This document shows positions 1 through 38,561 of a stretch of 38,561 nucleotides of DNA, in pieces. The translations under genes and the position numbers were made by a program. The notes under the pieces were generated by a model that saw nothing but the letters and a program-made list of their open reading frames with translations, had not been told where the DNA came from and made no database searches. Within the stretch, counting starts at the first letter, position 1. Every line of letters starts with the position of its first letter. Origin of the DNA: Terriglobia bacterium (GTDB taxonomy: Bacteria; Acidobacteriota; Terriglobia; Terriglobales; Acidobacteriaceae); assembly GCA_020073185.1 (NCBI GenBank), contig JAIQFT010000036.1, positions 1 to 38,561 on the forward strand, in the 5' to 3' direction.

Positions 1-1
1 C

Positions 2-82
2 TGGAAGGACATCTGGCAACTGAGAGCAATCCTAGGAAGAGGAGAAACAGAAAAAGCTGCGACTAAGCAGGAGGTCGCGTAA
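2..82 (+). CDS. Possible 3' end of a gene cut by the window edge
   Basis: The second reading frame is open from the first base for 26 codons and stops at TAA 80-82. The peptide starts Trp-Lys-Asp-Ile-Trp and ends Gln-Glu-Val-Ala, a plausible soluble C-terminus with a Lys/Glu-rich tail. The first frame is also open to position 66, so the frame choice is uncertain. No function can be read from so short a piece. The next small ORF starts one base after this stop, which would fit coupled genes. Confidence 0.3.
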   Translation, partial: WKDIWQLRAILGRGETEKAATKQEVA

Positions 83-83
83 C

Positions 84-170
84 ATGATCCCGAGCGCCGC
101 TCTTCAACCTCCAACTAAAAGCGGGACACTCTCGCTGCCCACGCCCGAAAATGCTTTTAAAGGAGAGTGA
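84..170 (+). CDS. Very small ORF (28 aa) with a strong ribosome binding site
   Basis: An AGGAGGT at 69-75 lies eight bases before an ATG at 84, an almost ideal Shine-Dalgarno arrangement. The ORF begins Met-Ile-Pro-Ser-Ala-Ala, is rich in Pro, Thr and Ser, and stops at TGA 168-170. It begins one base after the stop of the preceding frame. There is no signal peptide, membrane segment or known motif. It could be a real small protein, a leader peptide, or a chance ORF behind a GGAGG-like stretch. The main support is the ribosome binding site. Confidence 0.3.
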   Translation: MIPSAALQPPTKSGTLSLPTPENAFKGE

Positions 171-196
171 GTAGGACCTCGCGAATTACACTTCAG

Positions 197-220
197 GAGC
201 ACTAATTGTCGAGTGTGCTC
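197..220. repeat. Inverted repeat directly before the ribosome binding site of the 235-609 gene
   Basis: GAGCAC at 197-202 is complementary to GTGCTC at 215-220, with a 12-base loop. The right arm abuts the AGGAGG at 221-226. In RNA this would be a small hairpin next to the ribosome binding site; in DNA it could be a dyad operator. Six base pairs may be chance. Confidence 0.3.
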
Positions 221-234
221 AGGAGGATAAAGAT

Positions 235-609
235 ATGCGTAGATTTCTTACTTGTGCCGCTCTCGCTGGGGCCATTGTAACGTTCGCTCAACAGCAGCCG
301 ATCACAACGGAGAGTTGTGTTGTCACGCCACCTCCAAGGGGGCAAGTCGAAGTAACGTTCGAGAATAAGATTCTCGTTCTGGATGGCCTGAAGTGTACGA
401 GCTGCTCTTTCAAGAATGTGACACTGTTGTATTCGGGCGGGCAGTACGAATTGAAGGATGCAACATTTAGCGGATCGATTGCGATTGAGTTGCATGGAGC
501 CGCAGAAAATGGGCAGTTTGCAGTCTCAGTGCTTTCGTCGATCGAGCCGCAGGCGCGAAAGGTCGTGAGATTCGACGATCCGAAAACTATGTCGCTGAAG
601 AACATGTGA
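235..609 (+). CDS. Small secreted hypothetical protein (124 aa)
   Basis: I do not recognise this protein. The N-terminus has two Arg, then a hydrophobic stretch of about 14 residues ending near Phe-Ala-Gln, which reads as a Sec signal peptide with cleavage around residue 18. The mature part is beta-rich, with a Cys-x2-Cys pair (CTSC, about residues 54-57), a GGQYEL segment and a later SGSIAIELHG stretch. This resembles short repetitive extracytoplasmic beta proteins, but no family is assigned. The start is well supported: AGGAGG at 221-226 lies eight bases before the ATG. The stop overlaps the ATG of a degraded downstream frame (TGATG at 607-611), suggesting a former two-gene unit. A periplasmic or extracellular location is inferred from the signal peptide only. 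Confidence 0.65.
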   Translation: MRRFLTCAALAGAIVTFAQQQPITTESCVVTPPPRGQVEVTFENKILVLDGLKCTSCSFKNVTLLYSGGQYELKDATFSGSIAIELHGAAENGQFAVSVLSSIEPQARKVVRFDDPKTMSLKNM

Positions 610-914
610 TGATTCTACGGATCCTGGCGAAGTGTCCTACGCAAAAGGTCCGTCGGCGTGGGGATGGGTCGGCTTTTGCAGTCCTGGGACTTGCGACATC
701 GCTAGTGCCGACGGAATTTGTTCTTACCGCAGGTTCCTAAGCGACAACGATTTCTGATTTTGGGAAGCCGTCCGCCAGACCGGCGAAACCCGCCGTGGCC
801 TCCAAGCCGGAGGACGAGTCGGCGAAAGCGACGGGTGCGCCGGTGAAGAAATCGAAAAAAGGCAATAGGAAGAAGACGAAATTATCTGAGTCCTCGGTTG
901 TGAGTCGGCGCTGA
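609..914 (+). pseudogene. Broken small gene, one in-frame stop
   Basis: An ATG at 609 overlaps the stop of the preceding gene (TGATG). The frame reads 43 codons, including a hydrophobic stretch Phe-Ala-Val-Leu-Gly-Leu-Ala-Thr, then meets TAA at 738-740. The same frame continues without another stop to TGA 912-914. That second half is a Pro/Ala/Lys-rich tail typical of low-complexity ends of secreted or DNA-contacting proteins. One nonsense codon in an otherwise coherent frame suggests a decayed gene of about 101 codons. Alternatives are a genuine 43-residue peptide followed by non-coding DNA, or a sequencing error at the TAA. No function is assigned. Confidence 0.4.
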
Positions 915-988
915 AATCCACAGTCGAATCGTTTTCCACACCCAGGATGTGCTTCCCAACATAAAGTTCAGGCCCATAGAATTGAAGT

Positions 989-3900
989 ATGCCCATGTGT
1001 GAATTTGTTCATCTCCACCTGCACACCGATTACTCCCTGCTCGATGGCGCCTGCGACATAGACAAGCTGGTTACGCGCGTCCAGCAGCTCGGCATGCCTG
1101 CCGTGGCCATGACCGACCACGGCAACATCTTCGGCGCGTTCAATTTTTTCAACGCCGCGACCAAGGCGGGCGTCAAGCCGATCATCGGCTGCGAGCTCTA
1201 CGTCTGCACCAAGGACGACCACAACATCGAGCGCACCCCGCCCGACGGCGACACTTACAACCATCTGCTCGTGTTGGCCGAGAACGAGGAGGGATACCGC
1301 AACCTGGTAAAGATCACCAGCGAGGCTTCGCTGCACGGCTTTTATTACAAGCCGCGCATCTCGAAACGGTTTCTGGCCGAACACACGCGCGGGCTGATCG
1401 GATTGTCGGGGTGCCTGAAGGGCGAGGTCGCCGAGCGCCTGATGGAAGGCAAGTACGACGCCGCGAAAAAAGCCGCGGGGCAGTTCGCCGACATCTTCGG
1501 TAAGCAGAATTTTTACGTCGAAATCCAGAACCAGGGCCTCGAGCAGGAACAAACTATCAATCCCGCGCTGCACAAACTCTCGCGCGAGCTGGACCTGCCG
1601 CTGGTCGCTACCAACGACAGTCATTACCTCTGCGAGGACGACTGGCACGCGCAGGATGTCATGGTCTGCATCCAGACCGGCAAGTACATTCAGGACACCA
1701 ACCGGCTGAAATTCCAGACACGGCATTTCTACGTTAAGAACTACGACGAGATGCTGCAGATGTTCGGCGACACGCCGGAAGTGCTGCGCCGCACGCTGGA
1801 CATCGCCGCCCGCTGCAACCTCAAGCTGGAGAAAATCCGCGACCCGTTCCCGCATTTCGAGGTTCCCCCTGGGTTCACGCTCGACAGCTACTTCGAGCAT
1901 GTCGCGCGCCAAGGATTCGCGCAGCGTCTGGGCATGATCCGGGAATCCGGGCGGCAGGGCCGCGTCAAGCACCCGATCGGCGATTACGAGCAGCGCCTGG
2001 CGCGCGAGATCGCAATCATCCGCCAGATGCAATTCTCGGGATATTTCCTGATCGTGTGGGACTTCATCCGCTGGGCTCGAGAGCGCGGCATACCGGTCGG
2101 CCCGGGACGCGGTTCCGCCGCCGGGTCGCTGGTGTCGTACGCGATGGGGATCACCGATCTCGACCCGCTGCAGCACGAGTTGCTGTTCGAGCGCTTCCTC
2201 AATCCCGAGCGCGTGTCCATGCCCGATATCGACGTCGACTTCTGCATGAACCGGCGCGGCGAGGTCATCCATTACGTCACCGAGAAATACGGCCGCGACA
2301 ACGTGGCGCAGATCATCACCTTCGGCACGCTGATGGCGAAGGCTGCGATCAAGGACGTGGGCCGCGCCATGCAGATCCCCTACAGCGACGTCGACCGCAT
2401 CGCCAAGATGGTCCCGGCAACGCTGAACATCACCCTTAAGCAGGCGCTCCAGGACTCGCCTCCACTGCAGCAGGCGTATGACAGCGAGCCGCAGGTCAAG
2501 GAGCTGATTGATACCGCCCAGCGCCTCGAGGGACTGGTGCGCAATGCGGGCGTGCACGCGGCCGGCGTGGTCATCTCGCCGCAGCCGCTGATCGATCTGG
2601 TCCCGCTCCACAAGACCAAGAACGACGAAATCGTCACCGCCTTCGACATGAAGGCGATCGAAAAGATGGGCCTGCTGAAGATGGACTTTCTCGGGCTCAC
2701 CACGCTGACCATTCTTGACGACGCGCTCAAGCTCATCCGCCAAACCCGCGGCGAAGAGCTCGACTGGAACAAGATCCCACTCGACGACAAACCAACCTAC
2801 GAGAAGGTATTCCACGGCGGGCTGACCAGCGGCGTCTTCCAGTTTGAATCGCACGGCATGCGCGATGTGCTGCGGCGCTACAAGCCGAACACGGTGGAAG
2901 ATCTCACCGCCTTGAACGCACTCTACCGCCCCGGCCCCATCCAGGGTGGCATGATTGACGACTTCATCGAGCGCAAGTGGGGCCGCCGGAAAATCGAATA
3001 CGAGCTGCCGGAGCTGGAGCCGATCCTGCGCGAGACGCTCGGCGTCATCGTCTACCAGGAACAGGTAATGCAGATTGCCAACCGCCTCGCCGGCTATTCG
3101 CTCGGGGAAGCCGACATCCTGCGCCGCGCCATGGGCAAGAAAGATCCCGACGAAATGGCGAAGCAGCGCGACCGCTTCGTGCGTGGAGCGACGGAGCGCG
3201 GCTTCCCGCAACGAAAGGTGGAAAAGATTTTCGAACTGATGGAGCAATTCGCGGGCTACGGCTTCAACAAGTCGCACTCCGCCGCCTACGCTCTGCTCGC
3301 CTATCAGACCGCCTATCTGAAGACGCATTATGCGGTCGAATTCATGGCGGCGCTGCTGACCTCCGTGACCGGCAGCACGGACGACGTCGTGAAGTACATC
3401 AACGAGTGCCGCGAGATGGGCATTGCCGTCGAGCCGCCTGACATCAACGTCAGCGACGCCAACTTCACCCCCCACGGGCAGGCAATCCGGTTTGGATTGG
3501 CGGCCATCAAGAACGTCGGCCAAAACGCGATCGAATCCATCGTCGCCGCCCGCCAGAAAATCGGGCGTCTCCGCTCGTTCTTCGACTTCTGCGAAAACGT
3601 GGACCTGCGTCTGTTGAATAAGCGCGTTCTGGAATCGCTCATCAAAAGCGGCGCCATGGATTCCCTGGGCCGCCGCAAGCAACTCTTCGACGCCGTAGAT
3701 AGAGCCATGGAGCGCGGCCAGAAGACGCAGCGCGACCTGGACGCCGGCCAGCATGGGCTGTTTGGCGTCTTCGACGGGCCGCAGGAGCAAGCGCCGAAGG
3801 CCGAGTATCTCGACGGCGCCGAGTGGGACGAGCACCAGCGCCTCGCCGCCGAAAAGGAAATCCTGGGCTTCTTCATCACCGGACATCCGCTGCAAAAGTA

Positions 3901-4474
3901 CGAGTCGAAGCTGCAGGATTTCGCCGCGCTCTCCACCCAGGAAATCTGCGCCATGAAGCAGAGCACCGGCAAGGACGAAATTTTCACCGCCGGCATCATC
4001 ACCCACGTCTGCGTGGCCAAGTCGCGCAAGGGCGACCTCTACGCGCAGGGCGTGCTGGAAGACATGTTCGGCACGGTGGACATGATCGTATTCCCGGAAG
4101 CGTACCGGCGCCTGGCGGACAAAGTGAAGCTCGAGGTTCCGGTGCTGGTGAAGGCCGGCGTGCGCGTCGAGGAAGGCGCCAATCCCAAAGTCCTGGTCGG
4201 CGACATCGAGCCGCTGGAGCAGGCCCGGCCCAAGCTGCCGCGCGCCCTCCGCATCCGCGTGCCCCTGGAGACCGCGACCGTCGAGACCGTCGACGTACTG
4301 CACGCGCACTGCACATCGCATCCCGGCGAGGCCAAGATATTGTTCGACCTGGAACGTGCTGACGACTTCATGGTGATCATGGAGCCGGAGGGCTATAATG
4401 TGCAACCGGACCGGGCATTCATTGCGCGGGTAGAGGAGCTATGCGGGCGCGGCAGTGTCCGCATTGTGGACTAA
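989..4474 (+). CDS. dnaE: DNA polymerase III subunit alpha
   Basis: This is the catalytic subunit of the replicative polymerase, extending DNA in the cytoplasmic replisome. Its 1161 residues match the bacterial DnaE1 length. The N-terminal PHP domain keeps the metal-binding pattern HLHLHTDYS (residues 8-16) and a later MTDHGN. The polymerase core has [10 protein letters not shown], the catalytic pair in PDIDVDF (Asp413, Asp415) and a third catalytic Asp566 in KMDFLGL. The helix-hairpin-helix and OB-fold regions follow, the latter around residues 985-1035. The ATG at 989 was chosen; a second ATG two codons on (995) is equally possible. No strong ribosome binding site is visible. accA follows 37 bases after the stop. 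Unlike E. coli DnaE, the PHP histidines are intact, which could mean a metal-dependent proofreading activity (inference). Confidence 0.97.
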
Positions 4475-4511
4475 CCGCAATTGCCGACGCGCGCGGGATA
4501 ACGGAAACCTG

Positions 4512-5465
4512 ATGGATTCTGCCGAACAGGCAAAACAGGAACTCGAAAATATCGAGCAGCAAGTCCGCCACCTGGAGAAGGCCGCTGGCGAGAACCAGGA
4601 AGCCCGCCGCCAACTGCAAACTCTCCAGGAACAGATCGAGGCCCTGCGCCGGCAGGTCACCTCCCATCTCGGTCCGTGGCAGAAGACCGAACTGGCCCGC
4701 CACCCGCAGCGCCCGTATACGCTCGACTACATCGAGCGCATCTTCACCGACTGGAGCGAGATGCACGGCGACCGCGGCTTTTCCGACGATCCGGCGATCG
4801 TGTGCGGCATGGCGAAATTTCACGGCGAGGATGTCGCCGTCATCGGCACGCAGAAGGGACGCGACGCCAAGCAACGGGTGTACCGCAATTTCGGCATGCC
4901 GAATCCCGAGGGTTATCGCAAGGCCCTGCGTGTGATGCGCTTCGCGGAAAAATTCCGCCGGCCGATTTTCACCCTTGTGGACACGCCCGGCGCCTATCCC
5001 GGGCTGGGCGCCGAAGAGCGCGGGCAGGCGGAAGCCATCGCCCACAACCTGCGCGAGATGGCGCGCCTGCGCGTACCCATCCTCACCACTATCACGGGCG
5101 AGGGCGGCAGCGGCGGCGCGCTCGCCATCGCCGTCGGCGACCGCGTACTCATGATGGAGAACGCCATCTACTCCGTCATTTCGCCGGAGGGCTGCGCCTC
5201 CATCATGTGGCGAGACGCGTCCAAGAGGGAACTGGCGGCCGCGGCGATGAAGATCACCGCCGACGACCTGAGCCGGTTTCGCCTGGTCGACGAAGTCGTG
5301 CCGGAACCACCGGGCGGCGCGCAGAACGATTGGGATGCCGCCGCGCGCATGCTCGATAAGCGTCTGCAAGCCAATCTTGCCCAGCTCAAGGCGAAGTCGC
5401 CCGAGGAGCTGACGGCGCAGCGTTACGACAAGTTTCGCAGGATCGCGCAGGCCTTCACCGAGTAG
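4512..5465 (+). CDS. accA: Acetyl-CoA carboxylase carboxyltransferase subunit alpha
   Basis: AccA pairs with AccD to move the carboxyl group from carboxybiotin to acetyl-CoA, giving malonyl-CoA for fatty acid synthesis. From the ATG at 4512 the protein has 317 residues, close to E. coli AccA (319). It begins with the expected coiled-coil helix rich in Gln and Glu. It then carries [37 protein letters not shown], the oxyanion-type [17 protein letters not shown] and [15 protein letters not shown], all typical of the family. An upstream ATG at 4455 would add 19 residues unlike the family and overlap dnaE, so it was rejected. The gene lies 37 bases after dnaE in the same direction and may share its transcript. 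accD is not in the window. Confidence 0.95.
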
Positions 5466-5515
5466 CGGGCGTTCACATCGTAGTACGATATTCCGGAATC
5501 GAACCGGCGGCCCGC
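5465..5515. repeat. Nested inverted repeat after accA
   Basis: GCGGGC at 5465-5470 is complementary to GCCCGC at 5510-5515, and the perfect palindrome ATTCCGGAAT lies inside at 5490-5499. There is no T-run, so a standard intrinsic terminator is not supported. It may be a transcript-end structure between accA and korA, or chance. Confidence 0.3.
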
Positions 5516-5632
5516 AGCATCTCTGTTGGTGGGGGGATTGGTCGTCCTGAAAATCTCGGCGATGCCGCATGATTTCCGCGCGCAAGTCCTCCCCTTGGCG
5601 ATCGTTCGGAATTCATTCTAAGGACAGCTTTC

Positions 5633-7471
5633 ATGGCTACGACTGAAATCGGTCCCCGCGAACTCTCCAGCCGCGTGGAGCGGAAGCCGGTGGTCAACGA
5701 CTTCTCGCTCCAGGTCGCGACGGTGAACGGTTCCGGGTCGCAATCGGCCAACACCGTGCTCTTGCGCACCATTTTCCAGATGGGCATCCCGGTCTCGGGC
5801 AAGAACCTGTTTCCCTCCAACATCGCCGGGCTGCCGACCTGGTACACCATCCGCGCCAGCAAAGACGGTTACATCGCGCGCAAGAAGGAAATCGATTTCC
5901 TGGTGGCCATGAACCCGGAGACCGCACAGGAAGATGTCATGTCGCTCGCGCCAGGGGCTGCGGCGCTCTACGACGAGCCGCTGGATCTGCGCTCCCTTCG
6001 CCAGGATCTAACCTTCTACTCCGTCCCGTTCGACAAGCTGGTCGCCCCGGTCTGCCCGGAAGCCAAGCTGCGCAAGCTGGTCAAGAACATGGTCTACGTC
6101 GGCGTGGTGGCGCGGTTGCTCAACCTCGACCCGGTGGAGATGGAGAAAGCCATCCGCAAACAGTTCGGGCGGAAAGTTAGGGCCGCCGACCTCAACGTCG
6201 GCGCCGCCAAGGCGGGATACGACTACGCGGCTTCGTCGCTGACCAAGGCGGATCCCTTCACGATCGAGCGCATGGACAAGACGCGCGGCCAAATTATCAT
6301 TGACGGCAACTCGGCGGCCGCGCTGGGCTGCATGTTCGCCGGCGTGACGGTGGTGACCTGGTACCCGATTACGCCCTCGTCGTCGCTTGTCGAAACGCTC
6401 ATCGATTACATGAAGCAATACCGCATCGGCAAAGATGGCAGAGCCACTTTTGCCATCGTGCAGGCGGAAGACGAACTCGCCGCCATCGGCATGGTGCTGG
6501 GCGCGGCCTGGGCCGGTGCGCGCTCCATGACCTCCACTTCCGGTCCCGGCATATCGCTCATGGCCGAGTTCACCGGCCTCGGCTACTACGTCGAAGTGCC
6601 GGCGGTCGTTTGGGACATCCAGCGCGTTGGGCCTTCCACCGGCATGCCCACCCGTACCGCGCAGGGTGACGTGCTTTCCACCGCGTTCCTGTCGCACGGT
6701 GACACCCAGCACATCCTTCTGTTTCCCGCCTCGGTGCACGAGTGCTTCAGCATGGCCGGTGACGCCTTCGATCTGGCGGAGCAATTCCAGACGCCGGTGT
6801 TCGTGCTCTCCGATCTCGATCTCGGGATGAACAACTGGATGTCGGAGCCGTTCCAGTATCCCGAAAAACCGATCCGCCGCGGCAAGGTGCTGAGCAAGCA
6901 AGACCTCGACCGGCTAGGCGGTTTCGCGCGCTACAAGGACGTGGACGGCGACGGCATCGGCTATCGCACGCTCCCCGGCACCGACCATCCCGCGGCGGCG
7001 TACTTCACGCGCGGCAGCGGCCACAACGAAAAGGCGCAGTACAGCGAGCGTCCCGACGATTACGTCAACAACATGGAGCGGCTGAGCCACAAATTCGAGA
7101 CCGCGCGCGCGCACGTTCCCAAGCCGGAAATCGTGCAGAACGGCAGGTCGAAGATAGGCATCATCGCCTACGGCACTTCGCACTGGGCGCTGGTGGAAAG
7201 CCGCGACCAGTTGCGCAACGAATACGGCGTCGAAGCCGATTACCTGCGCATTCGGGCCTTCCCCTTCAACCGCGACGTGCACGAGTTCGTCGCCTCGCAC
7301 GACCGCGTCTATGTAGTGGACCAGAACCGCGACGCGCAGATGATGGCGCTGCTCAAGCTCGATCTCAACGTCGCCCATCTCACCAAGCTGCGCAGCGTGC
7401 GTCATTTCAACGGCCTGCCCATTGACGCGCGTTCCATCACCGACGAGATCATTTCGCAGGAGGGCCGATAA
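5633..7471 (+). CDS. korA: 2-oxoacid (probably 2-oxoglutarate):ferredoxin oxidoreductase, fused gamma-alpha subunit
   Basis: With KorB this enzyme oxidatively decarboxylates a 2-oxoacid, most likely 2-oxoglutarate, to its CoA ester and passes electrons to ferredoxin. The 612 residues hold a gamma domain first (about 25-205, with the NGSGSQSAN nucleotide-loop-like start and the PSNIAGLPTWYTIR segment). An alpha domain follows, with GNSAAALGCMFAGVTVV and WYPITPSSSLVE (Trp243-Tyr244-Pro245), the thiamine-pyrimidine-binding signature. The alpha C-terminal domain ends near residue 605. This gamma-alpha fusion is the KorA architecture of two-subunit enzymes. The ATG at 5633 follows an AAGGA about 12 bases upstream. 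korB starts at the very next base after the stop. Substrate choice between 2-oxoglutarate and other 2-oxoacids cannot be fixed from sequence alone. Confidence 0.9.
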   Translation: MATTEIGPRELSSRVERKPVVNDFSLQVATVNGSGSQSANTVLLRTIFQMGIPVSGKNLFPSNIAGLPTWYTIRASKDGYIARKKEIDFLVAMNPETAQEDVMSLAPGAAALYDEPLDLRSLRQDLTFYSVPFDKLVAPVCPEAKLRKLVKNMVYVGVVARLLNLDPVEMEKAIRKQFGRKVRAADLNVGAAKAGYDYAASSLTKADPFTIERMDKTRGQIIIDGNSAAALGCMFAGVTVVTWYPITPSSSLVETLIDYMKQYRIGKDGRATFAIVQAEDELAAIGMVLGAAWAGARSMTSTSGPGISLMAEFTGLGYYVEVPAVVWDIQRVGPSTGMPTRTAQGDVLSTAFLSHGDTQHILLFPASVHECFSMAGDAFDLAEQFQTPVFVLSDLDLGMNNWMSEPFQYPEKPIRRGKVLSKQDLDRLGGFARYKDVDGDGIGYRTLPGTDHPAAAYFTRGSGHNEKAQYSERPDDYVNNMERLSHKFETARAHVPKPEIVQNGRSKIGIIAYGTSHWALVESRDQLRNEYGVEADYLRIRAFPFNRDVHEFVASHDRVYVVDQNRDAQMMALLKLDLNVAHLTKLRSVRHFNGLPIDARSITDEIISQEGR

Positions 7472-8518
7472 ATGGCGACCACACCGACTTCCACGCCCCA
7501 GCCCAAGACCAACCGCATCGGCCTGACGGTGATCGACTACCGCGGCGGCAAGAGCACGCTGTGCGCCGGCTGCGGCCATAACGCCATCTCGGAACGCATT
7601 ATTGACGCCATGTACGAAATGGGCGTGCCGCCCGAGCGCGTGATCAAGCCCTCCGGCATCGGCTGCTCCTCCAAAAGCCCCGCCTATTTCATGAGCCGCT
7701 CGCACAGCTTCAACGCGGTGCACGGCCGCATGCCGTCGGTCACGACCGGAGCCTTGCTGGCGAACCGAAAACTGATCGCGCTCGGCGTCAGCGGCGACGG
7801 TGACACCGCCTCCATCGGCATCGGGCAGTTCGTGCACTTGATGCGCCGCAACCTGCCCATGATTTACATCATCGAGGACAACGGCGTGTACGGCCTCACC
7901 AAGGGCCAGTTCTCGGCCACGGCCGATCTCGGCTCCAAGCTGAAGTCAGGCGTGATCAATGACCTGCCGCCGATCGATACCTGCTCGCTCGCCATCATGC
8001 TGGGCGCCACCTACGTCGGCCGCTCGTTCTCCGGCGACAAAAAGCAACTGCTCGCCATGCTGAAGGCGGCCATTGCGCACAACGGCACCGCCATGCTCGA
8101 CGTGATTTCGCCGTGCGTGACCTTCAACGACCACGAGGGTTCGACCAAGTCGTACAAGTTCACCAAGGACCATGACGAGCCGTTGCAGGAAGTCAGCTTC
8201 GTGCCCGCGTTCGAGGACATCAACGTGGAGTACGATGCCGGGACAATGGTGGACGTGACGATGCACGACGGATCGCGTTTGCGCATGCGCAAGATTGAGG
8301 AAGAATACGATCCCACCAACAAGGCGGAAGCCCTCAAGCGGCTCGCCGAGGCCCACGACAAGGGCGAGGTGCTTACCGGCGTCTTCTATTTGAACCCGAA
8401 AGCGCCCACCTTCCTGGAATTGCTCAATATCGCCGACGATCCGCTGGCTACCTTGCCGGAATCGGCGGTCCGTCCCTCGCGCCAGGTGCTGGAAGAGTGC
8501 ATGGAGGAGCTGCGGTAG
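7472..8518 (+). CDS. korB: 2-oxoacid (probably 2-oxoglutarate):ferredoxin oxidoreductase, beta subunit
   Basis: This is the thiamine diphosphate and iron-sulfur subunit partnering KorA. In its 348 residues, CAGCGHN (Cys31, Cys34) and GIGCSSKSPAYF (Cys65) carry candidate [4Fe-4S] cysteines. GVSGDGDTASIGIGQF (Gly-Asp-Gly-Asp near 108-111) with EDNGVYGLTKGQ (Asn137) forms the thiamine diphosphate and magnesium site. A C-terminal cysteine in DVISPCVTFNDHEGSTKSYK is also typical. The beginning (TVIDYRGGKSTLCAGC) matches KorB-type proteins. The ATG directly follows the korA stop, so the pair is surely co-translated. No separate ferredoxin-like delta subunit is next to it, as in the KorAB class. The gene is convergent with the Crp-type regulator 26 bases away. 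Confidence 0.92.
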   Translation: MATTPTSTPQPKTNRIGLTVIDYRGGKSTLCAGCGHNAISERIIDAMYEMGVPPERVIKPSGIGCSSKSPAYFMSRSHSFNAVHGRMPSVTTGALLANRKLIALGVSGDGDTASIGIGQFVHLMRRNLPMIYIIEDNGVYGLTKGQFSATADLGSKLKSGVINDLPPIDTCSLAIMLGATYVGRSFSGDKKQLLAMLKAAIAHNGTAMLDVISPCVTFNDHEGSTKSYKFTKDHDEPLQEVSFVPAFEDINVEYDAGTMVDVTMHDGSRLRMRKIEEEYDPTNKAEALKRLAEAHDKGEVLTGVFYLNPKAPTFLELLNIADDPLATLPESAVRPSRQVLEECMEELR

Positions 8519-8530
8519 GGAAGCAGCAGC

Positions 8531-8561
8531 CCATGGTTCCGACGTCAGGCCGGGACCATGG
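8531..8561. terminator. Strong hairpin between convergent korB and crp-like gene
   Basis: CCATGGTTCC at 8531-8540 pairs with GGGACCATGG at 8552-8561, ten pairs including one G-T wobble, with an 11-base loop. It sits just after the korB stop and overlaps the last codons of the minus-strand regulator. No T-run follows on either strand, so it is at best a non-canonical bidirectional transcript end. Confidence 0.4.
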
Positions 8562-9237
8562 ATTCCAGCGCCATGCGATCGCGAATGATGAAGGTGGCGC
8601 CGTTCTGTTCCACCAGGTGCCGCTTCTTGAATGCCGCCAGCGTGCGCGTGACCGTTTCCCGCGAGGATCCGATCATCTGCGCCATCTCCTCGTGCGTCAG
8701 ACCCAGTTTCATGCAGCCGGGTTGTTGCGGTGTGCCGTTCTTGTCGAGACTCTCCACCAGGAAGCGCGCCAGCCTTCCGCTGGCTGACTCGGCCAGCATC
8801 AGGTTGCGTACCTCGCGGCAAGTGAAGCTGTATTCGTGGCTCAAGTTCTCCGCCAGCCACAGCGCCAAGTGGTTGTGCTCATGCATGAGCCGCAATATGT
8901 CCGCTCGCTTCACAAAGCTGATCTCCGAGGCCTCCAACGTTTCCGCCGTCGCTTCATACGCGTGCGACGAAACCGAGGCGCTGATGCCCAGCACTTCACC
9001 TGCCTTGGCAATCCGCAGAATCAGTGTCTTTCCATCGCGTGAGCACACCGAAAGCTTCACCCGTCCGCGCAGCACCATGAAGACTCCGCGGGGCGTCTGC
9101 CCTTCAACGAACAGAACAGCGTCGCTCGGATAGCTGGTCGTGAACTCCAGTCTTTCAAGCTCTTTGATCAATGCCGGAGGCATGTCGTGGAAGATCTCGC
9201 TCAGTATCGTCGTCTTGTTTACGGTTGCAGTCGCCAT
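8545..9237 (-). CDS. Crp/Fnr family transcriptional regulator
   Basis: This is a DNA-binding regulator with an N-terminal cyclic-nucleotide-binding-type beta barrel (about residues 15-130; DAVLFVEGQTPRGVFMVLRGRVKL and the GEVLGISA turn) and a C-terminal winged helix (about 150-225; LTHEEMAQMIGSSRETVTRTL as the recognition helix-turn-helix). The start at 9237 gives 230 residues and has a good GAGGTGAGGA before the ATG; the longer reading back to 9336 lacks this and adds an unfamilial N-terminus. There is no N-terminal cysteine cluster, so it is not an oxygen-sensing Fnr. The ligand is unknown. It reads toward korB and lies downstream of the hybrid kinase on the same strand with a 220-base gap. 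Its targets cannot be told from sequence. Confidence 0.88.
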   Translation of the reverse strand: MATATVNKTTILSEIFHDMPPALIKELERLEFTTSYPSDAVLFVEGQTPRGVFMVLRGRVKLSVCSRDGKTLILRIAKAGEVLGISASVSSHAYEATAETLEASEISFVKRADILRLMHEHNHLALWLAENLSHEYSFTCREVRNLMLAESASGRLARFLVESLDKNGTPQQPGCMKLGLTHEEMAQMIGSSRETVTRTLAAFKKRHLVEQNGATFIIRDRMALESMVPA

Positions 9238-9457
9238 GTCCTCACCTCGCAGAAGAGAAGTGCAACTGCGGGGCCATCCTTCGCCACTCCTAAACACAGT
9301 CGGAGAAGCGCGCCTGCGACCAACAAAATAAGACACTTACGCCAACCAGCCTCCGCTGTTGCGACCGGCTGGGAATCCTAGCCGGGCACTATGTCACATC
9401 GAGGTGGGTTATTTCGCACAGCTATGTGTGATCTCAAGCGCTGGTCGAATGCCTTGC

Positions 9458-11377
9458 CTATTTCAGGTCCAGCAGGGACCTCATCTGCGCGCCCAAGGAT
9501 TCGGCGGTGAAAGGTTTGGCCAGCAGCCCGGTCCCGACGCCGATATCGCCATATTGCGAGATCACGTCTCCCGAATATCCCGACATCAGCAGCGTCCTGA
9601 TTTGCGGGCGCATCGCTACGATCCTGTCTCTCAACGTCAGCCCATTCATGTCCGGCATGACCACGTCGGTCACCAGCAGATGGATTTCGCGGTCGCGTGC
9701 GATTTCCAGGGCGGCCTCCGGCCCGTCGGCCACCAGCACCGAGTAGCCCATGTCGCGGATCATCTCGGTTGTGACTTTGCGCAGCAGGGCGTGGTCCTCG
9801 ACCAGCAGAACGGTTTCGGTTCCGCGAAACGTGGCGGGGGGACGCCGCGCGGCGGCGGCTTCGGCGCGATCGTAAACCCGCGGGAAATAGATCTTGAAGG
9901 TCGTGCCGATTCCAGGCTCGCTGTACAGCCAGATGTGGCCGCCACTCTGGTGGACGATGCCGTAGACGCTGGCCAAGCCAAGGCCGGTTCCCTTGTCCGG
10001 AGACTTGGTCGTAAAGAACGGCTCGAACACACGCGCCTGCGTGGCCCGGTCCATCCCTTTGCCGCTATCCACCACCTCGAGCACCACGTAGTCTCCCGCC
10101 TGCACTCCGGCATGGGCATTGCTGTAGCTTTCGTCCAGGTGGGCATTGGCGGTCTGGATGCGTATCTCGCCGCCGGCAGGCATGGCGTCGCGCGCGTTGA
10201 TGACCAGGTTCAGCAGGACTTGCTCGATCTGCGTGCGATCCAGCTTGACGCGTCCCAACTGGGCTTCCAGTTGGTTGCGCAGGCGTATGTCTTCGCTAAT
10301 GACACGCAACAGGATTTTCTCGGTGTCTTTCACCACCGTGTTCAAGTCCAGGACCGTTGGTTGCAGCACCTGGCTGCGGCTGACCGCCAACAAATCGCGA
10401 GTCAGCGTCGCCGCGCTGCCGGCTGCCTGCAGGATGCCGTCGATCCTGTCCCGCATGGGACCCGCGGGGACTTCATTGAGCAACATGAAAGCGTAGCCGG
10501 TGATCACGCCCAGCAGGTTGTTGAAGTCGTGGGCAACGCCCCCCGCCAGCCTGGCGATCGCTTCCAGTCGTTGCGCTTTCTGGAACTGTTCTTCGAGCTT
10601 ACGCCGCTGCGTGACGTCTTCCGCCACCACATCCAGGTACTCCGGGCCGGATTCCTCGCTGCCGCGCCGGCCGGACAGCCGCACGTAAAGCGGGCTGCCG
10701 TCCTTCCGCTTCCACTCGACTTCCACGCCTTGGAAGTGCCGTTGCTTGCGGCTCATCTCCAGGTGGGCGACGCGATCGGCGGGATCGCGATACACGTCGC
10801 TGCCAATGCTCAGGCGCAGCAGTTCGTGTTCATGTTCATAACCCAGCATTTGCATCAGCGCCGGATTCACCGCCAGGAAGTTATCGTCTTCCACTCCTGC
10901 CCGGTAAATGCCGTACGGGGCGTGCTCCACCAGCGAGCGATAGGCTTTTTCCGCCTCCAGTCGCCGGTTCAGCTTCCACAACGCTTCCTCGCGCTCTTTG
11001 CGTTCGGTCACGTCTCGAATCGCCGCGATCACCATGGAATTGGCGCGCGTCTTCAACGGACTTAGGCTGATCTCGACCGGGAACTCGCTGCGGTTCTTCC
11101 TCAGTCCGCACAAATCAAGTCCCGTGCCCATGGGCCTGGCCCGCGGATTTTGCTCGAACGATTTCCGGTGATGGGGATGGTTTTGCCGGAAGCGCTCGGG
11201 AATCAGAATCTCAATCGGCTGCCCCGTCAATTCCGTCGCGGCATACCCGAACAACTTCTCGGTTTGCTTATTGACCAGCACGATCCGCCCGCGCTCGTCA
11301 ACGATCGCGACCGCGTCCGGTATGGCGTCCACAAACGCTGCGAAATCGGCCTCGACGATGAAGGAGAGTGGATTCAT
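9458..11377 (-). CDS. PAS-domain hybrid sensor histidine kinase with C-terminal receiver
   Basis: This is a predicted cytoplasmic signalling kinase of 639 residues with no membrane segment. Two PAS domains come first (about 12-125, ending in RDVTERK, and 145-258, ending in AEDVTQRRK). The kinase part carries the phospho-accepting His283 in GGVAHDFNNLL, the N-box around Asn394, DSGKGM, FEPFFTTK and GTGLGLA for ATP. A receiver domain (about 521-637) has acidic residues in LLVEDH, phospho-acceptor Asp571 in VTDVVMPDMNG and Lys621 in LAKPF. Such NtrB-like hybrids often relay to a separate phosphotransfer partner or response regulator, and none is adjacent. The signal is unknown. The start ATG at 11377 fits the first PAS domain. 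The divergent [2Fe-2S] gene begins 213 bases away, so the gap probably holds promoters for both. Confidence 0.93.
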   Translation of the reverse strand: MNPLSFIVEADFAAFVDAIPDAVAIVDERGRIVLVNKQTEKLFGYAATELTGQPIEILIPERFRQNHPHHRKSFEQNPRARPMGTGLDLCGLRKNRSEFPVEISLSPLKTRANSMVIAAIRDVTERKEREEALWKLNRRLEAEKAYRSLVEHAPYGIYRAGVEDDNFLAVNPALMQMLGYEHEHELLRLSIGSDVYRDPADRVAHLEMSRKQRHFQGVEVEWKRKDGSPLYVRLSGRRGSEESGPEYLDVVAEDVTQRRKLEEQFQKAQRLEAIARLAGGVAHDFNNLLGVITGYAFMLLNEVPAGPMRDRIDGILQAAGSAATLTRDLLAVSRSQVLQPTVLDLNTVVKDTEKILLRVISEDIRLRNQLEAQLGRVKLDRTQIEQVLLNLVINARDAMPAGGEIRIQTANAHLDESYSNAHAGVQAGDYVVLEVVDSGKGMDRATQARVFEPFFTTKSPDKGTGLGLASVYGIVHQSGGHIWLYSEPGIGTTFKIYFPRVYDRAEAAAARRPPATFRGTETVLLVEDHALLRKVTTEMIRDMGYSVLVADGPEAALEIARDREIHLLVTDVVMPDMNGLTLRDRIVAMRPQIRTLLMSGYSGDVISQYGDIGVGTGLLAKPFTAESLGAQMRSLLDLK

Positions 11378-11590
11378 AAGCCCTTTGCCGCAGCGGTTTG
11401 CTGCGCTGGCGATCAGACTGGCGAATTGTGGACCTGGTGGTCAAGAATAACACCGCCGTCAAGGCTGGTTCGATTGCGGCTCGCCCGCTCGCCTGTCCGA
11501 CTTCCTTCCGCTCGGTGTTTTCAGCCTTGTCCAATTCCTCGACGCTTTTTCCCGTGTCGTAGACCGCGCTCAGGTCCGTACAATGCGCCC

Positions 11591-11902
11591 ATGAGCAGTC
11601 CCGGTCCGCTGTTCCGGCCTTACGAAAAACTGGTCAAGATCACGATCATGGGCAGGGAATTTGACGTTCCCGAGGGCAACATGATGTTGCGCGCCATGCA
11701 GTATCTCGTCCCCGAAGGGATCTCCTATGGCCGGTTTTGCTGGAACGAAGACTGCCAGTACTGCCGCATCGTGTACGACCTGGGCGAGGGCACACAGCCG
11801 CACCCCGCCATCGCCTGCAAGCTGATGGTCAAGGAAGGCATGCGCGTCCTCGAGATGGCGCAGGAGATCCGTTATTGTTTGCGGAGCTTGGACCTGGAGT
11901 GA
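11591..11902 (+). CDS. Small [2Fe-2S] ferredoxin-fold protein (103 aa)
   Basis: This looks like a free-standing [2Fe-2S] domain. Cys50, Cys55, Cys58 and Cys76 give C-x4-C-x2-C-x17-C, the pattern of plant-type ferredoxin folds and of the N-terminal domain of molybdenum hydroxylase small subunits and NuoG. The first strand, VKITIMGREFDVPEGNMML, also matches the beta-grasp beginning of that fold. It could act as an electron carrier or as a sensor domain. The ATG at 11591 was chosen because the preceding in-frame residues back to 11150 overlap the antiparallel kinase gene and are not protein-like. A TACAAT at 11579-11584 is too close to the ATG to serve as a -10 with a normal leader. It stands alone, convergent with cpoB, so its partner is unknown. 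Confidence 0.8.
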   Translation: MSSPGPLFRPYEKLVKITIMGREFDVPEGNMMLRAMQYLVPEGISYGRFCWNEDCQYCRIVYDLGEGTQPHPAIACKLMVKEGMRVLEMAQEIRYCLRSLDLE

Positions 11903-11906
11903 GGCC

Positions 11907-11975
11907 GTTGTGAGTTCTGCGTGGTGAGCACAAACCAGTAACTCCCAACTCAGAACTCACGACCGACAACTCATT
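11907..11975. repeat. Heptamer-based inverted repeat between convergent genes
   Basis: GTTGTGAGTTCTG at 11907-11919 matches the reverse complement of CAGAACTCACGAC at 11951-11963 at 12 of 13 positions. Read in sevens, the left arm gives GTTGTGA, GTTCTGC, GTGGTGA and the right arm CTCCCAA, CTCAGAA, CTCACGA, CCGACAA. So this is a degenerate heptamer array folded on itself. It fills the gap between the [2Fe-2S] gene and cpoB and overlaps the last bases of cpoB. The same heptamer family recurs at 17262-17369. Confidence 0.6.
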
Positions 11976-12822
11976 CCCCACTCGGTTTGCGGGCAGGACG
12001 CGTGCCGCTGGGGCGCGCGCCCAGCGAGGCCAGCCGCTTGCGCGCCTGGTCGGCTTCCAGGGACCGCGGATAGCGCTGAATCAGGCTGTTCAATTCGCGG
12101 ATGCCGTCGGTGCGCCGTCCCAGCTCCAACAGCGCGAATCCTTTTTTCAGCTGCGCCGCCGGCGCCTTGTTGCCGCTCGGATATTGCTCCAGGACTTTGT
12201 CGTAGTCTCTCGCCGCCTGCTCGTAATTGCCCTGACGGTATTCGAGGTCGGCGAGATAGTACTGCGCGTTCCCCGCCAGATCGGTGTTCGGGTAGTACTT
12301 CAGGTAATCGGCGAATTCCTGCGAGGCCAGATCGTACTTGGCCGCGTTGTAGTCGCGCAGCGCGTTGTTGTAGAGCACTTCGGGCGGAGGCGCCTGCTGC
12401 TGGGTTCCGCCGGGTTGCCCGGGTGTCGCGCCCGGTGGCAGCGTGGTCTGCGCGTTCTGCATGGCATCGAGCTGGTTGCCGATCTTGCCGATGCGTGCCT
12501 TGAGCTCATCCACGGAGTCATTGAGCGCCTGGATTTGTCCCGAAACCTGGTCGGTACGCGTGCCGCCTTCGGCCTGTTGCTGCTTGATGGTGCGCTGCAG
12601 CTCGGCCAGCGAGGCGTTAATCTGGTTCATCTTGTCGGTGGTGGACTCGATCAGGTTGCGCATTACGCCCATGCGCTCGTCAAAGGACTGTTGCATGCGC
12701 GACATCTGGTCCTGCAGCGCCTGCACCTGCGTCTGGAGCTGGATAATCTCCTTGGCGACCGGGAAGGCGGGCGTTGCGGCGGCCAAAAGCGCTAGCGGAA
12801 GCAAGAGTTTCAAAGTTTTCAT
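11971..12822 (-). CDS. cpoB: Tol-Pal associated periplasmic TPR protein (CpoB/YbgF)
   Basis: CpoB is a periplasmic protein that links the Tol machine to peptidoglycan synthesis during division. The 283 residues begin with Met-Lys-Thr and a hydrophobic signal peptide (about 1-22). A long coiled coil rich in Gln, Met and Asp follows (about 25-115), then a Pro/Gln linker and TPR repeats (about 140-265, with LYNNALRDYNAAKYDLA and AQYYLADLEYRQGNYEQAA). Family members have this order, the coiled coil serving trimerisation. The tail is basic and Pro-rich. The ATG at 12822 is chosen because it opens the signal peptide; longer readings back to 12963 add a basic non-signal extension. It is the last gene of the Tol-Pal set, 182 bases after pal, and may be transcribed separately. 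Confidence 0.9.
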   Translation of the reverse strand: MKTLKLLLPLALLAAATPAFPVAKEIIQLQTQVQALQDQMSRMQQSFDERMGVMRNLIESTTDKMNQINASLAELQRTIKQQQAEGGTRTDQVSGQIQALNDSVDELKARIGKIGNQLDAMQNAQTTLPPGATPGQPGGTQQQAPPPEVLYNNALRDYNAAKYDLASQEFADYLKYYPNTDLAGNAQYYLADLEYRQGNYEQAARDYDKVLEQYPSGNKAPAAQLKKGFALLELGRRTDGIRELNSLIQRYPRSLEADQARKRLASLGARPSGTRPARKPSGE

Positions 12823-12923
12823 AAAAAGCTGCTCGAGTTGCGCTGCTCTGTTCGATGCAAAAAAGCGGTCGATGGTCCTTAGCAGGCGGTGAGACCCCGC
12901 TCGGTTGCCGCTTCCAGATGGAC

Positions 12924-12953
12924 CGCGGACACGAGCCAATGCCCGTGCCCGCG
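12924..12953. repeat. GC-rich hairpin between pal and cpoB
   Basis: CGCGGACACG at 12924-12933 pairs with CGTGCCCGCG at 12944-12953, nine pairs with one A-C mismatch and a ten-base loop. No T-run follows in the direction of transcription (minus), so termination is not clearly supported. It may reduce read-through or stabilise the end of the pal message. Confidence 0.4.
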
Positions 12954-13004
12954 ATGCTGACAATCACGGACAAGAAACCAGTGCCACAAGACCGTTGCCC
13001 TTGG

Positions 13005-13721
13005 CTACTTCTTATACACGAAGTGGCCGCGGCGGTTCTGCTGCCAGCACTGCTCGTTCGACTCGGTACAGAACGGCTTCTCTTTGCCGTAGCTGATGGT
13101 GTTCATCCGGTCGGCACCGACGCCGGCCTGGACCAGCGCGTTCCTCACGGCGTTGGCGCGGTTGTCGCCCAGGGCCAGGTTGTACTCGGTCGAGCCGCGC
13201 TCGTCGCAGTGTCCTTCGATGGTGAACCGCACGTTGGGATGCTGCGACAACCACTGCGCATCGCCCTGCAACGACGATTGCTGGTCCGCGCGGATGTCGT
13301 ACTTGTCATAGTCGAAGAAGATGTCCTTGATGTTGCGGTTGAACATCTCCTCCTCGGTTGCGCTGGGCTGCGGCGGCGGCGGAGGCGCCGGCGTGACCGT
13401 GACCCGCGCCGTAGCTTCCTGCGTTCCGCCCGCCCCCTTGGCGCTCAGCCGGTAGGTGGTGGACTGCGCCGGCGATACCGTGTGCGAGCCGTTCGCGTCT
13501 ACCTTGCTGCCGTCGAGGGTTACGTCGGTGGCGTTTTGCGTCTGCCAGGTCAGCGTGGCGGACTGGCCGGGCTGAATTGTATCGGGGCTGGCGCTCAGCG
13601 ATGCGGTGGGCGCCGGTGGCGGGGACGGCGGCGGTGGTGGCGGCGGCGGCGCGACCTTCTTCTTGCATCCGCCCAGAGTCAGCACACTGGCCAACAGTAC
13701 GATGAGAATAGTCCACTTCAT
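13005..13721 (-). CDS. pal: Peptidoglycan-associated lipoprotein Pal with an extra domain
   Basis: Pal anchors the outer membrane to peptidoglycan and receives TolB. From the ATG at 13721 the 238-residue precursor has a lipoprotein signal with lipobox Leu-Gly-Gly-Cys (Cys19), then a proline run. The C-terminal OmpA-like domain (about 128-236) has DIFFDYDKYDIR, IEGHCDERGSTEYNLALGDNRA and ISYGKEKP, the peptidoglycan-binding core. Between them lies an unusual region of about 70 residues (about 39-110). It looks like an immunoglobulin-like beta domain, with SASPDTIQPGQSATLTWQT and TYRLSAKGAGG. It is absent from the short Pal of Proteobacteria. The start is supported by the lipobox and a GACAGG just upstream; the longer reading to 13838 was rejected. 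The 198-base gap before it may hold a separate pal promoter. Confidence 0.92.
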   Translation of the reverse strand: MKWTILIVLLASVLTLGGCKKKVAPPPPPPPPSPPPAPTASLSASPDTIQPGQSATLTWQTQNATDVTLDGSKVDANGSHTVSPAQSTTYRLSAKGAGGTQEATARVTVTPAPPPPPQPSATEEEMFNRNIKDIFFDYDKYDIRADQQSSLQGDAQWLSQHPNVRFTIEGHCDERGSTEYNLALGDNRANAVRNALVQAGVGADRMNTISYGKEKPFCTESNEQCWQQNRRGHFVYKK

Positions 13722-13919
13722 CCTGTCGTGCTTCACTTCTCTCCTCCCATCAAACGCAAGCGAAACCGCGGTTAAAGTGTGGCGCCGGAAGACACCCAGA
13801 TGCGCCCGGCGTCCTGTCTCGAACCCAACAATGTACACCCGGAAGGCCCGAAATTGATTGCGCTGGCAACGGCTTTAGCACATAGCGCTGTGATGCGTTC
13901 CTTGCCCGCTGTTGAAACT

Positions 13920-15251
13920 CTATTTCCAACTCCAGTTCGGCTGCGTGTTGTGTCCGGAGCTGGTCAACTGGTGTTGCTGCGCCCCGTCGGCCAGCATGGT
14001 CCAGATCTCATCGCGGCCGCCGCGGTTGGACTGAAACACGATGTGCCTCCCGTCGGGCGACCACGAGGGAAAATCGTTGCGTCCGCCCTCGTGCGTCAAC
14101 TGCACGATCTGCTTGCTGGCGATGTCCATCACGTAGATGTCCTGCGCCCCCGGCATCCCGGGCCCGTAGTGCCGGATCCAGGCAAAGGCGAGAAACTGGC
14201 CGTTCGGCGACCACGACGGCGAGACCGCGTAACCCTGGTCGGTCATGCGCTGCGGGTTGGTGCCGTCCGACTCCATCATATAAATCTGCGGCAACCCGGT
14301 GCGCCCGCTGACCCAGGCGATCTGCGCTCCGGTCTTCGGGTTCCACACCGGCGCGACGTCGGGACCATGATAGGCCGTGACCCGCCGCAGGTGGGAGCCG
14401 TCGCTGTCGCAGATGAATATTTCCGGATCGCCGGTGCGCGAGGTGGAAAACGCGATCTGCTTGCCTTCCGGCGACCACGCCGGCGACAGGTTGGTGCCGC
14501 CGAAATGCGGAAAGCTCACCATGCGCCCGAGGTCAAGCGAGTACATGGCGATGTTCCACCCGCCACCGGTCATGGCGCTAAAGGCGACGCGCGAACTGTC
14601 GGGCGAGAAGCGTGGCGACAGCGCGATCGAGCCCAGATGGGTAAGCGGGCGCTGGTTGGCGCCGTCGTAATCCATCACCCAGATTTCCTTGTGCCCGCTG
14701 CGCGCGCTGACGAAAGCAATTTTGCTTTCCGCGATGCCCTGGATTCCGCCGCCCAGGCGAAAGATGATCTCGTCGGCAAAGCGGTGCGCGATGAGGCGCG
14801 CGTTCTCCGGCGTGGCTTTCTCGCGGTATTGCTTGCCCAGCACTTGCGGGGATTGCGTGTTCTTGACGTCGTAGAGCCAGCCCTGCACGAGCACGTCGCC
14901 GGCGGAGGCGCTCAGGTTGCCAAAGGCAAGCATCCCGGCGTTCGCCGGGGGATTGGCCCAGGCATCCAGTTTGACCTCGTCGGGCGCACCCGGCACCTGC
15001 AGCGGGTAGAAGCTTTTCGAAACCACGTCGAAGATGCCGGCTTGGCTGAGGTCGTTCCACAGGGTGTCGTCGAAGACCTTCAGCAGTGCTTCGCTGGTGG
15101 GATCGGCCGAGGCCTGCTTGAAATCGGGCACGGCGAGGCGGACCTTCTCGACGCCCAGACCGGTGCCGGTGCGAATCCAGTCCTGCTGGGCGAGGGCCGA
15201 GCCAGCCAGCAGCAGCACGGCCACCAATGCGAATGCGGATCGCTTGATCAT
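13920..15251 (-). CDS. tolB: Tol-Pal system beta-propeller protein TolB
   Basis: TolB is the periplasmic protein that shuttles between Pal and TolA. From the ATG at 15251 the 443 residues begin with a Sec signal peptide (about 1-21, ending Ala-Leu-Ala-Gln). The alpha/beta N-terminal domain follows (about 30-165). A six-bladed propeller (about 175-440) shows repeated blade ends such as SPDSSRVAFSA, SPEGKQIAFSTSR, SPNGQFLAFAW and SPDGRHIVFQSNR. An in-frame ATG at 15263 is a possible alternative; the reading from TTG at 15308 is unlikely. The gene lies 57 bases after the tolA/tonB-like gene on the same strand, within the operon running from tolQ. Confidence 0.94.
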   Translation of the reverse strand: MIKRSAFALVAVLLLAGSALAQQDWIRTGTGLGVEKVRLAVPDFKQASADPTSEALLKVFDDTLWNDLSQAGIFDVVSKSFYPLQVPGAPDEVKLDAWANPPANAGMLAFGNLSASAGDVLVQGWLYDVKNTQSPQVLGKQYREKATPENARLIAHRFADEIIFRLGGGIQGIAESKIAFVSARSGHKEIWVMDYDGANQRPLTHLGSIALSPRFSPDSSRVAFSAMTGGGWNIAMYSLDLGRMVSFPHFGGTNLSPAWSPEGKQIAFSTSRTGDPEIFICDSDGSHLRRVTAYHGPDVAPVWNPKTGAQIAWVSGRTGLPQIYMMESDGTNPQRMTDQGYAVSPSWSPNGQFLAFAWIRHYGPGMPGAQDIYVMDIASKQIVQLTHEGGRNDFPSWSPDGRHIVFQSNRGGRDEIWTMLADGAQQHQLTSSGHNTQPNWSWK

Positions 15252-15308
15252 GTCAATGAACATATCGTAATCCGACTTACTGGCCGGCTGACCGGCGCGT
15301 TGCCGCAA

Positions 15309-16100
15309 TCAGCGCCGGTAATCGAACCAGAATTCCACCGAGACGCGGTTGCCGGCGTACTCATTGGGCAAAGGGCCAAAGGAATCGATGCGCTGCAAGG
15401 CGCGCACCGCCGACTGGTCCAGCGACGGGACGCCGCTGGATTGCTCGATCTGCACGTTCACCGGTTGTCCGGCGCGCGTGATCTCGAAGGTGATGTAAAC
15501 GCGGCGAGCGTCCTGAATATTCGGGTCGATCTCGTATTTCAGCCAGTTCTCCGAGATCTTTTGTTGCACCACGCGGACGTACCAGGCAAAGCGCGAACCG
15601 AAATCGCCGCCGCCGCCGGTGAACCCGAAACCGCCCTTCGCGTTGGGTGTGCTGAACACGCCGTACGGTCCGCTGACCGGACCGCCCTGTCCGAAGGGCA
15701 CGACATTGCTGGCCTCTTCCACCGGTCGCGGTTTTTGTTGGGTGGAAGTGCGCGGCTTGGGTTCGACACGGCGCCTCGCGCTTTTCTCGGGGATCGGGAT
15801 GGCCTCCGGCGTCGGCTCTTCCTTGGCCTTGGGCAGCGATTGCGACAAACCCTTGGACTCGTTGGCCAGGATGTTCTGCGACTGGGGCGCGGTGTGCGGC
15901 AAGGGAATTGTGCTGACCATCGTCACGCTCATCGCTCCGCCACCCGCACCGCTGCCGCCCCACGATTCGCCGCTGAAGCGGCCGAAGATCGCGCCGTAAA
16001 GCAGAATGGCGCAGAACAGCAAGCCATGCAGCGCCGCCGACCAGCCCAGCGGCCGTCGCCACTCCTCGCGTTCGGTAAAGATGTCAGCGGTTGCTGCCAT
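15309..16100 (-). CDS. TolA/TonB-type energy-transducing protein
   Basis: This protein spans the periplasm and carries energy from the TolQR proton channel to TolB/Pal or another outer-membrane partner. In its 263 residues a short cytoplasmic tail precedes one membrane helix (about 20-41). A Pro/Lys/Glu-rich linker follows (about 75-130), then a Gly-rich stretch (about 155-170). A TonB-like C-terminal domain (about 172-262) has VVQQKISENWLKYE, YITFEITRAGQPVNVQIEQ and SSGVPSLDQSAVRALQ. In this position it serves as TolA, although its C-terminal fold is closer to TonB than to E. coli TolA, so no symbol is fixed. The ATG at 16100 overlaps the tolR end by 17 bases, indicating coupled translation. 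Confidence 0.88.
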   Translation of the reverse strand: MAATADIFTEREEWRRPLGWSAALHGLLFCAILLYGAIFGRFSGESWGGSGAGGGAMSVTMVSTIPLPHTAPQSQNILANESKGLSQSLPKAKEEPTPEAIPIPEKSARRRVEPKPRTSTQQKPRPVEEASNVVPFGQGGPVSGPYGVFSTPNAKGGFGFTGGGGDFGSRFAWYVRVVQQKISENWLKYEIDPNIQDARRVYITFEITRAGQPVNVQIEQSSGVPSLDQSAVRALQRIDSFGPLPNEYAGNRVSVEFWFDYRR

Positions 16101-16512
16101 TCGCTTTCAACGGTTGGGTGACGATGCTGACGTTGGTGATGCCTGCCTGTTTGACCGCATCCATCACCGTGGCGAAGGCGCCGAAGGGAACATTCTCGTC
16201 GGCGCGCAGAAAAATCGATTGCCGTTGCGGATCGCGCACCTTTCGACGCAGCGCGTCCGGAATCTGGTTCACGTTGATCGGGTCGTTGCCGAGAAAAACT
16301 CGCTGCTGCCGGTCAATGCTGATTACCACGCGCTCTTCGGTGATTTCTTTCACCGTCTTGGTCTTCGGAACGTCCACCTCGATGCCCGACTGGAGGATGG
16401 GCGCGGTGAGCATGAAGATGATCAGCAGCACCAGAACCACGTCCACCAGCGGCGTGATATTGATGTCGGCCAGCGCGGAGCGCGTGCGGCCGTTGGAATC
16501 GGTGAAAGCCAT
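16084..16512 (-). CDS. tolR: ExbD/TolR family proton-channel subunit
   Basis: TolR sits in the inner membrane with TolQ and converts proton flow into movement of TolA. The 142 residues have a short cytoplasmic start, one membrane helix (about 21-43), and a periplasmic domain. In INITPLVDVVLVLLIIFM, Asp24 is the conserved protonatable residue corresponding to E. coli TolR Asp23. The periplasmic part ends with GAFATVMDAVKQAGITNVSIVTQ, as in the ExbD/TolR family. Its ATG overlaps the tolQ stop by one base (TAATG), and its 3' end overlaps the next gene by 17 bases. The surrounding pal and tolB genes favour TolR over ExbD. Confidence 0.94.
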   Translation of the reverse strand: MAFTDSNGRTRSALADINITPLVDVVLVLLIIFMLTAPILQSGIEVDVPKTKTVKEITEERVVISIDRQQRVFLGNDPINVNQIPDALRRKVRDPQRQSIFLRADENVPFGAFATVMDAVKQAGITNVSIVTQPLKANGSNR

Positions 16513-17213
16513 TACCGCAACTCCGGCTCGGGGGCGGCGGCGCGGCGCGGTGCCTCGGCGCCGGCGCGCTCCACGGCGTTGAGCATTTCCAGCGAGAAAT
16601 CATCCATGCGCGAGCCGAACTCGCGGATGGCGCTGCCGAACACGTTGTAGGCGATGACGGCCGGGATGGCGGCAAACAGACCGGCGGCGGTGGTAATCAG
16701 CGCTTCGGAAATGCCGGGCGCTACCGCTCGCAGGGTTGCGGCGCCGGCTGTGCCGAGCCCGTGGAAGGCATCAATGATGCCCCACACGGTTCCGAACAAG
16801 CCGATGAACGGGGTTGCGGCGGCGGTGATCGCCAGCCACGGCAGCCGTCGCTCCAGGCGCGTCAATTCCTCCGAAGCCGCAATCTGCATGGCGCGCTGCG
16901 TTGCCGCCGCGCTGCGCGAGCGCTTGAATTCCTCAAATCCGCCTTCGAACACAGCCACCAACGGGCTGGGCCTGAATTGCTCGGCCACCGCGGCAATGTC
17001 CTGGAAGCGCTGCGCGCGGCGGAAAGCGCGCAGGAAGCGTCCGCTCTGCACCCGCGCGCGGCGCAGCAGGTTCCAGCGCGCGAGGATGATCGACCAGGAA
17101 AGAATGCTGAAAAACAGCAAAATGAGGAGAACCGCCTTGGCGACCGGGCCGGTCTGCCAAATCATGTTCGCGATCTCACCACCGATGACAAACGAGAGGG
17201 GGAGTATGGCCAT
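16512..17213 (-). CDS. tolQ: MotA/TolQ/ExbB proton-channel family protein
   Basis: TolQ forms the pentameric inner-membrane channel around TolR. The 233 residues show a first membrane helix (about 22-45, ALLILLFFSILSWSIIL). A cytoplasmic loop with many Arg and Gln follows. Two further helices carry ITAAATPFIGLFGTVWGIIDAF and SEALITTAAGLFAAIPAVIAYN, where the conserved threonines line the proton path. The ATG at 17213 is chosen; a GTG one codon upstream (17216) is also possible, and the ribosome binding site is weak. It is the first gene of the Tol-Pal set and diverges from recN. A TATAAT on its strand about 35 bases upstream is a promoter candidate. Confidence 0.94.
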   Translation of the reverse strand: MAILPLSFVIGGEIANMIWQTGPVAKAVLLILLFFSILSWSIILARWNLLRRARVQSGRFLRAFRRAQRFQDIAAVAEQFRPSPLVAVFEGGFEEFKRSRSAAATQRAMQIAASEELTRLERRLPWLAITAAATPFIGLFGTVWGIIDAFHGLGTAGAATLRAVAPGISEALITTAAGLFAAIPAVIAYNVFGSAIREFGSRMDDFSLEMLNAVERAGAEAPRRAAAPEPELR

Positions 17214-17248
17214 CACTTTTTAGAGAAGCTTCACCAGAGCAAGATGCA

Positions 17249-17254
17249 ATTATA
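17249..17254 (-). promoter_or_regulatory. tolQ: Candidate -10 element for the tol operon
   Basis: On the minus strand this reads TATAAT, a perfect -10, about 35 bases before the tolQ ATG. The expected -35 region (around 17272-17277) reads TCAAGA, a poor match, and overlaps a heptamer repeat. The element is plausible by position only. Confidence 0.3.
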
Positions 17255-17260
17255 GATCAC

Positions 17261-17369
17261 CGAGTTGTGAGTCTTGAGTTGTCGGTTCTGAGTCCTTTAC
17301 AAGCCAGGCGCGCGTCTGGAACGTTGGAGCGACGAATGCCGACCTCTTCGGCCGCATACTCACAACTCG
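17261..17369. repeat. Heptamer array with a perfect 12-base inverted repeat between tolQ and recN
   Basis: CGAGTTGTGAGT at 17261-17272 is the exact reverse complement of 17358-17369. From 17262 the sequence runs in sevens as GAGTTGT, GAGTCTT, GAGTTGT, CGGTTCT, GAGTCCT. This is the same heptamer family as at 11907-11975. The repeat occupies most of the divergent gap and lies next to the putative tolQ promoter and about 40 bases before the recN start. Confidence 0.6.
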
Positions 17370-17407
17370 TGGTATTCTGCGCACGAGATTCTCCCCAGGA
17401 AGCTCCC

Positions 17408-19093
17408 GTGCTCCTCGAACTGCGCGTCGAGAACTATGCGGTCCTTGATCACGTGGTGGTGGAATTCTCCGCCGGACTCAACCTGCTGACCGGCGAGACC
17501 GGCGCCGGAAAATCCATCCTGATTGACGCGCTCGCACTGTTGCTGGGCGAGAAGGCTTCCAGCGAGATCATCCGCCACGGCGCGGAGAAAGCGGTGGTAT
17601 CGGCGGCTTGCGAAGTGAACGACCATCGCGTGGCGGAAATCCTGGAACAGAACGGTATTGATTCCGAAAACGGCGAGGTGATCCTGCGGCGAGAAGTGGC
17701 TGCCGGCGGCCGTGGGCGGGTGTTCGTCAACAACCAGCCGGCGACGGTAGCCGTGCTGAAACAGCTCGCACCTTATCTCGCCTCCGTGCACGCGCAGAAC
17801 GAATCCATCCTCGGCTTCGACGCGGCCGCGCGGCTGAAGCTGCTCGACAGTTTTGCGGGCTGTGACGCGCAGCCCGTGGCGGAAGCGTTCGCCGCTTGGA
17901 ATGGCATTCGCCATCGCATTGCAGAGCTGGAGCGCGGCGAGCAGGACAAGCTGCGGCTGATCGATCTGTGGAGTTTTCAAAAAAAGGAGATCGAGGGCGC
18001 GCGAATTCAGCCCGGCGAGGACGATCGCCTGGAATCGGAAAAACGTGTTCTTGCCAACGCAGAAAAAATCTATTCGGCGGCGATGACGGCGTACGACCTG
18101 CTGTACGAGGGCGAGGCCGCGTCGGCGTCCACCTTGCGCGCTGCGTCGCGGCAGATCGAGGAGCTCGCGCGCTATGACTCCCGGTTCCAGGAGGCGCTGG
18201 CTTCCCTGGAGTCGGCGCGCATCGCCGCCGAAGACCTGGGCGCAACGCTGCGCGACTACGCCGCGGGAATCGACGCCTCGCCGGAGCGGCTGGCCGGGAT
18301 CGAAGACCGGCTCGCGTTGCTCGATCGACTCAAACGCAAATATGGCGAGTCGCTGGGGGCGGTGATTGCCTACGGCGAAGAGGTCGCGCACAAGTTGAAC
18401 GACATCGAAAACAAGGATGAAGTGCTGCGCAAACTGCGTGCCCAGTTGGCCGCCGCCGCGGAACAGTATAGGGCCGCGGCGCATGCCCTATCGCGCCAGC
18501 GGGCCGACGCCGCCCGCCGCCTGGAGAAATTGGTCGAGCAGGAGGTGAACGAGCTGGCGATGAAGGCGCGCTTCCGCGTCGAGGTCGAGGCTGCAGACGA
18601 CGAGCAGAACTGGAGCAGCTCCGGCTTCGACCAGGTGCGGTATCTGATCACCACCAATCCCGGTGAACCGTTGCGCCCGGTGGAGCAGATCGCCTCGGGC
18701 GGTGAGATGTCGCGGGTGATGCTGGCGCTGAAAGCGACGATCGAAGTGCACTCGCGGCGCAGGAAAAACGAGACGCAGCGCACGCTCGTATTTGACGAGA
18801 TTGATACCGGCATCGGCGGGCGTGCCGCAGAGGCGGTGGGCAAAAAGCTGAAGGCGCTGGCAACGACATCGCAGGTGCTCTGCATCACCCACCTGCCGCA
18901 AATTGCCTGCTTCGCCGATCATCATTACGTCATCGAAAAAAGGGAAGTGGGCGGGCGCACCCGCACCAGCGTCCGCCGCCTCGAGGATCGTGAGCGCCGC
19001 GAGGAGCTGGCGCGCATGTTGAGTGGCGCCAAGGTGACGGAGACCTCGCTCAAGCACGCCGAGCAGATGCTGAAGGCGGGCGCTCCCAGATAA
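17408..19093 (+). CDS. recN: DNA repair protein RecN
   Basis: RecN is an SMC-like ATPase that acts early in double-strand-break repair. From GTG at 17408 the 561 residues match E. coli RecN (553). The Walker A GETGAGKS is at residues 29-36. A central coiled coil with many Glu, Arg and Ala spans about 155-390. The ABC signature SGGEMSRVMLAL and Walker B LVFDEIDTGIGG (Asp463, Glu464) are followed by the ITHLPQIA motif. The GTG start is preferred because AGGA at 17397-17400 is seven bases away and LLELRVENYAVLDHV is the usual RecN beginning; reading from 17267 would add 47 unlike residues. It is divergent from tolQ. No SOS box was recognised upstream, and the RecN cofactors are elsewhere. Confidence 0.95.
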   Translation: MLLELRVENYAVLDHVVVEFSAGLNLLTGETGAGKSILIDALALLLGEKASSEIIRHGAEKAVVSAACEVNDHRVAEILEQNGIDSENGEVILRREVAAGGRGRVFVNNQPATVAVLKQLAPYLASVHAQNESILGFDAAARLKLLDSFAGCDAQPVAEAFAAWNGIRHRIAELERGEQDKLRLIDLWSFQKKEIEGARIQPGEDDRLESEKRVLANAEKIYSAAMTAYDLLYEGEAASASTLRAASRQIEELARYDSRFQEALASLESARIAAEDLGATLRDYAAGIDASPERLAGIEDRLALLDRLKRKYGESLGAVIAYGEEVAHKLNDIENKDEVLRKLRAQLAAAAEQYRAAAHALSRQRADAARRLEKLVEQEVNELAMKARFRVEVEAADDEQNWSSSGFDQVRYLITTNPGEPLRPVEQIASGGEMSRVMLALKATIEVHSRRRKNETQRTLVFDEIDTGIGGRAAEAVGKKLKALATTSQVLCITHLPQIACFADHHYVIEKREVGGRTRTSVRRLEDRERREELARMLSGAKVTETSLKHAEQMLKAGAPR

Positions 19094-19295
19094 ACTGCGC
19101 CGAGCGGGACTGGTCCCAGGCGGGCACACTCGGAATCTCGCGGCGAGCGGCGGCAGGCGAGACTTCCGGAGCTGCTAATGGACCGGCAGGCTGGATCGGA
19201 AAAACAATTACTGCAGGGCTGGGAGACAGGGCGTTGCTGTTCACGGCGCAGATAACGCTGATCGATGCTAATTCCCGCAGTGTCTGATATTTGCA

Positions 19296-19325
19296 TTGAC
19301 GATGGACACCGGGGTGGGCTAGTTT
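19296..19325 (+). promoter_or_regulatory. ispH: Candidate promoter for ispH and the hopanoid genes
   Basis: TTGACG at 19296-19301 matches a sigma-70 -35 at five of six positions. TAGTTT at 19320-19325, 18 bases on, is a weak -10. It lies about 60 bases before the ispH ATG, in the 289-base gap after recN. Nothing else clearly structured was seen in that gap. Confidence 0.28.
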
Positions 19326-19382
19326 GGAAGGTAATGTTCCTAGAGTGGGGATTACCGGCTCCGGGCGGCCGGCCAGGCATTC

Positions 19383-20360
19383 ATGACTGACAACGACCAG
19401 AAGTCGCTTTTGCTGCTGAAGCCACGTGGCTTTTGCGCCGGCGTGGTGCGCGCCATTGATATCGTGCGCATCGCGCTGGAAACCTTTGGGCCGCCGATTT
19501 ACGTCCGCAAGGAGATTGTCCATAACCGCTACGTGGTAGAGGAACTCTCCGCCAAGGGCGCAATCTTTGTGGACGGCGTGGACGAGGTTCCGACGGGCGA
19601 GCGGGTTATCTACAGCGCGCACGGCGTTGCGCCCGAAGTTCGCAAGGCCAGCGAGTTGCGCAACCTGCGGGTGATCGACGCCACCTGCCCGCTGGTGACG
19701 AAAGTCCACGTCGAGGCGGTTCGCTTCGCCAAAGAGGGCTACTCGCTGATCCTGATCGGCCATCGCGACCACGACGAGGTGATCGGCACCCTGGGAGAAG
19801 CGCCCGGCGTGACCCAGGTGGTCGGCTCGGCGCGAGAGGTCGAGAACTTGCATGTGCCGGACCCGAACCGGGTTGCGTACCTCACGCAGACCACTCTCAG
19901 CCTGGACGAGACGCGCGACATCGTCGAGGCGCTGGAAATAAAGTTTCCCAATATCAGGGGACCGCTCGCGCAGGACATCTGCTACGCCACCGAGAATCGC
20001 CAGACCGCGGTGAAGCACATCGCCAGCGAGGTGGATTTGCTGCTGGTGGTGGGATCGGATAACAGCTCCAACTCCAAGCGCCTGGTCGAGGTCGCGGGAA
20101 GCCTGCGTACGCCGGCTTACTTGATCGAAAACTACCGCGCCATCAAGTCGGAGTGGCTGGAGGCGGTGAGAAATGTGGCCGTAACTGCGGGAGCGTCGGC
20201 GCCGGAGTGCCTGGTGGAAGAGGTGGTCCAATACCTCCGCGGCAGGGGTTATACCAACCTCCGGGAAGTGGAAGTGATGCCGGAAAACGTCCGCTTTGGA
20301 CTGCCGCCGGAGATCGTCGAGGCGATCGGCAGCGCTCCGGCCACGGTGGCGGCAGAATAA
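19383..20360 (+). CDS. ispH: 4-hydroxy-3-methylbut-2-enyl diphosphate reductase
   Basis: IspH performs the last step of the MEP pathway, reducing HMBPP to isopentenyl and dimethylallyl diphosphate in the cytoplasm. The 325 residues keep the three [4Fe-4S] cysteines: Cys18 (PRGFCAGV), Cys102 (IDATCPLV) and Cys200 (DICYAT). Substrate histidines are seen in IVHNRYV (His47) and YSAHGVAPEV (His80). The serines and asparagine of SDNSSNSKRL near residue 220 complete the active site. The length is typical. The ATG at 19383 opens the family-like start LLLLKPRGFCAG. It lies 46 bases before shc on the same strand. Placing a precursor gene at the head of a hopanoid locus suggests that supply of C5 units is coordinated with squalene and hopene production. 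Confidence 0.97.
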   Translation: MTDNDQKSLLLLKPRGFCAGVVRAIDIVRIALETFGPPIYVRKEIVHNRYVVEELSAKGAIFVDGVDEVPTGERVIYSAHGVAPEVRKASELRNLRVIDATCPLVTKVHVEAVRFAKEGYSLILIGHRDHDEVIGTLGEAPGVTQVVGSAREVENLHVPDPNRVAYLTQTTLSLDETRDIVEALEIKFPNIRGPLAQDICYATENRQTAVKHIASEVDLLLVVGSDNSSNSKRLVEVAGSLRTPAYLIENYRAIKSEWLEAVRNVAVTAGASAPECLVEEVVQYLRGRGYTNLREVEVMPENVRFGLPPEIVEAIGSAPATVAAE

Positions 20361-20406
20361 ATTCGTAGGAGGAGGGTTCGGGCGGGTTTTTCCCCCAGAA
20401 ACCCCG

Positions 20407-22379
20407 ATGAGGTTCGGCAAGATCGACGACATGTTCAGCCGCGTCGCCGCCGCCATGGATGCGGCGCGCAAGCACCTGTTCTCCACCCAACATGAGGATG
20501 GGTACTGGTGTGGCGAGCTCGAGGCGGATTCCACCCTCGAGTCCGACTACATCATGATGCACACTCTCCTCGGCACGGGCGATCCCAAGAGATTTCACAA
20601 GGCTGCCCGCTGGATCATCGAACACCAGAACGAGGATGGCGGCTGGCCGATATTTCCCGGCGGACCTTCCGATATCAGTGCTTCCGTGAAGGCGTATTTC
20701 GCCCTCAAGCTGGCCGGATACAGCGCCGAAGACCCGTTGCTGGCGCGCGCCTGCCGCAAGATTCACGAACTCGGCGGACCGACCTCCGCCAACACCTACA
20801 CCAAGATTTACCTGTGTTTCCTCGGGCAGTACGACTGGTTCGCCGTGCCCGCCATCCCGCCGGAAATCGTCCTGTTTCCCAACTGGTCCTGGTTCAACAT
20901 CTACGAAATTTCGTCGTGGTCCCGCGCCATCTTCATCCCGCTGGCCATCGTGTACGCCAAGAAGCCGTACAAGAAAATTCCCCCGGAGCTGGGAATCGAG
21001 GAACTGTTCCCCGGCGGCCGGGACAACTGCAACCTGTACCTTCACTGGGATTCCAAGATCGTCAGTTGGCGGAATTTTTTCCTGTTTCTCGACCGGGCCA
21101 CGCACTGGTTCGAGCGTTTCCATATCCGGCCGCTGCGTAACATAGCGCTGCGTGCCGCGGAAGAGTGGATGCTGGAGCGCGTCGAGATGAGTGACGGCCT
21201 GGGCGCGATTTACCCGGCCATGATGAATTCCATCATCGCGCTGCGCTGCCTGGGCTACTCGGTGGACGACCCGCAATTCATCCGCGCCCTCGATGAATTC
21301 GAGGCGTTGGGCATCGAGGAAGAGACCACCTTCCGCATGCAGCCTTGCAAGTCACCGGTCTGGGACACGGTCTATGCTCTTTATGCGCTGGGCGAGGGTG
21401 GCGCCGGCGCCAAAGACCCGCGTATGGTCGCCGCCGCCGACTGGGTGCTCAAGAAGCAGGTCACGCACAAAGGCGACTGGTCGATGAAGGACCGGAAAGG
21501 CCAGCCCGCCGGCTGGTATTTCGAATTCAACAACGAGTTCTATCCCGACGTGGACGACACCGCGCAGGCCTGCCTCGCGCTCGACCACGTCGACCATCCT
21601 AACGAGCGCTACCAGCACGAGTCAGTCACCCGCGCCATTGACTGGGTGTTCTCCATGCAGTGCAAGAATGGCGGCTGGGCGTCGTTTGATAAGGACAACG
21701 ACAAGCTGGTGTTCCAGTACATCCCGTTCGCCGACCACAATGCCATGCTGGATCCGGCGACCGTGGACATCACCGGGCGCGTGCTGGAAATGCTGGCGGC
21801 ACACGGCTACACGCGCGAGGATCATCGCGTCCAGCGGGCCATTGATTTCATCCTCAGGGAGCAGGAGCCCGATGGCTGCTGGTTCGGCCGCTGGGGCTGC
21901 AATTACATCTATGGCACCCACCTGGTGCTGCGCGGGCTGGAAGCGATCGGCATCGACCACCATGAGCCGTATATTCAGCAGGCGGCTGAATGGCTGCGCA
22001 TGGTGCAGAACCCGGATGGCGGTTGGGGCGAGAGCCTCTGGTCGTATCACGATCCGGCCGCCCGCGGGGTCGGGCCGAGCACGGCTTCGCAGACGGCGTG
22101 GGCGATTCTCGGGTTGCTCGCGGCGGGCGATACCCGCAGCGACTCCGTCCACAAAGGAATCGTTTACTTGCTGAAGACGCAAAGGCGCGACGGATCCTGG
22201 TGGGAGAAGTGGTACACCGGTACCGGCTTCCCCAAGGTTTTCTATCTCAAGTACAACATGTACGCCGAGTATTTTCCGTTGCTGGCGTTAGCCAACTATC
22301 AAAAAGCCATGACCGCCGCCGATGCCGCCGTCCGGCCGGCCGATAACCGCGCGCCGGAGCGGGAATTGGGAGAAGCGTA

Positions 22380-22380
<1 letters not shown>
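20407..22380 (+). CDS. shc: Squalene-hopene cyclase
   Basis: The enzyme (HpnF) folds squalene into hopene and hopanol at the cytoplasmic membrane. The 657 residues agree with known cyclases (about 630-680). The catalytic DXDD motif is DVDDT at Asp381-Asp384, close to position 374-377 in the Alicyclobacillus enzyme. Several QW repeats are visible (for example QNEDGGWPIF, MQCKNGGWASFD, VQNPDGGWGESLWSY and QRRDGSWWEKW). The typical TGFPKVFYLKYNMYAEYFPLLAL segment ends the protein. The ATG at 20407 fits the family start. A purine-rich AGGAGGAGGG at 20366-20376 lies too far upstream to serve it directly, so initiation is somewhat uncertain. The stop overlaps the hpnH ATG by one base (TAATG), so the two are translationally coupled. 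Confidence 0.97.
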
Positions 22381-23497
<1,117 letters not shown>

Positions 23498-23501
<4 letters not shown>

Positions 23502-23938
23502 CCGGCCGTGAAGCAGGACATCGCGCCCAACTGCACCTGCCCGATCCCGACAGCCTGGAAGTGGTCGAACCCGGCGCGCGCGAAAAACTCGAGGGCTGGG
23601 TCCCGGACCTCGCCGATGAAAACGACCTTCGCGACGCCCTGGAGCGCGCCTTCGACTATCGTGGCGATGTGCTGATCACGCGCAAGGACGGCGACAGGAT
23701 CGAGGGATACTTATTCGACCGCCGCACCGGCCCAACTCTGGCCGACTCGTTTGTCCGCCTGTTGCCGAAGGACGGGACCGGCAAAATCTCAATATCCTAC
23801 GCCGACATTGCCGGCCTTGCCTTCACCGGCCGCGACATGGCTGCCGGCAAAAGCTGGGAGGCGTGGGTTCGCCAGTACTGGGAACGCAAGGCCGCGGGCG
23901 AGCAAGACATTTCGCTGCAGCCCGAGAAGCTCGATTAA
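23498..23938 (+). CDS. Uncharacterised 146-residue protein within the hopanoid operon
   Basis: I do not recognise the family. The start is a TTG at 23498 that overlaps the hpnH stop (TTGA), with AGGAGA at 23485-23490 seven bases before it, so translation from here is likely. The first 45 residues are acidic and probably helical. A compact beta-rich core follows (about 50-115): RGDVLITRKDGDRIEGYLFDR, a turn, VRLLPKDGTGKISISYADIAGLAFTG. The strand pattern with a Gly-Asp-x2-x-Gly turn is reminiscent of Sm-like or SH3-like small barrels, but this is a visual impression. The tail is helical and basic with two Trp (SWEAWVRQYWERKAAG). No signal peptide or membrane segment is present. Position between hpnH and hpnA suggests a role in C35 hopanoid formation or its regulation. 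Confidence 0.75.
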
Positions 23939-23953
23939 GCCGGCTGCGATGTG

Positions 23954-24952
23954 ATGAGGGCGTTCGTAACAGGAGCGTCGGGTTTTGTCGGAAGCCACGT
24001 GGCGCGCGCGTTGGCCGATAGGGGCGCCGAACTGCGGCTCTTGATGCGGGCGTCGAGTCCGACGAAGAATGTCGAAGCGCTGAAGGCCGACCGCGTCATC
24101 GGCGACTTGTGCGAAGCTGACAAGCTGCGCTCGGCGATCGGCGGCTGCGACGCCGTTTTTCATGTCGCCGCCGACTACCGTTTGTGGACGCGCGACGCCG
24201 CCGACATGCGGTCCATGTATCGCTGCAATGTCGAAGGCACGCGCGGATTAATTGACGCGGCGCGGCAGGCGGGCGTGCGGCGGATTGTGTATTGCTCCAG
24301 TGTGGCGACCATGGGTTTCACCGGCAATGGCCGTCCTGCCGATGAAAATTCACCGGTGGAGTTGAAGGGCATGATCGGCCACTACAAGCGCTCGAAGTTC
24401 ATCGCCGAACAGGTGGCGATCGCAGCCGGAAAATCCGGCGGCGACGTGGTCGTCGTGAATCCCACCACGCCGGTTGGCGAGTACGATGTTAAGCCGACGC
24501 CGACGGGACGAATCCTTGTCGATTTCCTGCAGCGCAAGTTTCCGGCCTACGTGGATACCGGGCTCAACGTCGTGGACGTGCGCGAAGTCGCGCGCGGACA
24601 CATCGCCGCCTTCGAGCAGGGAAGAGCGGGAGAACGCTACATCCTGGGCGGCGAGAATCTGACTTTGAAACAGATCTTGGACAAGCTGGCCTCGATCACC
24701 GGACTGGCCGCGCCGACCCTGCGCCTGCCCTATGTGTTCGCGCTTGCCGCGGGCGTCGCGGACACCGTGGTCACCGGGAAAATCCTGCGCCGTGAGCCGC
24801 GAGTTACGCTCGACGCCGTGCGTATGGGCCGCAAAAAAATGTGGGTTTCGTCAGAGAAGGCGGAGCGCGAGTTGGGTTGGAAGATAGTGTCGGTCGACGA
24901 TGCCTTGCGTCGCGCCGTCGCGTGGTTTCGTGCCAACGGTTATGCCGGTTGA
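23954..24952 (+). CDS. hpnA: Hopanoid-associated NAD-dependent epimerase/dehydratase HpnA
   Basis: HpnA is a short-chain (extended SDR) enzyme found in hopanoid clusters; its exact reaction is not settled. The protein starts RAFVTGASGFVGSHVARAL with the nucleotide-binding GxxGFVG at residues 7-13. DAVFHVAADYRLW follows, then the catalytic Tyr-x3-Lys in GHYKRSKFIAE, and NPTTPVGEYDVKPTPTGRI. These details match HpnA rather than a general epimerase. The ATG at 23954 (332 residues) is chosen; a GTG one codon earlier is equally possible. It follows the 146-residue gene by 15 bases and its end overlaps hpnG by 11 bases, so it belongs to the same operon. Confidence 0.92.
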   Translation: MRAFVTGASGFVGSHVARALADRGAELRLLMRASSPTKNVEALKADRVIGDLCEADKLRSAIGGCDAVFHVAADYRLWTRDAADMRSMYRCNVEGTRGLIDAARQAGVRRIVYCSSVATMGFTGNGRPADENSPVELKGMIGHYKRSKFIAEQVAIAAGKSGGDVVVVNPTTPVGEYDVKPTPTGRILVDFLQRKFPAYVDTGLNVVDVREVARGHIAAFEQGRAGERYILGGENLTLKQILDKLASITGLAAPTLRLPYVFALAAGVADTVVTGKILRREPRVTLDAVRMGRKKMWVSSEKAERELGWKIVSVDDALRRAVAWFRANGYAG

Positions 24953-25658
24953 GATCGCCATCATCGCCGCCATGGAACGCGAGGTCCGGTCGCTGGTGCG
25001 CCACTGGCCCCGCCGGGACTTGGCCGCCAGCGATCTCACGCTCCCGGCATTTGCCGGCGACGGCGTCCTGGTGATTTGTTCCGGCATCGGCGCCAGGCTT
25101 GCCCGCCAGGCGGCGGTGGCGGTTTTTGCTTCCCACCGTCCGCGCGTAATAGTCTCCGCGGGTTTGGCTGGGGCGCTGGATTCGAGCTTGGAGGTGGGGA
25201 CAATCTTTCAGCCGGCAACGGTCGTGGATGCGGCTACCGGTGCGCGTTTCAACGCCTGCGGCGGCAGCGGCATACTGCTCACCGTCCCGTCGGTGCTGGA
25301 CCGCGACGCCAAGGGCCGCCTCACCGGTTCGTACGGCGCCGCAGCCGCCGACATGGAAGCTGCCGGGGTCGCGCTGGTCGCCGGCCAACACGGCTGTGGG
25401 TTTATCGCCCTGAAGGCAATATCGGACGTGGCCGGCTTTCCCATGCCGTCGTTCGAACGTTTCATCGACGCGCGCGGCCGTCTTCGAACCGCGCGCTTGC
25501 TGCTCGCGTCCGCTGTACGGCCTGCACGTTGGCTGGCGCTGGCGCGGTTGGGAATAAATTCAAGCCATGCCTCCCGCGAGCTTTCCCGGGCGCTGGCTCA
25601 TCTGATTGAGCAGGAAGGGGCGGCGCTGCAACCGGCGCTGTCCGGCAATAGGAGCTGA
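24942..25658 (+). CDS. hpnG: Adenosylhopane nucleosidase/phosphorylase HpnG
   Basis: HpnG removes adenine from adenosylhopane, giving (phospho)ribosylhopane. The 238 residues are of the purine nucleoside phosphorylase/MTA-SAH nucleosidase fold. Glu12 in IIAAMEREV corresponds to the catalytic glutamate of MTA nucleosidase. AADMEAAGVA (Met138, Glu139) forms the ribose-binding pair. LKAISDVAG carries the purine-contacting Asp162. SGIGARLARQAA is the phosphate-loop-like segment. The ATG at 24942 overlaps the hpnA end by 11 bases; a longer frame from 24900 was rejected. The stop overlaps the first dehydrogenase start (TGATG at 25656-25660), tying that enzyme to the step after HpnG. Confidence 0.9.
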   Translation: MPVEIAIIAAMEREVRSLVRHWPRRDLAASDLTLPAFAGDGVLVICSGIGARLARQAAVAVFASHRPRVIVSAGLAGALDSSLEVGTIFQPATVVDAATGARFNACGGSGILLTVPSVLDRDAKGRLTGSYGAAAADMEAAGVALVAGQHGCGFIALKAISDVAGFPMPSFERFIDARGRLRTARLLLASAVRPARWLALARLGINSSHASRELSRALAHLIEQEGAALQPALSGNRS

Positions 25659-26794
25659 TGTCGGTCGCCACACAAACCGGAACCCGGCGAGACATCCCGT
25701 CCGTCCCTGCCGCCATGCGGGCCGCCGTTTACCACGGGAAGGATGACGTCCGGCTGGAAGCGGTGCCTGTTCCCAGAATCGGTCCCGGCGAACTGCTCAT
25801 CAAGGTGCATACTTGCGGCATTTGCGGCACCGACCTGAAGAAAATCGGCACTGGCTCACATTCCGCGCCCCGCATTTTCGGCCACGAAACCGCCGGTGTG
25901 GTCGTGCAGACAGGGGAAAGCGTAAGCGGTTACGCAGTGGGCGATCGGGTGAGCGTTTTCCATCACATCCCCTGTGGCGAGTGTTTCTATTGCCGTCACA
26001 GGGTGTTTGCCCAATGTCCCGTTTACAAACGGGTAGGATGTACGGCGGGCTTTGAGCCCAGCGGCGGCGGCTTTTCTGACTATGTCCGCGTGATGGACTG
26101 GATCCTGGCCCGGGGCGGGGTGGTGAAGCTCCCCGATGGGGTGTCCTTTGAACAGGCATCCTTCATTGAGCCGATCAACACCTGCATGAAGGGCATCCAG
26201 ACCCTGCGCCTGCAAGCGGGCGAGACGGTCTTCGTGATTGGACAGGGACCCATCGGTATCGTGTTGGGAGCATTAGCCCAACGAGCAGGTGCAAAGGTAT
26301 TCACTTCCGATTTGTTCCCCCAGAGGCTTACAATAGCGGCTGGGTTCGGCCTTAGCGGGTCCATTGATGCCTCGCACTCCGATTCCGTTCAAACCGTGCG
26401 CCAGTGGACCGAGGGGCGTGGGGCCGATGCCGTCATTCTGGCGGTTGCCGGCACGTCGCTGATACGCACAGCCATCGAGGCTGCGCGCTCTGGTGGCAGG
26501 ATCTTACTGTTCGCCCAGACGGTTCGAGGAGAGGCCGTCATCGATCCCGCCGCAATCTGTGTTGACGAGAAGAGTCTGTTGGGCTCATACAGCGCTTCCA
26601 TTGACCTCCAGGAGGAAGCTGTGAGTTTTGTTTGCCGCCGAGAAATGGACTTGGAGCGGCTCATTACGCACCGTTTTCCCCTGGCAAAAGCGGTGGAAGC
26701 ACTGAATTTAGCTGCTCATCCCCGGCCCGAATCGATGAAGGTTGTCATACAGCCGGGGTTGGAACCCGAACCTCAAGTGGGCCCTTCACCATAG
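25658..26794 (+). CDS. Zinc-dependent medium-chain dehydrogenase A in the hopanoid operon
   Basis: This is a polyol/threonine dehydrogenase-like oxidoreductase of 378 residues. The catalytic zinc ligands appear as Cys56 (GICGTDL), His76-Glu77 (FGHETAG) and Glu171 (FIEP). The structural zinc cysteines are Cys106, 109, 112 and 120. The Rossmann loop is GQGPIG (195-200), and Asp218 at the end of the second strand favours NAD(H). The ATG at 25658 has AGGAG at 25650-25654 and overlaps the hpnG stop (TGATG), so it is translated with hpnG. The first 18 residues are an extension before the usual family start. In context it may oxidise or reduce the sugar-derived side chain of ribosylhopane (inference). 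A sugar alcohol dehydrogenase unrelated to hopanoids cannot be excluded. Confidence 0.88.
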   Translation: MSVATQTGTRRDIPSVPAAMRAAVYHGKDDVRLEAVPVPRIGPGELLIKVHTCGICGTDLKKIGTGSHSAPRIFGHETAGVVVQTGESVSGYAVGDRVSVFHHIPCGECFYCRHRVFAQCPVYKRVGCTAGFEPSGGGFSDYVRVMDWILARGGVVKLPDGVSFEQASFIEPINTCMKGIQTLRLQAGETVFVIGQGPIGIVLGALAQRAGAKVFTSDLFPQRLTIAAGFGLSGSIDASHSDSVQTVRQWTEGRGADAVILAVAGTSLIRTAIEAARSGGRILLFAQTVRGEAVIDPAAICVDEKSLLGSYSASIDLQEEAVSFVCRREMDLERLITHRFPLAKAVEALNLAAHPRPESMKVVIQPGLEPEPQVGPSP

Positions 26795-26828
26795 GTTCCG
26801 CGGGCGGCACAAAAGGGAAGGAAAGCTA

Positions 26829-27878
26829 GTGAATGGACATATGACAGCTGCGGTCCTCTATGGTAAGGAGGACGTTAAGATTGAGCGAGTGCCTATCCCC
26901 CGGGTGGGACATGGAGAGGCCCTCATCAAGGTACAAGTCGCTCTGACCTGCGGCACCGATCTCAAAGTGTACCAGCGCGGATACCACGCCCGCATGATCG
27001 TTCCGCCCGCTCTTTTCGGCCACGAACTGGCGGGGGTGATCGAGGAGGTCGGAGCCGGCGTCAAGGGTTTCCGCTCCGGCATGCGGGTGGTGGCGCTGAA
27101 TTCGGCGCCCTGCCAGATGTGCTTCTACTGTTCCAAGCACCAGGAGAACCTCTGCGAGGATCTGCTCTTTAACAATGGCGCCTATGCCGAGTACATCAAG
27201 ATTCCGCGCCGGATTGTCGAAAGCAACATGCTGGCCGTGCCCAGCAATGTCAGCTATGAAGAAGCGGCCATGGTCGAGCCGCTGGCCTGCGTGCTGCGCG
27301 GCCTGCACGAGACCAACGTCGAAATCGGCGACACCGTGGTCGTCATCGGCGGCGGACCCATCGGCCTGATGTTCGTCCAAGTCGCCAAGCTCACCGGATG
27401 CAACGTTATCTCCGTGGCCAAGCGCGATTCCCAGGTTTCTGCGGCCAAGCGCCTGGGCGCCGACGACGTCGTCCAGATCACCCAGGTGCAGGACGCCGTG
27501 GATGCCGTGCGCGCGCTTACCCCGGACCGCCGCGGCGCGGATGTGGTCATCGAGGCGGTCGGACGTCCCGAGGCCTGGGAATGGTCCATTGATATGGTAC
27601 GCAAGGGCGGCACCGTCAATTTCTTCGGCGGATGCGCCAGCGGGACCAAGGTCGCCCTCGACACCAATCGCTTGCACTACTCCGAGATTTCGCTGAAGGC
27701 CACCTTTCATCACACTCCGGAAACGGTTCGCAAGGCCTTTGCCCTGATCGCGGAACGCAAGATCCGCGGTGCGGATTACATTACCGGCGAGGCGCCGCTC
27801 TCGCGCTTGCAGCAAGTGCTACGCCACATGCTGAACCGCAACGGCGACATCAAGACCGCCATCATCCCCGGGCACTGA
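26829..27878 (+). CDS. Zinc-dependent medium-chain dehydrogenase B in the hopanoid operon
   Basis: This is a second sorbitol-dehydrogenase-like enzyme, paralogous to its neighbour (AAV-x-x-GK-x-DV near both starts). Catalytic zinc ligands are Cys41 (TCGTDL), His65-Glu66 (FGHELAG) and Glu150 (MVEP). Structural cysteines are Cys95, 98, 101 and 109. The Rossmann loop is GGGPIG. At the position of the NAD-binding Asp of the neighbour it has Ala197-Lys198-Arg199, which suggests NADP(H) use. GTG at 26829 (349 residues) is chosen for the AAGGAA just upstream; ATG at 26841 is the alternative. It begins 34 bases after dehydrogenase A and is followed by a terminator-like hairpin. A reductive role after HpnG would fit the cofactor signature (inference). 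Confidence 0.88.
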   Translation: MNGHMTAAVLYGKEDVKIERVPIPRVGHGEALIKVQVALTCGTDLKVYQRGYHARMIVPPALFGHELAGVIEEVGAGVKGFRSGMRVVALNSAPCQMCFYCSKHQENLCEDLLFNNGAYAEYIKIPRRIVESNMLAVPSNVSYEEAAMVEPLACVLRGLHETNVEIGDTVVVIGGGPIGLMFVQVAKLTGCNVISVAKRDSQVSAAKRLGADDVVQITQVQDAVDAVRALTPDRRGADVVIEAVGRPEAWEWSIDMVRKGGTVNFFGGCASGTKVALDTNRLHYSEISLKATFHHTPETVRKAFALIAERKIRGADYITGEAPLSRLQQVLRHMLNRNGDIKTAIIPGH

Positions 27879-27889
27879 ATAGGCTCGCA

Positions 27890-27964
27890 ACCACGGCGGA
27901 CACGGAGGGCCACCTAGGTCCTCCGTCGTTTTTCGCCTTTGCGTTTCTCTGTGTCCTCTGTGAT
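27890..27964. repeat. Intergenic inverted-repeat element
   Basis: The 19 bases at 27890-27908 (ACCACGGCGGACACGGAGG) match the reverse complement of 27946-27964 at 14 of 19 positions, and most mismatches are transitions. The element fills almost the entire gap between dehydrogenase B and hpnC. It looks like a small non-autonomous intergenic repeat, and the terminator hairpin lies inside it. Confidence 0.55.
27902..27933 (+). terminator. Rho-independent terminator-like hairpin after dehydrogenase B
   Basis: ACGGAGG at 27902-27908 pairs with CCTCCGT at 27920-27926 around an 11-base loop, followed by CGTTTTT (27927-27933). The stem is short and the T-run begins one base late, so termination may be partial. 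It would separate the shc-hpnH-hpnA-hpnG-dehydrogenase transcript from hpnCDE. Confidence 0.5.
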
Positions 27965-27973
27965 TAAATTGAT

Positions 27974-28972
27974 ATGTTGAGGGCCACTCCCAATTCCGTC
28001 CCCTTCGCCGGATTGCCGGCGGAGTACGCCATTCCCGCGCAGGCGCCGTCGCTGACCGAAGCGCGTGCCTACTGTGCGCGGCTGGCGCGCCGGCATTACG
28101 AGAATTTCTCCGTCGCCACCTGGTTCCTGCCGGAGCGCGTCCGGCCGCATTTCTACAGCGTGTACGCCTACTGCCGCATTTCCGACGACCTGGGCGATGA
28201 GGTTTCCGACCCGCGGCAAGCACTGCGCCTGCTCGACGAATGGGAAGAAGAACTGAACGCAACCTATCTCAGCCTGGTGGCGCCTCCGCCCCTGGACGTA
28301 CGCATGAATGTCGAGCAGCTTCAGCCTGGGCCATCCTCCAGGAACCCGGCGCGGCCGCGCCACCCGGTATTCATCGCGCTGCGGGAGACCATTCGCGAGT
28401 GCAACATCCCGCACCAGCCATTCGCCGATCTTTTGAAGGCCTTCCGCCAGGACCAGAAGCTGGGCCGATACCAGACCTTTGACGATGTTCTCCGATATTG
28501 TTGTTACTCCGCCAATCCGGTAGGACGCCTCGTGCTTTATGTCTGCGGCTATTGCGACGACGCGCGGCAGCGGCTTTCCGATTACACCTGCACCGCGTTG
28601 CAACTGGCGAATTTCTGGCAGGACGTCTGGCCCGACTACGGCAAGGGCCGCATTTACATTCCGCTCGAAGACTTACAGCGTTATGGCGTCAGCGAGCAGG
28701 ACATTGCCGCCCGCCGCTTCACGCCGCAGTTCCGCGAGCTGATGAAATTTGAAGTCGAGCGCGCTCGCGATTGGTTCGCGCGTGGCGCACCGTTGGCGCG
28801 CGAGGTAGACAAGAAGCTGGCGATTGACATCGAGCTCTTCACCCGCGGCGGGCAGGAAATCCTGAACGCGATCGAGCGCCAGGGCTTTGACGTTCTCACC
28901 AGGCGGCCCGCGATCTCCAAGGCTCGGAAGTTGGCTTTGATCGCCCGTTCGGCATTCGGGATGGTGCTTTAA
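27974..28972 (+). CDS. hpnC: Squalene synthase-like HpnC (hydroxysqualene synthase)
   Basis: HpnC converts presqualene diphosphate to hydroxysqualene, the middle step of the three-enzyme bacterial squalene route. The 332 residues show the first aspartate-rich motif DDLGDE (Asp71-Glu76) and the second around NFWQDVWPDYGKGRIYIP (Asp217, Asp221), both diphosphate-magnesium sites. The start NFSVATWFLPERVRPHFYSVYAYCR is characteristic of HpnC. An extra stretch of about 28 residues (about 102-129, rich in Pro, Gln and Arg) sits before the RHPVFIALRETI helix and looks like a loop insertion. The ATG at 27974 is nine bases after the inverted-repeat element; no good ribosome binding site is seen. hpnD follows after a 197-base gap with REP-like hairpins. 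Confidence 0.93.
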   Translation: MLRATPNSVPFAGLPAEYAIPAQAPSLTEARAYCARLARRHYENFSVATWFLPERVRPHFYSVYAYCRISDDLGDEVSDPRQALRLLDEWEEELNATYLSLVAPPPLDVRMNVEQLQPGPSSRNPARPRHPVFIALRETIRECNIPHQPFADLLKAFRQDQKLGRYQTFDDVLRYCCYSANPVGRLVLYVCGYCDDARQRLSDYTCTALQLANFWQDVWPDYGKGRIYIPLEDLQRYGVSEQDIAARRFTPQFRELMKFEVERARDWFARGAPLAREVDKKLAIDIELFTRGGQEILNAIERQGFDVLTRRPAISKARKLALIARSAFGMVL

Positions 28973-29003
28973 GGATGGTCTGATCAACCCCGGTTTTTGA
29001 AGG

Positions 29004-29056
29004 GGACGGCCTTCAGGTCGTCCGTAAATGCTGTACAAAGGGTACGGCTTTAGCCG
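29004..29056. repeat. REP-like pair of hairpins between hpnC and hpnD
   Basis: GGACGGCC at 29004-29011 pairs with GGTCGTCC at 29016-29023 around TTCA, with one G-T pair. CGGC at 29045-29048 pairs with GCCG at 29053-29056 around TTTA. Two neighbouring GC-rich hairpins with short TT-containing loops are typical of REP/BIME-type bacterial interspersed repeats. No second copy is in this window, so repetition in the genome is unproven. Confidence 0.5.
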
Positions 29057-29169
29057 CTGAGGGACCGGCGATGTGCTTGATCAGAGCTTCCTTAGCCGGG
29101 ACCGGAAGCAAGCGGTCCGCCGTTGATCATCGGAAGGATCTGGGATTCGCTGCGTCCATCGAAAAAACC

Positions 29170-30114
29170 ATGACCGTTCTCGCCCAAACCGGACAGGCGC
29201 CCAGCGCCCCGCGAGTCGCCCCGCTGCAACTGCGCACCGCGTACGGCATCTGCCGCCACATCACGCGCAAGGCGGCGCGCAACTTCTACTACGCTTTCCT
29301 GGTGCTGCCGCGGCGCAAGCGCGACGCCCTCAGCGCCGTGTACGCCTTCATGCGCCACGCCGACGACATCAGCGACGATCCACTGCTCACGCCCGAGGAC
29401 AAGCGCCTCAAGCTTAACGCCTGGATCGAGTCCCTGGACCGTATCGTTGCCGGCGAGCCCACCGACGATCCCGTGCTCATGGCGGTTGCCGACAGCCAGC
29501 GCCGCTTCCATATCCCCATCGAATTACTGGAAACACTGGTTTACGGCACTGCCATGGACGTCCCCTGGCCCGGTAGCCCACAACCAACGGCCGACGGCCC
29601 CCAGGTGCTCTACCAGACTTTCGACGATCTCTATAATTACTGCTATCACGTCGCCTCCGTTGTCGGCCTGGTCTGCATTCGTATCTTCGGCTATCGCGAT
29701 CCGGTGGCGGAGGATCTTGCGGAGCGCTGCGGCATCGCCTTTCAACTCACCAATATCATTCGCGACGTCAAGGAAGACGCCACCATGGGCCGCATCTACT
29801 TGCCGCAGCAGGATCTTGATCGCTGCGGCATCGGCGCCAGCATGTTCCGTTCGTCCAGGCCGACCAATTTCCGCCCCCTGCTGGAGATGGAAGCCGAGCG
29901 TGCCCGCCAGTACTACGCCTCCGGGCGCCAGTTGATCGCTTACGTGGACGAAGATAGCCAGCCCGCGCTTTGGACGCTGGTGGAAATTTACAGCCGCTTG
30001 CTCGCCAAAATCGCCGACCGCGATTACGACGTCTTCACCGAGCGCGTGTGCCTGACTACCAGCGAAAAGCTTCGTGTTCTGATCAAGGGGATGTGGCGGC
30101 GGATCGTCACATGA
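29170..30114 (+). CDS. hpnD: Presqualene diphosphate synthase HpnD
   Basis: HpnD condenses two farnesyl diphosphates to presqualene diphosphate, the first committed step to squalene. The 314 residues carry DDISDD (Asp65-Asp70) and NIIRDVKEDATMGRIYLP (Asp199, Glu202, Asp203), the two metal-diphosphate motifs of squalene/phytoene synthases. RKAARNFYYAFLVLPRRKRDAL is typical of HpnD. A short extra loop (about residues 133-147, Pro/Gly-rich) precedes TFDDLYNYCYHVASVVGL. The ATG at 29170 was chosen because the family-like sequence starts soon after; a frame from 29071 would run out of the repeat region. The ribosome binding site is weak. The end overlaps hpnE by four bases (ATGA). Confidence 0.93.
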   Translation: MTVLAQTGQAPSAPRVAPLQLRTAYGICRHITRKAARNFYYAFLVLPRRKRDALSAVYAFMRHADDISDDPLLTPEDKRLKLNAWIESLDRIVAGEPTDDPVLMAVADSQRRFHIPIELLETLVYGTAMDVPWPGSPQPTADGPQVLYQTFDDLYNYCYHVASVVGLVCIRIFGYRDPVAEDLAERCGIAFQLTNIIRDVKEDATMGRIYLPQQDLDRCGIGASMFRSSRPTNFRPLLEMEAERARQYYASGRQLIAYVDEDSQPALWTLVEIYSRLLAKIADRDYDVFTERVCLTTSEKLRVLIKGMWRRIVT

Positions 30115-31631
30115 TGATGATCGCCCACAATGCGCCGACGGTGGCGGTTGTCGGCGGAGGACTCGCCGGACTGTCCGCCGGATGTGCTCTGGCGGGCGCC
30201 GGCTTCCGCGTCTCGTTGTTCGAGCGCCGCCCGTACTTGGGCGGCCGCGCCTCTTCCTACCAGCACCCCGCTACCGGCGAGGTGGTCGACAACTGCCAGC
30301 ACGTGCTGCTCGGCTGCTGTACCAATCTGCTTGATTTCTACCGCCGCATCGGCGCCGCGGACAAGATCCGCTGGTACCGCCGCCTCACCTTCATCGAGCC
30401 CGGCGGACGCCGCTCCCTCATCGAGCCGGGACTGCTGCCCGCTCCATTTCATAGCGCCGGCTCCTTCCTGCGCGCGCCTTGCCTTTCCTTAGGCGACAAG
30501 ACGGCCATCGCACGTGCCATGCTGGCCCTCGCCGCTCGCCTTCCCGACGACAACGGCGATCCGTTCTTCGACTGGCTCCATGCCCGCGGCCAAACGCAGC
30601 GGGCCATCGATCGCTTCTGGAGGGTGGTGTTGGTCAGCGCGTTGAACGAAGACCTGGAACGCGTCTCGTCGCGTTATGCCGCGCAGGTTTTTCGCGAATC
30701 ATTCCTGAAATCGGCGCAAGCAGGTGCGCTCGGCCTGCCGGCTCTACCGCTGTCAGATCTATACGGAATTGCCGGCGATTACATCCTGCAACAGGGTGGC
30801 GCCGTCGCAATGCGCGCCAGCGTCGATTCCTTCCGCGCCGATGCCAACCAGGTCCGCATCTGCGCAAGCGGGCGAGACTTCGCTTGCGACTACGCCGTCC
30901 TTGCCGTCCCATTCCAGGCGCTGCCGGGCATAATACCCAGGGATGAAGATGAAGACGACCTGTCAGCCGCCTTGCGCTCGATGCTTGATCGCTTCGAAAC
31001 TTCGCCTATCACCGGCATTCACCTCTGGTTCGACCGCCAGATAACCGACCTGCCGCATGCTGTGCTTCTGGATCGCACCATCCAGTGGATGTTCCACAAA
31101 TCGGAGATTCTCGATCGCAGTGGCAGTACTCCTGCGTCCATGCCTGACGCCAACGCAGGGGCGGCAGATCTTAGCCCGGGGCGTAAGCCCCGGGTAAGCA
31201 ACAATCGTGACTCGGAGTCCCGTAGGGACGGCACCAGGGGGGGCTACATAGAGTTGGTTGTCAGTTCTTCGAAAAACCTGGTCGAGAAATCCAAACAGGA
31301 AATCCTCAACCTCGCCATGCGCGAGCTGGCCGAATTTTTCCCCGAAGCGAACCACGCCCGGCTGCTGAAGTCGGCCGTCATCAAGGAAGTGAACGCCACC
31401 TACGCGCCGCTGCCGGGCACCGATGCGCATCGCCCGGCGCAAGTCTCTCCCTGGCCTCGCGTGTTCCTTGCCGGCGACTGGACCGCCACCGGTTGGCCCG
31501 CCACCATGGAAGGTGCCGTCCGCAGCGGCTATCTCGCCGCCGAGGCGCTTACAACCCGGTCCGGCAGGCCGCAACGCTTCCTGGTGCCCGACCTGCCGGC
31601 CCGCGGATTTATGCGTTTGCTGGGAAAGTGA
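30111..31631 (+). CDS. hpnE: Hydroxysqualene dehydroxylase HpnE (FAD-dependent)
   Basis: HpnE reduces hydroxysqualene to squalene, the substrate of the cyclase. The protein has 506 residues. An FAD-binding GGGLAGLSAG (residues 15-24), FERRPYLGGRASSY, VDNCQHVLLGC and WRVVLVSALNEDLERVSSRYAAQVF follow the HpnE pattern. The C-terminal FAD segment is FLAGDWTATGWPATMEGAVRSGYLAAEAL. About residues 338-376 form a low-complexity insertion rich in Ser, Arg, Asp and Gly, coded by a double-hairpin repeat (see 31165-31235). The frame is kept across it. Three ATGs overlap at 30111-30119; the first makes the usual four-base overlap with hpnD. It ends the plus-strand hopanoid set and is convergent with the EamA pair. 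Confidence 0.92.
   Translation: MMMIAHNAPTVAVVGGGLAGLSAGCALAGAGFRVSLFERRPYLGGRASSYQHPATGEVVDNCQHVLLGCCTNLLDFYRRIGAADKIRWYRRLTFIEPGGRRSLIEPGLLPAPFHSAGSFLRAPCLSLGDKTAIARAMLALAARLPDDNGDPFFDWLHARGQTQRAIDRFWRVVLVSALNEDLERVSSRYAAQVFRESFLKSAQAGALGLPALPLSDLYGIAGDYILQQGGAVAMRASVDSFRADANQVRICASGRDFACDYAVLAVPFQALPGIIPRDEDEDDLSAALRSMLDRFETSPITGIHLWFDRQITDLPHAVLLDRTIQWMFHKSEILDRSGSTPASMPDANAGAADLSPGRKPRVSNNRDSESRRDGTRGGYIELVVSSSKNLVEKSKQEILNLAMRELAEFFPEANHARLLKSAVIKEVNATYAPLPGTDAHRPAQVSPWPRVFLAGDWTATGWPATMEGAVRSGYLAAEALTTRSGRPQRFLVPDLPARGFMRLLGK
31165..31235. repeat. Palindromic repeat element inserted in frame in hpnE
   Basis: CCCGGGGC at 31175-31182 pairs perfectly with GCCCCGGG at 31187-31194 around GTAA. 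A second hairpin, GTCCC (31217-31221) with GGGAC (31225-31229) around GTA, follows. The outer bounds are approximate. The architecture is that of an intergenic REP-like element, yet it lies inside the hpnE coding frame without stop or frameshift. It encodes a Ser/Arg/Asp-rich stretch foreign to the flanking conserved HpnE sequence. Confidence 0.65.
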
Positions 31632-31641
31632 AAGCGGGCGA

Positions 31642-31672
31642 CCTGAGACCTGAAGCCTGAAGCCCGGAGCCT
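31642..31672. repeat. CCTGAAG heptamer array between convergent genes
   Basis: From 31642 the sequence reads in sevens as CCTGAGA, CCTGAAG, CCTGAAG, CCCGGAG, CCT, filling the 39-base gap between hpnE and the EamA-type gene and touching the latter's stop codon. It is a second heptamer family, distinct from that at 11907 and 17262. Confidence 0.55.
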
Positions 31673-32054
31673 ACCTCGCCACCAGCGCCACGCCGGCCGC
31701 AACCAGCATCGCCGCCAACCACCGCCGCCGGTCCACCTGCTCGCGCAGGAAGAGCTTGCCGACGATGGCATTCGCAATGAAGGTGAGGGAAGCCGACGCC
31801 GGCGCCACCAGGCTCACATCCGCCCACGACAATGCGAACAGCAGCGCGAAAAAGGCAAGCGCCATGAACCCCACCCCGATCCACAGCGTCGAATTACTAA
31901 GTATAACTTTAATGGTTTTACCTAATCCATTGTAACGATACAGCTTACCTACATCGCCTGATTGCTTCATGGCGAGCGATGTAAGCCCGTCCCCGGCGGT
32001 CGAGGCAGCCACTACCGCCAGGATGCTGCCCCAGGTGTATTGCCAGTGCGTCAT
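31671..32054 (-). CDS. Small four-helix EamA/DMT-type membrane protein, second of a pair
   Basis: A 127-residue integral membrane protein with four predicted helices (about 8-26, 52-72, 77-97 and 105-126). It corresponds to one half of an EamA-type drug/metabolite transporter, or to an SMR-like protein. The last helices, LVAPASASLTFIANAIVGKLFLREQVDRRRWLAAMLVAAGVALVAR, have the typical DMT ending. The ATG at 32054 overlaps the stop of the gene before it (ATGA), so the two are made together and probably pair, as in ArnE/ArnF. A longer frame to 32171 was rejected because it would overlap the partner. It follows hpnJ, so a hopanoid or lipid-linked substrate is possible but unproven. Confidence 0.8.
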   Translation of the reverse strand: MTHWQYTWGSILAVVAASTAGDGLTSLAMKQSGDVGKLYRYNGLGKTIKVILSNSTLWIGVGFMALAFFALLFALSWADVSLVAPASASLTFIANAIVGKLFLREQVDRRRWLAAMLVAAGVALVAR

Positions 32055-32473
32055 GCGCCCCCGACCGGAGGAAGATGGTGTGCTTGCCCGCGCGCACCCA
32101 CCGTTTTCGCCGGGCCCGATGTGACAAAGCCCACTCCCAGAGCAATTAGCGCGATCCCTGCCCATCGCCATGGCGAGATGTTCTCGTGCAGGAAAAACTT
32201 CGCCATCAGCGCCATCAGGATATATCCCACGGCGGTAGCGGGCAGGACATAAGTGAGATCGGCAAAGGAAAGCGCGGTCAGGTAGCTGGCAAAGAAGGCC
32301 AGCAGCAGAATAATCCCCACCGCTACCCAGGGCGTGAAAATGGCGGAAATGGCATCCGTCCAGTGGCTCAGGGAAAGCGCGCCCACCGCCTTCATGCCGC
32401 GCGACAACGCAATGTCGCCGCAGGCCCCGAACACCACCACCCCGGCCAGGATGGCTCGTTTGCGGAGGTTCAC
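32051..32473 (-). CDS. Small four-helix EamA/DMT-type membrane protein, first of a pair
   Basis: This 140-residue membrane protein has four hydrophobic segments (about 8-25, 47-70, 73-93 and 101-120). The third contains SFADLTYVLPATAVGYILMALMAKFFLHE and the fourth WRWAGIALIALGVGFVTSG, the classic EamA/DMT half-transporter pattern. A hydrophilic tail of about 20 residues follows. The ATG at 32473 is ten bases after the hpnJ stop, and its own stop overlaps the next gene by four bases. The pairing of two single-domain DMT proteins recalls the ArnE/ArnF flippase and heterodimeric SMR transporters. The substrate is unknown; linkage with hpnJ suggests a modified hopanoid or a sugar-lipid precursor (inference). 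Confidence 0.82.
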   Translation of the reverse strand: MNLRKRAILAGVVVFGACGDIALSRGMKAVGALSLSHWTDAISAIFTPWVAVGIILLLAFFASYLTALSFADLTYVLPATAVGYILMALMAKFFLHENISPWRWAGIALIALGVGFVTSGPAKTVGARGQAHHLPPVGGA

Positions 32474-32483
32474 GGAAAAAATC

Positions 32484-34004
<1,521 letters not shown>

Positions 34005-34342
34005 GCGGTTAAGTCAATTATCGTAACACCCTCTCACAGATTGCGCCTGGTCCACCCTGTTGACAACAAAAATTCCCCCTCGCTCCGACGAGGTGAAATT
34101 CTTGAAGACCCACATCCGATCACGCTACCAGCGACCGGTCACAGCCTGAAGTCATTCCGGCTGAATGGTACCTTAGATGTCCTGAAAGGTACAAGAATTC
34201 AGCTTATTAGCGACACCCCTTGTTTAACAGTTAGTGTCTGCACGCACCACCCGGCGCCACTCTGACAAAAACCCGGCTGCGACACGTTTGTTGTCGCGGG
34301 TTATCAGTTAAGGAGACCCGACCAGCGAAACCCGGCAACCGA
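34005..34342. other. 338-base gap between hpnJ and the tolC-like gene
   Basis: No convincing gene is present. It should hold the hpnJ promoter; on the minus strand a GATAAT lies just upstream of the hpnJ ATG (around 34014-34024), but no good -35 accompanies it. An inverted repeat GTACCTT (34168-34174) and AAGGTAC (34186-34192) with an 11-base loop could be an operator or RNA hairpin. The right end holds the tolC terminator. A frame from a TTG at 34041 (74 codons, plus strand) has no supporting signal. Confidence 0.5.
34265..34302 (-). terminator. Rho-independent terminator of the tolC-like gene
   Basis: On the minus strand ACCCGCGACA pairs with TGTCGC and, after a three- to four-base bulge, with CGGGT. 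A run of five T (34267-34271) follows directly. It lies about 40 bases after the tolC-like stop codon in the right orientation. Confidence 0.65.
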
Positions 34343-35689
34343 CTACTGTTTCCCATCCAGCGCCCAGTTCTCCAGCTTACCTGCCGCCCGCAACAGTTGC
34401 AGCCGCGCCCTCTCCAGCTCGAAGCTCATGTCCAGGTACGTCGAGTACTTGTCGTTCACCAGGATGCGCGCCGAGCCCAACTCGCTAGGTCCCGGCGGTG
34501 GGGTCGGCGGTTGGCCGGCAGCGGCTGGCCCCCCCGGAGCAGCCGCCTGGATTCGCGCCTGGATGGCATCCGCTTCTACCTGCGCCAATTGGTAATCGAG
34601 CTGCGCCACCTGTTCTGCCGCAACCAATTGCTTGATCGACCGCGCCAGTTTAATCGTCTCGGTCGAGACTTGGCCCTTTGTGACCTCCGACTGCCGTCGC
34701 GCCTTGACAGCTTCGGCATCGGCAGCCTCGGCCCGCGCCCGCTGCGGGAAGTTAAGGAATGGAAAGCGGATCGCGACTCCCAGCGTGGCATTGTTCCGCT
34801 GGAAGCGGTTGAAGTACAGATCATAGTTGTTGTACTTCGAGAACAGGCCGTACTGCCCAACCAGGTCAATCGCCGGCCACATCATCTTGTGTTCGCCCTT
34901 GGCGCGCAACTCCTTGGCGCTGGCGGATTCCTGCGCCGCCTTCACCGCTGGGCTTGCCGACAACGCTGCACTCACGATGTCCGGCTGCTGGCTGAGGTCG
35001 GGAATCTGCGGAATGGATTCCGTAACCGTTTCAATCGAGGCTGCCGGTAGGCCGGTCAGTTGGCTTAGGCGTTCGCGCAGCACGTCGGCGGCTGCTTCCG
35101 CGTCCGCCAGCCGCAAGCGAACCTGCGCCGCCGCCAGCTGGGCGCGCGTGAGTTCCAGTTGGCTGTCCACTCCGGCCTGCAGACGGTCGCTGACCACGTT
35201 CACCAACCGGTTGGCCTCCTCCTGTTGCTGGTTCAGCGGCCGCATCCGCGACGCGAGCGTATCGAGCTGGACGTACGCGATCGCGGCTTCCAGCAGCGTA
35301 GCCACTCGCTGGTCTTCCGCTCCAGTTGCCGACGCCTGCCACTCCTGCCGTGCCGCCTTCATGAAATCGCGCCCCGCCGGGCTGAACAGCGACGACTGGT
35401 AATTCACGCTGACAATCGAAGGCGCCGAGCCCTCGATACTGAGCGGGAATCCGTACGTCTTCGCGACCCCGGATCCGACCATGAGCTGCGGCAGGTACAC
35501 GTTGCGCATTTCCTGGTACGCCGCTTGTGCCCGGGCTTGCTCGGCTGCCGCCACCGACACCGTTCCTCGCTGCGCCACCAGTTGCATGGCGCGCCGGAAG
35601 GGAAGCGGCTCAGCTAGTCCGGAAAACGAAAATAGAAGAAGAAACACGCAGAAGAACGGCCACTGCAAGCGAAGGAGCGGGGCTTTCAT
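34343..35689 (-). CDS. TolC-family outer-membrane efflux protein
   Basis: This outer-membrane channel protein of the TolC/OEP family would serve type I secretion or efflux. The 448 residues begin with a signal peptide (about 1-26, FFCVFLLLFSFSGLAEP). Two helical-repeat halves follow, rich in Ala, Gln and Arg, with NVYLPQLMVGSGV and GVDSQLELTRAQLAAAQVRL in the first. The beta-strand-like WPAIDLVGQYGLFSKYNNYDLYF and GVAIRFPFLNFPQRARAEAA come in the second. The Pro/Gly insertion (about 385-410) is unusual for the family. The ATG at 35689 has AGGTGA just upstream, which favours it over the ATG at 35707. It diverges from the MacB-like permease, a plausible partner. A terminator follows. Confidence 0.87.
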   Translation of the reverse strand: MKAPLLRLQWPFFCVFLLLFSFSGLAEPLPFRRAMQLVAQRGTVSVAAAEQARAQAAYQEMRNVYLPQLMVGSGVAKTYGFPLSIEGSAPSIVSVNYQSSLFSPAGRDFMKAARQEWQASATGAEDQRVATLLEAAIAYVQLDTLASRMRPLNQQQEEANRLVNVVSDRLQAGVDSQLELTRAQLAAAQVRLRLADAEAAADVLRERLSQLTGLPAASIETVTESIPQIPDLSQQPDIVSAALSASPAVKAAQESASAKELRAKGEHKMMWPAIDLVGQYGLFSKYNNYDLYFNRFQRNNATLGVAIRFPFLNFPQRARAEAADAEAVKARRQSEVTKGQVSTETIKLARSIKQLVAAEQVAQLDYQLAQVEADAIQARIQAAAPGGPAAAGQPPTPPPGPSELGSARILVNDKYSTYLDMSFELERARLQLLRAAGKLENWALDGKQ

Positions 35690-35767
35690 CGCGTCACCTA
35701 CCGTCATTCAAACAGCAGGCGAGTATAGCAATCCATGGCGCTCGATCCCGCGAGCGGGTCGGGCCCA

Positions 35768-35848
35768 ATTGACGGATTGACAAAGCTAGGAATTGGCGGG
35801 CTCCCGACAATTTGTCAATTCGTAAATTCTTCAATTCGTCAATCTTAC
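35768..35848. repeat. Octamer array in inverted arrangement upstream of the permease gene
   Basis: From 35809 the sequence reads in eights as AATTTGTC, AATTCGTA, AATTCTTC, AATTCGTC, AATCTTAC. The left part (35768-35799) reads ATTGACGG, ATTGACAA, AGCTAGGA, ATTGGCGG, which is the same unit in the opposite orientation. The whole lies between the divergent tolC-like and macB-like genes, AT-richer than its surroundings. No clear promoter was found, although TTGACG and TTGACA occur within it. Confidence 0.55.
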
Positions 35849-35877
35849 GACTGTGCAGTTAAACTGGAAGGCAGACC

Positions 35878-37074
35878 ATGATCCGCAGCGAAACCTGGAA
35901 AACGGCTCTCGATGCCTTGCGCGCCAACAAGTTCAAGGCGTTCCTCACCATGCTTGGGGTGGTGATTGGCAGCGCTTGCCTGGTGCTGGTGGTCACCGTC
36001 GGCCTTACCGGCAAGCGCTACATTCTTGCCCAGATCGAAGGCATTGGCGCCAACCTGATCTACGCCTATCACGTGGGTGCCGGCCCTACCCAAGCTCGCC
36101 CGCTCAGCGATCAAATCTCGCTTGGCGACCTGCAGGCCATGCGCGCGCTGCCGCTCATCATGCATGCCGCCGGGGAATTTGACCTGCAGGTCTCCATGAC
36201 CGTCTCCGGCAAGGAGCATGCCGTCAGCGTGGTGGGTGTGACCGACGACTTCAACAAGGTCCGCAACCTCGACGTGGTTCGCGGGCGCTTTCTCGACGAC
36301 CTCGACGTCCATTCTCGCGCCAAGGCCGCCGTCATTACCGAGCACCTGGCAGCCGCCCTCCCCTACGACAATCCCATCGGTCAACAGATCAAGGTCTCCG
36401 ACCTCGCGCTCACCGTCGTGGGCGTATTCAAGGAGCGAGTCGCTACTTTCGGCCAGACCGAAATCACCACCGATACGGTGATCATCCCGCTCCCGCTGAT
36501 CAAGGACTTTACCGGCGAGGAATTCATCAAGACTATCTACGCCTCGGCCACCACCCCCGACGATGTGCCGCTGGCCACGCGTGAAATCACCGATCTGCTG
36601 CACGACCGCCATCGTCCCGAGGCCGTCTATTCCGTGCAGAACCTCGCCTCCATGCTGAGCGCGGCGCGCAGCATCTCCAACGCGCTGACCATCGTGCTGT
36701 TGATCGTGGCATCCATCACCCTCATCATCAGCGGCATCGGCATCATGAACATCATGCTGGTCACCGTCACTCAGCGCACCCGCGAGATCGGTGTCCGCAT
36801 GGCCGTAGGCGCCCGCCGCCGCGAAATCCAGTGGCAGTTCCTCATTGAGGCGTTCATCATCAGCGGCGTGGGAGCGGTCGTCGGTGTGGTCAGCGCCGTG
36901 GCTATCCCCATCGGCGCACAACTGATCCTGCTCAACGGCCTTTATCTGCCGATCTCGTGGATCTCGGTGGTAGTTTCGCTGACCGTCTCGTGCAGCATCG
37001 GAATCCTGTTCGGTTTTCTGCCCGCCCGCCGCGCCTCGGCCTTGCATCCCACCGAAGCGCTGCATTATGAGTAG
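35878..37074 (+). CDS. MacB-type ABC transporter permease (FtsX family)
   Basis: This inner-membrane protein belongs to the MacB/FtsX mechanotransmission class. The 398 residues have a first membrane helix (about 20-44, AFLTMLGVVIGSACLVLVVTV). A large periplasmic domain follows (about 45-275). Three C-terminal helices come next, with SGIGIMNIMLVTVTQRTREIGVRMAVGARRREI as the family's cytoplasmic coupling segment and a FLPARRASALHPTEALHYE ending. There is no ATPase domain, so an ABC ATPase encoded elsewhere is required. GGAAGG lies nine bases before the ATG at 35878. The gene diverges from the tolC-like gene, suggesting a tripartite export system whose adaptor and ATPase are missing here. The next gene begins 12 bases after its stop. 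Confidence 0.9.
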   Translation: MIRSETWKTALDALRANKFKAFLTMLGVVIGSACLVLVVTVGLTGKRYILAQIEGIGANLIYAYHVGAGPTQARPLSDQISLGDLQAMRALPLIMHAAGEFDLQVSMTVSGKEHAVSVVGVTDDFNKVRNLDVVRGRFLDDLDVHSRAKAAVITEHLAAALPYDNPIGQQIKVSDLALTVVGVFKERVATFGQTEITTDTVIIPLPLIKDFTGEEFIKTIYASATTPDDVPLATREITDLLHDRHRPEAVYSVQNLASMLSAARSISNALTIVLLIVASITLIISGIGIMNIMLVTVTQRTREIGVRMAVGARRREIQWQFLIEAFIISGVGAVVGVVSAVAIPIGAQLILLNGLYLPISWISVVVSLTVSCSIGILFGFLPARRASALHPTEALHYE

Positions 37075-37086
37075 CCGGCTTAACTG

Positions 37087-38424
37087 ATGGCTGATTCGCA
37101 TATCACAACTCAGTCCACATCCGCCGTCATCGCTCCCCGGCAGCGCGCGCCTGCCACCATCGCTCGTCTCTTGACTGCCATGGTACTGGCCGCCCTCGTG
37201 ATTCGCCTTCTCACCATGCTGTTCTTGTACCCGGAACACCTCGATCCCAGGCGCCATCACTGGCACTTCGCCTGGGAGATGGGCATGGTGGCCCGCTCCA
37301 TCGTCACCGGCAAAGGCTTCAGTTCGCCCTACGAAGGCGAAACCGGCCCGACAGCGTGGTTCCCGCCGGTTTACCCTTGCCTGCTTGCCGGCGTCTTCCA
37401 GATCTTTGGCCTGTTTTCAAAAGCGTCGGCGATCGTCAGCCTCAGCCTCAACTGCGTTTTCTCCGCGTTAACCACGGTCCCGATTTTCTTCATCGCCCGG
37501 CGCACCATCGGCGAGCGTGTTGCCCGCCTCGCCGGATGGATCTGGGTCTTTTTTCCCTACGCCATCTTCGTCGCTTCCTCCCGCATCTGGGAAAACGCGC
37601 TCACTACCTTACTGCTGTCGTTGCTGGTCTGGTGGACGCTGCGGCTCGACAATGACAATGACGACCGCACCAGCGCCTGGATCGCCTATGGCTCGCTGTG
37701 GGGACTCGCCGCTCTCACCAATCCCGCGGTGCTCGCCGTGCTCCCTTTCCTGTTGCTCTGGATTGCCTGGCGACGTGACCGCCGAGGCCAACGTTGGTTG
37801 TTTCATTCCGCCGTTGCTGGGCTCATGATCGTGGCCGTCGTCACTCCATGGACAATCCGCAATTACCGTGTGTTTCACAAATTCATGCCGCTGCGCAGCA
37901 ATTTCTGGGTGGAAGTCAGGGTAGGGAACACCGGCGACATTTCCGACATTTATCCGGACTGGGCGATTCCCTCCACCAGCGCCGCTCAGTGGAATGAACT
38001 CCATCGCGTCGGGGAGACCGCCTATATCGCCGAGATGCGCGATCTTGCTCTCCGCTTCATCCGCGATAACCCCGGAGTGTTCGCCTGGCTTACCTGGAAG
38101 CGGTTCGTCTTCGTTTGGACGGGTTTCTGGAATCTCGATCCGGCGTACGCCGACGGCGAGCCTTTCCAGATTCCCAACACATTTTTCTGTTCCGCCTTGA
38201 CCCTGCTGATGCTCGGCGGCTTGGTGCTGCTCTGGCGCCACCGCCGCGAGTGGATCCTGCCTTACGCCGCGGTTCTCGGCGCTTATCCTGCTGTGTACTA
38301 CATCACTCACCCCGGCATCGACTACCGCCACCCCATCGATCCCATGCTGGTGATCCTGGTTGCCTACGCCGTCCTCACCCTTGTGGACCGCCGCCGCTCA
38401 GCCGAATTAAATCGCGCAGCCTGA
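37087..38424 (+). CDS. GT39/ArnT-like membrane glycosyltransferase
   Basis: This 445-residue polytopic membrane protein resembles dolichyl/undecaprenyl-phosphate-sugar mannosyltransferases (GT-C fold). The first helix (about 27-47) is followed by a periplasmic loop with YPEHLDPRRHHWHFAWEMG and AWFPPVYPCLLAGVF, in which acidic residues would form the catalytic base region. Nine or more further hydrophobic helices follow. VVTPWTIRNYRVFHKFMPLRSNFWVEV is shared with ArnT-like proteins of this group, and HPGIDYRHPIDPMLVILVAYAVL ends it. It would move a sugar from a lipid carrier to an acceptor on the periplasmic face; donor and acceptor are unknown. The ATG at 37087 follows the permease stop by 12 bases, so they are probably co-transcribed. 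Confidence 0.83.
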   Translation: MADSHITTQSTSAVIAPRQRAPATIARLLTAMVLAALVIRLLTMLFLYPEHLDPRRHHWHFAWEMGMVARSIVTGKGFSSPYEGETGPTAWFPPVYPCLLAGVFQIFGLFSKASAIVSLSLNCVFSALTTVPIFFIARRTIGERVARLAGWIWVFFPYAIFVASSRIWENALTTLLLSLLVWWTLRLDNDNDDRTSAWIAYGSLWGLAALTNPAVLAVLPFLLLWIAWRRDRRGQRWLFHSAVAGLMIVAVVTPWTIRNYRVFHKFMPLRSNFWVEVRVGNTGDISDIYPDWAIPSTSAAQWNELHRVGETAYIAEMRDLALRFIRDNPGVFAWLTWKRFVFVWTGFWNLDPAYADGEPFQIPNTFFCSALTLLMLGGLVLLWRHRREWILPYAAVLGAYPAVYYITHPGIDYRHPIDPMLVILVAYAVLTLVDRRRSAELNRAA

Positions 38425-38480
38425 CTAGACCATTTTCAAAGATAGTGTAGACTACAGATGGCGATTCTCTGCTCATCGGC

Positions 38481-38561
38481 ATGGCGGGAGCATATTCCAA
38501 CGATTTGCGACGGAAGTTTTTGCAGGCCTATGAGAAGGGAAAGGGAACGTTACAGGAGCTG
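38481..38561 (+). mobile_element. N-terminus of an IS630-type transposase, cut by the window edge
   Basis: From the ATG at 38481 the frame stays open for 27 codons to the end of the window. The peptide starts Met-Ala-Gly-Ala-Tyr-Ser-Asn-Asp-Leu-Arg-Arg-Lys and continues FLQAYEKGKGTLQEL. This is the usual start of the helix-turn-helix domain of IS630-family transposases (AYS-x-DLR followed by a basic helix and Gly-(S/T)-x-x-(E/D)-L). It lies 57 bases after the glycosyltransferase stop. The terminal inverted repeat should lie in 38425-38480 but cannot be identified from one end. Whether the element is complete is unknown. Confidence 0.6.

Follow-up and report, generated by a model that had tools for sequence, protein, structure and literature searches.

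Two zinc-type dehydrogenase genes, here termed ADH1 and ADH2, were found to be co-inherited and linked to hopanoid genes in two phyla, Acidobacteriota and Armatimonadota, an association that is new. With moderate confidence, these are considered to encode a co-inherited zinc dehydrogenase pair of hopanoid biosynthesis in part of both phyla, with the side-chain polyol as the likeliest target. Hopanoids are sterol-like bacterial membrane lipids that are widely used as molecular fossils. The pair represents a small and concrete gene set, and narrows where to look for bacteriohopanetetrol synthesis, for its stereochemistry, or for squalene formation.

A Hopanoid Gene Cluster Containing Two Zinc Dehydrogenase Genes

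The window, namely, the whole stretch of 38,561 nucleotides analyzed here (Terriglobia bacterium, contig JAIQFT010000036.1), contains a cluster on the + strand in the order ispH-shc-hpnH-orf-hpnA-hpnG-ADH1-ADH2-hpnC-hpnD-hpnE, as follows:

19383..20360, + strand: ispH (LytB), opening the cluster (PF02401, E 1.5e-93)
20404..22380 (start approximate), + strand: shc, squalene-hopene cyclase (TIGR01507, 745.7 bits; cut-off 431)
22380..23501, + strand: hpnH, adenosylhopane synthase, radical SAM (TIGR03470, 535.5 bits; cut-off 225)
23498..23938, + strand: ORF of 146 aa, by position ug3 in the available part of PMC5462960
23951..24952, + strand: hpnA, SDR "hopanoid-associated sugar epimerase" (TIGR03466, 478.1 bits; cut-off 367.65)
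24942..25658, + strand: hpnG-like gene of the nucleoside phosphorylase family, divergent (top family TIGR03468 HpnG, 95.2 bits, below the cut-off of 187.1)
25658..26794, + strand: ADH1, predicted NAD-type zinc MDR dehydrogenase, 378 aa (PF08240/PF00107), by position ug1 in the available part of PMC5462960
26829..27878, + strand: ADH2, predicted NADP-type zinc MDR dehydrogenase, 349 aa (PF08240/PF00107), by position ug2 in the same source
27974..28972, + strand: hpnC, hydroxysqualene synthase (TIGR03464, 336.1 bits; cut-off 250)
29071..30114, + strand: hpnD, presqualene diphosphate synthase (top family TIGR03465, 252.9 bits, below the cut-off of 278.6)
30108..31631 (start approximate), + strand: hpnE, hydroxysqualene dehydroxylase (TIGR03467, 474.1 bits; cut-off 283)

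The initial annotation had placed two zinc dehydrogenase genes 3' of hpnG, the first sharing the sequence TGATG with it, and both ORFs were confirmed on the + strand, with the hpnG stop codon TGA at 25656-25658 and the ADH1 ATG at 25658. The likeliest ADH2 start is the GTG at 26829 (349 aa), immediately 3' of AAGGAAAG, which is preferred to the mechanical call (TTG 26742) because in a close orthologue (L068) the ORF opens at the matching Met. The HpnG model TIGR03468 is a weak judge of such genes, given that none of 27 genomes, the window included, scored above its cut-off and that, at the same E-value, matches were also obtained in 11 of 14 controls. When the 146-aa ORF was used to search Pfam and NCBIfam, no matches were obtained at E 0.001; its relatives are found downstream of hpnH in genomes of family f1.

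Predicted Zinc and Cofactor Binding by ADH1 and ADH2

Both proteins fall among the zinc-type MDR dehydrogenases, each presenting GroES-like catalytic and Rossmann domains, the zinc ligand columns, and matches above cut-off to PF08240 and PF00107. AlphaFold2 models of ADH1 (pLDDT 93.5) and ADH2 (pLDDT 93.2) were used in a fold search, in which each matched the general ADH/SDH/TDH fold, a result that does not distinguish the substrate. No NCBIfam model scored above cut-off, the top models being scyllo-inosose 3-dehydrogenase for ADH1 (NF041097; 159.8 bits versus a cut-off of 450) and threonine dehydrogenase for ADH2 (TIGR00692; 172.7 bits versus a cut-off of 458). Naming either family on the basis of existing models was thus abandoned, with Pfam providing superfamily domains only, and the earlier description of the enzymes as sorbitol-dehydrogenase-like holds at the superfamily level but not beyond, since no NCBIfam model reaches its cut-off.

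Those ADH1 residues which we take to be zinc ligands, namely, Cys56, His76, Glu77, Glu171 and Cys106/109/112/120, are invariant in 46/46 sequences. Among the presumed ADH2 counterparts, 39/39 sequences show no variation at His64, Glu65, Glu149 or the four structural Cys, whereas the Cys40 column contains Cys in 33/39 and Asp in 6/39; apart from this column, the zinc ligands described as intact in the window are intact throughout. In the column of Asp218 of ADH1, D is found in 45 of 46 sequences and E in one. By contrast, the cofactor turn of ADH2, Ala-Lys-Arg in the window, reads K/R/N and then mostly R in 37/39 sequences, corresponding to the NADPH-type signature, in which beta-2 of the Rossmann fold is followed by basic residues and not by an acidic one, and DKE in 2/39; an acidic turn is also found in L044, one of the remoter ADH2 relatives. 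Judging from these turns, ADH1 would be NAD-type and ADH2 NADP-type, and the split proposed in the initial annotation is conserved in relatives.

Sorbitol dehydrogenase (SDH) proper was considered and rejected. Arg298-Tyr299 of the human enzyme, which we take to be the polyol-binding pair, is replaced by His293-His294 in 39/39 ADH2 sequences, and polyol models all score below cut-off. At this stretch, where alignment is uncertain, ADH1 presents Gly309-Ser310-Tyr311-Ser312.

Gene Order Around the Pair in Relatives

Loci containing ADH1 were considered for the best 80 of 563 confirmed relatives, obtained in one scan of genome contigs; because these 80 are nearest to an hpn-cluster sequence, shares among them are not those of all relatives. 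Among these best 80 of 563, hpn or shc genes lie within 5 ORFs in 74 loci and a same-strand ADH2 match of >200 bits is present in 77, with 63 of those 77 showing the same 4-base overlap.

The order hpnA-(hpnG)-ADH1-ADH2-hpnC/hpnD is kept across several Acidobacteriota families, recurring in f1, f2 and f50, as well as in f28 without hpnG, and ADH1 lies directly 3' of hpnG in f1, f2 and many more Acidobacteriota loci. In f28, the pair is kept and hpnG is missing from the cluster in 9/9 genomes; two f28 genomes were checked for HpnG, and their top remaining candidates score about 86 bits as MTA/SAH nucleosidase versus 70-72 bits as HpnG. Loci titled Bryobacterales fall with f2, most having hpnG, and f28 includes a locus titled gp18. 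In split Acidobacteriota clusters, ADH1 remains with hpnG and ADH2 remains 5' of hpnC, with both genes being retained, though apart, in 18/25 f1 genomes (hand count), as in the Armatimonadota genome G255. In a tree built by a quick method, hpn-linked, Armatimonadota and f39 rows fall into two groups of 44 rows, one on the ADH1 side (SH-aLRT 99) and the other on the ADH2 side (SH-aLRT 89).

Acidobacteriota clusters without the pair were also considered. In G007, where shc and hpnH remain and the small ORF is followed by an IS630 transposase, ADH1, ADH2 and hpnG are all absent. Three pair-free stretches contain a squalene-synthase-type gene (TIGR01559, 74-83 bits, below cut-off), in two cases directly 3' of hpnG. 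In most of the pair-free clusters read, hpnA adjoins hpnH; in L086 it does not.

Co-occurrence With Hopanoid Genes

HpnH was detected in 35 of 38 Acidobacteriota genomes containing an ADH1 orthologue versus 27 of 209 others, including where the genes are unlinked, and in 14 of 17 pair-positive Armatimonadota genomes versus 16 of 134 others, with the Fisher values for such co-occurrence ignoring the relatedness of genomes. The co-occurrence with hpnH that the initial annotation proposed to check was found among genomes containing the pair. The ADH1 orthologue is absent from 27/62 HpnH-positive Acidobacteriota and 16/30 HpnH-positive Armatimonadota, gene absences that in the latter are soft because completeness values are not given.

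Of 151 Armatimonadota genomes, 17 contain an ADH1 orthologue, and the same 17 contain that of ADH2. HpnH or HpnC is present in 17/17 of these versus 16/134 of the others (33/151 overall), and the HpnH tree calls for at least seven changes in the state of ADH1 presence. The pair, or ADH2 in the case of G255, adjoins hpnC/hpnD in 7/17 genomes (G255, G284, G290, G329, G336, G362 and G385), no hpn gene appears within the stretch read in the other 10, and the 17 loci read include no case of the pair beside hpnH, hpnA, hpnG or shc. All 16 HpnH-positive, pair-negative genomes carry HpnC, G275 and G307 contain the pair and HpnH with HpnC not above cut-off, and co-occurrence in this phylum fails to discriminate between a role linked to HpnH and one linked to HpnC. 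When read with wide flanks, 18 of 21 Armatimonadota HpnH loci, pair-positive and pair-negative alike, have hpnA beside hpnH, the exceptions being L205, L210 and L214.

Conserved gene order and co-occurrence argue that the association of ADH1 and ADH2 with hpn genes is more than chance. Linkage to or co-occurrence with shc/hpn genes holds for the pair, with the exception of six genomes in which it is found without HpnH or shc. Of these, G221 is 100% complete and also lacks HpnG, G211 is 84% complete, with ispH and hpnA adjoining the pair, and G255, G284 and G362, which may be incomplete, contain hpnC; the sixth is G252. G132 contains an ADH2 orthologue (56%) and no HpnH. The deeper pairs are not part of hpn clusters, and some come from genomes without HpnH; the neighbors of such non-hpn pairs include genes encoding proline dehydrogenase, prephenate dehydratase, a solute-binding protein and a cytochrome c assembly protein. 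When an ancestral function was sought among ten neighbor proteins of non-hpn pairs, the only one shared was proline dehydrogenase, in two f39 genomes. Finally, three presumed Chloracidobacterium genomes (G096, G123 and G165) contain ADH2 relatives of 46-47% and ADH1 relatives of 33-34%, and in G165, the sole one viewed, these relatives do not adjoin hpn genes.

Possible Roles of the Pair

Given context and co-occurrence, ADH1 and ADH2 probably belong to hopanoid biosynthesis. The pair is read as a lineage-restricted two-cofactor redox unit, the target of which is most likely the polyol side chain built by HpnH and HpnG. ADH1, with its NAD-type fold and acidic turn, would take hydride from a side-chain hydroxyl, and ADH2, with its basic turn, would use NADPH to give hydride to a side-chain carbonyl on the catalytic zinc. 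One tentative candidate for this carbonyl is the aldehyde at C-35 of ring-opened ribosylhopane, i.e., the missing reductase step; that it would be a ketone made by ADH1, with the pair thereby inverting or adjusting a stereocentre, is rather doubtful. In the specific version of this latter scheme, which is itself unlikely, ADH1 and NAD+ would act on bacteriohopanetetrol or ribosylhopane, converting the secondary hydroxyl at C-34, adjacent to the chain end, to a ketone in an SDH-type reaction, and ADH2 and NADPH would reduce this ketone from the other face to yield the 34R isomer, with the NAD/NADPH couple making the editing directional. If true, this would provide a gene basis for a hopanoid stereoisomer. 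Because relatives with core hopanoid genes lack it, the pair is optional, and would thus be either a tailoring enzyme set or a reductase for which interchangeable alternatives exist.

It had been proposed that the pair provides the missing ribosylhopane reductase, with ADH1 or, likelier, ADH2 and NADPH converting the C-35 aldehyde to the primary alcohol of bacteriohopanetetrol. Membership in the hopanoid pathway was upheld by gene order and co-occurrence, but assignment to this step was not, and is given here as a tentative possibility. The position of ADH1 directly 3' of hpnG in many Acidobacteriota loci, the NADP-type turn of ADH2 and co-occurrence with HpnH in both phyla all favor it. Yet SDH-type enzymes act on secondary alcohols and ketones, whereas the missing step leads from an aldehyde to a primary alcohol, the polyol-binding Arg-Tyr pair of SDH is His-His in ADH2, and a one-step reduction needs no two enzymes of opposite cofactor type. 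Moreover, f28 keeps the pair without hpnG in the cluster, and the Armatimonadota pair is beside hpnC/hpnD in 7/17 genomes and beside hpnG in 0/17. A general ribosylhopane reductase would be present wherever HpnH/HpnG are; as ADH1 is absent from 27/62 and 16/30 HpnH-positive genomes, a warning is warranted that the pair cannot be that enzyme. Statements in print bear on both sides. The reductase, earlier said to have no accepted gene, was still described as not established in 2025 in the available part of PMC12583986, and that of PMC5462960 reports products of tetrafunctionalised BHPs from every strain tested within subdivisions 1 and 3, home of ug1/ug2, but also BHT for Chloracidobacterium, of which the presumed genomes have only distant ADH1 and ADH2 relatives. 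Possibly, though again tentatively, ribosylhopane is reduced in both phyla by HpnA, the SDR, with ADH1/ADH2 serving in extra tailoring. The proximity of hpnA to hpnH in 18/21 Armatimonadota loci and in most pair-free Acidobacteriota clusters read and the proposal of hpnA for this step in the available part of PMC5462960 are in agreement with this, but hpnA is not beside hpnH in L205, L210, L214 and L086. The same source notes evidence that Burkholderia cenocepacia can make BHT without hpnA, which Rhodopseudomonas lacks, and hpnA is absent from 6/48 alphaproteobacterial genomes according to the available part of PMC12583986.

The gene order in Armatimonadota, where the pair or ADH2 adjoins hpnC/hpnD in 7/17 genomes and hpnH, hpnA, hpnG or shc in none, raises a further reading, regarded here as doubtful, by which the pair would be part of the HpnC-HpnD-HpnE module for squalene formation, acting, for example, on hydroxysqualene or a farnesyl-derived alcohol or aldehyde rather than on the side chain. 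The presence of hpnC without HpnH or shc in G255, G284 and G362 points to squalene, although these genomes may be incomplete. In split Acidobacteriota clusters, the retention of ADH2 5' of hpnC favors this reading and that of ADH1 with hpnG speaks against it. The below-cut-off TIGR01559 matches in the three pair-free stretches are in line with a squalene role, but HpnC in 16/16 HpnH-positive, pair-negative Armatimonadota, and its lack of an above-cut-off match in G275 and G307, are not. Moreover, hpnCDE by themselves make squalene. Lastly, it is improbable that the pair is a general two-gene alcohol dehydrogenase unit, unrelated in role to hopanoids and carried along in the cluster: non-hpn pairs do sit near unrelated genes and G221 does contain the pair without shc, HpnH and HpnG, but the order is kept across families and co-occurrence with HpnH or HpnC is seen even without linkage.

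Comparison With Known Clusters and Enzymes

ADH1 and ADH2 are, by position, already in print as ug1 and ug2 of hopanoid clusters from cultivated Acidobacteria. In the available part of PMC5462960 (Sinninghe Damste et al., 2017), ug1 follows hpnG, ug2, a Zn-binding alcohol dehydrogenase of ~350 aa, precedes hpnC, and ug3 follows hpnH, positions from which identity with ADH1, ADH2 and the 146-aa ORF, respectively, would follow. That part gives no function for ug1-ug3 and no annotation for ug1, and does not address cofactor type, Armatimonadota or co-occurrence. A literature search, conducted mostly outside subscription papers, found only this 2017 mention and the 2025 statement, within the available parts of the sources. 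The same part of PMC5462960 states ug2 to be absent from C. thermophilum and refers to both BHT and BHT cyclitol ether as products of Chloracidobacterium; contrary to the statement on ug2, an ADH2 relative of 46-47% is found in the presumed Chloracidobacterium genomes, unlinked to hpn genes in G165.

Like the pair, HpnA (TIGR03466) is a cluster protein of oxidoreductase type and unproven function, but it is of the short-chain family and is found in most clusters, whether or not these contain the pair. ADH1 and ADH2 resemble the enzymes described by NF041097 and TIGR00692 in being zinc MDR enzymes and differ in scoring 151-173 bits versus cut-offs of 450-458. The best solved sequence match to ADH2 is 1e3j (E 3e-39), the NADP(H)-dependent ketose reductase of the silverleaf whitefly, a member of the sorbitol dehydrogenase family. 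Identity is 28%, and the Arg-Tyr of the 1e3j pocket region is His-His in 39/39 ADH2 sequences, whereas the basic cofactor turns of the two align, VAKRDSQ with TARSPRR.

Gene content of the cluster

On the forward strand of the window, the cluster comprises, in order, ispH, shc, hpnH, an ORF of 146 amino acids, hpnA, an hpnG-like gene, the two dehydrogenase genes considered here (ADH1 and ADH2), hpnC, hpnD and hpnE.

19383-20360, +: ispH
23498-23938, +: ORF of 146 amino acids that overlaps the hpnH end; matches no family; corresponds in position to ug3 (PMC5462960)
25658-26794, +: ADH1, 378 amino acids
26829-27878, +: ADH2, 349 amino acids, most likely starting at the GTG at 26829

The hpnG-like gene, scoring 95 bits against the HpnG model (cut-off 187), is a putative divergent HpnG, so named from its best match and position; hpnD likewise falls below its model cut-off (252.9 vs 278.6). 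The initial annotation had read a TGATG shared by the end of hpnG and the start of ADH1, and two zinc-dependent dehydrogenases, and both observations were borne out, domain content placing ADH1 and ADH2 among the zinc MDR enzymes. No NCBIfam model came near its cut-off with either protein. Relatives of the 146-residue ORF lie 3' of hpnH in genomes of family f1 and also occur in a Verrucomicrobia MAG (L175).

As far as the available text of a 2017 survey of hopanoid genes in Acidobacteria goes (PMC5462960), ug1 lies 3' of hpnG, ug2 encodes about 350 amino acids and precedes hpnC, ug3 follows shc-hpnH, no function is given for ug1-ug3, and hpnA is proposed for the ribosylhopane step. Because the positions of ADH1, ADH2 and the 146-residue ORF match those of ug1, ug2 and ug3 exactly, also in the split-cluster genomes G210 and G049, we infer that they are the same genes, and that the pair is thus partly in print. 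The enzyme converting ribosylhopane to bacteriohopanetetrol (BHT) is still not established according to the accessible part of a 2025 paper (PMC12583986).

Linkage of the pair to hopanoid genes

A scan of a one-genome-per-species collection for relatives of ADH1 yielded 563 confirmed ones, of which the best 80 were retained. As these were ranked by similarity to ADH1 from G095, which itself lies within a hopanoid cluster, this sample leans toward hopanoid-linked loci. Among these best 80, hpn or shc genes lay at most five ORFs away in 74, and an ADH2 match of more than 200 bits was found on the same strand in 77, with the same four-base overlap in 63 of the latter; in L122, L150 and L174, just 62-244 bases remain 3' of ADH1. 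HpnH passed its cut-off elsewhere in the genome for five of the six loci without hpn neighbours (L151, L153, L154, L159 and L162; the exception is L133). The L162 genome, a Verrucomicrobia MAG, has an hpnH region 70% like that of the window, with a relative of the small ORF alongside, so this region may reflect mis-binning or transfer.

Gene order is kept in Acidobacteriota families f1, f2 and f50 and, without hpnG, in f28; the tree places loci with Bryobacterales or Bryobacteraceae in their titles alongside f2. Where the pair is apart (G210, G049), hpnG keeps ADH1 and hpnC keeps ADH2. The proposed tie of the pair to hopanoid genes stood, the linkage being conserved over families; the assignment to ribosylhopane reduction was not supported.

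Co-occurrence in Acidobacteriota and Armatimonadota

In 247 Acidobacteriota genomes, ADH1 orthologues (at least 49% identity; next match 39%) were present in 38. HpnH, called as a match to the window HpnH at E 1e-40 or better, was found in 35 of these 38 vs 27 of the 209 others; the divergent HpnH proteins of G051, G165, G222 and G235, all lacking an ADH1 orthologue, passed the HpnH model cut-off (4/4 checked). ADH2 orthologues (at least 51%), counted by hand, occur in the same 38 genomes plus G132, in which HpnH is absent. The window HpnG query (E 1e-8) detected hpnG in 26 of the 38, namely, all 25 of f1 and G179; in G095, hpnG is present by the HpnG model. ADH1 without HpnH was seen in G113, which has shc, in G211, 84% complete, where the pair neighbours ispH and hpnA, and in G221, an f39 genome, 100% complete, in which HpnH, shc and HpnG were not found. 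At two f39 loci (L054 7108-10614; L062 8056-11264), one of them in G221, the pair lies 3' of a proline dehydrogenase gene.

The second set comprised 151 genomes of Armatimonadota, the phylum of the Chthonomonadales MAG G247. Orthologues of ADH1 and ADH2 occur in the same 17, set off from the next matches by a clear drop in score (from 287 to 198 bits for ADH1, from 312 to 241 bits for ADH2). HpnH was found in 30 of the 151 and HpnC, scoring over its cut-off, in 31, at least one of the two in 33; among 14 control genomes, none gave a match above the cut-off of either model. Among the 17 pair-positive genomes, 14 have HpnH, 15 HpnC and all at least one (Fisher, HpnH 3.5e-9, one-sided, and HpnC 1.8e-10, two-sided, values that ignore kinship). 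The state of the pair changes at least seven times on the HpnH tree of 30 Armatimonadota; the pair is therefore patchy among hopanoid makers, and within this set it is not seen outside them.

Next to the pair, hpnC/hpnD are found in seven of the 17 (G284, G290, G329, G336, G362, G385 and, with ADH2 alone, G255). The other 10 pair loci show no hpn gene within the stretch read. Weak matches near the pair, to radical-SAM proteins at 28-29% (G311, G380) and to an SDR at 31% (G255), were discounted as hpn genes. Three genomes, G255, G284 and G362, combine the pair with hpnC but show neither HpnH nor shc; they may be incomplete. ispH lies 3' of hpnA in 15 of 21 Armatimonadota HpnH loci read (L197-L209, L213, L215, L240), mostly with hpnG next; these ispH genes are 30-34% identical to that of f28 over most of their length, and both of two checked pass the IspH cut-off.

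Clusters departing from the pattern

In f28, hpnA directly precedes ADH1, with no hpnG between, in 9/9 genomes (L053, L055-L060, L064, L065), and the best leftover HpnG candidate is closer to MTA/SAH nucleosidase in the two genomes checked. The same arrangement was seen at L161, L165 and L167. In ten further Acidobacteriota families, the pair is absent from the fetched stretch of full or near-full shc-hpnH-hpnA-hpnG clusters; in one of these, f39 (G066), the pair lies on another contig. Squalene-synthase-type genes occur in three of these pair-free Acidobacteriota stretches, matching TIGR01559 at 74-83 bits, below cut-off:

L081, 7913-8866: right after hpnG, pair-free cluster
L083, 580-1647: right after hpnG, pair-free cluster
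L084, 153-1406: same stretch as the pair-free cluster

In the pair-free clusters, this gene suggests a different route to squalene. In G007 (L035 8452-10676), the cluster retains shc and hpnH and stops after the small ORF, where an IS630 transposase lies close to the end of the contig; the assembly yielded no orthologue of hpnG, ADH1 or ADH2. This counts as a single linked event, and an assembly gap would also account for it. The available text of PMC5462960 cites Chloracidobacterium thermophilum as a source of BHT and of its cyclitol ether; genomes taken as Chloracidobacterium hold only distant relatives of ADH1 and ADH2, with no hpn linkage in the one genome examined.

Possible roles of the pair

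That the pair belongs to the hopanoid pathway is well supported. A lack of any hopanoid role, with which the pair in the complete genome G221 agrees, is quite improbable beside the co-occurrence in both phyla. It was proposed that the pair supplies the missing ribosylhopane reductase. Yet 27 of 62 HpnH-positive Acidobacteriota lack ADH1, and in Armatimonadota the pair lies inside an shc-hpnH-hpnA cluster in 0/17. Because many HpnH-positive relatives lack it, the pair is ruled out as a general reductase of this kind. hpnA is the oxidoreductase that most clusters share, whether or not they carry the pair, and would be the candidate to consider first for the shared step, although Proteobacteria can manage without it, according to the accessible text of PMC5462960.

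Service to the squalene module (HpnC-HpnD-HpnE) would agree with the hpnC/hpnD neighbours in Armatimonadota and with ADH2 staying with hpnC in the split clusters; in those same clusters ADH1 stays with hpnG, and we consider this role unlikely. Side-chain redox in some form has about an even chance of being correct; C-35 reduction, one form of it, is possible, if rather doubtful.

Predicted enzymology and comparison with known enzymes

The residue after beta-2 is acidic in all 46 ADH1 sequences (D 45, E 1), and the corresponding turn of ADH2 is basic in 37 of 39 and aligns with that of its best solved sequence match, the NADP(H)-dependent ketose reductase 1e3j. A conserved couple of NAD-type and NADP-type enzymes is thus likely, judging from these residues. 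The catalytic-zinc ligand Cys40 of ADH2 is replaced by Asp in 6/39 sequences; such a swap is known from archaeal glucose dehydrogenase. A tree built by a quick method has a 44-row group of hpn-linked, Armatimonadota and f39 rows among the ADH1 sequences and another among the ADH2 sequences. Deeper pairs fall outside these groups in both cases, and the pair therefore appears to be ancient and to travel as a unit.

The predicted structures are confident (pLDDT 93.5 for ADH1 and 93.2 for ADH2), and both show the general fold of alcohol, sorbitol (SDH) and threonine dehydrogenases. In SDH, an Arg-Tyr holds the polyol, whereas ADH2 has His-His at that place. SDH-type enzymes act one position in from the chain end, on a secondary alcohol or a ketone; by analogy, this position in BHT would be C-34, while the missing step sits at C-35. 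Class chemistry would thus not favour the proposed step over a reaction at a C-34 ketone or epimer; both 34R and 34S isomers of BHT are known, according to the accessible part of PMC12583986.
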